Assembly: GCA_013360585.1 (NCBI GenBank) | Contig: JABWBH010000032.1 | Span: forward strand, 1-48,253 | Source: Phycisphaerae bacterium | Lineage (GTDB): Bacteria; Planctomycetota; Phycisphaerae; UBA1845 | Reading direction: 5' to 3' | Length of the DNA: 48,253 bases | In this document: positions 1-48,253 of the stretch, piece after piece | Layout of the letters: every line of letters begins with the position of its first letter | Numbering within the stretch: position 1 is the first letter of the stretch | The notes under the pieces: model-generated | Database searches by the model: none | What the model was told of the DNA's origin: nothing | What the model saw: only the letters and a program-made list of their open reading frames with translations | Program-made: the position numbers and the translations under genes

Positions 1-57
1 GCTGCCAACCAAAGGCAGGTCACCGCAAGTCTGCGGGGCGGCTACGTTTACAACTAT

Positions 58-129
<72 letters not shown>

Positions 130-140
130 AAACGCGGTTT

Positions 141-246
141 TTCACAACTTAAGGCCGACTTTTGCGCACTTAAGGCCGACTTTTGCACAACCTAAGGTCT
201 GTTTCTTGCACAACTTAAGGCCGGTTTTTGCACAACAACAGGCCGG
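141..246. repeat. 22-bp tandem repeat array, about five copies
   Basis: About five degenerate direct repeats of 21-23 bp follow each other, with core TTGCACAACTTAAGGCCG. Unit starts lie near 141, 161, 182, 204 and 228, and the third and fifth units are the most diverged. The array starts a few bases upstream of the tRNA-Gly 5' end. The regular spacing is iteron-like, but nothing else here suggests a replication origin. Confidence 0.8.
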
Positions 247-1014
247 CTGCCTCGCTGCTTCGGGCAGCCCGACGACGCTTTATTATGCACGGGGACGGCC
301 CGTGGTCAAACGTCGGTGGCGGGCGTGGATCTGCGTTGTGAAGCTCAAGTTCGGCGCGACCCGCAACATCGGCTGGCGCATCAGCTACCGCGACCCGCGG
401 ACCGGTATGTCGCCGGGTCGGCGCCCGAAGGGGAAGTTCCCGCAGCCGTCGAGGGGAAATTCGTCGCCACATACCGCGTCGCCACGTACCACGTCGTCAC
501 GTACCACGTCGTCACGTACCACGTCGCCACATACCGCGTCGCCACGTACCGCGTCGCCACGTACCACGTCGCCACGTATCACGTCGTCACGTACCACGTC
601 GCCACGTACCGCGTCGCCACGTACCGCGTCGCCACGTACCACGTCGCCACGTACCGCGTCGCCACGTACCGCGTCGCCGCGTACCACGTCGCCACGTACC
701 GCGTCGCCACGTACCACGTCGCCACGTACCACGTCGCCACGTATCACGTCGCCACGTATCGCGTCGCCGCGAAGCAGAAGGAACGCTGTCGGCAAAAGCG
801 GGCGGGCGTCGCCAACCTTCGGCACATCCGGCGCGACCGGTTAAGGGAGTCCGATGGCCAGGATGATCGAGGACATCAAAACGGCGCCCAGGGTTGTGAA
901 ATGCCCGCTGGAATACCGAGAGTTTCGGCTGTGTTGCGAAACCTTCTTTAACACCCCCGTGAATGTACGAAAGAGTCCGGCTTTTGCGGTCCCCAACTTC
1001 ATGAAACACGGCCG
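247..1014. other. No supportable gene; repeat-bearing spacer
   Basis: Outside the minisatellite this stretch has no recognisable coding region. A plus-strand frame at about 340-430 reads WRISYRDPRTG, which faintly recalls the N-terminus of phage-type integrases, but it runs straight into the minisatellite. A 30-bp segment starting at 1001 resembles one at 35783; see findings. Confidence 0.5.
463..770. repeat. 15-bp minisatellite, 20 exact-length units
   Basis: Twenty consecutive 15-bp units run from 463 to 762 without a single indel, followed by one decayed unit. The consensus is GTCGCCACGTACCRC. Variation is limited to a few positions: A/G at position 14, C/T at 5 and 12, and rare A/G changes at 7 and 9. 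The unit length is a multiple of three and no unit contains a stop in any of the six frames. All six frames are therefore open across the array, and open frames here say nothing about coding. Confidence 0.95.
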
Positions 1015-1342
1015 TCAGAAACGGCGAAAGTCGGTTTCAAAGAATATCAGCCTGTTCAAAACGGGTAGGATCCCTTCGGATAGGAATTTCACTGAGAAGA
1101 ACCGGCGCCACTTAGCAGCCCGTGACCGAAGCGGACTTCTGCCACGGGCTGCTATGACTGGTTGGTTGCCGCCGTACACATAGACATTCCACCCGCCTCC
1201 TATCCCGATCGGATTCCTCTGAAGGAATCTCCCGGTTCCCGGGTCATAGTACCGCCAGCCGACGTGGAGGAAGGGGACCGCGTCGCGGCCGGGGACGTCG
1301 TGGACCTGGTAGCCTCAGGAGCCGGCGTAGCCGTGGCGGTGG
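1015..1342 (-). pseudogene. RHS repeat-associated core domain remnant
   Basis: A minus-strand frame reads HGYAGS, then a TGA stop, then GYQVHDVPGRDAVPFLHVGW, followed directly by RYYDPGTGRFLQRNPIG and GGGWNVYVYGGNQP. This is the C-terminal RHS core signature (a YDP..GRF..RDPIG..GG.N.Y.Y..N.P pattern) found in RHS/YD-repeat polymorphic toxins. The frame stays open to 1015, so up to about 40 residues after the core could be the end of a variable tip. The in-frame TGA falls where the family normally has an aromatic or small residue. No YD-repeat body lies upstream; that position is taken by an opposite-strand AHSA1 remnant. It is a truncated, inactive fragment. Confidence 0.75.
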
Positions 1343-1674
1343 GAGCGCCCCGACGGCCGACTCGCGATGACGATCCGGGGCGTGCACCGTGAGGTCGAGC
1401 TGCCGTTGAGGATCGTCCATACCGAACGGATGGAGATGGCCCGTGGCGCCGGATCCTGCGGGCTGGACGGGGGCCCGTCGGAACCTGAGAGCCTGTCGCG
1501 ACGCCGGAGCTGACCGAGAAGGACGGGATCCCGTACCTGACGATGAGGATGACGCACGCTTTCGGATCGAAGCAGGCGCGTGGCGCGGCGCTCAAGTCCG
1601 GCATGGCGCAGGGCATGGAGACCGGATACCAGCGGCTCGACGCGTTCCTGGCTGGCGGCACGACCGGTACGTGA
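1331..1674 (+). pseudogene. SRPBCC/AHSA1-domain protein remnant
   Basis: Plus-strand frames give PWRWERPDGRLAMTIRGVHR and then EVELPLRIVHTERMEM in one frame. After the frame is lost between about 1440 and 1490, another frame gives ELTEKDGIPYLTMRMTHAFG and further on KSGMAQGMETGYQRLDAFLA. Together these match the middle and C-terminal half of AHSA1-type SRPBCC proteins, including the usual closing GM..GY.RLD.LLA. At least one and probably two frameshifts separate the parts, and the N-terminal half is missing. The remnant lies just upstream of an intact ArsR-SRPBCC operon, so it may be a decayed paralogue of the gene at 2065. Confidence 0.75.
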
Positions 1675-1686
1675 ATCAGCCTCCCC

Positions 1687-1714
1687 TTGCAATGCCGTTA
1701 CCCGCTGCTATACT
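1687..1714 (+). promoter_or_regulatory. Sigma-70-like promoter of the ArsR operon
   Basis: TTGCAA (1687-1692) and TATACT (1709-1714) are separated by 16 bp. The expected transcription start is about 1720-1722, and the only well-supported start codon of the ArsR gene is the ATG at 1722. The mRNA would therefore be leaderless or nearly so, which fits the lack of a Shine-Dalgarno sequence there. Confidence 0.6.
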
Positions 1715-1721
1715 GAACCAC

Positions 1722-2078
1722 ATGGTACAGTTTTGTCCGGCCGACTTTGATGCCTCGTTCGGCGCGCTCTCGGACGCCACCCGACGCGGCATTCTGGAGC
1801 AGCTTGGGCGGGCGGACGCTTCGATCAGCGTCCTCGCCGAGACGTTCCGCATGACCCTTACGGGGATGAAGAAGCACATCGGCGTCTTGGAGCGAGCGGG
1901 GCTCGTCCGCACCGAGAAGGTCGGGCGCGTGCGGACCTGCAAGCTCGGGCGGTGCGGACTGGAACAAGAGGCGGCATGGATCGAGAGGCATCGCCAGCTC
2001 TGGGCCGCGCGCTTCGACCAGTTGGAGATCGTTGTCGAGGAAATGAAACGCAAGGAAAAAGCAGATGAACCGAAATAG
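1722..2078 (+). CDS. ArsR-family winged-helix transcriptional regulator
   Basis: This 118-residue protein has the typical ArsR/SmtB layout: ALSDATRRGILEQLG near the N-terminus, a recognition-helix region around TLTGMKKHIGVLERAGLV, and a wing with VGRVRTCKLG. The C-terminal helix carries the W.ERHRQLWAARFDQLE pattern typical of ArsR regulators paired with SRPBCC genes. No metal-binding CxC motif is visible, so it is probably not a metal sensor. The ATG at 1722 was chosen because family homology starts there and a promoter sits directly upstream; the longer open frame from 1443 runs through the AHSA1 remnant. It overlaps the next gene by 14 nt. It probably autoregulates the operon, which is inferred from family and position. 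Confidence 0.93.
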   Translation: MVQFCPADFDASFGALSDATRRGILEQLGRADASISVLAETFRMTLTGMKKHIGVLERAGLVRTEKVGRVRTCKLGRCGLEQEAAWIERHRQLWAARFDQLEIVVEEMKRKEKADEPK

Positions 2079-2556
2079 TGACCATGAGACCAGGGTGGAG
2101 CGGATATCCGAGCTTGAACTCGTCGTCACCCGCACCGTCGACGCGCCGGCGCGCCTCGTGTGGGAGGCGTGGACCAAGGCCGACCTGTTCCGGAGGTGGT
2201 GGGTTCCCAAATCGTTTGGGCTGAACCTCGTTTCCTGCGAAATGGATGTTCGCGTTGGCGGGAAGTATCGGTTGGCGTTTCTTCACGAAGGTTCGACGAT
2301 GGCGTTTTTCGGCACGTACCTCGAAGTAAAACCGCACTCGCGCCTCGTTTGGACCAACGAGGAGGGCGACAGCGGCACGACCGTCACCACCGTGACCTTT
2401 GAGGAGAACAACGGCCAGACATGGTTGACCGTGAGCAATCGCTATCCTTCGAAGGAGGCTCTCGAAGCCGACGGTTCGATGGGCGCCTTGCCCGAGGCCC
2501 TCGGCCAGCTCGACGAACTTCTCGCCAGCCTCGAAACCAGTGAGGAGAGAAAATAA
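2065..2556 (+). CDS. SRPBCC (AHSA1-like) domain protein
   Basis: This 163-residue protein is a START/Bet v1-like SRPBCC fold of the AHSA1 type. Visible family marks are VVTRTVDAPARLVWEAWT at the N-terminus, FRRWWVPKSFG, DVRVGGKYRL, and a C-terminal helix ending GQLDELLASLE. Such proteins have a hydrophobic cavity for small ligands, and the substrate cannot be predicted. AAGGA lies 8 nt before the ATG. The start overlaps the end of the ArsR gene, and the stop overlaps the next start in TAATG, so translation is probably coupled. ArsR-AHSA1 pairs are common in bacteria, where they are often linked to stress or xenobiotic response. Confidence 0.92.
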   Translation: MNRNSDHETRVERISELELVVTRTVDAPARLVWEAWTKADLFRRWWVPKSFGLNLVSCEMDVRVGGKYRLAFLHEGSTMAFFGTYLEVKPHSRLVWTNEEGDSGTTVTTVTFEENNGQTWLTVSNRYPSKEALEADGSMGALPEALGQLDELLASLETSEERK

Positions 2557-3050
2557 TGGCAAAGAACGAGCCACCCAAAAAGGATAAGGCGGGCGTGAAG
2601 TCGGTGAAGAAGGCCCGAGAAGACTCGCCTATGAAGTTGTTAACCGCCATGACCGGCAAGGCCAGCCCGGCGAAGGCCGCCGTGGGTGACAAGCCCGTGT
2701 TCAAATACATCGCCAGCTTGCCGCAACCCCAGCGTGGCATCGCCGAACGGATTGACGCCCTGGCCGCCGAAACATTGCCCGACCTCCAGCGCGCCGTGAA
2801 GTGGGGCATGGCGTACTATGGAGTTGACGGGGGCTGGTGCTTCTCATCTGGCGCCTTCGTCGGCCATGTAAAGCTGATGTTCATACGAGGCACGGAACTC
2901 CAGCCTGAACCGCCGGTGACGCCGATAGGGATGGGCAAGGCAACCCGCGGAGTAGAGGTAACATCGGTTGACGAGCTCGACGAGCCGCAATTGGTGTCAT
3001 GGATGAAACAGGCGGCATCAAAGCCCTTTGTCGGAGGAAAGAAGCGATGA
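2556..3050 (+). CDS. DUF1801 (YdhG/YjhX-type) domain protein
   Basis: This protein of 164 residues has a lysine-rich N-terminal extension (residues 1-45). The DUF1801 core follows: [20 protein letters not shown], then [19 protein letters not shown], a hydrophobic VKLMFIRG strand, and a C-terminal [15 protein letters not shown]1801 proteins are small cytosolic alpha/beta proteins of poorly known function, often found beside SRPBCC genes. GAGGAG precedes the ATG. The gene overlaps its upstream neighbour by one base and its downstream neighbour by four (ATGA), placing it firmly in the operon. Confidence 0.88.
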
Positions 3051-3904
3051 CGGAACACGGGCGATCAATCGCCCTACTCACGACGACGCTCATGGTGACC
3101 GCCGGGTCTGCGCAGCAGAAGTCCACAACGGGCTACGCGCCGGTCAACGGAATCAACATGTACTACGAAGTCCACGGCAGCGGCGAACCGGTGGTGTTGC
3201 TTCACGGCGCGTTCATGACCATCACGAACAACTGGGATGGGTGGATCAGTGAGCTTTCCAGGACGCGGAAAGTCATCGCCATCGAAATGCAGGGTCACGG
3301 CCGGACCGGGGACATCCCACGAGACTTCACGTGCGAAAACCTTGCCGACGACGTGGCCGAACTCCTCAATCATCTCAAGATCCCGCGAGCGGACCTGATC
3401 GGCTACAGCATGGGCGGCGGCGTGGCAATGCAGTGTGCCATCCGTCATCCGGAGAAAGTGCGAAGGGCCGTCATTTTGTCGTCCATGTTCCGGAGTGACG
3501 GTATGGACGTGGAAGCGCGCGAGCATATCCGGAGACTTACGGCAGAGGATTTTAAGGGATCGCCTCTTGAGATCGAGTACAAGAAGCTGAGCCCGACGCC
3601 GGACGATTTTCCGAAATTGATCCAGCGAGTCGCCGCAGCGGCCTCGAAAGACTACGACCTCGGAGCCGACAAACTTGCAGCCAACACGACGCCCATGTTG
3701 TTTATCCACGGCGACGCGGACGGCGTTCGGCTCGCCCATGTCGCGGAGATGTTTCGCTTGAAGGGGGGCGAGATTCACGGCGACATGAAGCCGCGCTCCG
3801 CCTCGCGCTTGGCCATCTTGCCCGACACCACCCACGTCACTCTGTTGCAGCGCCTGGCCATCGTCGTTCCGATGATCAACGACTTTCTCGACGCGGCGCC
3901 GTAG
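3047..3904 (+). CDS. Secreted alpha/beta hydrolase
   Basis: This 285-residue alpha/beta-hydrolase has a plausible signal peptide (about residues 1-24, ending AGSAQQ). It shows the oxyanion-hole HGAFM, the [10 protein letters not shown] loop, the nucleophile elbow GYSMGG, an acid loop at FIHGDADG, and a late histidine in LPDTTHVT. All catalytic positions are therefore present. The likely reaction is ester or related hydrolysis; the substrate is unknown. The ATG at 3047 was preferred because GGAGG precedes it and it overlaps the upstream stop as ATGA; a longer open frame from 2999 would overlap more. Base composition appears less GC-rich than in the Tad genes downstream, in keeping with an acquired module. 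Confidence 0.9.
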
Positions 3905-3965
3905 GCGTGCCACGGTTCGACCCGTTGGGCGGGGTCGGCGCGGTCCCGGTTCAGAACATCCTTAA

Positions 3966-4062
3966 CCGCCCGTTGAAGAACCCGGAATCGGTCTTGGTGA
4001 GGCCGGTTTTTCCCGATGACATTCGCCTCCCGCAGGAAGGCGCCCCCTTTTTCAACGGGCGG
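3966..4062. repeat. 15-bp inverted repeat spanning 97 bp
   Basis: CCGCCCGTTGAAGAA (3966-3980) and TTTTTCAACGGGCGG (4048-4062) are reverse complements at 14 of 15 positions. They enclose 67 bp that contain a smaller stem (CGCCT/AGGCG). The element could be a MITE-like remnant or a structured RNA; nothing here distinguishes the two. Confidence 0.6.
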
Positions 4063-4354
4063 CTACGGCGCGGCGACGCACAGGTCGTCGCAAGGGCCTC
4101 CCGTCTTGTGTGATGTTCTCCGGATTTCGGTTGGAACGGTGCGGCGCGGGAGAGGATTCCAGTTGCCTTTCCTGATACGCTTCCCGACGGGCGGGGTTGA
4201 ATGCGGCGACAACGGTCGCCCGTTCCCCGGTGGGGGTGAGGGATGCGATGATGAAGCCGAGCGCGTTATCTTCCTCGACGTGGGCTTGCGCGGCGGCGAC
4301 GCCGACGGAGCCGCATCGTGGCGGCGGAAACGGCCGAGACCCCGCGGTGCTCAT
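4052..4354 (-). CDS. Possible hypothetical protein or remnant
   Basis: A minus-strand frame from an ATG at 4354 to 4052 would encode about 100 residues. The central part reads AQAHVEEDNALGFIIASLTP and then GERATVVAAFNPARREAY, with codon third positions strongly G/C-rich, as in real genes of this window. The C-terminal third is arginine-rich and overlaps the right arm of the 3966-4062 inverted repeat, so it may be eroded. I do not recognise a family. It is divergent from, and overlaps by two bases, the JAMM protease gene. Confidence 0.3.
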   Translation of the reverse strand: MSTAGSRPFPPPRCGSVGVAAAQAHVEEDNALGFIIASLTPTGERATVVAAFNPARREAYQERQLESSPAPHRSNRNPENITQDGRPLRRPVRRRAVAAR

Positions 4355-4763
4355 GTCTTCAGCGGAGGTGGATCGGATGCGCCGGTACGTGGAATCGGGC
4401 TTTCCTGAGGAATGCTGCGGAGTGCTGATCGGCGTGCGCGAGGCGTCGCTCGTGCGCATCAGTGACGTGGTCTGTGCGGCGAACATCGCCGAGGGGGATC
4501 GGCGGCGCCGGTATCAGGTGGCGTGGGAGGCGCTCTTCACCGCATACCGGCAGGCCGAGGCGGCGGGACGGACCGTCATCGGCGTCTTTCATTCGCACCC
4601 GGACGGGACGGACTCGCCCAGCGACATCGACACACGCGAGGCGCTCGACGATTTCCTCTACATCATCGTGCCCGTGCGCGAAGGCGTCGCGGGCTTGCCG
4701 CGCGCGTGGCGCTTCGCCGACGGCGGATTCGTCCCGGGCGACCTGGTCATTGAAGGCGTCTGA
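4353..4763 (+). CDS. JAMM/MPN-type metalloprotease (M67 family)
   Basis: The 136-residue protein is a single MPN+ domain. The metalloprotease motif is complete: Glu19/Glu20 in FPEECCGVLIG, His80 and His82 in GVFHSHPDGT, Ser90 and Asp93 in SPSDID, matching HxH-x7-SxxD. Bacterial members cleave isopeptide-like bonds or remove C-terminal residues from ubiquitin-fold sulfur carriers, usually beside ThiS/MoaD and E1-like ThiF genes. None of those is in this window. The start is uncertain: ATG 4353 is given, and a GTG at 4347 is in frame. No strong ribosome-binding site is visible for either. Confidence 0.85.
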   Translation: MSSAEVDRMRRYVESGFPEECCGVLIGVREASLVRISDVVCAANIAEGDRRRRYQVAWEALFTAYRQAEAAGRTVIGVFHSHPDGTDSPSDIDTREALDDFLYIIVPVREGVAGLPRAWRFADGGFVPGDLVIEGV

Positions 4764-4985
4764 CGACGGCGCGGATATTCCGGCGTGTGTCAATCAGGCC
4801 GCCCGAGAAGCTCTGAAGCGTCGCCATCGAAACCTCCGCCGAACCTCTCGATGCTTCACGGTTGACCGATTCGGCGGCGCACCGCCTTGGCCGGGGCGTG
4901 CAGACGCGCGGATGGGCGGACGACTTCTTCCCGCTCGTTACGTCGGTCCCGCGCGCCCGGGCTTCGACCGGCGAAGCCGGCGGCT

Positions 4986-5591
4986 TCATCGTCCGAACCA
5001 ACGTCGCCGCTTCGTCGCGGCCGGGCGCTCCGCGAGCTGGTCCCGCATCCGTCGGGTCGAAGGAAGCCGGGCGCGTAGGTCCATCAGCCGCTGGCGTGAG
5101 AACTCGGCTGGGTGCTCGGACATCCGGCGGCGCGACGCGTCGCTGAAGAACGCTTCGGGCGGCGGCAGGTCGCTGTCCTGCCGGTAAAACTTCAGCGCCT
5201 CCTCAAGGCATTGCGCCGCCTCAAGACCCAGGCGGCGGGCTTCGGCTCGATCCGCCGTCGTCGCCGCTTTCGCCGTAATGATCCGAAACAACGTCACCCA
5301 CTGCGCCACGTCCAAAATACCGGACGGTTCGTCGGTGGGATTGAGGACGACGACATCCCCCTCGACGCCCGTACCGCGCGGCAAAACGGCGCGAAGATCT
5401 CTTTTCCGGGCGCACGCGGTGCAGACGATCGGGACCGTCAGTTCCAGCACCCTCTCGGGTTCGCTTACCTGGCGCCCTTCGCCCCCCTGGAGGGGTCCGC
5501 GCCCGCAATCCGGGCACGGCGTCGCCAGCAGGTAAAGATGAACCTCCCCGAGGCTGTGGGCGGTGATGGCGTCAGGCAGAGTCGAGGACAT
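4986..5591 (-). CDS. Zinc-ribbon protein of unknown function
   Basis: This 201-residue protein has two CxxC pairs (Cys26/Cys29 in CPDCG and Cys57/Cys60 in CTACA) that would form one zinc ribbon. A helical region follows (about residues 95-180) with heptad-like AEARRLGLEAAQCLEEALKF, and the tail is very basic and ends KRRRWFGR. No signal peptide is seen, so it is probably cytosolic. The start was placed at the ATG beginning MSSTLPDAIT, where the coding-like composition begins; the open frame extends upstream into the REP-like hairpin. It lies downstream of tadC on the same strand with a 263-bp gap. I do not recognise a named family. Confidence 0.65.
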   Translation of the reverse strand: MSSTLPDAITAHSLGEVHLYLLATPCPDCGRGPLQGGEGRQVSEPERVLELTVPIVCTACARKRDLRAVLPRGTGVEGDVVVLNPTDEPSGILDVAQWVTLFRIITAKAATTADRAEARRLGLEAAQCLEEALKFYRQDSDLPPPEAFFSDASRRRMSEHPAEFSRQRLMDLRARLPSTRRMRDQLAERPAATKRRRWFGR

Positions 5592-5621
5592 ACGCACGCT
5601 TCGCTCAGGCGGACCACTAAC

Positions 5622-5698
5622 ACGTTGTTTCAAAACCCGCGTGAAAGGCCCGAAAGGCACGCTTCCTTACGGGCGCGGCTCGGTTTTGAAACAACGTC
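5622..5698. repeat. REP-like element family A, copy 1 (inverted pair)
   Basis: ACGTTGTTTCAAAACC (5622-5637) is perfectly inverted at 5682-5697, giving a 16-bp stem. On the minus strand the right arm continues with GAGCCGCG and a CCGTAAGGAAGCG-like end. That matches the element at 29788 in about 31 of 39 positions. The structure therefore looks like one full element facing one partial copy. It lies between tadC and the zinc-ribbon gene and may also act as a transcript-end hairpin. Confidence 0.8.
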
Positions 5699-5854
5699 CA
5701 AGGGACGTCCCGCCGTCGCGGGAGTGAAGGCCCCGTAACCATCATACTCCCGCGGCGCTCCCTGTCTGCCCCTCGGAGCCTGTTTGTCAGACCCCGCGCA
5801 AGTCCGCGAGGAATTCACGAGCCTCGCGCGCCGTCGCGCTGTTGTGCACCGTGG

Positions 5855-6808
5855 TTATCCCTGCCCCATCACGGCCGGGTTGTCCTTGAGCGTCTGAATC
5901 ATCTTCAGCGCCGCGGGACCCGCCAGGACGACGAGAATCGCAGGAAAGATGAAGAGGATCAGCGGCGCCATCAGTTTCACCGTGGTCTTCTGAGCGCGTT
6001 CCTCGGCGGCCTGGCGGCGCTTCGTGCGCAGGGTCTCGGCCTGCGTGCGCAGGGCGCGGGCGATGCTGGTTCCGAAGCGCTCCGCCTGGTTGATGATGGC
6101 GACGAGCGAGCGCATCTCCGACACGCCGGTGCGGTTGGCGAGGTTGCCGAGAGCTTCGGCGCGGGGGATGCCCATCTGGCTTTCAAGCGTGACGATCTGA
6201 AGCTCTTCGGCGAGGGTCGGATGCACCTGGCGCAGTTCGTCGCCGACGCGCTGAATCGCGGCGTCGAGGGCGAGCCCGGACTCGACGGAAATGACCATCA
6301 GGTCCAGGGCGTCAGGGATTCCGTTGCGGACGGTCTCCGCGCGTTTTCCCGCGGCCATCGACAACCAGAGGTTCGGACCCATGAATCCCGCGCCCATGCA
6401 GAACACGACGATCCCCATCGCCTTGGTCAGTTCGTCGCCGCGGGCCCAGACGAAAAAGCCCCCGACCACCGCCGCGAGCACCGCGATGATCGTCTTGCTG
6501 GCAAGGAACATCGAGGCGGCGTTGTCCCGGCGGAAGCCGGCGTTGGCGAGCTTGAGGCGGAGCTTCGACATCTCCTCCGGGCTTTTCGGCATGACCGGAC
6601 GCATCGCCAGCGGGGCGAACTTCTTCACCACCTGCTGCGCGACGGAGGCCTTTGCGCGCTTGCGGATTTCTCCCACGTCGTCCTTGCGCGAACGTCCGAC
6701 GATGCGGCGCTTGATCGTCTCCTGATCCGACTTCTGCGCGGGCCAGAGGGCGTAGACGATCAGCCCGAGGCTTCCCGCGATCAACCCGGCGATCATGTAA
6801 ATCGACAT
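5855..6808 (-). CDS. tadC: Tad pilus platform protein TadC (T2SSF family)
   Basis: This inner-membrane protein of 317 residues has an N-terminal membrane segment (IYMIAGLIAGSLGLIVYAL) and a central hydrophobic pair (about residues 105-160). The type II secretion F domain follows with GIPDALDLMVISVESGLALD, then FGTSIARALRTQAETLR, and a last membrane segment near LMAPLILFIFPAILVVL. TadC and TadB form the platform that couples the ATPase to pilus assembly. GAGGAG sits 8 nt before the ATG at 6808; an in-frame TTG five codons upstream is less likely. It is the last tad gene of the run, 98 nt after tadB. Confidence 0.93.
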   Translation of the reverse strand: MSIYMIAGLIAGSLGLIVYALWPAQKSDQETIKRRIVGRSRKDDVGEIRKRAKASVAQQVVKKFAPLAMRPVMPKSPEEMSKLRLKLANAGFRRDNAASMFLASKTIIAVLAAVVGGFFVWARGDELTKAMGIVVFCMGAGFMGPNLWLSMAAGKRAETVRNGIPDALDLMVISVESGLALDAAIQRVGDELRQVHPTLAEELQIVTLESQMGIPRAEALGNLANRTGVSEMRSLVAIINQAERFGTSIARALRTQAETLRTKRRQAAEERAQKTTVKLMAPLILFIFPAILVVLAGPAALKMIQTLKDNPAVMGQG

Positions 6809-6906
6809 ACGCGCACTCCTCAACCGGGGTCAAGACGCCCCCGAGATTCCTGATGCGGATTCCCGCTGTTGCGTGCCTACCGCCCTTCCGCCTGTCGCCT
6901 GACCCC

Positions 6907-7893
6907 TCACACCTTGATGTTCACAATCCACCGGATCATCGCCAGACCCATCAACTGCATGCCGCCCGCCACCATCAGGAGGATTTTCCCCGTCGGATCC
7001 TCGAGCAGCACGCTCGCGTACTTCGGGTTCAGGTACATGCACCCGAAGAACACCAGGAAAGGCAGGGCGAAAAGCACCCACCCGGACAGTCGCCCCTCCG
7101 CCGTCAGACCCTGCACCATGCCGAACAGCTCGATGCGCGACCGGATGACCCCGCCGATGTTGTCGATGACTTCCGCCAGGTCGCCGCCCGTCTGACGCTG
7201 GATCAGCACCGCAGTGACGAAGAACTTGACGTCCAGCAGGTCCAGCCGGTTCGCCATCGAGACCAGGGCCTCCTCGATCTTCAAGCCGAGGTTCTGCTCG
7301 TGATAGACCCGGCCGAACTCCTTGGCGATCGGGTTGGGCATCTGCTCGTGGACGAGCTGCACGGCGCTCGCCAGCGAGTGCCCGGCGCGCAGCGCCTGCG
7401 ACATCATTTCGAAGACGTCGGGGAGCTGGTTCGTAATCTTCTTGAGGCGCTTCTTGCGCATGAAGGAGAGGAACATCAGCGGCATGAACATGATCGCCAC
7501 GGCGCAGCCGACCGCCGCCAGCGGACTCGCCTGGATCAGCAGCAGCCCGCACATGACCGCGATCGCCGCCCCGCCGAGATTCATCAGCATTTTCGAGGCG
7601 GACCAGTCCACGTCGGCCTGGTCGAGAAGCTGCTGAAGACGGTTGACGACGCTGAGCTTCCCGAGCACCTGATCCGCGAAGGACTTCGCCTCGCCCCCCG
7701 CGGCGCGCCGCAGGATCGAGGCCTTCTCCTTGTCCGCCTTCTTCGCGCTGACGCCGCGCAGACGCTCCTGAATCTTCTTCTGTCCGGTGACCTTCGACTC
7801 GGAAATCACCTGGTAGATGCCGTAGCACAGCAGCATCGACCCCAGCAGCGGCAGGAGAAGATAAAGCAGGTTTTGTGCAGATGCCAGAATCAT
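6907..7893 (-). CDS. tadB: Tad pilus platform protein TadB (T2SSF family)
   Basis: This 328-residue membrane protein has an N-terminal segment (LLYLLLPLLGSMLLCYGIY), a central hydrophobic pair around residues 125-170, and the T2SSF domain: LPDVFEMMSQALRAGHSLAS, then FVTAVLIQRQTGGDLAEVID, and a C-terminal pair of membrane helices. It is the TadB half of the TadB/TadC platform. The ATG at 7893 was chosen because AGGGG lies 8 nt upstream; an in-frame GTG at 7902 overlaps that site. It follows cpaF by 74 nt. Confidence 0.93.
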   Translation of the reverse strand: MILASAQNLLYLLLPLLGSMLLCYGIYQVISESKVTGQKKIQERLRGVSAKKADKEKASILRRAAGGEAKSFADQVLGKLSVVNRLQQLLDQADVDWSASKMLMNLGGAAIAVMCGLLLIQASPLAAVGCAVAIMFMPLMFLSFMRKKRLKKITNQLPDVFEMMSQALRAGHSLASAVQLVHEQMPNPIAKEFGRVYHEQNLGLKIEEALVSMANRLDLLDVKFFVTAVLIQRQTGGDLAEVIDNIGGVIRSRIELFGMVQGLTAEGRLSGWVLFALPFLVFFGCMYLNPKYASVLLEDPTGKILLMVAGGMQLMGLAMIRWIVNIKV

Positions 7894-7967
7894 GTCATTC
7901 ACCCCTGATCTGAGTCCGTTCCCTCTGCCGCCGTCCGCCCCCGAAACCCGGATTCCCGAACCCTCGT

Positions 7968-9389
7968 TTACTCGTCGTCCGTCATCAGGATCTGCCGGTC
8001 GAACATCCCCGTGTCCACCGTCTGCCCGCAGGCCTTCAGCCGGTCGAGGAAGCCCGGACGGATGCCCGTCGCCACGAAGTGCCCGTAAGCCTTGCCCTTG
8101 CTGTTGATCCCGACCTGCTCGAAGGCGAACAAGTCCTGCATCGTGATGACGTCGCCCTCCATCCCCTGCACTTCCGTGATCGTCACGATCTTCCGCGGAC
8201 CGCCCGTGAGGCGCTGCGCCTGTACGATCAGGTGGATCGCCGACGCGAACTGATTACGGATCGCGCGGACGGGAAGCTCGAACCCCGCCATCATCACCAT
8301 CGTCTCGACACGCTGCACCGCGTCCCGCGTCGAGTTCGCGTGGATCGTCGTCAGCGACCCGTCGTGACCGGTGTTCATCGCCTGAAGCATGTCCAGCGTC
8401 TCCGGTCCGCGGCACTCGCCGACCACGATCCGGTCCGGACGCATACGCAGCGAGTTGATGAGCAGATCCCGGATGGCGATCTGTCCCTTGCCCTCGATGT
8501 TCGGCGGACGCGTCTCCAGACGCACCACGTGAGGCTGGCGAAGTTGAAGCTCCGCCGCGTCCTCGATCGTGACGATGCGCTCCTCCATCGGAATGAACGA
8601 GGAGAGGTTGTTCAGCAGCGTCGTCTTGCCCGATCCCGTTCCGCCCACGATCAGAATGTTCAGATGCGATTTCACGCACGCTTCGAGGAAATCCCGCATC
8701 TCCTGGGTGACGGACTTCCACCCGATGTAGTCGTCCCACGTCACCGGGTCGCGCCCGAAACGCCGGATCGACACGCTCGCCCCGTCGATCGCCAGCGGGG
8801 GGATCACCGCGTTGACGCGGCTCCCGTCCTTCAGACGAGCGTCCACCAGCGGGCACGTCTCGTCGCAGCGCCGCCCCACCGCGCTGACGATCTTGTCGAT
8901 GACGTGCATCAGGTGCGCGTTGTCGCGGAACTCGACGCTGGTCAGCTCCAGGCGCCCGCGGCGTTCGACGAACACCTGCTTCGGACCGTTGATGAGGATG
9001 TCCGAGATGTGCGGATCCTTCAGGAGCACTTCCAGCGGCCCCAGTCCGAACGTCTCGTCGAGCACCTCGGCGATCAGCCGCTGGCGCTCCGTGAAGTTCA
9101 GCAGCGTATTCTCCTGATCCGCCAGTTGCGTGACCACTTCGCGGACCTGCTCGCGCAGCGTCTCCTCGTCGCCGACCATCCGGGCCAGATCGAGCTGCTC
9201 GATCAGCTTCCGGTGGAGCTGCGTCTTCAATTCGTTGAAACGGTCGATCTTCTCACGCGAGACCTTCGGCTTGGGCGCGGCGGGCGCAGCCGGAGCGGCG
9301 GCGGGTTTCGCCGATTCCGCGGGCTTGCCCGGCGCCGGCGGCGCCGCGGGCGCAGGCTTCAACGTGGCGGTCGCTCTTTTCCCGAACAT
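7968..9389 (-). CDS. cpaF: Tad pilus assembly ATPase CpaF/TadA
   Basis: This 473-residue secretion ATPase starts with a 40-residue Ala/Pro/Lys-rich linker that is probably disordered. A helical N-domain and the GSPII_E core follow. Visible motifs are [14 protein letters not shown], the Walker [10 protein letters not shown], an Asp-box region around [15 protein letters not shown], Walker B-like [17 protein letters not shown], and the His-box [13 protein letters not shown]. These are all hallmarks of active CpaF/TadA ATPases, which power pilin assembly and, in some species, retraction. AAGGAG precedes the start by 10 nt. It lies 52 nt after cpaE and directly before tadB and tadC. Confidence 0.96.
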
Positions 9390-9441
9390 CAGCTTGCTTC
9401 TCCTTCACACGCCCCGAAACCTTTCTGAAAGCGCGACAGCG

Positions 9442-10623
9442 CTACGCCAAGGCGCGTGACTTTGATCCCTTCTTCGTCTCCTTGGCCGGACGGGATTCCG
9501 CCGGCGGCGCCACAAGAAGCTCCGCCAGGTCGCGGATCGCCTGCCGCACCTTGCTCTTCGGACTGTACGTCAGCAGCGGAACCCCGAGGTTCACCGCCCC
9601 CCCCACCGTGGACCAGTCGTCCGGCAACGTCGCCGTCGGCTGGATGTTCAACGTCGTCGCCACGTCGTCCACCGACAGGTGCGCCGACTCCTTGCCCACG
9701 CGGTTGCACACGAGGCGCAGCCGATCGAGGTTGTATCCCGCGTCACGCATCGCATCGACGATCCGCACCGTGTTTCGCACGCTCGGCACAAGCAGTTGCA
9801 CCAGCAGCAGATTGAGGTCCGCCAGGTCCAGCACCGATTGCGCCCCCACGTCGAACCGCGTCGGTCCGTCCAGCACCACGTAGTCGTTGAACTGCACCAG
9901 CGACGACAGCACCCCCACGCAGTGCGCCGCGGTCATCGCGTCGGCCTGCGCCAGGTGCGACGGGCGCGTCAGCGCCCGCACGCCCGTGTCGTGCCGGATG
10001 AGCGCCTTCTCGATCACCGACTGCTCCACCTGCTCCACCGTGTTGCACAGGTCCGCCAGCGTGTACGAAGGCTCAAGGTCCAGGAACGTCGCCACCTGCC
10101 CGAAGCGGTAGTCCAGGTCCACGACGACAACCCGCCCGCCGGAGACGTCCGCCAGCTCCACCGCAAGGTTCACCGCCAGCGTCGTCGATCCCTGCCCGCC
10201 GCACCCGCTGAGGATCGAGATCAGCTTGCCGTGCGGAGGCTTCTCGCTGCGCTGCATCACCACGCGCTCGGTCGCCTCAACCAACGTCCCGGGGTCCAGC
10301 GGTTTCGGAAGAAACTCACGGATGCCCTTCCGCATCACCTCGATGATGAGCTTGCCGTCGGTGTTTGCGGACGTGGCGAAGACCGCAAGCTGCGGGTTGG
10401 CGGTGACCAGGTCCCCGACGAGACTGAGCACCATCCGAGGGTCCGGATCCAGATTCAGCAGCAGAATCTCCGCCGGAACCTGGTGAATGATCTGACCGAG
10501 CATGCCCGGCTGATCCACTTCGGCGGCGATCTTGACACCGTCGAGCTTCAGCAGCAGCCCACGAAGCTGCGCCGCGAAAGACTCGTCGGAATTGAGGATG
10601 ATGAATCGGACGCCCGTCGCCAT
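9442..10623 (-). CDS. cpaE: Tad pilus localisation protein CpaE/TadZ
   Basis: This 393-residue protein has an N-terminal receiver-like domain (about 1-125, with LLLNLDPDP and a C-terminal FLPKPLDPG), followed by a MinD/ParA-like ATPase domain. The Walker A region is ILSGCGGQGSTTLAVNLA, and VVVVDLDYRFG and VVLDGP follow. The usual signature lysines of the deviant Walker A (KGGxGKT) are replaced by Cys and Ser. Such changes are known in CpaE/TadZ and suggest weak or absent ATP hydrolysis. The role is polar positioning of the Tad machine. The tail is Lys/Arg-rich. A strong hairpin terminator precedes it on the minus strand, so it may begin a separate transcript. Confidence 0.92.
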   Translation of the reverse strand: MATGVRFIILNSDESFAAQLRGLLLKLDGVKIAAEVDQPGMLGQIIHQVPAEILLLNLDPDPRMVLSLVGDLVTANPQLAVFATSANTDGKLIIEVMRKGIREFLPKPLDPGTLVEATERVVMQRSEKPPHGKLISILSGCGGQGSTTLAVNLAVELADVSGGRVVVVDLDYRFGQVATFLDLEPSYTLADLCNTVEQVEQSVIEKALIRHDTGVRALTRPSHLAQADAMTAAHCVGVLSSLVQFNDYVVLDGPTRFDVGAQSVLDLADLNLLLVQLLVPSVRNTVRIVDAMRDAGYNLDRLRLVCNRVGKESAHLSVDDVATTLNIQPTATLPDDWSTVGGAVNLGVPLLTYSPKSKVRQAIRDLAELLVAPPAESRPAKETKKGSKSRALA

Positions 10624-10830
10624 GAGCTGGACCGCTTCCTCCCGATCCGCCGCCGGTCCCCTAACCGCAGGGACGCTGACGTGAGGTCGGCTCCAACTAC
10701 ATCGGAGGTCGCGCTCCGCGCCTCGACTCCACCAGCGTCCGGGAACGCACCGATCGTCCGATCAGCGCGCCCCTTCTCGGCGGGGTCGATAATCCGTCCC
10801 GTCACGTTCGTGGATGACGTTCAAACGAAA

Positions 10831-10863
10831 GCGGGCGGATCGCCGTCTCGACGACCCGCCCGC
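10831..10863. repeat. 8-bp stem hairpin upstream of cpaE
   Basis: GCGGGCGG (10831-10838) pairs with CCGCCCGC (10856-10863) across a 17-base loop. It lies between the tadG terminator and cpaE. No clear promoter hexamers are visible around it. Confidence 0.5.
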
Positions 10864-10875
10864 CGCGTGGTCCTG

Positions 10876-10896
10876 AAAAACCGGGAATATCCCGGT
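10876..10896 (-). terminator. Intrinsic terminator after the vWA-type tadG
   Basis: On the minus strand ACCGGGA-TAT-TCCCGGT forms a 7-bp stem with a 3-base loop and runs into five T residues (A run at 10876-10880 on the plus strand). It lies 10 bases past the tadG stop and should separate the upstream tad genes from cpaE-cpaF-tadB-tadC. Confidence 0.75.
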
Positions 10897-10905
10897 GCGA
10901 CCGGA

Positions 10906-12723
10906 TTACTCAATGATCTCCACCGGCCTCTTGCCGCCGATCACCTCGAAAATCTCGATCAACTGCGCGGAGTACTCCTCGATGTCGGCGGTGTTGGCCG
11001 CGTAATGCTGCCCCCCGCCGATCTCGGCGATCTCATCCATCAACTCGAGGTTGCAGTACGCGCCCACGCTGACGCAGAAGATCTGGATCCCCAGCGCCGC
11101 GGCCTGCTCCGCCATGTCCAGCGAGTATGCCTCGCCGCCGGAGTAATCGCCCACGTCGCCGTCCTCGCTGACGTTGGCGTACCCGTCCGTCAGGAGCACC
11201 ATCACCTTGCGGCTCGCCCCGCGCGCCCGGGAGCCGGTCAGCTCCTCGATTCCCTTCTCCATGCCCCCGCCCATGTTCGTCCACCCGTCATAATGCGCCG
11301 CCTGCATCTCGCGCAGACGCGCGCTCACCTGCTGGACGTCCATCGTCAGGTCCACCTCGTGATGCGCCGTCTCACCGTAGATCTCCAGCGACATCTGGTC
11401 GTCGCTGTCCAGGTCCACGATGTACGCCGTCAGCACCTCCGTGGCGTTCTTCACCGATTCCATCGGCTGGGTCGGTGTGTCCGTGAACTCCGGCGTGTCG
11501 TCGTGGTAAGGTCGACGCTCCAGGAAGTAGTTCATGAGCGTCTTGACGCCGAAACGGTAACGGAACTTGCTGTTCGCGTCATACATTTCGGTGTTGTTGC
11601 TCTTGACGTAGCTGTTGATCCAGTCGAGCCAGATGTTCTTCGAGGTGTTGACGCTTCGTCCGTTGATCGTCTCCACCCACACCAGCTCGTTGCTCTCGAT
11701 GACGTCGTCGCCGTCTCCGGCGGAGTATCCCATCCCCTGCCACAAACCGCCGGACTTCCCGCTGCGCCAGTGCGCAAGACCCAGCGCGACCGCCACGCGG
11801 TATTTGTACTGCGAGCTGTCGTACGTGCTGCTGTTGATCTTGCTCCGCTCCGTCGAATTGTACCCCAGCTCCGTCAGGTACGTGTTCAACTGGCTGTTGC
11901 TCCAGCTCGATCCCGAAGGCAGACGCACCAATCCGCTGTCCGCCGCCGGATCGTAGCCCGACGTGATTTCCTCCGTGCCGTATCCCAGCTCCTGAAGAAA
12001 TCCCCACGCCGGTCCCGCCGCCTGCGGCGCGCCGCCGTCGTCGTTCCACCAGTCATCCGGAACGTCGTCCTCGTCCCACAGTCCGCCGCCGTCGTCATCG
12101 ATGCCGCCCGGCCAGGCGTCCCAGACGTCGTACAAGTTGATGTTCGTCGTCTTGTAGTGGACCAGTTCGCTGTCGTCCGTGTGCGACGCCGACAGGTCCG
12201 CCACCACCGCGATGTCGCGCGGAACCATCATCGCCGTCGCGCTCGCCTGCACGTCGCTTTCCGCGATCCCGAGCACCTTGGCGAAAAAGAGCTGCGCGGC
12301 GCCGTTCGGCGACCCCTGCGTCTTCCGCACCCGGACCCGCACCGCGTTCGGCATCACCGTCGTCTCGGCGAAGTCGTACCGGCCCGTTGAGCTGTTCAAC
12401 GACGCCCGGCCGAACACCACGTCCGTCTCCGTGTCCAGCGAGACCGTCCCGCCGAACACGTAGTTCGCCTCCGTGAATTCCTGCGCCGCGGCCGTCGCCA
12501 CGCCGATCGGCGACCCCTCGCTGTAATCCGAGAGCTTCGCCGCCGCCGCCAGCGCCGCCGCGTCCGCCGTCCGCTGAAGATCCTGTCGCGTGTTGTAAAG
12601 CACGCCCACGTCGATCGTCAGCGCCGCAAAGCCGATGAGAACCACCAGCATCACGGCGACCTGCACCGCGACGACGCCTCGACGGCGTCGCGTCCGGGCG
12701 GGGGCCCGAGTGCGCCTGTTCAT
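10906..12723 (-). CDS. tadG: TadG-like protein with interrupted vWA domain
   Basis: This 605-residue protein has a basic N-terminus, a membrane segment VVAVQVAVMLVVLIGFAALT and the TadE/TadG-like region (DVGVLYNTRQDLQRTADAAA). A von Willebrand factor A domain follows. Its metal site is complete: DLSAS at 176-180, Thr482 in GWTNMGGG and Asp513 in LLTDGYAN. Unusually, about 230 residues (roughly 185-415) separate DLSAS from the next vWA helix. The insert contains a very acidic Asp/Trp/Gly stretch at 202-231 and a Tyr/Ser-rich part. TadG proteins anchor or cap Tad pili, and vWA domains bind partners through a divalent metal. GGGAGA lies 8 nt before the ATG at 12723; longer upstream starts are not supported. 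Confidence 0.88.
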   Translation of the reverse strand: MNRRTRAPARTRRRRGVVAVQVAVMLVVLIGFAALTIDVGVLYNTRQDLQRTADAAALAAAAKLSDYSEGSPIGVATAAAQEFTEANYVFGGTVSLDTETDVVFGRASLNSSTGRYDFAETTVMPNAVRVRVRKTQGSPNGAAQLFFAKVLGIAESDVQASATAMMVPRDIAVVADLSASHTDDSELVHYKTTNINLYDVWDAWPGGIDDDGGGLWDEDDVPDDWWNDDGGAPQAAGPAWGFLQELGYGTEEITSGYDPAADSGLVRLPSGSSWSNSQLNTYLTELGYNSTERSKINSSTYDSSQYKYRVAVALGLAHWRSGKSGGLWQGMGYSAGDGDDVIESNELVWVETINGRSVNTSKNIWLDWINSYVKSNNTEMYDANSKFRYRFGVKTLMNYFLERRPYHDDTPEFTDTPTQPMESVKNATEVLTAYIVDLDSDDQMSLEIYGETAHHEVDLTMDVQQVSARLREMQAAHYDGWTNMGGGMEKGIEELTGSRARGASRKVMVLLTDGYANVSEDGDVGDYSGGEAYSLDMAEQAAALGIQIFCVSVGAYCNLELMDEIAEIGGGQHYAANTADIEEYSAQLIEIFEVIGGKRPVEIIE

Positions 12724-12874
12724 AACGCTTCTCCCTGAAACTGCCCCGGACAAGAACCACCGGGACCGGCCCGCTTGCGGCAGGCCGCAACCCGAACCCG
12801 CGCGTACGCACACGCGGTGTTCCTCCGGAGCTTCTGCAAACGCTTCGTTGTCGCCGCGGCCGCCCAGGCGCGCG

Positions 12875-14062
12875 TCAGCGCACCAGCACGACCGGCTGAT
12901 ACACGTACCGGCTTTGCCCGCTCTGTTCTCCGACGATCACCGCGTCATCCACAAGGTAGGCGGGCTGGATGATCACACGCTTCCCGCTCATCGGTCCCGT
13001 GAGCTTCACGCTCAGAATGCGCACGCCCACGAATCCGACCACCGTGAACGTCGCGTTGTTCCCCGGTCCGCTCACCTCCGTGAAGATCGGAATCGCCCGC
13101 GGCTGACCGATGATCGACGCCAGGTCGTCCTTGAATCCCGCGGACAAACCCGTGTCGCCGTTCAGCGGCAACGTCCCGTCGGATCCGAGCCGGAGCGTCC
13201 CGCCGAAATAAGACAGATCCTCTTCGTTGACGCCCTCGCGGATCTGCCGCGCGATGTCGTTCGTGCTGTTGTCGGGCGATCCGATGTCCACCGTTCCGAA
13301 GTTCCCCGGGGGCAACTGCCCCTCCCCCGAACCCGGATAAAGATTCAGCTCGAGGATGCCGTCCGCCCCGGCGGATACGTCGCCCGTGTCCGGGTCATAC
13401 GCAAAGTTGTCCCCCGTCGTCAGTTCGCCCGCCAGCAGTTTCTCCCACGCCGACTTCTTCAGCGCAAAAGGTAGCAGACCGGCGTTTCCGGTCTTGTCTG
13501 TCACCCTCCAGCCGACCACCCCGTCGTAGAACGCCGCCGTCGCCGACGCCGATATGTCCTTCTCGTGATGACCGAGCAGGCTCGCGAAATAAAGGCTGAT
13601 CGGCCCGTTCCGCTCGCCGTCGCGCCGAAGCAGCACCCGGACCGCGTTGTAATCCGCCGGATCCCCGTCGAAGCTCATCTCCTCGGTCGGATCGTTCGGA
13701 CGGTTGAGCCGTCCGAGGACGAGATCCCCGCCGGGATCGTTCTCGAGGTTCAGCGCCACCACCGGCGAAAGATTGACCACCGCGTTCTCATACGCCACCG
13801 CCGCGCCGTCCTGACGCGTCTCCAGGATCACGTTCTCCACGTGATCCGCACCACGCAGGCGGTCCTGATCCAGCAGGCGCCAGGCGGCGCTCATCGAACC
13901 CGCGTCCGCCGATTGCTGCGCCTCGCCCCGCGCGCGGTACATCATCCCCACGTCTACCGTCAGCGCCGCCAGGCCCATGATCAGCAGCAACGCTACTCCG
14001 ACGGACACGACCGTCAGTCCGCGGCGGCGGTTCACCTTGTTGCTTCCCGTTGCGACGAGCAT
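12875..14062 (-). CDS. TadG-like pilus assembly protein
   Basis: This 395-residue protein has the short basic leader NRRRG, then a membrane segment LTVVSVGVALLLIMGLAALT and the TadG-like VDVGMMYRARGEAQQSADAG. The extracytoplasmic part is beta-rich and shows no vWA metal motif. It is a paralogue in layout of the next gene at 10906 but lacks the vWA domain. Such pseudopilin-like TadE/TadG proteins are cleaved or anchored at the membrane and assemble at the pilus base. GGGAGA precedes the start. The gap to the next tad gene is 151 nt. Confidence 0.85.
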   Translation of the reverse strand: MLVATGSNKVNRRRGLTVVSVGVALLLIMGLAALTVDVGMMYRARGEAQQSADAGSMSAAWRLLDQDRLRGADHVENVILETRQDGAAVAYENAVVNLSPVVALNLENDPGGDLVLGRLNRPNDPTEEMSFDGDPADYNAVRVLLRRDGERNGPISLYFASLLGHHEKDISASATAAFYDGVVGWRVTDKTGNAGLLPFALKKSAWEKLLAGELTTGDNFAYDPDTGDVSAGADGILELNLYPGSGEGQLPPGNFGTVDIGSPDNSTNDIARQIREGVNEEDLSYFGGTLRLGSDGTLPLNGDTGLSAGFKDDLASIIGQPRAIPIFTEVSGPGNNATFTVVGFVGVRILSVKLTGPMSGKRVIIQPAYLVDDAVIVGEQSGQSRYVYQPVVLVR

Positions 14063-14138
14063 CGTTGTGTTCTCCCTCGAAGCGCGACCGGGGACCGGGG
14101 GGCGCGGCGTCGGCGCGCGACGTTCTTCCCCGCTCCGC

Positions 14139-14783
14139 TTACATCACCCTTCGAGGCGCGTTGTCCTCCGCGATCAATCCGTCACGCCCGTAGTAGCGCA
14201 CCCGTTTCAGAACCAGGCTCTCCACCCGGTTCGACCCGAACGACACGCACGCGTTCGCCGCCGAAAAATCCGGACGGTACTGACCCAGGTCCGCCAGGTT
14301 CGCCGAACTCGAGATATGCATGTCCCGACCGAAACTCCCCCACGTCGTCGAGTGCCCGTCCTGGATCGAGACGGTCAACGACACGCCATCCGTTTCCAGC
14401 GACTGCGTCCAGCGGATCGTCTCCGCCTGAGTGCTCAGCGTCCGCCACTCCACGCTCCGCATCCGCAGCAGCGTTTCCTCCCGGTAGCTGTGCAACTGAA
14501 TGCCGCCCGGCGTGAATTCCGGCGTCTCCCGGTGGTTCCACAGAATCTGCGCGTAATACGAATCCATGTTCGGGAAGGGCGACATCACCGTCGTGAACTG
14601 CGGCGAAACACGGTCCACGTGCGGATCGTTCAGCACCAGCTCCCACTCCTCCTCCACCCGGATGACCGGGTCCGGCTCCGCCGGCATCGACCACAGCGCC
14701 CCGGCCGTCAACACCGCCAGACCGGCGGCGCTCGACGGCGCTGCAAAAGCGCGACGCTTCCCCCCTTTGAATCGCGGTATCAT
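14139..14783 (-). CDS. Secreted protein of unknown function in tad locus
   Basis: This protein of 214 residues starts with the basic stretch FKGGKRR, then a hydrophobic SAAGLAVLTAGALWSM, so it is probably exported or membrane-anchored. The rest is polar and rich in Trp, Tyr and Ser, with RVEEEWELVLNDPHVDRVSP, NMDSYYAQILWNHRETPEF and VSIQDGHSTTWGSFGRDM. I do not recognise a family. AAGGAG sits 6 nt before the ATG at 14783, which fixes the start. It lies between the cpaC terminator and the first TadG gene, on the same strand, so it is likely part of the Tad system. Confidence 0.8.
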   Translation of the reverse strand: MIPRFKGGKRRAFAAPSSAAGLAVLTAGALWSMPAEPDPVIRVEEEWELVLNDPHVDRVSPQFTTVMSPFPNMDSYYAQILWNHRETPEFTPGGIQLHSYREETLLRMRSVEWRTLSTQAETIRWTQSLETDGVSLTVSIQDGHSTTWGSFGRDMHISSSANLADLGQYRPDFSAANACVSFGSNRVESLVLKRVRYYGRDGLIAEDNAPRRVM

Positions 14784-15171
14784 GACGGTCTCCTTGGGCT
14801 CGCCTCGGAGCAACCCGTTACGAATGCGGGATCATCGCCGCGCGACGCATTCACCGGCGAAAGGGGGACGCAGGAGATGCGCCTCAACACGGCAGTTTCC
14901 GCCCGAGGCTCTGAGGAATAACCTAAGATACGGCGCGACGGCGCGCCGGACGCGCAGTCGTTGCGCAAAGGTGATCGGACCGCACCGGGGGATCTCCGAC
15001 AGGTGATCGGACGCCGCGCCCTTCGGAACCGTCGCCCCCGCGCCCGTCGAAGTCCGGCGAATTCGCCGCCACCGGTCATAATAAAGAAAGGGCGGGGTAC
15101 GCCCGCCCTGCTTTCTACAATTCAGATGGCCCCGCGCGTCGGTTCGCGATGGCGATAAGCCGATGCTTCGG
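14784..15171. other. Intergenic gap before the secreted tad protein gene
   Basis: This 388-bp gap holds the cpaC terminator (15089-15109) and a short direct repeat of GGTGATCGGAC (near 14970 and 15003). No open frame here looks coding. Any promoter for the 14139-14783 gene would lie here, but no convincing hexamer pair was found. Confidence 0.5.
15080..15109 (-). terminator. Intrinsic terminator after cpaC
   Basis: AGGGCGGG (15089-15096) and CCCGCCCT (15102-15109) form an 8-bp GC stem with a 5-base loop. On the minus strand it is followed by TTTCTTTATT. It lies about 60 bp past the secretin stop and should end the flp-to-cpaC transcript. Confidence 0.85.
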
Positions 15172-16842
15172 TCAGCGCTTCCCGTCCGCGTAACCCCACG
15201 CGCCGCGGATCGACAAGCTCTCCGGACTCGGCGCGGCGCCCGCGCCTCCGCCGTGGTCCGGCGGCGCGGCCTCGGGTGCCGCCGCAGGCGCCTGTGCAGC
15301 GCCCGCCGCCGCCCCCTTGCCCTCCACCTCGCCGAGGAAATAAAGCTCAAAATCCGACGGCTCGACCAGAAACTGCCCCGGCACCGGCGACACCTGCTCC
15401 GGATGCAGCGGCGCCACGATCTCCGGCGTCACCAGAATCACCAGCTCCGTCTCGCTCTTGCGGAACTCGATCGACCGGAACAGCGCGCCTAGGATCGGAA
15501 CTTCCCCGATGCCCGGAATGCTGCTCGCCACGGCGCGGATGTTTTCACTCAGCAATCCCGCGATGGCGATCGTCTGTCCGTTCCCCACCTCGACCGTCGT
15601 CTCCGCCGACCGGTTCGTCAGTCCGGGCACGACGAATCCGCCGATCTCCACCGCCGCCGAGAAGTCCGTCTCCGAAACCTCCGGGTTGATCCGCAGGCGG
15701 ATCCGCTGATGCGCCTCGACCAGCGGCGTGAAGTTCAGCCGCACGCCGAACTCGCGGAACTCGATCGTGATCGCGTTTGACGCCGTGCTCTGCGGCACCG
15801 GGATCGGAAACTCCCCGCCCGCCAGAAACGACGCCGTCTCCCCGCTGATGCACACCAGGTTCGGCTCCGCCAGCACCTTCAGCAGCGAATTGTTCGTCAG
15901 CGCCTGAAGGAAAAGCTGCATCTGCACCCGCGGGAACCCCAGCGACAGCGTGGAGCTTGGCGACAGCGGGATGCCTTCCGTCCCCGTCAGGAACGGAATG
16001 TCCCCCAGCACGTTCGCATCCGCCGCCGCCCCGATGTTGATCGGGTTGATGCTGCCGATCTGGTTGACCGCGAACATGTCGCGGAAGTCGTCGCCCGCGA
16101 TGAATCCGTTGATCCCGAGCTGACGCACCGCCCCGCGGTTCACCTCCGCCACCGTGCAGCGCAGCAGCACCTGACGCTCCCCCGAAACCCGCAGATGATT
16201 CTGGACGGTCGTCTGCGACCCCGTCCGCGCCGACGGCGGAAGGAAAAGCTGCGCCAGCTCCGCCATCCGCTGGGCGTTCTCCGCGCTGCTGACCACACCG
16301 GTCAGAACGATGTTCCCCATCACGCTCGAAACTTCGACCTCGGCTTGCGGGTCGATCTGACCCACCGCCTCCTGAAGCGCGTCGAGGTTCAGCTCCACCG
16401 AGACCTCAAGCACGCTTTGCTGACTCTGCGGACCCCACAGCACGACCTGCGTCGTGCCGTAGCTCATCCCCGTGATCAGCAACTGACGCGGCCCGATCGC
16501 CTCGACCCCCGCCACGTGGCTCGCGACCACGTGAACCCGCGACACTTCCGTCGACGTGTCCACCAGGACGCTGCGGTCCAGCGGCACCGCCACCCGGAGT
16601 TGCTGCTCCGTGAAGTCGCGGACCTGTATTGAGAAATCCTGCGCTCGCGCCGGTGCGACCGCCATCGCAACGACCGCCGCCAGCGCGGCGATCCGCCACG
16701 TCCTCCGGCCTGCCCGAACGCCGCGCGCGCCCGATCCCTGATGAAGGGACGAACCCGTCGCCGCAAGACACGGTCTGACCGCCCCGGTCCCCGCCCCGGC
16801 CCAGCGCTCCGTCTTCCCCGCACCCATCCGTTGGTCCTTCAT
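15172..16842 (-). CDS. cpaC: Tad pilus outer-membrane secretin CpaC/RcpA
   Basis: This 556-residue protein has a long N-terminus with a signal-like region around residues 48-67 (IAALAAVVAMAVAPARAQ). An N-terminal domain and a BON-like repeat follow (about 130-190, LNLDALQEAVGQID). The secretin domain carries QVLLRCTVAEVNR, VLAEPNLVCISGETASFLAG and the closing PILGALFRSIEFRKSETEL. The tail is rich in Ala, Pro and Glu. It forms the outer-membrane ring through which the pilus exits. GGAAGG precedes the ATG at 16842; the signal peptide sits unusually far from this start, so a start nearer to residue 45 is possible. It is 39 nt after cpaB. Confidence 0.95.
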   Translation of the reverse strand: MKDQRMGAGKTERWAGAGTGAVRPCLAATGSSLHQGSGARGVRAGRRTWRIAALAAVVAMAVAPARAQDFSIQVRDFTEQQLRVAVPLDRSVLVDTSTEVSRVHVVASHVAGVEAIGPRQLLITGMSYGTTQVVLWGPQSQQSVLEVSVELNLDALQEAVGQIDPQAEVEVSSVMGNIVLTGVVSSAENAQRMAELAQLFLPPSARTGSQTTVQNHLRVSGERQVLLRCTVAEVNRGAVRQLGINGFIAGDDFRDMFAVNQIGSINPINIGAAADANVLGDIPFLTGTEGIPLSPSSTLSLGFPRVQMQLFLQALTNNSLLKVLAEPNLVCISGETASFLAGGEFPIPVPQSTASNAITIEFREFGVRLNFTPLVEAHQRIRLRINPEVSETDFSAAVEIGGFVVPGLTNRSAETTVEVGNGQTIAIAGLLSENIRAVASSIPGIGEVPILGALFRSIEFRKSETELVILVTPEIVAPLHPEQVSPVPGQFLVEPSDFELYFLGEVEGKGAAAGAAQAPAAAPEAAPPDHGGGAGAAPSPESLSIRGAWGYADGKR

Positions 16843-16881
16843 GTGCTTGCCTTCCTTAGCTTGAGCGTCGAATTGTCCCGG

Positions 16882-18018
16882 TTATTCGCCGACGGGATCC
16901 CGGTCCTCGCCGGTCTCCACGTCTTCGTCGTCCACGCGGTTCTCCACCGGCGCGGGTCGGCGCGCCGCGTCGCCCTGAGGCTGCGGCCGGAACGGCGAGT
17001 TCTGACCCGTCGCAAGACCCGGCTGGATCGACACGACGTTGTTCGAATTCGCGTTCTCGTACGTGATCCGGAACGCCTGCGACCGGGTTCCCGGCGCGGT
17101 CGATCCGTATGACAGAATCATCGAGAACTCCGGCGGAGGCGGCGGGGGCAGCGTCTCCGCGACGGTCGTCGCCGACGTCTCGGAGCTTCCCTCCCCGCCC
17201 TTGAGCATCGATCCCAGCAGGTTGAACATCCCCGCCCCGGACTCGGCCGGCGCTGCCGTTTCCGTCGTTGCCTCGCCGGTCTTCATCATCGACGCCAGCA
17301 ACTCCTTGCTCTTCGCCGTGTACTTCTCGTCCGAGATGGTTTCATCTTCATCGCCGCGCATCGCCAGCGTCACCTTGCCGCGCGTCGCCGCCAGGTGCAG
17401 CTTCGGAACGTCCGCCTCCGGAACGAGCAGCGTCGCCGAACGCGCGACCTTTCCCTTGCTGCTGGCCGCGCCTTTGTTGGTTCCGCCGGCGCCCAGACCG
17501 ATCGCCGCCACTTCCACCCGCTGGAGCACGACTTCCGCGATCGTCTCCTTGTGCTTCGAGTTTGACTGCTCGATGTCCATCACCACGATGACGTCCACCC
17601 AGTCCCCCGGACGCACGTTGAACGCCACGCCCGTCACTTCGTCGATCTCCACGCCCACCGCCCGGTACCCCGGCGCGATCCGTCCCGGAACGCCCTGCGG
17701 CGTCCCCGGCTCCGCCAGCATCGACTTCAGGATCGACGCCCCCTTCGGAATCGACTTCGCCGAAACACGCCCGATCACGTCTTCCAGCTTCACGAAGTCC
17801 GGGTCCGTCGCCATCGGTTTGTCCAGCGTGGACGCCGCCTCAAGCATCTCCTTCGTGATCTCGACGGTCGCGTCGATGTCCTGTTTCGCGCGCACCACCT
17901 GGCGCGCCGTCTCCGTCGACGCGCCTTTCGCCTTGCGCACCGTGTCCATCCCGAACTTGATGGCCAGAAGCCCCATCCCCAGCCCCAACACCAGCGGTAT
18001 GATCGCCTTGCCCTTCAT
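16882..18018 (-). CDS. cpaB: Tad pilus assembly protein CpaB/RcpC
   Basis: The 378-residue protein has an N-terminal membrane anchor (AIIPLVLGLGMGLLAIKFG), then an SAF domain (VVRAKQDIDATVEITKEML to about 95) and the RcpC/CpaB domain (GYRAVGVEIDEVTGVAFNVR, RPGDWVDVIVVMD). A low-complexity region follows with a run of seven prolines, and the C-terminus is acidic. CpaB is a periplasmic protein thought to work with the secretin. AGGAA is 9 nt before the ATG at 18018; the upstream extension in the open frame is not supported. It is directly upstream of cpaC. Confidence 0.93.
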   Translation of the reverse strand: MKGKAIIPLVLGLGMGLLAIKFGMDTVRKAKGASTETARQVVRAKQDIDATVEITKEMLEAASTLDKPMATDPDFVKLEDVIGRVSAKSIPKGASILKSMLAEPGTPQGVPGRIAPGYRAVGVEIDEVTGVAFNVRPGDWVDVIVVMDIEQSNSKHKETIAEVVLQRVEVAAIGLGAGGTNKGAASSKGKVARSATLLVPEADVPKLHLAATRGKVTLAMRGDEDETISDEKYTAKSKELLASMMKTGEATTETAAPAESGAGMFNLLGSMLKGGEGSSETSATTVAETLPPPPPPEFSMILSYGSTAPGTRSQAFRITYENANSNNVVSIQPGLATGQNSPFRPQPQGDAARRPAPVENRVDDEDVETGEDRDPVGE

Positions 18019-18382
18019 CGTGTTCGTTCCTGTTGCAAAATCCCCGCGTTTGTGGGCCTGATCCTGACGCCCCATCGGTCGCTCTTGCGCCGCCGGATCC
18101 CGCCGTGCGGCGTCCCGCGCGGCGCGACCTCCGCGATCGCCCGCGCCCTATCGGACGCCTTGTCGCTCCATCGACCATTTCACGCGCGGGGTTTACCCCG
18201 CCGGACCCTGCGCCCCTCAGGCGGATTCGGCGCGGTCCGCCGCCGGCTCGCCCGCCTCCTGTAAACTCCGGCGGGGATCGCCGATCCCGCGCCGCGCGGC
18301 CTTCGCCCCGCGACCCACGATCCACGACCCCCGCCTTCCAGCACACACCGTAAGAGCGGTCCGGATCACCGCTCGCCGGACC
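18019..18382. other. Intergenic gap tadE-cpaB with palindromes
   Basis: This 364-bp gap has no coding-like frame. It holds two palindromes: GCGGGG-TTTA-CCCCGC (18186-18201) and GGGATC-GCC-GATCCC (near 18274-18288). Neither is followed by a clear T run on the minus strand. They could be RNA-processing sites or operators. Confidence 0.5.
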
Positions 18383-18835
18383 CTACTCCTCCCCGTCGCC
18401 CATCCCTTCCTTGCGCATCGAGCAGCTCCCCGTCAGGTCATAATCCCGCGCCCCGAAGAACTCGCCCATCAGCGACACGTCCGCCGCCGGAACACGCACC
18501 ACCACCGACTCCACCGGCTTCTCGATCGTCGCGTGCTCCATCTCGATCGTCACCGTCAGACCCAGCGGCGCAACCACTTCATTGACACGCTCCACAATGT
18601 CCGACTCGCTCGACGTGCTCAGCACCGCCACCCGGCAGCCCTCCCGCGCCGCGTTCATCAGCCCCTGCCGGACCATGAACATCCACCCGTACTCCATGAT
18701 CCCGAAAAGGACGGTCAGCAGCAGCGGAAGCACGACCGCGAATTCCACGATCGTCGCCGCCCGCCGCCGGTCGCCCGTCATCCGCCGCGCAAGCCTCCTG
18801 ATACGCCTTGCGCCAGACCCGGTACGCCTCATCAT
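18383..18835 (-). CDS. tadE: TadE-like pseudopilin
   Basis: The 150-residue protein has a very basic N-terminus (RRIRRLARRMTGDRRR), followed by the TadE signature ATIVEFAVVLPLLLTVLFG and MVRQGLMNAAREGCR. The remainder is a small soluble domain with two cysteines near the C-terminus at most. TadE proteins are minor pseudopilins processed by the Tad prepilin peptidase. The ATG at 18835 follows the peptidase stop codon by only four bases, with GGGGA overlapping that stop as a ribosome-binding site. The two genes are therefore coupled. Confidence 0.92.
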   Translation of the reverse strand: MMRRTGSGARRIRRLARRMTGDRRRAATIVEFAVVLPLLLTVLFGIMEYGWMFMVRQGLMNAAREGCRVAVLSTSSESDIVERVNEVVAPLGLTVTIEMEHATIEKPVESVVVRVPAADVSLMGEFFGARDYDLTGSCSMRKEGMGDGEE

Positions 18836-18839
18836 GTTT

Positions 18840-19391
18840 CTATCCCCACCATCCACATACCTTGCCCGCCAGCACGATCAGCGACCCCGCGGTCAGCGGA
18901 ACGCCGTAGGGCAGAAGCTGCGACGTGGTCCCGAAGCTTTTCGCCGATCCGAACTCCGAAAACATCGTCTTCGAACTCGAACACTTCGCCATGATCACCC
19001 CCAGGTTCGAGCAGGCGTGCTTCAGACGACGCGACGACAGAATCATCACCACCGCCGCCACCCCGCCAATCACCGCCCCCAGCGCAAACGAGTAAAACGT
19101 CATCGCCGGTCCGAACCACGCCCCGATCGCCGCCATCAGCTTCACGTCGCCCGCCCCCATCCCGTGCATCAACCACGGCACGATCAGCAGACCGAAGCCC
19201 ACCAACGCTCCCATCAATCCGTCGCCCACCCCCGCGGCGCCGAAGTAAAGACCCTGCACCACCAGACCGCACAGCAGCAACGTCGCGTTCAGCCAGTTCG
19301 GCACACGCCGCTGCGAGTAATCAATCCACGACGCCAGCAGCGTCCCCGGCACCACCACCGCACACGTGATCCCCCAATAATCCAGACCCAT
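18840..19391 (-). CDS. cpaA: Prepilin peptidase CpaA/TadV (A24 family)
   Basis: This integral membrane protein of 183 residues has several hydrophobic helices. Both catalytic aspartates are present: one in LASWIDYSQRRVPNWLN and one in HGMGAGDVKLMAA, the GxGD motif. An extra cysteine- and serine-rich cytoplasmic loop (about 122-160) precedes the last helix. The enzyme removes the leader of the Flp pilin and of TadE/TadG-type pseudopilins at the inner membrane. It lacks the N-terminal methylase domain of PilD, as usual for TadV. Confidence 0.94.
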   Translation of the reverse strand: MGLDYWGITCAVVVPGTLLASWIDYSQRRVPNWLNATLLLCGLVVQGLYFGAAGVGDGLMGALVGFGLLIVPWLMHGMGAGDVKLMAAIGAWFGPAMTFYSFALGAVIGGVAAVVMILSSRRLKHACSNLGVIMAKCSSSKTMFSEFGSAKSFGTTSQLLPYGVPLTAGSLIVLAGKVCGWWG

Positions 19392-19480
19392 GTCCTGTCC
19401 CCTTCGGTCGTCTGTCCTGTCGCCCTTACCGACTTCCCGCTGTTCAGATTTCCCTCGTTCAGACCCTGCCGGGTACGTTC

Positions 19481-19583
19481 CACCCCCGTCGAGCAGGCTC
19501 CGCCCGCCAACTCCCGCACACGGTCCCGTCGCGCGCCGAGACAGACCCCGTCGGGCGGGATCCGCCCGCCGACTCCCGCGCGC
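19481..19583. repeat. Direct repeat of about 40 bp, period about 62 bp
   Basis: Two imperfect copies, beginning at about 19484 and 19546, share a CCCCGTCG start and then TCCGCCCGCC-ACTCCCGC. The second copy also contains an internal GGGCGG-GAT-CCGCCC palindrome. The repeat lies in the 306-bp gap between flp and cpaA. Confidence 0.6.
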
Positions 19584-19620
19584 CTCTTCCTCAGCTTACG
19601 ATTCAACCCGACGAAATGAC

Positions 19621-19648
19621 GGTGGGCGGCGCGATCGCGCCGCCCACC
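19621..19648 (-). terminator. Perfect 28-bp palindrome downstream of flp
   Basis: GGTGGGCGGCGCGA is followed at once by its exact reverse complement, giving a 14-bp-arm palindrome about 50 bp past the flp stop codon. The following minus-strand sequence has only a weak T stretch (CATTTC). It probably acts as a partial terminator or RNA-stabilising hairpin, letting pilin mRNA exceed that of the downstream tad genes. That role is inference from position. Confidence 0.65.
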
Positions 19649-19697
19649 CCAAAACCACGTCAGGCGACGAGGCAGCCGCCCGACCGGAAACCCTTGA

Positions 19698-19880
19698 CTA
19701 GTTGCCGTCCGGCAACTGACCCTCGACGTTGGTGAACACCGTGCTCACCTGCTCGCCAAGCGACGTAATCGCCGCCAGCGCCACGATGATGATGAGCGCC
19801 AGCATCACCGCGTATTCGGTCGCCGTCGGACCGTCTTCGCTGACAAGAAACTGCTTGGCCCTGTTGAGAATCGACGTCAT
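19698..19880 (-). CDS. flp: Flp-type major pilin
   Basis: The 60-residue prepilin has a leader of 17 residues ending SEDG, then PTATEYAVMLALIIIVALAA. This fits the Flp cleavage pattern of Gly followed four residues later by Glu-Tyr. The mature protein is about 43 residues: one long hydrophobic helix and a short polar end. GGGAGG sits 6 nt before the ATG at 19880; an in-frame GTG two codons earlier lies inside that ribosome-binding site. It is the first gene of the Tad locus and the structural subunit of the pilus. Confidence 0.95.
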   Translation of the reverse strand: MTSILNRAKQFLVSEDGPTATEYAVMLALIIIVALAAITSLGEQVSTVFTNVEGQLPDGN

Positions 19881-20311
19881 AAGCACCCTCCCAAAACCCT
19901 GTGGACCCGTTCGGGCCCGGTGGAGATCGAGGCGCGACCGTACCCGGACCGCGCCGCTGCGCAGCTGCTCGAACCTCCAGGGGTCACGAGCGGTGGACGC
20001 CGGCTCGAGGAGGGCCCCCGATCACCGTCGCCCGCGCCCGCCGCCGCGGTTGCCCGCCGACGCCGAACGCACAAGCCAAACCTACGAAACGGATTCCCCG
20101 GAGGCAAAAAACGCCGCCGTTTGCGTCCGCTTCACGCCGCCGCCGCTCCGATAACCCCGGCGCAGGCAACATTCAGGCAACATCAAAGGAGGAAAGCACA
20201 AAGCGGCGAAGACATCGGAAGGCGCATTCCGCAAACGAGGAAAGCACTAACGAACGAAGGCAACGAAGTCGCACCCCGCCCAAGCCCCCGCCGGAGGGCC
20301 CCTTCGTCGCA
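19881..20311. other. Gap between flp and trxB with short direct repeats
   Basis: This 431-bp gap should contain the flp promoter, but I see no clear hexamer pair. It holds a repeated GCAACATTCAGGCAACAT-like segment (20165-20182). It also has a roughly 48-bp-period repeat with GAGGAAAGCAC at about 20189 and 20237, each followed by a purine-rich GCGGCGAAG- or GAACGAAGG-like segment. Confidence 0.55.
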
Positions 20312-21355
20312 TCAATGTACCCCGTGCTCCCCCAGCCAGCGCTCCGCGTCGATCGCCGCCTTGCATCCCATCCCCGCCGCCGTAATCGCCTGCCGATACA
20401 CGCTGTCCACGCAGTCCCCGGCTGCGAACACCCCGTCCACGCTCGTCGTGGACCGGTAGGGATCGCGCAACTTGATGTACCCTTTCGCATCCAGTTCAAG
20501 CTGCCCCGCGAGAAACTGTGTCGCCGGCGTGTGTCCGATCGCGCAGAACAATCCCCCCACCGGAAGATCGCTCACCTGCCCGCTGACGGTGTCCCTCAGA
20601 CGCAATCCGGTGATCATCGACTCGCCCAGCACATCCTCGACCGTCTTGTTCCACTTCATCTCGATCTTCGGGTTGGTCAGCGCCCGTTGCTGCATGATCT
20701 TGCTCGCCCGAAGCTGGTCGCGGCGATGAACGATGTAAACCTTCGACGCGAACTTCGTCAGGTACGTCGCCTCCTCGATCGCGGAATCCCCGCCCCCCAC
20801 CACCGCCACTTCCTTGTTCCGAAAAACCGGCAGCGCCCCGTCGCACACCGCGCACGCGCTGACGCCCCCGCCCGATCGCGCCAGACGTTGCTCATTCGGC
20901 AGCCCTAGCCAGTTCGCGGTCGCACCGGTCGAAATAATGACCGTGTGCGCCAGAAGCGCCTTGCCGTCTTCGCCGAACACGCGGAACGGACGCGCGGACA
21001 GGTCCACCTTCACGCAATCCTGATAAGCCGCCTCCCGGCCGTTGAACTGCTGTGAGGCGTCCGGCGTGACGACCCCCTTGTCCGTCACGACGCGCGTTCC
21101 GAAGCGCAGCGCCTGCGCCTCGAACGCCCACATCAGCTTCGGTCCGTCCACGCCGTGCGGAAACCCAGGGTAGTTCTCGACCTCCGTCGTCAGCATGAGC
21201 TGACCGCCGGGCAGAAGCGTGGAAGGAACCTGCTTGGGACGTCCGGCGAAGACGACCGGGGACAGGTTCGCCCGCGCCGCGTAGATCGCCGCCGTCCAGC
21301 CGGCAGGTCCAGACCCGATGATGATGACTTTTTCGACGTGGCTCGCCGCATTCAT
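20312..21355 (-). CDS. trxB: Thioredoxin reductase
   Basis: This 347-residue flavoenzyme transfers electrons from NADPH through FAD to thioredoxin. Motifs in order are the FAD site GSGPAGWTAAIYAARANL, the PGGQLMLTTEVENYPGFP region, the redox disulfide CAVC in SACAVCDGALP, the NADPH site GGGDSAIEEATYL with HRRDQLRAS, and the closing FAD motif GVFAAGDCVD. All catalytic residues are present. AAGGAG precedes the ATG at 21355 by 9 nt. A cytosolic enzyme, it appears to be a single-gene unit. Confidence 0.96.
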   Translation of the reverse strand: MNAASHVEKVIIIGSGPAGWTAAIYAARANLSPVVFAGRPKQVPSTLLPGGQLMLTTEVENYPGFPHGVDGPKLMWAFEAQALRFGTRVVTDKGVVTPDASQQFNGREAAYQDCVKVDLSARPFRVFGEDGKALLAHTVIISTGATANWLGLPNEQRLARSGGGVSACAVCDGALPVFRNKEVAVVGGGDSAIEEATYLTKFASKVYIVHRRDQLRASKIMQQRALTNPKIEMKWNKTVEDVLGESMITGLRLRDTVSGQVSDLPVGGLFCAIGHTPATQFLAGQLELDAKGYIKLRDPYRSTTSVDGVFAAGDCVDSVYRQAITAAGMGCKAAIDAERWLGEHGVH

Positions 21356-21666
21356 GATCGTCTCTCCTTCGTTCTGATCCGCAGTTCTGATCCGCCCGGG
21401 TTCGTTGAACCGGGTCCGATCGGAATCGCGCCCGATCCGGGATCTGCGAAGCACGACGCCGCGCGATCCTAAGTCCCCAGCCCCGCGCGGGGAAGGTTTG
21501 ACGCCAACCGTGTAATCCTGTCAACGCCGCTGACGCCCGGAGTCGTTCGCCTCACGCCGCGGTATACTCCCCCGAGTTCGGGTTCGCACGCGGGATTGTC
21601 ACACGTTCGACGCTCGACGGCGCCGCTCGGTGACGGTGCGGGCCTCGCGGAAGGAGCAGACGCGCG
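21356..21666. other. Divergent promoter region, trxB and propeller gene
   Basis: This 311-bp region lies between divergent genes. TATACT at 21563-21568 is a good -10 for the plus-strand propeller gene, giving a leader of about 90 nt, though the -35 is weak. TTGACA on the minus strand (21519-21524) is a possible -35 for trxB, without a good -10. CCCGCGCGGGG and CCCGGGTTCGTTGAACCGGG are local palindromes. Confidence 0.45.
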
Positions 21667-23037
21667 ATGAAGTGGGGGAACATGCGACTCGGTCTGACGA
21701 TCGGGGTGTTCGCGGGCGTCATTTCAGCGACAGTGTTCTCGCAGCAGGATCCGGCGCCGCACTGGCCTCAATTCCGAGGTCCGAACGCCTCCGGCGTTGC
21801 GGAGGGTTTCCCCCTTCCGGCGTCGTTCAACATCCCCGCGGGCGATGGCGTCGCGTGGAAGACGCCCATCCCGGGGTTGGGCCACGCTAGCCCGGTCATC
21901 TGGGGCGACACGGTCTACATCGTCTCCTGCGTCAGCGGCCGGGACGACGCAGGCCTGAAGGTCGGTCTTTACGGCGACATCGCCCCGGTCCAGGACGACA
22001 CCGTCCACCGCTGGTTCCTTTACGCCCTCGACCGCAAGTCCGGAAAAGTGCGCTGGGAGCAGTTGATGCACGAGGGCGTTCCCACCGTGAAGCGGCACAC
22101 AAAGGCGACGCACGCCAACTCGACGCCCGCCACCGACGGCAAACACGTCGTCACCTTTTACGGCTCCGAAGGCCTCTGCTGTTACACCGCCGACGGCAAG
22201 CTGTTGTGGAAGAAGGCGATCGGCAACCTCGACGCCGGTTATTACATGATGCCGCAGGCGCAGTGGGGCTTCGGCAGCTCCCCGATCATCTTCGAGGACC
22301 GCGTGATCGTGCAGTGCGACGTCCAGCGCCTCTCCTTCATCGCCGCCTTCAACGTCGCCACCGGCGAGGAACTCTGGCGCACGGCGCGCGACGAGGTTCC
22401 GACCTGGGGCACGCCCACGCTCTGGAAAACCGGCGACCGCTGGCAGCTCGTCTGCAACGGGTACAAGCACATCGGCGGGTACGACGCCCGCACCGGCGCC
22501 GAGATCTGGAAAATGACCGGCGGCGGCGACATCCCCGTGCCCACCCCCGTCATCGCCCACGATCGCGCGTTCATCTGCAACGCGCACGGCATGTCCGCAC
22601 CGCTGTGGGCGATCAAGCCCTCCGCGACCGGCGACATCTCCCTCGCCGCTGACGCCCGCAGTAACGACCACGTGGCGTGGAGCACTCCGAAGTGCGGTAA
22701 TTACATGCAGACCCCGCTGGCTTACCGCGACGTCCTGTACTGCTGCCGCGACAACGGATCGCTGACCGCGTACAACCCCGCCACCGGCGAGATCTACTAC
22801 CAGCAGCGCCTCGGGAAAGGCACGACCGGCTTCACCGCATCCCCCGTCGCCGGCGACGGAAAAATCTACATCACCAGCGAGGAAGGCGACGTTCAGGTCA
22901 TCAAAGCCGGAACCGCCTTCGAACAGGTCAGCGCGTCGCCGCTCGGCGAGATCTGCATGTCCACGCCGGCGATCTCGCGCGGCCTGCTCCTCTTCCGCAC
23001 TCAGGGCCATGTCGTCGCGATCGGATCGTCGAAGTGA
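21667..23037 (+). CDS. Secreted PQQ-like beta-propeller repeat protein
   Basis: This 456-residue protein has a signal peptide (about 1-26, ending ATVFSQ) and then PQQ-type propeller blades. Blade marks include FLYALDRKSGKVRWEQL, CYTADGKLLWKKA, FNVATGEELWRTA, YDARTGAEIWKM and YNPATGEIYYQQ. The opening HWPQFRGPNASGV is typical of planctomycete and verrucomicrobial members. These have the fold of quinoprotein dehydrogenases but lack a clear catalytic cofactor site and probably act as binding scaffolds. AAGGAG lies 10 nt before the ATG. The location is periplasmic or outer-surface; the partner is unknown. Confidence 0.9.
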   Translation: MKWGNMRLGLTIGVFAGVISATVFSQQDPAPHWPQFRGPNASGVAEGFPLPASFNIPAGDGVAWKTPIPGLGHASPVIWGDTVYIVSCVSGRDDAGLKVGLYGDIAPVQDDTVHRWFLYALDRKSGKVRWEQLMHEGVPTVKRHTKATHANSTPATDGKHVVTFYGSEGLCCYTADGKLLWKKAIGNLDAGYYMMPQAQWGFGSSPIIFEDRVIVQCDVQRLSFIAAFNVATGEELWRTARDEVPTWGTPTLWKTGDRWQLVCNGYKHIGGYDARTGAEIWKMTGGGDIPVPTPVIAHDRAFICNAHGMSAPLWAIKPSATGDISLAADARSNDHVAWSTPKCGNYMQTPLAYRDVLYCCRDNGSLTAYNPATGEIYYQQRLGKGTTGFTASPVAGDGKIYITSEEGDVQVIKAGTAFEQVSASPLGEICMSTPAISRGLLLFRTQGHVVAIGSSK

Positions 23038-23105
23038 CGGCCGGGCGCGCCGACCCTCACCGATGACGACGGACGCCGCCCATCATGACCTTGGGAGCGC
23101 CTCCC

Positions 23106-23133
23106 TGAGCCGCGGGCTTCAGCCCGCGCGAAG
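23106..23133. repeat. REP-like palindrome family B, copy 1
   Basis: CGCGGGC-TTCA-GCCCGCG (23111-23128) is a perfect 7-bp stem with a TTCA loop inside the longer shared segment GAGCCGCGGGCTTCAGCC. A second copy stands at 25751-25778. It lies between the convergent propeller gene and moaA, where it could also act as a transcript end for either strand. Confidence 0.85.
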
Positions 23134-23184
23134 GCTCGTCCCGCGGCGCGCTGCGGAATCGAGAACGACGACGGACAGACTGTT

Positions 23185-24174
23185 TCAGCCGCCGATCTGG
23201 AACATGCTGCGGACCTCGGTGCTGACGCCCTTGTCGAGATCATGCCCCGTCGGCTTCATCGAAACCGCCTCAAGCAGGATCCTCCTCACGTCGTCCACGC
23301 CCCCGCCGTTGCGCAGCGCTTTCTTCACGTCCAGCTCGTCATCGTGAAGCAGGCACAGGTGAAACTTCCCGTCGGCGGTCAGCCTCATGCGGTTGCACGC
23401 GCCGCAATACGGCTCGCTCACCGGGGAGATGAACCCGACCACCCCGCGGGCGCCGTCGAGGCGGTAATTGCGCGACTCGTCCGACGGATGCCCGCCGGGC
23501 AGCGGCGTCAGCGGACCCAGCGACGCCTCGATCCGCCGACGCGACTCCGCGCTCGGCACGAACTGGCTGAGTGAAAGCTGCGCACACGTCCCCCCGCCCA
23601 GCGGCATCAGCTCGATGAACCGCACGTGCCACTCCCGCTCGATCGTCAGCCGTGCCATCTCCACCACGTCCGGATCATTGTAATCGCGCACCACCACGCA
23701 GTTGATCTTGATCGGGCGCAGCCCCGCCGCCTCTGCCGCGTGCAGTCCGGCGAGCATCGCGTCCAGATGTCCGAAGCGCATCACCCGTTTCAGACGCTCG
23801 GGGTGCAGGGAGTCGATGTGAATGTTGATCCGCTTCAGCCCCGCGCCGACCAGCGCCGACGCCATCTCCGGCAGCAGCAGCGCGTTGGTCGTCATGCCTA
23901 CGTCGCCGATGCCCTCGACGCCCGCGATGCCTGAGACGATGTCCAGAAGATCCGCACGAAGCGTCGGCTCGCCGCCGGTCAGCCGCACCTTCCGGAACCC
24001 CAGCCCCGCCGCCGCCTTCACGACGGTGACGATCTCCGCGCACGTCAGAAGCTCCGGTCCGGGCACGAAGCTCAACCCTCGCAGGGGCATGCAGTAGACG
24101 CAACGCAGGTTGCACCGGTCGATCACGGAGATCCGCAGGTAGTCGATCTCGCGTTGGAAGGGATCTTTCGGCAT
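23185..24174 (-). CDS. moaA: GTP 3',8-cyclase (molybdenum cofactor synthesis)
   Basis: This 329-residue radical SAM enzyme makes the first precursor of molybdopterin from GTP. The N-terminal iron-sulfur site is Cys21, Cys25 and Cys28 in RCNLRCVYCMP. LTGGEPTLR and TTNALLL follow. The C-terminal cluster site is present as YCGACNRMRLTADGKFHLCL, and the protein ends in the conserved Gly-Gly (FQIGG). The ATG at 24174 is the natural start; the open frame upstream is the shadow of gcvH. It follows gcvH by 26 nt, so the two are probably co-transcribed. No other moa genes are in this window. Confidence 0.95.
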   Translation of the reverse strand: MPKDPFQREIDYLRISVIDRCNLRCVYCMPLRGLSFVPGPELLTCAEIVTVVKAAAGLGFRKVRLTGGEPTLRADLLDIVSGIAGVEGIGDVGMTTNALLLPEMASALVGAGLKRINIHIDSLHPERLKRVMRFGHLDAMLAGLHAAEAAGLRPIKINCVVVRDYNDPDVVEMARLTIEREWHVRFIELMPLGGGTCAQLSLSQFVPSAESRRRIEASLGPLTPLPGGHPSDESRNYRLDGARGVVGFISPVSEPYCGACNRMRLTADGKFHLCLLHDDELDVKKALRNGGGVDDVRRILLEAVSMKPTGHDLDKGVSTEVRSMFQIGG

Positions 24175-24200
24175 CCGCGCGCCCGCATGTGCGGCCCGCC

Positions 24201-24578
24201 TCAGGCGATCTTCGCGCCGTACTGCTCCGCCGTCAGCAGCGCGTTCAGCTCCGCCGGGTTCGACGCCTTCAGCTTGATCATCCACCCGCGCCCGAAGGCG
24301 TCGTCGTTGACCGCCTCGGGGTGCTGGTTCAGCGCGGCGTTCACTTCGACGACCTCCCCGGACACGCCGGTGAAGATCTCCGACGTCGCCTTCACCGACT
24401 CCACCTCGCCGATCACCCCTCCGGCCTTGAAGCTCGCCCCGACTTTCGGCAGCGACACGAACGTGATGTCGGTCAGTTCGTCCGCGGCGAACTGGGTGAT
24501 GCCCATCACCACGGTTGATCCCTCGAGTTTGAACCACTCATGCGACGGAAGATATCTGCGGTCAGTCGGAATGCTCAT
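24201..24578 (-). CDS. gcvH: Glycine cleavage system H protein
   Basis: This 125-residue lipoyl carrier shuttles the aminomethyl group between P, T and L proteins. The lipoylation lysine is Lys63 in GEVESVKATSEIFTGVSGEV. The N-terminal YLPSHEWFKLEG and ITQFAADELTDITFVSLP are standard. Length and motifs are complete. It lies 62 nt after the gcvT stop and just before moaA. Confidence 0.97.
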   Translation of the reverse strand: MSIPTDRRYLPSHEWFKLEGSTVVMGITQFAADELTDITFVSLPKVGASFKAGGVIGEVESVKATSEIFTGVSGEVVEVNAALNQHPEAVNDDAFGRGWMIKLKASNPAELNALLTAEQYGAKIA

Positions 24579-24640
24579 GTCCTGCTGTCGCCCCTGCGGA
24601 TGCTCCGCTCCGGCGCGGCGCCCACGACGCCGCCACGCGG

Positions 24641-25741
24641 TCACTTTCGCTTGTAAAACGGCAGCGGCGTCACTTTCGCCGCGACGCGCGCGCCGCCGAT
24701 CTCGACGGTGAACGCGGCATCTTGTCGGGCGAGCGCCGCGCTGTCAATCAATGCCATCGCCAGGCTCGACCCCAGCGTCGGGCTTAGCGTTCCGCTCGTC
24801 ACCTCCCCGACCTGCGCGTCGCCCGCGTAAACCGCCGCGTGCTGCCGCGCGATCCGCTTTCCTTCCAGCGCCAGCCCCGTCATCTGCCGCGCCAGCCCAC
24901 GCTCCTTCAGCAGCCGCATCGCCGCCGCGCCGATGAACTCTTTCGTCAGATCCACGCACCACGCCTGCCCCGAAGTCAGCGAGTCCCACGCCTCCGTCAG
25001 CTCATGCCCGTAAAGCGGCATCGCCGCCTCGATCCGCAGCGTGTCCCGCGCCCCCAGCCCCGCAAAGCGGATCACCGGGTGCGGTTTGTCCTTCTGACCC
25101 ACCAGCAGCGGCAGGAACATCTGAACCGCCGTCGCCGGACACACCACCTCGATCCCGTCCTCGCCCGTGTATCCGGAGCGGAAAATATCAAACCTCATGC
25201 CGAGATACTCAGCCGTCGTGAACCGGTAGCGCTTCAGCGACCCCAGGTCCACCGGCACAAGCTGCTGCGCCAGCTCCATCGTCCGCGGACCCTGGATCGC
25301 CAGCATCGCGGTCTGCATCGTCCGGTCGTCGATCGTGATGCCCGTCCCCGCCGCGTGCCGGTTCAACCACCCGACGATCTTCCCCCGGTTCGAGGCGTTG
25401 CACACCACCAGAAAGTGATCCTCGAACCGCGACACGATCACGTCGTCGAGGATGCCGCCGTCCTCCCGGCACATGTGCGAGTAATACGACCGCCCGATCT
25501 CCGCCCCCTTCAGATTCCGCGTGCACAACCGATCGAGGAACCGCTCGACGTCAGGCCCGCGCAGCACCAGCCGACCCATGTGGGACACGTCGAACACGCT
25601 GCACGCCGTCCGCGTGTGTACGTGCTCCTCGATGATCCCCGTGTACACCACGGGCATCGACCACCCCGCGAAATCCACCATCCGCGCCCCGAACGCCACG
25701 TGCGCGTCATAAAGCGGCGTCTTCAACAAGTCCTGCGTCAT
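24641..25741 (-). CDS. gcvT: Glycine cleavage system T protein (aminomethyltransferase)
   Basis: This 366-residue tetrahydrofolate-dependent aminomethyltransferase has full family length. Recognisable parts are DFAGWSMPVVYTGIIEEHVH, VFDVSHMGRL, GGILDDVIVSR, SGYTGEDGIEV, GARDTLRIEAAMPLYGHEL and the C-terminal VGEVTSGTLSP. It releases ammonia from the H-protein intermediate and makes methylene-tetrahydrofolate. It is the first gene of gcvT-gcvH-moaA. A REP-like palindrome lies immediately upstream. No glycine-riboswitch-like structure was recognised in the leader. Confidence 0.97.
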   Translation of the reverse strand: MTQDLLKTPLYDAHVAFGARMVDFAGWSMPVVYTGIIEEHVHTRTACSVFDVSHMGRLVLRGPDVERFLDRLCTRNLKGAEIGRSYYSHMCREDGGILDDVIVSRFEDHFLVVCNASNRGKIVGWLNRHAAGTGITIDDRTMQTAMLAIQGPRTMELAQQLVPVDLGSLKRYRFTTAEYLGMRFDIFRSGYTGEDGIEVVCPATAVQMFLPLLVGQKDKPHPVIRFAGLGARDTLRIEAAMPLYGHELTEAWDSLTSGQAWCVDLTKEFIGAAAMRLLKERGLARQMTGLALEGKRIARQHAAVYAGDAQVGEVTSGTLSPTLGSSLAMALIDSAALARQDAAFTVEIGGARVAAKVTPLPFYKRK

Positions 25742-25750
25742 CTCGCCCCC

Positions 25751-25778
25751 CGAACCGCGGACTTCAGTCCGCGCGAAT
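25751..25778. repeat. REP-like palindrome family B, copy 2
   Basis: CGCGGAC-TTCA-GTCCGCG (25756-25773) lies in GAACCGCGGACTTCAGTCC. Compared with the copy at 23106, a G-C pair in the stem has become A-T on both sides, so the stem is preserved. It begins about 10 bp upstream of the gcvT start codon. Confidence 0.85.
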
Positions 25779-25951
25779 CAACGTCATTGAACATGTCCGC
25801 CCTTTCTCAACGCGCCCCCCCGACTCGATCCCCGATCTCGTAGAATCAAAAGAGCGCGGAAGTCGGTCAAGGAAAGACGGCCCGCATTTTGGACCGCAAA
25901 CGTAATTCACAACCCTTCCAGCCACAGCCCGTGACCTCCGGAAACCAGTCA

Positions 25952-25979
25952 TTGTATCTGTATCTCGTCGGGATACTAT
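25952..25979 (+). promoter_or_regulatory. Likely promoter of the DNA methyltransferase gene
   Basis: TTGTAT (25952-25957) and TACTAT (25974-25979) are spaced by 16 bp in a locally AT-rich patch. The AGGGGAGGG ribosome-binding site (25984-25992) ends 5 nt before the ATG. The 5' leader would be very short. Confidence 0.45.
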
Positions 25980-25997
25980 ATGTAGGGGAGGGACGCG

Positions 25998-26963
25998 ATG
26001 AACCACGGAAATACGCTCATCACTGGTGATTGCATCCAAGGCTTAGCGAAACTGCCCGAAGGCAGCGTCGATCTTGCCTTCGCCGATCCGCCCTTCAACA
26101 TCGGCTACAACTACGACGTCTACGACGACCGCCGAAGCGCCGACGAATACCTGGACTGGTCGCGGCGCTGGATCGAGGGCGTCATCCGCGTGCTTAAACC
26201 GGACGGCGCGTTCTGGCTGGCCATCGGAGACGAATACGCCGCGGAGCTGAAAGTCCTCTGCACGCGCGACCTCGGCCTCTCCACCCGAAACTGGGTCGTC
26301 TGGTTCTACACCTTCGGCGTGCACTGCAAACATAAGTTCACCCGCAGCCACGCCCACCTGTTCTACTTCGTCAGGAATCCGAAGCGCTTCACCTTCAACT
26401 CCCTCGATGTCCGCGTCCCCTCGGCGCGGGAGCTGGTTTACGGCGACAAGCGGGCAGACCCCGACGGCCGCGTCCCCGATGACACCTGGATGATGACCCC
26501 CGCGCTTCCCCCCGAAGTTCCGACGCGCGACGGTTTCATCCTTCGGCCGCAGGACATCCCGAATCGCTTCCCGCCGGACAGTGACACGTGGTACTTCGCC
26601 CGCGTCGCCGGCACGTTCAAGGAGCGGCAGGGCTTCCACGGCTGCCAGATGCCCGAGCAGCTTCTCGGGCGCATCATCCGCGCCTGCTCGAACGAGGGCG
26701 AAACCGTTCTCGACCCCTTCGCCGGCAGCGGGACGACGCTCGCCGCCGCGAAAAAGCTCGGCCGGCGCTACGTCGGCTTCGAGCTGTCGAAGAAATACGC
26801 CGCGCAAGTCCGCCGCCGCCTCGCGTCTATCCGCCCCGGCACGCCCCTCGAAGGCCCGGAAAACGCCGCCGCCAGCGCCCCGACGACCGCCAACGGCCGC
26901 AGGCTCAAACTCGCGCGCCCGTCATCTCTCGCTCCGGAGGCGTGCGATCTGCTGTGGGGATGA
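25998..26963 (+). CDS. Site-specific DNA methyltransferase, beta class
   Basis: This 321-residue enzyme has catalytic motif IV DPPF at 30-33 ([15 protein letters not shown]), which precedes the S-adenosylmethionine motif [10 protein letters not shown] (about 239-247). That order, with a target-recognition region between (about 125-225), defines the beta class of N6-adenine or N4-cytosine methyltransferases. The C-terminal [11 protein letters not shown] motif is present, followed by a tail of about 40 residues that looks disordered. The target site cannot be read from sequence. No restriction endonuclease is recognisable beside it, so it may be an orphan enzyme. It has its own promoter and a strong ribosome-binding site. 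Confidence 0.93.
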
Positions 26964-26982
26964 TGAAGCATTCGACCGCGCG

Positions 26983-27330
26983 CTACAGCGCCTCGTACGC
27001 CGCGTCCCGGCGGATGCGCCGAGTGATCCCGCCGGCGTAGCGCACGCCCAGTGTGTTCCGGTGTTCGTGGGCCCAGTCCGTCAGGCGGATCGCGCCGGTT
27101 GCGGGACCGTCGCAGTCCAGCAGGCCGCGGGTCAGCGCGAGAAACTCCCTCCACGTTAGAATCACGTCGCCGATCAAGGGGACCGCCGCGCGGCTTCCAT
27201 CGCATGCCTGCCCCGGTCGTAGCCGAGATCCTCAGCCTCATTCACGCAAAGCACGCTGACGCGGTACCCGCCCGCAGCACCCTCGCAGCGCAGAACCGAT
27301 GCGTCGTTTGCGGCACGGCGGGGTTCGGGT
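26983..27330 (-). pseudogene. Possible frameshifted small gene
   Basis: Two minus-strand frames here have G/C-rich third positions like real genes. The upstream part reads CEGAAGGYRVSVLCVNEAED then LGYDRGRHAMEAARRSP and stops at 27174. The downstream part reads IGDVILTWREFLALTRGLL, then TDWAHEHRNTLGVRYAGG, and ends DAAYEAL at 26983. Joining them needs one frameshift near 27175. Neither part has a good start on its own: the downstream frame has only TTG/CTG. I do not recognise a family. It faces the methyltransferase gene tail to tail. Confidence 0.35.
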
Positions 27331-27372
27331 AGGATCGGCGTGCGTCGTGCATCCCTTCTTTGAGGAGTCTTC

Positions 27373-29739
27373 ATGAAATCCCAGGCCCTGAGCGACCGTA
27401 TTATCCGGGCGCTCGGACAGCGCGGTTACACGCCCCGGACGGCGGCCGACCTTGCCGAGCGGCTGCGAATCTCGGAAGAGGAGCTCGGCGACTTTCACGC
27501 GGCGTGCAAGGCCCTGATGCGCACCGGGCGCGTCGCGATGGGTTCGCGGAACACCCTGATGCTGCCCGACCCGCCGGGTGAGGTCGTCGGTGTGTTCCGC
27601 GCGAACCCCGCTGGATTCGGGTTCGTCATTCCGCAGACGCCGAATTCGCACGGCGACCTGTACATCGCCGAGGGCGCGACTCAAGGCGCGGTCAGCGGCG
27701 ACACGGTCAAGGCCCGCGTGCGCAAACGCGGGCGGCGCGGCGGGCGGATGATCTTCGAGGGCGAAATCGTCGAAGTCCTCCGCCGTGGACATCAGCATTT
27801 CGTCGGGGAGCTGCGCGAGGAGGGCGGGCGCACCGTCGTCGTCCCGGACGGGCAGGTGCTGCACGGACCGATCCTCGTGCGCGACGCGGGCGCGAAGAAC
27901 GCCCGGCCCGGCGACCAGGTCGTCGTCGAGCTGGCCGAGTATCCCGCGCCGGGGCGGCAGGCGCGCGGCGTGATCGTCCGCGTCCTCGGCGAGCGCGGCC
28001 GGCCCGAGGTCGATCTTCAGAGCATTCTCGTGCAGTACGCGCTACCGGGCGAGTTTCCGCCGGCCGTGCTGGAGGAGGCGCGGCGCGTGATCGCGGAGTA
28101 TGACGAAGCCGCGCACCGCCGGTCGCGGCAGGGGCTCAAGGATCTGACGATCATCACGATCGATCCGCCGGACGCCCGCGACTTCGACGACGCCATCTCT
28201 TTGACCCCCCTTGCCGGCGGCAAGGTCGAGCTGGGCGTGCATATTGCCGACGTGTCCGCCTTCGTGCGCGAGGGCGGGGCGCTGGACGCCGAGGCTCGCG
28301 CCCGCGCCAACAGCGTGTACTTCCCGCGGCACGTCATTCCGATGTTGCCGGAGGTGTTGTCCAACGGATTGTGCAGCCTTCAGGAGGCGGAGTGGCGCCT
28401 GACGAAAAGCGCGTTCATCACGTATGACGCCGACGGCGCGGTTGTCTCGGCGCGCTTCGCCAACACGATGATCCGGTCCGCGAAGCGTCTGACGTATCTG
28501 GAGGCGCAGGCGGCGCTGGACGGCCGGCCGGGGCGGCTGCCGCGGAAGGTCGTCGATCTCCTGAAGCGGATGGACGACCTCGCGCGGCGCATCCGGGCGC
28601 GACGCCTCGCCGAGGGGATGATCGTGCTCGATCTGCCGGAGGTCGAACTGGTGCTGGACGACAAGGGGGCGGCGAAGGACGTCGCCCCGGTGGACACGAG
28701 CTTTACGCACACGATCATCGAGATGTTCATGGTCGAGGCGAACGAGGCGGTCTGCCGCCTGTTCACCGAACTGCACGTCCCGCATCTGCGGCGCGTGCAT
28801 GACGAGCCGAGCATTTCTGCGCAGGAGTCGCTCTCCCGCTTCGTCCGCGTGCTCGGCCACAACCTGCCGCGCCACCCGGACCGCTCCGATATGCAACGCC
28901 TCCTCGACGAAGTCCGCGGCGGGGACCACGCTTTCCCCGTGCATTTCGCCGCTTTGCGCTCGATGCAGCGGGCGGAATACTCGCCCCAGATCGTCGGGCA
29001 CTTCGCCCTCGCGAGCGAGCATTACACGCATTTCACGTCCCCGATCCGCCGCTACCCGGACCTCACGATCCATCGCCTGCTCGATCTGCACCTCGCCGGT
29101 CGCCTGAAGGCGGCGGTGCGCGGCGGGACGTGTCCCGACATCGAGGATCTCGCCGAACTGGGGGCGCATTGCAGTCTGCGCGAGCGCCAGGCCGAAGCCG
29201 CGGAGCGTGAGCTGCGCCTGGTGAAGATCCTGCGGCTGCTGGAGTCCCACGTCGGGCGGAAGATCGGCGGGATCGTAACGGGCGTCGCGCAGTTCGGACT
29301 TTTCCTTCAGGTGGACACGTATCTGATCGACGGCTTGCTGCGCCTGGAGGACGTCGGTGATGACTGGTGGGACGTGGACACGAAATACGGCTGCATTGTC
29401 GGACAGCGCAGCGGCAAGCGTATCACCATCGGCGACCGCCTGGAGGCGACGATCGCCCGGATCGACCTTCCGAAGCGGACGCTGGAGCTGGCGCTGCGCC
29501 CGCGGGATGAGCGGCGTCCGCAGGACAAAGGCCGGCCTCGGAACACGAACCGTCCTCGCGACACCAGCCGACCGCGGGACGCAGGTCTTCCGCGCGAGGA
29601 TGGACAGCCACGGACCGACGGCGACGAACGCACCCTCGTGCCAGGACGCCGAGGTCGAGGTCGCGGCAGAACCTTGATCGCAAGCAACGGCGATCGACGA
29701 CGCGGAACCGGTCGCGGAAAACGGCGCGGCAGGCGATAA
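27373..29739 (+). CDS. rnr: Ribonuclease R
   Basis: This 788-residue 3'-to-5' exoribonuclease has an N-terminal winged-helix segment (1-65) and cold-shock-like domains with FRANPAGFGFVIPQ. The RNB catalytic domain follows, with IDPPDARDFDDAISL holding the metal-binding aspartates, then SNGLCSLQ and FTSPIRRYPDLTIHRLL. An S1 domain (GGIVTGVAQFGLFLQVDTY) is next, and the last 75 residues are a basic Arg-rich tail with repeated RPRDT/RPRDA-like units. The tail probably binds RNA. GAGGAG lies close before the ATG. It is a cytosolic enzyme for decay of structured RNA. Confidence 0.96.
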   Translation: MKSQALSDRIIRALGQRGYTPRTAADLAERLRISEEELGDFHAACKALMRTGRVAMGSRNTLMLPDPPGEVVGVFRANPAGFGFVIPQTPNSHGDLYIAEGATQGAVSGDTVKARVRKRGRRGGRMIFEGEIVEVLRRGHQHFVGELREEGGRTVVVPDGQVLHGPILVRDAGAKNARPGDQVVVELAEYPAPGRQARGVIVRVLGERGRPEVDLQSILVQYALPGEFPPAVLEEARRVIAEYDEAAHRRSRQGLKDLTIITIDPPDARDFDDAISLTPLAGGKVELGVHIADVSAFVREGGALDAEARARANSVYFPRHVIPMLPEVLSNGLCSLQEAEWRLTKSAFITYDADGAVVSARFANTMIRSAKRLTYLEAQAALDGRPGRLPRKVVDLLKRMDDLARRIRARRLAEGMIVLDLPEVELVLDDKGAAKDVAPVDTSFTHTIIEMFMVEANEAVCRLFTELHVPHLRRVHDEPSISAQESLSRFVRVLGHNLPRHPDRSDMQRLLDEVRGGDHAFPVHFAALRSMQRAEYSPQIVGHFALASEHYTHFTSPIRRYPDLTIHRLLDLHLAGRLKAAVRGGTCPDIEDLAELGAHCSLRERQAEAAERELRLVKILRLLESHVGRKIGGIVTGVAQFGLFLQVDTYLIDGLLRLEDVGDDWWDVDTKYGCIVGQRSGKRITIGDRLEATIARIDLPKRTLELALRPRDERRPQDKGRPRNTNRPRDTSRPRDAGLPREDGQPRTDGDERTLVPGRRGRGRGRTLIASNGDRRRGTGRGKRRGRR

Positions 29740-30328
29740 GACCGGCGCTGGGGGAGCAAAACGCTTTTTCCCCCTCGCCTGTTCTAAGACGCTGTTGCAA
29801 GACCGAGCCGCGACCGCGAAGGAGCGGTCTCGCCGCGTCGGGGGAAGCGAGACACGAAACAGCGCGCACGACTTTTGCCGTCGTGCCCCGCATTCGCCGA
29901 CCGTGCCGCAATGACCCGGATCGGAAGCTCCGAACCCGCGGTGTCACCGGGAGGGACGTTCAAACGGATCGCCGCATCCGACGGCAGGGCGGTCCTGCCG
30001 AGGTCGGTTGCACGACCGTCAGCCGCCAGCGCCTTCCCGACGTGAGTTCATCAAGCGATGCCCGAAGCATCGCGTCGGCGGGCGCGGTCGGCGGGTGCCG
30101 CGGACCCGTGCGAGGCGACGTGCCGGCGCAAGTCGAACCCTTTCAGCGCGGACGTTCCAGGTGCCGGTCGCGTCCGGCAGGTTCGTCCTCCTGAACAGCC
30201 CGGTCACGCGAGGATTCCGCGGGTTTTGTGGCGGGCGATGCGTCGGGTAACATCGGGGCTGGTCGCCGCGTGGACGGAACCACCGCCGCGAAGGCGGGAG
30301 CGCCGCCGCAGCGACGGCAGGCACAGGG
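29740..30328. other. Intergenic spacer between rnr and scpA
   Basis: These 589 bp hold the REP-like element at 29788 and a hairpin GCGATGC-CCGAA-GCATCGC near 30055-30075. A plus-strand frame around 30030 reads PPAPSRREFIKR, like a twin-arginine signal, but the frame fails immediately after it. No intact gene is supported. Confidence 0.5.
29788..29832 (+). repeat. REP-like element family A, copy 2
   Basis: The segment begins GACGCTGTTGCAAGACC, continues GAGCCGCG, and ends with the hairpin GACCGC-GAAGGA-GCGGTC (6-bp stem). It matches the minus-strand copy ending at 5698 in about 31 of 39 positions. From memory, elements with GAGCCGCGACCGTAAGG-like cores are common in planctomycete genomes. Confidence 0.8.
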
Positions 30329-31369
30329 GTGAGCGTGGACGACTATCGCGTACAACTCGAGGTCTACAACGGTCCGATGGACCTGCTGTTGTACCTGATC
30401 CGGCGCGACGAGATCGACATCCACGACATCCCGATCGCCCGCCTCACCGAGCAATATCTCGCCTATGTGTCTCTGCTTCAGCGGATCGACCCGGAGTCGG
30501 CGGGGGAATTTCTCGTGCTGGCGGCGATGCTGATCGAGATCAAGTCGCGTTCGTTGCTGCCGCGTCCGCCGGCGCTGGAGGAGAGCGAGGAGGACTTCGC
30601 CGATCCCAGGCTGGAGCTGGTGCGTCAGCTTCTCCAGTACAAGACGTACAAGGACGCGGCGCGGGCGCTGGAGTTGTCGGCGCAGATTCGGGCCCTGAAG
30701 CATCCGCGCCAGCCGGTTCTTCCGGAGGTCGAGGAAGATGCGGTCGATATCGAGGATCTGCGCATCTGGGACTTGCTCGAGGCGTTTCAAAGGCTTCTCG
30801 ACGAAACCGGACAGGGCGAGCCGTTTCACCAGGTGGCGGTCGATGACACGCCGATCGCCTTGTTCGCCGAGGACATTCTGGACTCGCTGGAGCGGGCGTC
30901 GGGGGTGCAGCCGTTTGCGGACGTGTTCGCCGGGCGAACGAAGGGCGAGATGATCGGCTTGTTCCTCGCGCTGCTGGAGTTGATCCGCGAGCGGCGCGTG
31001 CAGGCGCGGCAGGAGACGCCGCTGGGACCGATCCTGCTTTACCTCCTCGACGCGACGCCGATCTACGGCGCGACCGAGCACTACGGCGCCCGCAGCGAAG
31101 GCGAGGATGCCGAGGGCGTGATCGAGCCGCAGGGGTGGGGCAAGGGCATCGGGGATGACGCTGCGGAGGAGGAGGAGGCGCTGACCGACGAGGAATTTGA
31201 GGCGGAGTTGGGCGAGGAGGACGCCTTCGCCCTGCCGCCGGAAGTCGTTCCCGCGTGGGAGGCGAGGTTGTCTGAGTTGAAGGCGCAGGCTGCGGCGACG
31301 GAGTTCCTTGATGAACCCGAGGCGCCCGCGACGGAGTCCGACGGACATGAAGCCCAGCGAACGTCTTAA
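30329..31369 (+). CDS. scpA: Segregation and condensation protein A
   Basis: This kleisin of 346 residues bridges the SMC condensin heads with ScpB. The N-terminal YNGPMDLLLYLIRRDEIDIH and AGEFLVLAAMLIEIKSRSLL are diagnostic. The C-terminal winged-helix part includes EMIGLFLALLELIRERRV. A long acidic C-terminal extension (about residues 255-346, with AAEEEEALTDEEFEAEL) goes beyond the usual family length of about 250. The start is GTG at 30329. ScpB and SMC are not in this window. The 3' end overlaps the RidA gene by 23 nt. Confidence 0.94.
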   Translation: MSVDDYRVQLEVYNGPMDLLLYLIRRDEIDIHDIPIARLTEQYLAYVSLLQRIDPESAGEFLVLAAMLIEIKSRSLLPRPPALEESEEDFADPRLELVRQLLQYKTYKDAARALELSAQIRALKHPRQPVLPEVEEDAVDIEDLRIWDLLEAFQRLLDETGQGEPFHQVAVDDTPIALFAEDILDSLERASGVQPFADVFAGRTKGEMIGLFLALLELIRERRVQARQETPLGPILLYLLDATPIYGATEHYGARSEGEDAEGVIEPQGWGKGIGDDAAEEEEALTDEEFEAELGEEDAFALPPEVVPAWEARLSELKAQAAATEFLDEPEAPATESDGHEAQRTS

Positions 31370-31808
31370 GGCGTTGAACATCGACCTGCCGACCGTGGCC
31401 GCCCCGGTGGCTAACTACGTGCCTGCGGTGCGCGTCGGGGCGTTGGTGTACACCAGCGGTCAGCTTCCGTTTCAGGATAAGGTTCTGTTTTGCACGGGGA
31501 AAGTGCCGACCGACACGGATGTGGAGCGAGCGGCGCACGGTGCGAGGATCGCAATGCTCAACGCGGTGGCGGCGGCAGCAGCGGCGGCGGGGAGCGTGGA
31601 TCGCATCACGCGCGCCATCCGCGTCGGGGTGTTCGTCAACAGCGCGCCGGGCTTCACCGCCCAGCCGAAGGTGGCCAACGGCGCCAGCGACGTGCTGGTC
31701 GAGATTTTCGGAGATGCGGGGCGGCACGCGCGCGCGGCGGTGGGGGTGGCGGAGCTTCCCCTGGATGCCGCGGTGGAGGTGGAGCTGCTGGTTGAGACGG
31801 CGCAATAA
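31347..31808 (+). CDS. RidA family protein (enamine/imine deaminase-like)
   Basis: The 153-residue protein belongs to the YjgF/YER057c/UK114 family. It shows RVGALVYTSGQLPF at the start and RVGVFVNSAPGFTAQPKVA in the middle. The closing HARAAVGVAELPLDAAVEVEL carries the conserved Arg that binds the substrate carboxylate in active members. It is longer than classical RidA (about 130 residues) and matches the subgroup with an N-terminal LKALNIDLP segment. Its role is probably hydrolysis of reactive enamine intermediates. It starts inside the end of scpA, so the genes are co-transcribed. Confidence 0.9.
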   Translation: MKPSERLKALNIDLPTVAAPVANYVPAVRVGALVYTSGQLPFQDKVLFCTGKVPTDTDVERAAHGARIAMLNAVAAAAAAAGSVDRITRAIRVGVFVNSAPGFTAQPKVANGASDVLVEIFGDAGRHARAAVGVAELPLDAAVEVELLVETAQ

Positions 31809-31881
31809 GGGATGTTGCGGTTGACATCCGCGAACCGGGGCGCGACACGAGTAAGGCGCTTGCAAGGGTCAGAGGGGAAGC

Positions 31882-33015
31882 ATGAGGTCAGGGGTGGAGA
31901 CATTGAAGACGGTCACCGCGCCCGATCGGAACGCCCGACGCATCGGCGGCTGGCGTGACCGTCGTGGAGCGCACGTTGTATGCGGGCTGGTTCTCGGCGC
32001 GACGGTGTTCTCGCCGTGCGTTGAGGCCGGCGTGCCGATCCCGAAGGTTCTGAACAACGACCACAACTTCGGCGAACTCTGGATCAATGACGTCGTCTCA
32101 CACACGTTCCGCATTCACAATGCCGGAGACGGAGACCTGGAGCTGATCGACGCTCTCGCCAACTGTCCGTGCCTGAAGATCGAGCGCTTCGACCGGCGCA
32201 TCGGTCCGGGCCAGACCGGCGAGATTCTCGTGGGCCTGGACACAAGCCGGTACGTTTACGGGCGGTTCAATTACCGCCTGACCGTGTTCACGAACGTGCC
32301 CGGCGAACCTCAGCTCGAGCTGAAGCTCGGCGGCGTTCTCCGAGAATATATTCAGCGCGGTCACTTCGACGCCACGACCGGGCGCGTCACCGGCGTCGGG
32401 GCGGGCTTCCGCAGGCTCACGCCGGACCAGACCGGGCGCATGATCGTGCCGCTGAGCAATCAGACCGACGCGCCGGCGACGCTGGTTCTCGCCTCTCCCG
32501 CCCAGCAAGGGTGCTTCGACGTGGATCTTGAGGAACTCGAGCCCGGCATGAAGTGGCGCCTGGTGGTGGACGCGAAGCCGCCGTACAAGCCCTACCAGAA
32601 CGAGGCGATCGTCGAACTCGCCACGAACCTGAAGGAGCAGCCGGTGGTGCGCGTGACCTGCACGGCCTACGTCCCGCCGAGGCTGGAGTTCCGCCCCTAC
32701 CCGCTCGTGCCCAACCCGGCGTTCGCCGTGCGGGAGGTCAACTTCTTCAACAACGGCGACTCCCCGGTCAAAGTGCTCGAGGTCGCGACGGACGACCCGC
32801 GCGTGCTTGCGGACGTCGTCGAGAAGCAACCGGGAAAGCACTACCTCCTCCGCGTGGTCATGCCGATCGGTTACGTCCCGCCGCCGCAGGGACACCGCAT
32901 CACCGTGCGCACCGACGATCCGAAGGAACCGACGCTCGTGCTGCCTTTTGCGCCGGCAGGGGCGGCTGACGCGGCGGATGAGCCTTCCGAGCCGACGCCT
33001 TCTTCAGGCGGCTGA
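31882..33015 (+). CDS. DUF1573 domain protein, secreted
   Basis: This 377-residue protein has a basic N-terminus followed by a hydrophobic stretch (VVCGLVLGATVFSPCVEAG), a likely signal peptide. The DUF1573 domain follows: NNDHNFGELWINDVVSHTF, NAGDGDLEL, CPCLKIERFD and GPGQTGEILVGLDT. Two or three more immunoglobulin-like beta segments extend to the C-terminus. DUF1573 proteins are cell-surface or periplasmic, abundant in planctomycetes and Bacteroidetes, and of unknown function. AGGGGA precedes the ATG. Its stop is only four bases from the stop of the facing GH172 gene. Confidence 0.85.
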   Translation: MRSGVETLKTVTAPDRNARRIGGWRDRRGAHVVCGLVLGATVFSPCVEAGVPIPKVLNNDHNFGELWINDVVSHTFRIHNAGDGDLELIDALANCPCLKIERFDRRIGPGQTGEILVGLDTSRYVYGRFNYRLTVFTNVPGEPQLELKLGGVLREYIQRGHFDATTGRVTGVGAGFRRLTPDQTGRMIVPLSNQTDAPATLVLASPAQQGCFDVDLEELEPGMKWRLVVDAKPPYKPYQNEAIVELATNLKEQPVVRVTCTAYVPPRLEFRPYPLVPNPAFAVREVNFFNNGDSPVKVLEVATDDPRVLADVVEKQPGKHYLLRVVMPIGYVPPPQGHRITVRTDDPKEPTLVLPFAPAGAADAADEPSEPTPSSGG

Positions 33016-33019
33016 TCGG

Positions 33020-34135
33020 TCAGGGCGCGTATTCCGGCTCGTCGGTCCGCGGAAGGCGCTCGCGCCAGCTCGGCAGCGGCGGACCGCCGCGCTGGGGCTT
33101 CGAGAGGTAGTAATACGCCGTGCTGCTGTAGTCGTTGCCGAGCTTGTTCGCGTGCCCGTGTTCGATCGTCGCCCGGATCGATCGGCGGAAGCGGATCGGA
33201 TCCTCGATGTAATACCGGTAGATCGACTGCTTGCCCTTCCACTTCCACTCCGGCGTGCCGGTGTAAAGCAGGATGCCGTGATACGGGCCGACGAACTCGG
33301 TGTGCGGTCCGAACGCCGTGTTGCACCAGTCCTCTGTGCCCGTTCCGTGCAACGTCGGCGGCCAGGTGTCTCCGTCGATGAAGATCATGTCGTCACCCTC
33401 GCCGTACCAGTCATTTTTCTGGCGGGTGAAGATGTCGATATCGAGGTGCGCCCCGCAGTAGACGCCGTCGCCCTGCGCGTCGAGGATGACGTAGTTGTCT
33501 CGCCCGGAGCGGTTGAGGCTTCGCGGGTCGCCGCCGTGCCACATCTTTTCCGCCCACGCGTTCCAGTCCGGTTTGCGCAGCGACGCATGCTCGTCGCCCC
33601 AGCCCTGCGTGGGGTTCTCGCGCCGCCACTGCACGTGGAAGTACCCCTGTCCGTCCAGCGGCGACGCATCCGTGTACGACTCGTAGTCCACGTAGAAGTA
33701 GAAGGGGAATTTCTCGTCGCCGTCGGTATTGTCGATTTCGAGAGCGGCGCCGTCGCGGAAGGGCATCGGCCACCACGCGTTGAACGCCCGGCCGTCCTGC
33801 GGGCTCATTGACAGGACGGCGGTGTGAAAGTCCTTCCGTCGCGCATGCCCTAACCCGAAGAAATCCCCGATCGGGCATTCCACGCTCGCCTCAGCGGATC
33901 CGTCCCACCGCATCCGCAGCAGCACGCGGCGCAGGTGACGGTCGTCCTTGAAGAGCATCGTCATCCAGATATGCCGGATGCACCCTGCGCCCCGCAGCTC
34001 GGCGAACGTCCGCCGCTGTCCGGGTTCGATGTCGATCCAGTCCCGGTTGCCGCCGGTCGCGTCATAACTGCTGATCCGCGCGCTGCGATAATCCCGCAGC
34101 CGCGGCAGCCCGCCTAACCCGGAAAAAACCTGCAT
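33020..34135 (-). CDS. DUF2961 / GH172-type glycoside hydrolase
   Basis: The 371-residue protein matches DUF2961, now placed in glycoside hydrolase family 172. Diagnostic parts are YDATGGNRDWIDIEPGQ, GAGCIRHIWMT, LRMRWDGSAEASVECPIGDFFG, the YFYVDYESY strand, DDMIFIDGDTWPPTLHGTGTED and GPYHGILLYTG. The Glu-rich GTGTEDW region fits the known catalytic glutamate. Characterised members act on fructofuranose or arabinofuranose linkages. No signal peptide is visible, so it may be cytosolic. GAGGG precedes the ATG by 6 nt. Substrate assignment is inference from the family. Confidence 0.88.
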   Translation of the reverse strand: MQVFSGLGGLPRLRDYRSARISSYDATGGNRDWIDIEPGQRRTFAELRGAGCIRHIWMTMLFKDDRHLRRVLLRMRWDGSAEASVECPIGDFFGLGHARRKDFHTAVLSMSPQDGRAFNAWWPMPFRDGAALEIDNTDGDEKFPFYFYVDYESYTDASPLDGQGYFHVQWRRENPTQGWGDEHASLRKPDWNAWAEKMWHGGDPRSLNRSGRDNYVILDAQGDGVYCGAHLDIDIFTRQKNDWYGEGDDMIFIDGDTWPPTLHGTGTEDWCNTAFGPHTEFVGPYHGILLYTGTPEWKWKGKQSIYRYYIEDPIRFRRSIRATIEHGHANKLGNDYSSTAYYYLSKPQRGGPPLPSWRERLPRTDEPEYAP

Positions 34136-34197
34136 GTTGTGCCCTCGAGGGTTGCGTCGCCGCGTGCCATCTCCCCGGTTCCGCAGACGGAGCGCAA

Positions 34198-34230
34198 CGA
34201 AAAAGCCCGGACGATCCGCGCCCGAGCCTT
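34198..34230 (-). terminator. Probable terminator after the LolA-like gene
   Basis: On the minus strand AAGGCTCGG and CCGGGCTTTTT form an imperfect stem with one bulge, followed by a T run (A run at 34198-34204 on the plus strand). It lies about 60 bp past the stop of the gene at 34293. Confidence 0.55.
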
Positions 34231-34292
34231 CTCTTGTTCGTCGCCCGCGGTTTTCGCAAAGCGGACGCTCGCGTCATCGCGGTTCCGATGCC

Positions 34293-35126
34293 TTACTTGT
34301 CCTTCTCCGGATCCTTCGGCGTCGCCGGCTCGGGCGCGCCGCCGGTCTTCTTGTACCCTTCAGGAACGACGACCGTGAAAGGATCCGTCGTGAACGTCGG
34401 GTCCGCGGCAAGCTCGGTGATTTTCAGAATCACGCTGCCGGTCGGTTTCGGCGGTGGGGCGTTCTCGCCCCCGCCCGGACCCGCGGGGGGCAGCGTGTAC
34501 CGCTCCACGCCGCGCGGCAGGAAGTCCTTCTTTCCGAACCACCACGTCGCCTCCTGCCCGCCGTTCTCCTGGGAGTACTTGACCCAGATCTTGTAGCACT
34601 CCTCATGGCCGATCTTCTCGATCCCGCGAAGCTCCGCCTTCTGCCCGGTGATCTCGTCGTTGAACGGCTGCGGGTGAACGAACTCCCGCATGCCGATCAG
34701 CGTCGCCCGCTGTCCGAACTGGCCGAGCACAATCGGGTCGATGTCTTCCTCGACCGTCTTCTTATTGTGGTCGATCAGCCAGTACTTGTCGCCGTTGCTG
34801 ACCGCGACGATGTCCTGCGTGAGGTTCGAGACCGGATCCTTGATCCTGATCTCGAAGCGGAACTTGTCGAGCCCCTGCGCCGTCTCGCCCGAAAGGATCA
34901 CCGTGCCGGACATCTGCGGCGCGCGTTCATTCGACCCGGTGCCGAGAAACTCGCCCACATAACGCACGCTTTTGACTTTTTTGGTCGCCTCGTCCGCCTT
35001 TTTGAGGATCTCTTTCGGATCGCTGAGATCTCCACCGCTTTGCCCGGTCGCCGCCGGCGCCGACTCCTGCGCCCAGCACGACGCCGCAAGCCCCGCCGCC
35101 ACTGCGAATGCCGCCCACCGTCTCAT
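34293..35126 (-). CDS. Secreted LolA-like protein of unknown function
   Basis: This 277-residue protein has a clear signal peptide (MRRWAAFAVAAGLAASCWAQ). The mature part begins with DPKEILKKADEATKKVKSVR, a typical opening of outer-membrane lipoprotein-carrier-like folds. It continues with beta strands such as GDKYWLIDHNKKTVEEDID and ATWWFGKKDFLPRGVERYTL. The C-terminus is Pro/Lys/Asp-rich. A half-barrel carrying a hydrophobic ligand is plausible but not proven. GGGAG lies 7 nt before the ATG at 35126; an in-frame GTG one codon earlier is less likely. Confidence 0.75.
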   Translation of the reverse strand: MRRWAAFAVAAGLAASCWAQESAPAATGQSGGDLSDPKEILKKADEATKKVKSVRYVGEFLGTGSNERAPQMSGTVILSGETAQGLDKFRFEIRIKDPVSNLTQDIVAVSNGDKYWLIDHNKKTVEEDIDPIVLGQFGQRATLIGMREFVHPQPFNDEITGQKAELRGIEKIGHEECYKIWVKYSQENGGQEATWWFGKKDFLPRGVERYTLPPAGPGGGENAPPPKPTGSVILKITELAADPTFTTDPFTVVVPEGYKKTGGAPEPATPKDPEKDK

Positions 35127-35384
35127 CACGTTTCTCCCTCAGGCCCGCGACGTTCGAGATGAAGTCCGCTTTCGCCGCGGGCGCCGTCGCTCGACGTGTC
35201 GGCGCCAGGCTCGACGCCGAACCCGGACCGATGCACGACTGCTCGCCCCGGAGAGGCAGCGTAACCGGCGCACCCCGACCGTGACAACCGCGGTACAGAT
35301 TCTGACACCGCCAACCCCGGCATCGTTCGAGCCGCCAGGGTTGCGCAGCGAGCGGGATCGAACCGACCGGTGATCCGCGCCGGT

Positions 35385-35421
35385 GCCTCGGTTTCGGCGA
35401 TTCCGAGGCTTTTTCGTTTTT
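35385..35421 (+). terminator. Strong intrinsic terminator without upstream gene
   Basis: GCCTCGG (35385-35391) pairs with CCGAGGC (35403-35409) across an 11-base loop, and TTTTTCGTTTTT follows. This is a textbook plus-strand terminator. The only annotated gene nearby runs the other way and starts at 35126. An unannotated plus-strand RNA ending at about 35420 is the simplest explanation. Confidence 0.8.
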
Positions 35422-35964
35422 ATTCAGTCGGTTGGCAAGGAGCGGGGTTTCAAGGGGGGGCGGGCGGCGCGGCGGCGACGATGCTCGGCGCGTTTCCCAG
35501 CACAACCGAGGGAGGGGCGCGTTGCGCAGGGTGGACAGGATCCTCGGCGCGGCGTCGCGTTCGGACCCGGTGGGGATCCTCGGCGCAGGTTGCGTCACGG
35601 ACATGGAACACCGGGGCGTTAATGTCCCGGGGTTTGCGCGTGAGCCGCGGCAAAGTCGTCGCCTGACCAGGCATCCTCCTATCCTGAAAGCGTTTGCAGC
35701 CTTCAAGAAGAAACCGGACGTCTTGTCTTCCTATCTCATTCCGGACATCCCGGACGATTCCTGTTCTGTTGCCCCCGGGTTTATGAAATCGCGCCGTCAG
35801 AAACGGAGAAAACCAAGCTTAGCGCATTTTCTCCCGAAGTCACACGTCGCGTTAGCGCACCCTTAATGCGCTGCGCCGAGAAGAGCCGCCGTGCGGTCGC
35901 GGCACGTTGGCGGCCCCCGGGCGCGGGGGTCGCCGCGGATCAGCGGATTCGGTCCGGAAGAGGC

Positions 35965-35982
35965 GTGTCAACTTAGTGACAC
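35965..35982. promoter_or_regulatory. Palindrome upstream of the pseudopilin gene
   Basis: GTGTCA-ACTTAG-TGACAC is a 6-bp inverted repeat with a 6-base centre, about 100 bp before the pseudopilin start, followed by TTTTGTCTT. It could be an operator or a short terminator-like hairpin. Confidence 0.4.
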
Positions 35983-36083
35983 TTTTGTCTTACGTTCAAG
36001 CAGTCCACATGAAGGGAAGCCAGACTCCTCCGAGGCGCGGTGGGGCGGGTGCTTCCCCGGTTTCAACCCAAGGAGTTTCGAGT

Positions 36084-37166
36084 ATGAGGAATCCCCAGGT
36101 TTGGTCGTCCGGGAGGAGCGGGCGCGTCGTCGCTCGGCGAGGCGCGTTTACGCTGATCGAGTTGCTGGTCGTCATCGCGATCATCGCGTTGCTGATTTCG
36201 ATCCTGCTGCCCAGCCTGACGGCGGCGCGGAAGCAGGCGCGGGCGGTCAAGTGTGCGACGCATGCGCGGCAGGTGGGCACGGCGATGGCGAGCTTTCTCG
36301 CGGAAAACGGCGGGAAATACCCGTCGGCGTACGTCTACCCGAAGGACAAGGAAGGCACGTTCGATTACGAAGAGCAGGACGAAGCCAGGCCCTTCGGCTA
36401 CCTGCACTGGAGCTGGTTCCTGTATGACTCGGGCAAGGCGGACGAAGAGGCGTTCACCTGTCCGGAGCTTGCCAACGGCGGAACGCCGCGCACGAATCCC
36501 GGCGACGATCCGGAGGACTGGGAGAGCACGCCGCAGCAGCAGGTGGATCAGAACGGCAACGGTCCGCCGGGCGTCCTCGAGGACAAGCAGGCGCCGCGTC
36601 TGGCGTTCGCCGGCAATGCGGCGATTTTTCCGCGAAACAAGTTCACCACGCTCTTGTCGGGCGGACCGCGGGTCAATCAGCTTGTGTCGGACGGCTGGAT
36701 CAAGGGTCCGTCCGGAACGATCCTTCTGACGGAGTATTACGAGAACTGGATCGGCAGCGCGATTCAGGAGAGCGGCGGGCTGAACAGTCGCAGCCACCGC
36801 TCGATCAACCCCTTCTACCACATCGGTTACGGCACGGACGAGTATCAGGCGCCGCTGAACGCGCCGGGCTTCGTTTACGGGGACGATCAGGATCAGCGGG
36901 AGTTCTTCGGCATCCGCAAGACGAGCGTGATCAAGAACAAGGCCGGTCTGATCGAGGGCAGCGCCGGACCGGAGACGAACGCGGTCGGGCGGCACCATCC
37001 CGGTGGCGGCGAGTTTGCGAAGCTTTACGGCGGAACTTCGAACTTCCTCTTCTGCGACGGGCACGTCGAGAAGAAGCACGTCATCGAGACGCTGCGCAAG
37101 CGGGAGTGGGGCGACCGGTATTACGCGATCACCGGCGAGAACGCGGTGCTCAACGCATTCAAGTAA
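36084..37166 (+). CDS. Type II secretion-like pseudopilin
   Basis: The 360-residue protein has a prepilin leader ending ARRG, followed by the type IV-like helix AFTLIELLVVIAIIALL, with Glu at mature position 5. The large globular domain ends with FLFCDGHVEKKHV, the H-X9-DG-like C-terminal feature of planctomycete and verrucomicrobial pseudopilins. It would be processed by a PilD-type peptidase, not by the Tad peptidase of this window. AAGGAG is 8 nt before the ATG at 36084. Its neighbour is a secreted dockerin protein 116 nt downstream on the same strand, so the two may be co-expressed. Confidence 0.9.
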   Translation: MRNPQVWSSGRSGRVVARRGAFTLIELLVVIAIIALLISILLPSLTAARKQARAVKCATHARQVGTAMASFLAENGGKYPSAYVYPKDKEGTFDYEEQDEARPFGYLHWSWFLYDSGKADEEAFTCPELANGGTPRTNPGDDPEDWESTPQQQVDQNGNGPPGVLEDKQAPRLAFAGNAAIFPRNKFTTLLSGGPRVNQLVSDGWIKGPSGTILLTEYYENWIGSAIQESGGLNSRSHRSINPFYHIGYGTDEYQAPLNAPGFVYGDDQDQREFFGIRKTSVIKNKAGLIEGSAGPETNAVGRHHPGGGEFAKLYGGTSNFLFCDGHVEKKHVIETLRKREWGDRYYAITGENAVLNAFK

Positions 37167-37282
37167 CCGCGGGGGCCCCGGGGCGGCGCGCGGTTGCAAG
37201 AGACCTCAGGCAGGGCGCTTCGCGTGCCGTCCCGACGTGGGGACGGCGCGCGGGGCGGGAGTTCGGAAAGAAGGAGAGCGGA

Positions 37283-40099
37283 ATGATGCAGAAGAAGAGA
37301 GTGGGGACAACCGCGGGTCTGCTGGCGGCGATGGCGTCCGTCTGCGCCGTGGTGGCGCAGGCGGCGGCCGACGTGAACGTGCAGGGCGGGCAGGTGAACG
37401 GCGCCGGGGCGACGCTGTTCGTGGACTTCTTCAAGGTTCCCGCGTCGACGAACGACGATCTGGGCTGCAACGGCGCGATCGGTGTGGACGGCGATCTGGA
37501 TTGCCTCGGCAACGGCTACTACGGGTTCGACATCGGGCGTCTCAATTGCGGACAGAACCCGGTGGACCAGCTCGCGCCGTTCTTCGATCCGGGAGACGAC
37601 TGGACCGGGTGGTGGCTGTTCCAGTACCGCAGCGTCGGGTCGGTCGAGGGCTTCGGCGAGTTCATCTCGTACCAGACTTGCGGGACGATCCCGCAGGCGA
37701 TTCCGGCGGAGGCGGGTCTGATCAACCGCTTTGAGTTCGCCCGTCAGGGCAACTGGACGTGGGGCGGTCCCTTCGCGGACTGCGACGGCGACGGCGACAC
37801 CAGCGACGAGAGCGGCACGCCCGTGTGTCCGCAGACGATCGACTTCGGGTTCACCGACGTGGTCGGTTCGTGGGCGGTGCGCACCGGGGACGAGTCCAAC
37901 GGGTTCTGGAGCCGCAAACCGACCGAGGATGGTTACGGCTGGAACTTCATCCCGTCGAGCAGCGGGTTCATCAGCCGGCTTCAGTCGCTGGGGCGAGATT
38001 GCGATGGAAACGGTTCGGAGGAGACGTTCCTCAACACGAACACGAGCAACCCGGATGAGCAGACGATGTTCGGGTTCTCGGTGGCGTGGGTTCCGATCGT
38101 TCCGATCGCCAACCGCGGCACGGGCGTTGAGAACCTGAGGATGACGGAGTTTCAGCACCTGATGGTCGCCGGGCGCATGCCCAGCGGCGAGAACCTCGTG
38201 GGCGTGACGCGCGACGTCGGGTCGGGCACGCGCAACGGCGAGATGAACACGGCAGGGATCGATCCGGCGTGGGGTCGCGGCGACAACCTCGGCCCGCGCT
38301 TCGACGACGGAAACATTGCGAATCTCGGACCGAAGCACCAGCCGACCAACGGCGGCGGATCGAGCAACGTGGAGGACGTGACCCGCAACCGCCGGCTCGG
38401 GCTGGGATACACGGGGCTTGCTGGAGGCAGCCGCGCCGCGCGTGACGCCTTGAACGGCGTGTACGAAATCCTCAACCTGATGAACGACCACGCCGGGGGA
38501 ACGCAGTACGTGCGTCCCGAGGTGCGTGACGACAATAACCCGAACTTCAGTCCGATCCTGGACAACGGCGATCCGAACACCGGCTGGCGTCTCGGCGGGA
38601 CCGGGACGTTTTCGATGATCGGCGACTTCCGTCAGACCGATCCGGACGCGCCGGACTACATGGACAATCAGGCGGCGGCGGACTACTTCCGCAACCTGGA
38701 GTGCAGCGTGTTCAACTTCCAGGCTGGATTCGATCGCGACGAGGTGAACAACATGCCGGGGCAGTACCTGGCGCTGACGTTCTTCCTGCTGGCGGGGATG
38801 GACTCCCTGCCGCTGGACGAGGATCCGACGCTCTTTGTTCCGAACGTCAACCTGAATCAGCAGCTTCAGGATTACACGCGAGAGAACAACGGGCTGGAGA
38901 TCGGCCAGGACACGCCGAGGTTCGGCAGCGTGAACATCGCCGGTTTCGTTCCGCGCCGCGTGTCGAATCCGGACTTCGACAATGACGGGACGCCGGACGG
39001 GTACTCGGACGGCAGCATGAACGGGAACTACTACAACCCGCAGACGGGCGTGTACGACGTTTCCAACAGTTTCCGCCTCAACGAGCGCAACCAGATTTCG
39101 GGCGACTTCAACAACGACAAGGTCCGCAACGTCAACGACATCGCGGGCCTGATGTCGGCGATCAACAACCCGCGCGGTTACCAGGCAGGCGTCGATTTCG
39201 GCGGGCGGCGCGAGAACATGCCGTTCTCGGGCGACTACGTCATCGTCGAGATCATCGGCGACTTCGACGGCGACGGGAACTTCAATTCCCGCGACGTGCG
39301 CTACTTCGCGGACGGTCTGGCGATGCAGAGCGGACGCCTCAACCGTCAGGAAGGCTTCACCCGCGTCGATCATGAGTGGGAGAACCTCACCGGAAACGGC
39401 AACTACTTCGGCACGACGCTGGCGACCGGTGTTCCGTATACGGCCGGCGCGTCCCGCGCGGACATCGCGGGCGGTGCGGACCCGATTCCGGGCGCGTATC
39501 CGAACGGACACGACGGCGAGGTCGGTTGCGCCGACATCACCTACGTGTACGCCAACTTCGGCGATTACACGGACCTTGACGTGGCGGTGTTCATCGACCT
39601 GTCGGCGGACATGAACGGCGACCTGGTGATTGATCAGGCTGACGTGGATGCGATCGTTCAGGGCATCCTCTGCACCGAGTACGGCGACGCCGATCTCGAC
39701 GGCGACGTGGATGACGACGATCGCAATCTGGTCCGCGACAATCGCGGGACGGAGAACGCGAGCTGGTGCGACGGCGACCTCAACGGCGACGGGCGCGTGA
39801 CCAACGCCGATGTGGCGATCGTCGATGCGAACCTCGGGTTCACCAGCGACTGTTTCGGCGGCGGCTGCAACGGCGGCGAGTCGCTGAAGTTCAAGGGTTG
39901 CCGCAACAACCGGGCGAAGGCCGTCCTCAAAAACGGCACGCCGGGGCAGACGTACACGTTCGTGCTCAACGGCGGCGAGCAGACGTTGGAAGACGTTGCG
40001 AGCAGCCGCGGCAAGGCCGTGGTGACGTTCACCGGACTTCCGCTCGGTCGTAACGAGGTCGAGTCGTGCGGGCTGACCTCTCGAACGACGTGCGAGTGA
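37283..40099 (+). CDS. Secreted PstS-like binding protein with dockerin repeats
   Basis: This 938-residue protein has a signal peptide (about 1-29, ending VVAQAAAD). The first 560 residues resemble phosphate-binding PstS proteins: VNGAGATLFVDFF near 38, FGFTDVVGSWAV, and VPIANRGTGVENLRMTEFQH leading to TRDVGSGTRNGEM near 310. The last fits the SGTR ligand loop. Five dockerin/EF-hand-like loops follow, at about 607 (DFNNDKVRNVND), 659 (DFDGDGNFNSRD), 774 (DMNGDLVIDQAD), 800 (DADLDGDVDDDD) and 831 (DLNGDGRVTNAD). A C-terminal module (about 874-938) starts with Cys and ends TTCE. AGGAG precedes the ATG. Phosphate binding is inference; the domain is larger and more loop-rich than classical PstS. 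Confidence 0.8.
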   Translation: MMQKKRVGTTAGLLAAMASVCAVVAQAAADVNVQGGQVNGAGATLFVDFFKVPASTNDDLGCNGAIGVDGDLDCLGNGYYGFDIGRLNCGQNPVDQLAPFFDPGDDWTGWWLFQYRSVGSVEGFGEFISYQTCGTIPQAIPAEAGLINRFEFARQGNWTWGGPFADCDGDGDTSDESGTPVCPQTIDFGFTDVVGSWAVRTGDESNGFWSRKPTEDGYGWNFIPSSSGFISRLQSLGRDCDGNGSEETFLNTNTSNPDEQTMFGFSVAWVPIVPIANRGTGVENLRMTEFQHLMVAGRMPSGENLVGVTRDVGSGTRNGEMNTAGIDPAWGRGDNLGPRFDDGNIANLGPKHQPTNGGGSSNVEDVTRNRRLGLGYTGLAGGSRAARDALNGVYEILNLMNDHAGGTQYVRPEVRDDNNPNFSPILDNGDPNTGWRLGGTGTFSMIGDFRQTDPDAPDYMDNQAAADYFRNLECSVFNFQAGFDRDEVNNMPGQYLALTFFLLAGMDSLPLDEDPTLFVPNVNLNQQLQDYTRENNGLEIGQDTPRFGSVNIAGFVPRRVSNPDFDNDGTPDGYSDGSMNGNYYNPQTGVYDVSNSFRLNERNQISGDFNNDKVRNVNDIAGLMSAINNPRGYQAGVDFGGRRENMPFSGDYVIVEIIGDFDGDGNFNSRDVRYFADGLAMQSGRLNRQEGFTRVDHEWENLTGNGNYFGTTLATGVPYTAGASRADIAGGADPIPGAYPNGHDGEVGCADITYVYANFGDYTDLDVAVFIDLSADMNGDLVIDQADVDAIVQGILCTEYGDADLDGDVDDDDRNLVRDNRGTENASWCDGDLNGDGRVTNADVAIVDANLGFTSDCFGGGCNGGESLKFKGCRNNRAKAVLKNGTPGQTYTFVLNGGEQTLEDVASSRGKAVVTFTGLPLGRNEVESCGLTSRTTCE

Positions 40100-40127
40100 T
40101 GACGGGGCAGTCTTAGGTGATCCGGTC

Positions 40128-40151
40128 GGTGCGGCGGGAAACCGCCGCACC
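40128..40151. terminator. GNRA-loop hairpin after the dockerin protein gene
   Basis: GGTGCGGCGG and CCGCCGCACC form a 10-bp stem closed by GAAA. No T run follows directly, so it may be an RNA-stabilising hairpin just before the true terminator at 40203. Confidence 0.6.
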
Positions 40152-40202
40152 GGCTGACAATAGCGCTTTTGTCTCCGGGAGGGGATGGAAGCACCTTGGG
40201 GA

Positions 40203-40236
40203 GACCGCGAGGATCAACGCGACCTCGCGGTCTTTT
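40203..40236 (+). terminator. Intrinsic terminator of the dockerin protein gene
   Basis: GACCGCGAGG (40203-40212) pairs perfectly with CCTCGCGGTC (40223-40232) across 10 bases, and TTTT follows. It lies about 100 bp past the stop codon at 40099. Confidence 0.8.
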
Positions 40237-40385
40237 CATGCGCCGGCAGGATAGGAAGCGAACAGTCGCCCCAAGTCAGAACCTGCGCTGGTCCGGCGCA
40301 AGGCCCGGAGTTAAGATACATCCTCGGCGAGCGCCTCGGCGATGTCGCCGGGGCGCCTCGCGGGTTCATCCGCGGAGGCCGGGGC

Positions 40386-40877
40386 ATGTCCAGGGATACG
40401 CAATGCGACGCCTGCGGGGCGACGATCTTCAAGGAGCAGCTCGACAGCGGCGTCGCCCGTTACGAAGGCGGCAAGCTGCTTTGCATGGCGTGCGTCGAGG
40501 AATATGAGCGGGCGCACGACCGACCCTCCTCCGGCGGCAGCGGGTATCACTTCGAGCCGATCGCGATGCGCGATGATCCGCCGGCGGACGCGCGTTCGGG
40601 TTCGGGAGCGGCGGCGGCGGTCGGCGGGGCGTCTCCCGGCGTGACGCGCGGGGCGGCGCACCTGAAGCGTCCGCTGGATCCGACGGCCGCGGGCGCGACG
40701 CGATGCCGGACGTTTCATTGCAAGCTCAACGACGCCGCGATCGAATTCCTCAACGGCGTCATCAATCAGTGGCTCGACGAGCACGAGGACATTACCGTCA
40801 AGTTCGCGACCTCGACGCTGGGCGTCTTCGAGGGCAAGAACAAGGAGCCGAACCTGATTCTGACGCTCTTTTATTGA
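40386..40877 (+). CDS. Zinc-ribbon protein of unknown function
   Basis: This 163-residue protein starts with a zinc ribbon (CDACG near residue 7 and CMAC near 33). A low-complexity Gly/Ala/Ser-rich linker follows (about 45-105). A compact C-terminal domain contains CKLNDAAIEFLNGVINQWLD, then ITVKFATSTLGVFEGKNKEP and LILTLFY at the very end. That domain looks conserved and folded, but I do not recognise a named family. GGAGG sits 8 nt before the ATG at 40386. It is tail-to-tail with gph, 12 nt apart. No signal peptide is seen; probably cytosolic. Confidence 0.75.
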   Translation: MSRDTQCDACGATIFKEQLDSGVARYEGGKLLCMACVEEYERAHDRPSSGGSGYHFEPIAMRDDPPADARSGSGAAAAVGGASPGVTRGAAHLKRPLDPTAAGATRCRTFHCKLNDAAIEFLNGVINQWLDEHEDITVKFATSTLGVFEGKNKEPNLILTLFY

Positions 40878-40889
40878 GGCGCCGCGGTC

Positions 40890-41597
40890 TCAACCCGGTG
40901 ACGTTTCGGCAAGCCGCGAGAGGATTTCACCGGGGGCGTGGATCAGCGTTTCCGCGCCCGCGTCGCGCAGCTCCTTCTCGGAGCGGAAGCCCCACGTCAC
41001 GCCGACGCCGCGCATCCCCGCGCGCCGCGCCGTCTCGATGTCGTTCGGAGAGTCGCCGACCAGCAGGACTTCCGACGGTCGCAGCCCGAGCCGGCTGCAA
41101 AGCTCCAGCGCCGCCGCGGGGTCGGGCTTCAGCGGCAGGTCGGGGCGCTGCCCCAGCACCGCGGCGAGACTCCAGCGAGACATCAGCCGATCCACGATCA
41201 TCCGCGTGAAGTCGTCCGGCTTGTTGGACAGAACCGCGAGGGGAATGCGCCGCTGCGTCAAGGCATCGAGCGCGTCAGGCCAGCCTGGATACAACCGCGT
41301 CCGGTCGAGGAAGTGCTCCCCGTAGTAGGCGCGGAACCTGCGGGTCATCTCCGCGCGATCCTCGTCTGAGGCGGAAGGGGCGGCCCGCGCGATCAAGACC
41401 GCCAGACCGTCGCCCACCATCGGACGCACCTGCGACGCCTCAAACGGACCGAATCCGGCGGAACCGACGGCGAAGTTCACCGCGGCGGCGAGATCCTCCA
41501 GGGTGTCCGCCAGCGTGCCGTCCAGGTCGAGGATCACGCCGCGCGCCGGAACGCAGTCCGCGGCGACAGGCCGGGTCTTGCCTCGAGGTTCAATCAT
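40890..41597 (-). CDS. gph: HAD-family phosphatase, phosphoglycolate phosphatase-like
   Basis: The 235-residue protein has all four HAD motifs. Motif I is ILDLDGTLADT, motif II is LAVLSNKPDD, the motif III lysine is in LPLKPDPAAA, and motif IV is VLLVGDSPNDIETARRAGM. The helical cap between residues 35 and 95 is of the type seen in phosphoglycolate and pyrophosphatase-like HADs. Removal of 2-phosphoglycolate is the likely role, but cap families vary and the exact substrate is not certain. The start is the first ATG, at 41597. Confidence 0.88.
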   Translation of the reverse strand: MIEPRGKTRPVAADCVPARGVILDLDGTLADTLEDLAAAVNFAVGSAGFGPFEASQVRPMVGDGLAVLIARAAPSASDEDRAEMTRRFRAYYGEHFLDRTRLYPGWPDALDALTQRRIPLAVLSNKPDDFTRMIVDRLMSRWSLAAVLGQRPDLPLKPDPAAALELCSRLGLRPSEVLLVGDSPNDIETARRAGMRGVGVTWGFRSEKELRDAGAETLIHAPGEILSRLAETSPG

Positions 41598-41764
41598 GCC
41601 TGAGCATTGAACGCCTTGCGCATCAGGTCAAGGCGGCGGGATGCCGCGGTTTGCGAAGAGCGAGGATTGACACCCCGGCGGACATCCGGGATACAGCGCC
41701 CGGCGGCGGCGGATTGCGCATGTTCTCGTGGGGGGGATCGCGGTTTTTTTCGCGCACCCGGATC

Positions 41765-41831
41765 GCGAAGCTCTGCTTCGCTCTTTGCGGACCGGAGGTC
41801 CGCGCTCCGAAGTCGGTGCACCGGAGGGCAC
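41765..41831. repeat. Cluster of three REP-like hairpins (family C)
   Basis: Three hairpins follow each other: GCGAAGC-TCT-GCTTCGC (41765-41781), GCGGACC-GGA-GGTCCGC (41787-41803), and a weaker GTGC/GCAC stem (about 41816-41831). They lie in the gap between the divergent gph and asparaginase genes. Confidence 0.75.
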
Positions 41832-41894
41832 GATCCGAGGTCCGCGATGAGGCAAGAGACCTGCAACGCAGTTGTTAACACGGGAGGGCCGGAC

Positions 41895-43007
41895 ATGAGC
41901 GGATTCACGCGACGGGAGTTCATTTCCGCATCGGCGGCGACGGCGGCAGCGGCGGGGGTGAATCCCGCGGCGTTAGGCGTTGCGCTGCCGAGGCAGGAAC
42001 CGGCGGCGGCGTCGGGCGCGGCGACAAACCTGCCCGTCGTCATCGCCAGTTTAAACGGTCTGGGCGGACCGCCCGCACGGAAAAGCTGCGTCGAGCTGGC
42101 GATGGAGCTGATGCTGGCGGGGAAGGATCCGCTGACGGCGGTGGTCGAAGGGGTGGCGCTGGTCGAGGCGGACCCGAGCGACCAGTCCGTCGGTTACGGC
42201 GGACTGCCGAACGAGGACGGCGTCGTCGAACTGGACGCCAGCGTCATGTACGGACCGTCTCACCGCAGCGGCGCGGTCGCGGGGTTGCAGCGGATCATGC
42301 ATCCGTCGCGCGTGGCGAAGCTCGTGCTGGAGCGGACGGATCACTGCATGCTGGTCGGCGAGGGCGCGCTGCGCTTCGCCCGCGCCCACGGTTTCGAGGA
42401 GATGAACCTGCTGACGGAGGCGTCCCGCAAGGCCTGGTTGGAGTGGAAGGAGAATCACAGCGACGATGATGACTGGCTGCCGGAAGGGTCCAACGAGATC
42501 GGGAAGCAGGCCGCCGCCGACCGCAACTGGCGTCACACGTTCGGCACGATCAACTGCTGCGCGGTCAGCCCCACGGGCGACATTGCGGGCGTGACGACGA
42601 CGAGCGGATTGTCGTGGAAAATTCCCGGCCGCGTCGGGGACTCGCCGATCATCGGCGCCGGGCTTTATGTGGACAACGAGGTCGGCGCCGCGGGCAGCAC
42701 CGGTCGCGGGGAAGCCGTCATCCAGATATGCGGGGCGCACACGATCGTCGAGGCGATGCGCCGCGACCCCCGCCTCTCGCCGACCGACGCCTGCAAGGAA
42801 GCCTGCCAGCGCATCGTGGACAAGACGAAGCTGTCGCGGCTGCGCACGAAGGAAGGCCGACCCAACTTCGGCGTCATCTTCTACGCGGTGCGCAAGGACG
42901 GAACGTTCGGGGCGGCATCGATCCAGGAAGGCCCGGAGTTTGCGGTCTTCGCGGGGGGAAAGGCGCGCCGGGAGAAATGCGCGTTCCTCTACCCGAAGGG
43001 ATCGTAA
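41895..43007 (+). CDS. Glycosylasparaginase-like Ntn hydrolase, Tat-exported
   Basis: The 370-residue protein has a twin-arginine signal (TRREFISASAATAAAAGV), so it is exported folded. The mature part is an N(4)-(beta-N-acetylglucosaminyl)-L-asparaginase family enzyme: SCVELAMELMLAGKDPLTAV, VGYGGLPNEDGVVELDASVM, then the self-cleavage site RHTFGTINCCAV. Thr in FGT should become the new N-terminal nucleophile. GVTTTSGLSWKIPGRVGDSP and GAAGSTGRGE supply the ligand-binding Arg, Asp and Gly residues. It probably hydrolyses aspartyl-glucosamine or related beta-aspartyl links outside the cytoplasm. GGGAGG precedes the ATG. Confidence 0.92.
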   Translation: MSGFTRREFISASAATAAAAGVNPAALGVALPRQEPAAASGAATNLPVVIASLNGLGGPPARKSCVELAMELMLAGKDPLTAVVEGVALVEADPSDQSVGYGGLPNEDGVVELDASVMYGPSHRSGAVAGLQRIMHPSRVAKLVLERTDHCMLVGEGALRFARAHGFEEMNLLTEASRKAWLEWKENHSDDDDWLPEGSNEIGKQAAADRNWRHTFGTINCCAVSPTGDIAGVTTTSGLSWKIPGRVGDSPIIGAGLYVDNEVGAAGSTGRGEAVIQICGAHTIVEAMRRDPRLSPTDACKEACQRIVDKTKLSRLRTKEGRPNFGVIFYAVRKDGTFGAASIQEGPEFAVFAGGKARREKCAFLYPKGS

Positions 43008-43348
43008 TCGTGGCGCACCAGCGCGCCGGGGGCGGATCTCATCTTCCAGATTCCGCCGGCCAACACTTCACCGTCATGGATGACCGCTTTCTTGGCTCGA
43101 AGGCTCGCATGCGCGAGTGCATCACCGTCATCCCCCGCGCGGCTGAGACATGCCGCGCGATCCTCTCGTAGGTTCCCCGACCGCGCGAGCCGCAGGTCCG
43201 ACGAGGGTGACGTGCGTCAGCCGCATCCGCATGCTTTGCGCCTCACCGGAATTGCGGATACCGGACGTGCCGCGGCGTGGTTTCCTTTCGGACCCTCGCC
43301 AGCGTGCCGCCGCGCCGAAGCCCGGCTACAATCGCGGGGAGGATGAAC
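43008..43348. other. Intergenic gap before aroF
   Basis: These 341 bp contain no coding-like frame. TACAAT at about 43326-43331 is a possible -10 for aroF, about 18 bp before the start codon, but no good -35 is visible. Short ORFs here have shadow-like composition. Confidence 0.45.
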
Positions 43349-44380
43349 ATGATCGTCGTCATGCGCCCGCTTTGCACCGAGGAGCAGATCAACCACGTCG
43401 TCGCGCGGATCCGCACGCTGGGTCTGACGCCGCACCTGTCGCGCGGCGAGTTCCGCACCATCATCGGCGCGATCGGCGGCGCGACGCCGGAGGCGGTGGA
43501 CCAGCTCGACCAGCTTCCCGGCGTGGACCACGTCCTGCGCATCGCCGCGCCGTTCAAGCTCGCCTCGCGCGAGTTTCATGAGGCGGACACGGTCATCGAT
43601 GTGCGCGGGCTGCGCGTCGGCGGTCCGCATGTCCACGTGATCGCCGGACCCTGCACGATCGAGTCGGAGGCGATGCTTTATGAAGTCGGGCGCGCCGTGC
43701 GCGAAGCGGGAGCGACGATCCTGCGCGGCGGCGCCTTCAAACCGCGCACCTCGCCCTACGCCTTCACCGGGTTGGGCAACGAGGGTCTGCGCCTGCTCAA
43801 GGAGGCGGGTGCGGCGCTGTCGATGCCGACGATCACCGAAGTGATGGACGTCCGCGACGTCGAGAAGGTCGCCGAGTGCGCCGACATCCTTCAGATCGGC
43901 GCCCGCAACATGCAGAACTTCAACCTCCTCACCGAGGTCGGACGCCTCCGCAAACCCGTCTTCCTGAAGCGCGGGTTCTCCGCGACGGTCACGGAGCTGC
44001 TGATGTCCGCGGAGTACGTTCTCAGCCAGGGCAATCATCAGGTGATCCTCTGCGAACGCGGCATCCGCACGTTCTGCGAGGACGTGCGCTTCACGCTGGA
44101 CATCTCCGCCGTGCCGCTGATTCAGGAGAAGTCGCATCTGCCGGTCTTCGTCGATCCCTCCCACGCGGCGGGCAAGCGCGATCTCGTGCCCGCGCTCGCC
44201 CTGGCGGCGGTGGCGGCAGGCGCCGCCGGCGTCATGATCGAGGTTCATGCGCACCCGGAATCCGCCCTGTGCGACGGTCCGCAGGCGGTCCTGCCGAACC
44301 GCTTCACCGAACTGCTCACCCAGCTCCGCGACGTGGCCCGCGCCGTGGGCAAGCAACCGGCGACGCCGACGACGCGGTAG
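43349..44380 (+). CDS. aroF: DAHP synthase, type I-beta (shikimate pathway)
   Basis: The 343-residue enzyme joins phosphoenolpyruvate and erythrose-4-phosphate, the first step of aromatic amino-acid synthesis. Residues 1-75 are a ferredoxin-like regulatory domain (MIVVMRPLCTEEQINHVVAR, then FRTIIGAIG), as in the Thermotoga-type enzyme. The barrel shows AGPCTIES, GGAFKPRTSPYAFTGLG, LQIGARNMQNFNLL, FLKRGFSATVTELLMSAEY, CERGIRTF and VDPSHAAGKRDLVP. The ATG at 43349 was chosen because GGGGAGG ends 6 nt before it; the ATG at 43343 abuts that site. Feedback control through the N-terminal domain is expected from the family. Confidence 0.96.
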   Translation: MIVVMRPLCTEEQINHVVARIRTLGLTPHLSRGEFRTIIGAIGGATPEAVDQLDQLPGVDHVLRIAAPFKLASREFHEADTVIDVRGLRVGGPHVHVIAGPCTIESEAMLYEVGRAVREAGATILRGGAFKPRTSPYAFTGLGNEGLRLLKEAGAALSMPTITEVMDVRDVEKVAECADILQIGARNMQNFNLLTEVGRLRKPVFLKRGFSATVTELLMSAEYVLSQGNHQVILCERGIRTFCEDVRFTLDISAVPLIQEKSHLPVFVDPSHAAGKRDLVPALALAAVAAGAAGVMIEVHAHPESALCDGPQAVLPNRFTELLTQLRDVARAVGKQPATPTTR

Positions 44381-44422
44381 CCCGGCGGGACGGCGGCGAC
44401 GTTGCGCCGAACCGCGCGCTCA

Positions 44423-45895
44423 TCATCCACCGTCGCGCCACCGCACGACCGGTTTCCGGGCCGCACCGACTTCGTCCATCCGTTTGACCGGCATCGTGTG
44501 CGGCGCGTCGCGGACGATCTGCGGATCGCGCTCGACCTCGTCGGCGATGTCCAGCATCGCGGCTACGAAGCGATCCAGCGTCGCCTTCGACTCCGTCTCG
44601 CTCGGTTCGATCATCAGGCAGTGCGCGATCGGGAAGCTCATCGTCGGCGGGTGGATGCCGTGGTCGATGAGCCGCTTCGCCACGTCCAGATCGGTCACCT
44701 CCGAACCGGGGAACTCCGGCATCAGGATGAACTCATGCGCATACGGCGGCGGAAACGGCGTGCGGTAACGATGCTTGAGCTTCGCGGCCAGGTAGTTGGC
44801 GTTGAGCACCGCCTTCTCGGAAATGTCGCGCAGACCGTCGCACCCGTTGCTGCGGATGTAGACGTACGCCCGCACCAGCACGCCGATCTGTCCGAAGAAA
44901 CTCCGCACCTTCCCGATCGACTTCGGCCGCTCCGTGTCCCAGCCGAACGATCCATCGGCGCGACGGACCACCTGCGGAACGGGGAGAAACGGACGTAGAT
45001 GCTCCGCGACCGCGACCGGTCCTGCGCCCGGACCGCCGCCGCCGTGCGGCGTGCTGAACGTCTTGTGCGTGTTGAAGTGCATCACGTCCACGCCGAAATC
45101 ACCGGGACGGGTGATCCCGAGGATCGCGTTCATGTTCGCGCCGTCGAGGTAAAGCTGAGCGCCTTTCTCGTGCAGAATCTCCGCCACATCGGCGATCTGG
45201 GCGTCGAACACGCCGACGGTGTTGGGGTTCGTGATCATCAGCGCCGCAACGTCGTCATCCATCTTCGTCCGCAGGTCGTCGAGATCGATGCGCCCGTCCT
45301 TGCGCGACTTGACGGTCAGCGCCTGCTGCCCGCAGACGGCGCACGTCGCCGGGTTCGTTCCGTGGGCGCTGTCCGGCGCGAGCACCTTCGAGCGCCGCTG
45401 CCCGCGGCTGCGGTGATACGCGTTGATGATCATCAGACCGGTCATCTCGCCGTGCGCGCCGGCCGCCGGCTGGAGCGTCACCTCCGCAAGCCCGCTGATC
45501 TCCGCGAGGTCGCAGCGCAGGCGGTAGAGCAGCTCGAGCAGACCCTGCACGTCAGCTTCGTCCTGATGCGGATGCAGCCCGGCGAAGCCCGGCATCGCCG
45601 CAATCCGCTCGTTGATCCTCGGGTTGTACTTCATCGTGCAACTGCCGAGAGGGTAGAAGTTCTCGTCGATCGAGAAGCAGCGGTGCGCGAGGCGCGTGTA
45701 ATGACGCACCAGGTCGAGTTCTCCGACCTCCGGCAGCGGCGGCGGCGCCTCGGCGAGCAGCTCGCGCGGCATCCCCTTCACCCGATCCGCCCGCGGCACG
45801 TCACACGGGGAAAGGTTCAGCGCCGAAAGCCCCGGCGCGCCGAGTTCGAAGAGTATGGGAAAATCGCTCTGCTGAAGTTTCGGAATCCGCGACAT
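44423..45895 (-). CDS. gcvPB: Glycine dehydrogenase (decarboxylating) subunit 2
   Basis: This 490-residue protein is the C-terminal half of the split glycine decarboxylase. The PLP lysine is in HFNTHKTFSTPHGGGGPGAG. Other marks are LGSCTMKYNPRINE near the N-terminus, DSAHGTNPATCAVCGQQALT, MITNPNTVGVFD and the C-terminal HGIHPPTMSFPIAHCLMIEP. It needs GcvPA as partner, and that gene is not in this window. gcvT and gcvH lie about 19 kb away. GGAGGATAGG precedes the ATG at 45895. It is convergent with aroF. Confidence 0.96.
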   Translation of the reverse strand: MSRIPKLQQSDFPILFELGAPGLSALNLSPCDVPRADRVKGMPRELLAEAPPPLPEVGELDLVRHYTRLAHRCFSIDENFYPLGSCTMKYNPRINERIAAMPGFAGLHPHQDEADVQGLLELLYRLRCDLAEISGLAEVTLQPAAGAHGEMTGLMIINAYHRSRGQRRSKVLAPDSAHGTNPATCAVCGQQALTVKSRKDGRIDLDDLRTKMDDDVAALMITNPNTVGVFDAQIADVAEILHEKGAQLYLDGANMNAILGITRPGDFGVDVMHFNTHKTFSTPHGGGGPGAGPVAVAEHLRPFLPVPQVVRRADGSFGWDTERPKSIGKVRSFFGQIGVLVRAYVYIRSNGCDGLRDISEKAVLNANYLAAKLKHRYRTPFPPPYAHEFILMPEFPGSEVTDLDVAKRLIDHGIHPPTMSFPIAHCLMIEPSETESKATLDRFVAAMLDIADEVERDPQIVRDAPHTMPVKRMDEVGAARKPVVRWRDGG

Positions 45896-45970
45896 GTCTG
45901 TCCTATCCTCCGCCGACGTCTGGCACCCCTGCGTATCAGGCGTTGAGCTTACCGGATTCCCCAGGAAATG

Positions 45971-46007
45971 AGAAACCCCGTGAGGCCTGGCTCACAGCTC
46001 CACGGGG
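45971..46007 (-). terminator. Terminator after the 702-residue secreted protein
   Basis: On the minus strand CCCCGTG and CACGGGG (46007-46001 and 45982-45976) form a 7-bp stem around an 18-base loop with its own GTGAG/CTCAC pairing option, followed by TTTCTCATTTCC. It lies about 25 bp past the stop at 46033. Confidence 0.75.
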
Positions 46008-46032
46008 AATCGTGCTCCGCCCACCGGCTCGC

Positions 46033-48141
46033 TTACGTGCAGGGTTTCTTCACCTTGGACGAGATTCGGCAGCGCTCGATCTCCACGTAGTGCGGGCCAT
46101 CCGCGCAGTCGAAGCTCGTAAACGATACACCAGCTTTGCCTTTAGGCCCGGTGGTCACGCTCACGAAATCCATCACCGTCCCCGACGCGTCTTCCAAAAG
46201 CAGCTCGTAGGCGGTCGATGGCGCGAACCGCACGAGCTTGACCTCGATCGTGTGACCCGCCTGGTAAGTGGCTCTTATTTTGCCCGCACAATCGGAGGCG
46301 ACCGCCGCGATCCCCTTGATCTCATAGCCGATGTCGCCGCGGTCCGAATCCGTGCAACATTCGCCCATGAGGTCAACGTCCCACAGATTGAACCGTGCCC
46401 CCAGAAAGTTGTCATTGGTGTCGAACTCAATGGAGCGGTTGTTGACGTTGCAATCGCCGATGACCTCCGTAATGCACTTATCCAGGTTAACTCCGTAGAA
46501 TCTGAAAGTGCCCATGTTGCCGTCCAGACCGTACAGGCGTCCGCAACGATCGAGCGTCAGCCCTTGGACATCCGTCAGGCCATCGAATTCACAGGTGAAA
46601 TCGTACGTGCCGGTCTCCGGATCGATTCGATAGAGAAAATCGTTGTCCGTGTCGCCGGCATCGAGCGCCGCGATGAACACGCCGTCGTCGGATATGGCCA
46701 ATCCCCTGACGGCGATTCCCTGGTCCGGCACCGTCAGGGGCGTAACGTCAGGCGTTTCGGGTGATTCCGGGTACACCTGGATGAGCTTGTTCCGATCACG
46801 CATCACAAAGATATTCCCGTCCTTGTCGGCAGCCATGGCATCGCCGGCGTAGCCGATGTTGCCCAGAAGCGTCCCTTCACCTGTCTCCTTGTTGATGTCG
46901 ACAAAGTTCCCGTCGATGGTGACGCCATAGAGCTTGGAGGGATTGGGCTGAAAGTCCGTACTGTCGAGGGCGATGGCGTCGATGTTGTCCACGAGAACGG
47001 CATCGTCCTCGTAGATCGTGACGTAACTTCCCGTCAGCGCCGATCCATAGACGACGTTGGGCTTAAGACCGCCTGACTCATCCACGGAGCTGGTCAACGG
47101 ATCGTCGGCATCGACACTGAAGAGCATCACGAACACGCCGCCATTCCAGCAGAATTGAAACGCGTCAATGTCAACACGCGCAGGAAGCCCAAGGTGTACC
47201 TCGGGGCGCACCATCGAAATCGGGGAGGAGCCAATCATGGGAGCGTTCAGATAGATTACCCCCGGTTCAAGGCCGAAGTGCGCCTCATGATCGGCGGAGA
47301 AGTAGAGGTTGCTGGCGCCTTGGGTGATGTAGTCGATGGAATCGATGTCGTCGTCGAGTTCCTCGTTCACATCGGGATGGCCGCGCAACTCCTGGTGAAC
47401 CCACTCTTCGTTGCCGATGGGGAAACGGGTCACCGTGATGCACGATCCGCCCGCACACGTCACACGCACGCCGATGACTTCATCCCGTCCCAGGGTGCGT
47501 CCATACGTCGCGCCCGACCCTGCAGTGCTGTTCACCGGCACGTTTCCAGCCACGTCAGGCCAGCCACTGGCGCCGTCATCATCAAACGAAATGAAAAAGG
47601 AGTTGATGTTGAAGATGTTGTTGCGCTCCGACGACGAAAAGTCCGACTGCAGCAGCGGCGTGGGCAGCGGAGCATTGGGATTGAACCCGAGCAGCCGCAG
47701 ATCCACATTGAGCAGGTCATGCCCATCCAAATCGAAGAACGGCAGGTAGCAATCCTGGACGTCCGGATCGCAACCGTCGCCCACAGGTACGGCTGAACCA
47801 TAGCTGGAATCCGGAGCAACGGGAGCGGGATCGAACATCAACCCCAGGAACCGTTCGTCGTCCCCGATGCCATCCTGTCCGCCGGTCACTCCGCAAGCGG
47901 TGAGCGCCGCGTAGGCGTTGACGTAATCATAGAGGTCTCCCGGATCGAACCCTTTGGCTGGACCAGCGACCGGCGAGCTCAACTCCCGCGCCGAACCAAT
48001 ATCGAGCGAGAACGTGAGTTGGCACGCGCCATCGCAGTCGATCTCGAAGTCGTTGCCTGAAATTTGAGGAGCGGGCGCCGCCCGGACCGCCGTCCCCACG
48101 AACGCAAGGATCAAAGCACTGATTCGATGCCTCGTACTCAT
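46033..48141 (-). CDS. Large secreted protein, probable propeller domain
   Basis: This 702-residue protein has a signal peptide (SALILAFVGTAVRAAPAP). The N-terminal half (about 25-330) is Asp/Gly-rich and beta-like. The middle has repeats typical of propellers, such as KLYGVTIDGNFVDINKETGE, AMAADKDGNIFVMRDRNKLI, GLAISDDGVFIAALDAGD and GLTLDRCGRLYGLDGNMG. Cysteines are frequent, which suggests disulfides. A C-terminal module (about 618-702) starts at Cys, contains GKAGVSFTSF and VEIERCRISS, and ends KKPCT. It resembles the end of the dockerin protein at 37283. GGGGAGG is 6 nt before the ATG. The codon choice appears less GC-rich than in its neighbours. Confidence 0.82.
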   Translation of the reverse strand: MSTRHRISALILAFVGTAVRAAPAPQISGNDFEIDCDGACQLTFSLDIGSARELSSPVAGPAKGFDPGDLYDYVNAYAALTACGVTGGQDGIGDDERFLGLMFDPAPVAPDSSYGSAVPVGDGCDPDVQDCYLPFFDLDGHDLLNVDLRLLGFNPNAPLPTPLLQSDFSSSERNNIFNINSFFISFDDDGASGWPDVAGNVPVNSTAGSGATYGRTLGRDEVIGVRVTCAGGSCITVTRFPIGNEEWVHQELRGHPDVNEELDDDIDSIDYITQGASNLYFSADHEAHFGLEPGVIYLNAPMIGSSPISMVRPEVHLGLPARVDIDAFQFCWNGGVFVMLFSVDADDPLTSSVDESGGLKPNVVYGSALTGSYVTIYEDDAVLVDNIDAIALDSTDFQPNPSKLYGVTIDGNFVDINKETGEGTLLGNIGYAGDAMAADKDGNIFVMRDRNKLIQVYPESPETPDVTPLTVPDQGIAVRGLAISDDGVFIAALDAGDTDNDFLYRIDPETGTYDFTCEFDGLTDVQGLTLDRCGRLYGLDGNMGTFRFYGVNLDKCITEVIGDCNVNNRSIEFDTNDNFLGARFNLWDVDLMGECCTDSDRGDIGYEIKGIAAVASDCAGKIRATYQAGHTIEVKLVRFAPSTAYELLLEDASGTVMDFVSVTTGPKGKAGVSFTSFDCADGPHYVEIERCRISSKVKKPCT

Positions 48142-48206
48142 GATCTGCCTCCCCGTGTCCTGGTTCAGCCTGAAATGGAGAACCAGCCTTCCTGGGTTAC
48201 ACCTGT

Positions 48207-48225
48207 CCGGGAGACCGTCTCCCGG
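48207..48225. repeat. 8-bp palindromic hairpin upstream of the 702-aa gene
   Basis: CCGGGAGA-CCG-TCTCCCGG is a perfect stem with a 3-base loop, about 65 bp before the start of the minus-strand gene. It may be a leader hairpin or the end of a transcript outside the window. Confidence 0.55.
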
Positions 48226-48253
48226 AATCGAATGCTGTTTCCGGTCCGCTTGC

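Follow-up and report, generated by a model that had tools for sequence, protein, structure and literature searches.

A Cysteine-Rich Ig-Like Tail on Unrelated Secreted Proteins of One Phycisphaerae Genus: A Possible Docking Tag in Place of Dockerin-Like Ends

C-terminal sorting and docking modules influence how whole secretomes get to the cell surface. To our knowledge, new modules of this kind have rarely been caught replacing old ones. One described system close to the case presented here is the type IX secretion system (T9SS), where the C-terminal domain (CTD) of RgpB from Porphyromonas gingivalis is described as an Ig-like sandwich of seven strands (PMC4804311). In the Nemodlikiaceae, a "planctosome" based on dockerin type I has been proposed, with M12B and M14 peptidases as its proposed cargo (PMC6461901). 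The PEP-CTERM/exosortase system is portrayed as a single C-terminal signal carried by many secreted proteins per genome and sporadically distributed (PMC1569441).

Here, we analyze a C-terminal domain found on two proteins of the window (the whole stretch of DNA analysed, 48,253 nucleotides of contig JABWBH010000032.1 from a Phycisphaerae bacterium) and on many other proteins of the same genome. Our best reading is that this tail may be a C-terminal docking tag of recent evolutionary origin, one that has displaced dockerin-like ends for surface assembly.

Protein A, a putatively secreted product of 938 amino acids encoded by an open reading frame on the plus strand (37283..40099), begins with a putative signal peptide (37283..37363, plus; crude hydrophobicity rule) and ends with an Ig-like tail delimited by profile and predicted structure (residues 859-938; 39857..40096, plus). 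Directly N-terminal of this tail, Asp-rich repeats resembling EF-hands or dockerin were recognised by eye (39605..39838, plus); since the protein has this EF-hand-like stretch together with the tail, the latter would here have been added and not swapped. Protein B, also putatively secreted, is a 702-residue open reading frame on the minus strand (46033..48141) with a putative signal peptide (48079..48141, minus; crude rule) and a C-terminal Ig-like tail of a divergent subfamily (residues 615-702; 46036..46299, minus; profile and predicted structure). The initial annotation had started the module of protein A at residue 874; the tail is indeed present, but it starts about 15 residues earlier and includes an earlier cysteine (C1, 862), which is followed by C2 at 873, C3 at 929 and C4 at 937. 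Tail B has C1 at 618, an extra cysteine at 679, C3 at 691 and C4 at 701, and is without C2. Over the 821-824 N-terminal residues queried, protein A is 77, 81 and 95% identical to its counterparts in three more genomes of the same genus, and this part has more distant homologues in other Phycisphaerae. Its first label, "dockerin/PstS-like," was not confirmed: Pfam gave no family for protein A (E ≤ 1, and again E ≤ 0.01) and no match for its Asp-rich repeats. The Pfam matches of protein B (DUF4394, DUF6923 and UnbV_ASPIC) are all sub-threshold. A cohesin guessed by eye in two homologues of protein A (L191 and L194) was discarded, there being no Pfam match at E ≤ 0.01.

The initial annotation had aligned the two protein ends by eye, and profile comparisons indicate that their common module is real and that both tails are members of a single domain family some 80 residues long. 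Their direct similarity is modest (BLASTP, 16/56 identities, E 6e-5 as a single comparison). A profile of 80 A-type tails, with no B-type tail among them, scored 18.9 bits on the C-terminus of protein B, and at best 7.2 bits on 1000 shuffles of that protein. Among 1057 control C-termini, taken from six-frame open frames of at least 150 amino acids of which many are not genes, just one scored above tail B (21.7 bits, C74:31247), the next reaching 8.6. This control is itself a candidate member of the family. When 30 A-type tails were compared with 4 of the B type, profile against profile, the probability was 97.1% (E 5e-11, 80 columns), against 2-3% for reversed-profile controls. Against the kinship stand the lack of C2 in tail B and a search of the genome with the A profile, which did not list protein B at E ≤ 10.

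Both tails are predicted to form seven-strand Ig-like sandwiches (pLDDT 95.5 for A and 94.4 for B; pTM 0.84 for both). As had been anticipated, the predictions agree with the same small beta-sandwich for both, the two models having been compared through shared PDB matches. Tail A superposes on 6q9m_A (VIA Z 9.0, rmsd 1.9, 72 aligned residues) and tail B on 8wm1_A (VIA Z 10.1, rmsd 2.1, 81 aligned); on the same stretch of 8wm1_A, tail A gives a Z of 8.5 (rmsd 2.1, 75 aligned). The predicted fold belongs to the common Ig/FN3-like class and says nothing about function. Of 81 tails, 76 have C1 as well as C3, four have neither and one has a single cysteine of the two; this covariation supports a C1-C3 disulfide. 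The extra cysteines of the tails also occur in covarying pairs, and the strand order suggests that C2 is probably bonded to C4.

Within the window's own genome, the profile search found many C-terminal matches, the tail ending 0-3 residues before the stop in 85 of the 90 open reading frames examined, with one copy of the domain per protein. (The end-distance rule was passed by 86, of which C43 was left out for a stop inside its frame; three of the 85, C61, C28:326 and C9, are frames of less than 100 residues.) Removal of five internal, broken or offset frames and of the 47-residue fragment C61 left a set of 84 tails; four more were dropped for the 80-tail alignment and three rows for the 81-tail cysteine test. 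All 84 have a cysteine among their last five residues, and 48 end in Cys-Pro. The proteins that bear the tail are, as the initial annotation had foreseen, of signal-peptide type with varied N-terminal domains: 76 of 79 look signal-peptide-bearing by a crude rule, and the 79 cargos (N-terminal parts) fall into 50 clusters, with subtilases, M12B and M14 peptidases, PAD, kelch, BNR and PQQ among the cargo families (25 of 43 families listed). A 398-kb gene sample of the genome had the tail on 9/129 signal-peptide proteins and on 0/159 others; gene calls and signal peptides came from custom crude scripts in which start codons were chosen partly for their signal-peptide look. Since the closest tails are mostly on unrelated cargo (related in just 22/79), the tail would seem to have moved from gene to gene by copying of the module. 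In two proteins (C3:1315 and C27:32301) the domain is internal or near the N-terminus, and two others (C1:7045 and C24:9150) consist of little besides a signal peptide and the domain; neither kind of copy is predicted by a pure tag.

In the genomes searched, the family is largely confined to one genus of uncultured Phycisphaerae, whose four genomes have 62-107 tail matches each. The profile groups from 62 to at least 139 matches per genome as one probable functional set. There was one match among all of 36 other relatives, and a sample of 392 genomes of the phylum added three that are weak and partial (best 13 candidates per genome scored). The suspected lineage specificity thus holds within the genomes searched; several per-genome counts are minima, the best 13, 121, 139 or 150 candidates having been scored, depending on the search. 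The named records found for bacteria of this genus are metagenome-assembled genomes. PHROGs gave no family for 30 tails (E ≤ 0.001), the best match among PDB sequences covered 31 residues of "Anti-Parallel Protein 10" (E 0.0016), and Foldseek found no PDB fold at E ≤ 0.001. No literature describing the tail was found by title and start of abstract, in a search whose scope excluded most subscription journals.

The comparison with sister genera bears most directly on the role of the tail. Two sister genomes were sampled (400 kb from each, long contigs having been picked), and of the 13 tail cargos with a match there (E ≤ 1e-8), 11 hit a protein with a dockerin-like end, against 1/30 secreted controls without a tail (p 1.5e-7). 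Counted as distinct sister proteins, the proportions are 6/8 and 1/25 (p 1.7e-4). These homologies are local and sometimes partial, and in several cases the sister protein far exceeds the tail cargo in length, so that not all of them are orthologues. C-terminal dockerin-like modules occur on 15/107 and 7/119 secreted proteins of the sisters and on 1/129 in our own sample, as counted with a profile built from the same 22 sister proteins. Dockerin matches number 8, 6, 18 and 21 in the genomes of the genus; elsewhere in the family, 20 genera have 16-120, with a median of 44.5 (best 121 candidates per genome scored). PEP-CTERM counts are low too, although the genus still has 4-6 such matches per genome as well as two exosortase matches, and for both dockerin and PEP-CTERM its numbers run into the lowest values found in other genera; since the genus represents one evolutionary event, the rank tests between it and the others (dockerin p 0.002, PEP-CTERM p 0.006) are descriptive only. 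Of five sister dockerin-like ends compared with Pfam, three scored 17-19 bits (cut-off 22.9) and two had no dockerin match, so that cohesin binding by these ends is at most putative. The tails themselves are distinct from them: A-type and B-type profiles matched the sister dockerin-like profile with probabilities of 0.0% and 0.1%, none of 31 tails had a dockerin match in Pfam, and Asp-rich loops were absent by eye.

Two further ideas were tried and abandoned. Among homologues of protein A outside the genus with a readable end, 6/12 end in Cys-Pro without having the domain. This suggested that a final Cys-Pro might be a signal of greater age, shared across the order, but the idea was rejected at the scale sampled, such endings being found on 7/129 secreted proteins of our own sample and on 0/107 and 0/119 of the two sisters. 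The sigma-54 consensus is of the -24/-12 type, and a scan for it over the 250 bases in front of each of 78 tail genes (score of at least 8 of 10) found sites at 1/78, with 4/122 and 9/158 in controls; there being no enrichment, a sigma-54 regulon of tail genes was rejected. The scan had been prompted by the place of both small genes for a signal peptide plus the domain (C1:7045 and C24:9150), downstream of a histidine kinase gene and one for an NtrC-like regulator, a combination that PEP-CTERM systems are likewise described as having (PMC1569441).

The initial annotation had seen in the tail a possible sorting, anchoring or secretion tag, and the dockerin-for-tail swap favours anchoring or assembly among these roles. 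We consider it evenly balanced whether the tail is a folded recognition module by which unrelated Sec-exported proteins of one genus dock into a common surface or extracellular assembly. To judge from the sequences, the signal peptide would carry the protein across the inner membrane; the last 80 or so residues would then form the Ig-like sandwich of seven strands (a high-confidence prediction for both tails of the window), closed by the C1-C3 and probably the C2-C4 disulfides, with the C-terminal strand ending at the last cysteine. A common putative receptor or scaffold would bind the folded tail in place of the dockerin-like modules of the sister genera, a function that we infer from the swap observed in the samples. 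Somewhat short of an even chance, we would say, is the broader proposal of a new display system, in which the genus evolved its own folded tag, along with a dedicated putative receptor or translocon, and put this label on much of its secretome in exchange for the dockerin-like, and perhaps some of the PEP-CTERM-type, ends of its relatives.

The main rival to docking is an outer-membrane export signal that a putative translocon reads, like the type IX CTD, with cleavage possible during or after translocation. The strict C-terminal place, the signal peptides, the varied cargo and the resemblance to the seven-strand sandwich of RgpB all suit it, but we regard it as doubtful: homologous cargo in the sister genera has a dockerin-like end instead of the tail, so that export itself does not need the tail unless that end is the export signal. 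Nor did the NCBIfam search of 30 tails at E ≤ 1, where HMMER filters drop most matches above E 0.1, include a T9SS sorting-domain model among the 8 families listed. The absence of T9SS CTD structures among the best 50 PDB fold matches listed excludes nothing, and SprA had matches in 0/21 genomes but also in none of the controls, so that its absence is not established.

An ordinary Ig-like accessory domain, serving as a stability cap or in ligand binding and multiplied by chance in one genus, would agree with the common Ig/FN3-like fold, with the internal and stand-alone copies and with the weak Pfam matches of the tails: at E ≤ 1, 12/30 matched Big_3_5 (best 25.0 bits against a cut-off of 35.5, L006) and 5/30 Big_1 (best 22.4 against 34.9, L026). 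All of these are below the cut-off, as is the 16.7 bits of tail A in the same test; 0/31 tails reached a gathering cut-off, and tail B matched no family (E ≤ 0.05). Ig domains with an accessory role commonly occur in tandem or inside a protein, but the tail is a single copy per protein and C-terminal in 85/90, and chance spread would not lead one to expect a different C-terminal module in its place on related cargo; we think this explanation unlikely. Highly improbable is a disulfide-based covalent anchor, with the last cysteine bonded to a wall or matrix protein. The cysteine among the last five residues of 84/84 tails accords with it, as do Cys-X endings on 10/129 secreted proteins of our own sample against 0/107 and 0/119 of the sisters; but the covariation agrees with bonds inside the tail, between C1 and C3 and, for the extra cysteines, within covarying pairs, and pairing of C2 with C4 by strand order would leave no free cysteine in the common form.

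The tail resembles PEP-CTERM, as that system is outlined in its description, in being one C-terminal element on many secreted proteins with a sporadic distribution; it differs in being a predicted folded domain and not a PEP motif, transmembrane helix and basic cluster, its genes show no sigma-54 enrichment upstream, and the 8 NCBIfam families listed for 30 tails include no PEP-CTERM model. With Big_3_5 and Big_1 it shares a probable fold class and weak matches, but 0/31 tails pass the Pfam cut-off, and it is present once per protein, nearly always at the C-terminus, with fixed cysteines. Like the T9SS CTD in its published account, it is a small domain that ends many Sec-exported proteins and is predicted to form a seven-strand Ig-like sandwich; unlike it, the tail has no T9SS family match among the 8 NCBIfam families listed for 30 tails, is cysteine-rich with a cysteine at the very end, and is dispensed with by homologous cargo in sister genera. 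As in the planctosome proposal, the module sits on secreted Phycisphaerae proteins, with M12B and M14 peptidases among its cargos, but it is a predicted sandwich instead of the paired EF-hands of dockerin type I, and is without similarity to the sister dockerin-like profile. Related cargo ends in a dockerin-like module in the sister genera and here in an Ig-like tail that is unrelated to it, and these alternative ends make the role of planctomycete exoprotein ends directly testable.

Protein A (window positions 37283-40099, plus strand) and protein B (46033-48141, minus strand) are open reading frames that each end in an Ig-like tail domain of about 80 residues, preceded by an N-terminal cargo. 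The initial annotation had recognized by eye a common C-terminal module in the two, and direct BLASTP (16/56 identities, E 6e-5), shuffled sequences, control C-termini and a profile-profile comparison all agree with it. A profile of 80 A-type tails, with the B-type excluded, gives protein B 18.9 bits against 7.2 for the best of 1000 shuffles; only one of 1057 control C-termini scores higher (21.7 bits, the next 8.6), and this is itself a candidate tail (L165, G000:C74:31247-31435). In this variant, which may represent another subfamily, the match ends 12 residues ahead of the stop. The A-type and B-type profiles align over 80 columns with 97.1% probability (E 5e-11; reversed controls 2-3%). 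Tail B as query retrieves three further C-terminal tails in the window's own genome, G000 (contigs C38, C37 and C73), and the A profile, too, matches two of the three (1e-5 and 9e-5). Against membership, protein B is missing from that profile's search of G000 at E <= 10. Tail B has no Cys C2, the second of the four tail cysteines, and has one extra cysteine. We count protein B as a divergent subfamily of the tail family.

Searching G000 (4.24 Mb, 84 contigs) with 71 residues of tail A gave 42 matches at E <= 10; each of the 30 loci fetched had its match at the end of the open frame, 0-21 residues short of the stop. The profile made from those 30 tails matched 88 places at E <= 10, 78 of them at E <= 1e-3; with two B-type places, 90 ORFs were read, each holding one domain over the 5-bit listing line. 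The search for further C-terminal copies that had been proposed thus succeeded: in 85 of the 90 ORFs (three of these 85 being frames of fewer than 100 residues) the domain ends 0-3 residues from the stop. The exceptions comprise an internal copy (C3:1315), a domain near the N-terminus (C27:32301), a probable false match (C3:42434), a broken frame on C43 and the C74:31247 variant, with its 12 residues beyond the domain. The internal copy sits within a repeat protein (L307:289-2649), followed by more repeats, and this protein is possibly a fusion of two genes. The loci read from relatives contain 33 distinct copies, 32 of them C-terminal and one truncated by the end of its locus. The common motif, read by eye, runs C-x-G-x-E, a second Cys about 10 residues on, L-K-x-x-L, P-G, N-x-R-G-K-[AG], then [ES]-C-G, which contains the third Cys, and at the end the fourth; Cys-Pro forms the last residues of 48 of 84 tails.

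That otherwise unlike proteins share this tail is borne out by the cargo, since clustering of the 79 N-terminal parts gives 50 clusters with at most six members. Among the Pfam matches listed for 78 cargos (25 of 43 families) are subtilases (four), BNR (four), M12B reprolysin-like (two) and PQQ (two), with one each of M14, PAD, kelch, FG-GAP, PHB esterase and M23. The nearest tail is on a related cargo in only 22 of 79 cases, and five consecutive tail proteins on C80 (L306:7416-15818) have tails up to 77% identical on partly unrelated N-terminal parts, as if tails had been exchanged between neighbors; together these observations suggest that the tail has been copied as a module.

The four genomes of the genus, among 40 searched (own and relatives), hold at least 78, 62, 97 and 107 tail matches at E <= 1e-3, and the 36 outside it a single one, in G016. 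This copy (L274/L310, G016:C62:61588-61836) is also C-terminal. In a phylum sample of 392 genomes, three besides G000 gave a single weak partial match each (E <= 1e-5, with up to 13 candidates scored per genome). A scan with peptide patterns of one subfamily only found the named tail-bearing MAGs Phycisphaerae bacterium Bin_14R (G003), Phycisphaerales bacterium SJ659 (G002) and Planctomycetota bacterium BroJett003 (G001), which matching coordinates identify as the same genus genomes; there a wider profile gives at least 138, 139 and 81 matches, respectively, at E <= 1e-3. The proposed lineage specificity therefore holds among the genomes searched.

The like sandwich anticipated for both tails is what AlphaFold2 predicts: seven strands in each (pLDDT 95.5 for A and 94.4 for B; pTM 0.84 each). 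The solved structures matched are Ig/FN3-like (best Z 9.0 and 10.1), and both models align to one stretch of 8wm1_A, each at rmsd 2.1 (Z 8.5 over 75 residues for A, Z 10.1 over 81 for B); Foldseek alone found no match at E <= 0.001 for either. None of 31 tails reached the Pfam cut-off, and NCBIfam and PHROGs held no fitting family for 30. Cys C1 and C3 occur together in 76 of 81 tails, are both absent from four and stand alone in one (p 3e-6), and extra cysteines in these tails are covarying pairs too. We infer a C1-C3 disulfide from this covariation; strand order would add C2-C4.

Two proteins consist of a signal peptide and the domain only. One, of 99 aa (G000:C1:6982-7281, L301; also L302, L303 and L305), is conserved in synteny across the four genomes of the genus. 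It directly follows genes for a histidine kinase and NtrC-like response regulator and precedes those for a larger tail protein and ABC transporter (families checked only in G000). Its possible roles include those of receptor component, competitor and sensor ligand. The other, of 121 aa (G000:C24:9063-9428, L304), likewise lies downstream of such a kinase and NtrC-like regulator, from which a single gene of 191 aa separates it. A sigma-54 test found no regulon. Just 5' of protein A, an ORF at 35907-37166 (plus strand) has, by eye, a prepilin-like segment, FTLIELLVVIAIIALL, and a prepilin-type protein likewise precedes the kinase-regulator pair at the 99-aa locus. Such segments are common in planctomycetes.

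Gene samples of 0.4 Mb each were taken from G000, G007 (a sister genus of the same family) and G034 (same order). When C-termini borne on unrelated N-terminal parts were clustered, G000 gave two Ig-tail clusters of four proteins each, and the largest sister cluster was a dockerin-like module (15 proteins in G007, seven in G034). The sister samples yield a match (E <= 1e-8) for 13 of the 79 tail cargos, in 11 cases to a dockerin-ended protein; the other two sister ends are a hydrophobic stretch with arginines and neither of these types. Secreted G000 proteins without the tail have a dockerin-ended match in only one of 30 cases (p 1.5e-7), and by distinct sister proteins the comparison is 6/8 against 1/25 (p 1.7e-4). 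The clearest swap is that of C10:44950, whose cargo aligns through residues 24-687 of 693 with a G034 protein of 785 aa (E 3.6e-130); other matches are partial, to longer sister proteins. Protein A behaves differently: its three genus homologues all have the tail in the matched frame, while of 12 non-genus homologues with a readable end, nine have what by eye are Asp-rich EF-hand-like repeats there and three (L188, L191, L194) have different ends, which shows a tail added, not swapped. Six of these 12 (L183, L187, L195, L196, L205, L207) have a Cys-Pro end without the tail domain. Dockerin matches per genome are at least 8, 6, 18 and 21 in the genus against at least 16-120 (median 44.5) across 20 further genera of this family, and PEP-CTERM matches 4, 4, 5 and 6 against 2-59 (median 18.5); two exosortase matches are still present per genus genome.

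Because related cargo bears either ending at one position, the tail and the dockerin-like module probably share one job. Dockerins are assembly modules. For the sorting, anchoring or secretion tag first proposed, computation establishes the family, its C-terminal position, its restriction to the lineage among the genomes searched, the predicted fold, the C1-C3 covariation and the swap in the gene samples, whereas we infer export, the C2-C4 bond, a receptor and docking. A T9SS-like export signal, which equals the tail in fold class and position (PMC4804311), ranks second, as rather unlikely. We favor, at about an even chance, a tail that would dock its cargo to a surface or matrix scaffold, given the probable shared job, the assembly role of dockerins and the peptidases of a proposed system. 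This is the "planctosome", a cohesin/dockerin surface complex with M12B and M14 peptidases that is proposed, in the portion of PMC6461901 used here, for another family of Phycisphaerae; M12B and M14 peptidases are also among the tail cargos here.
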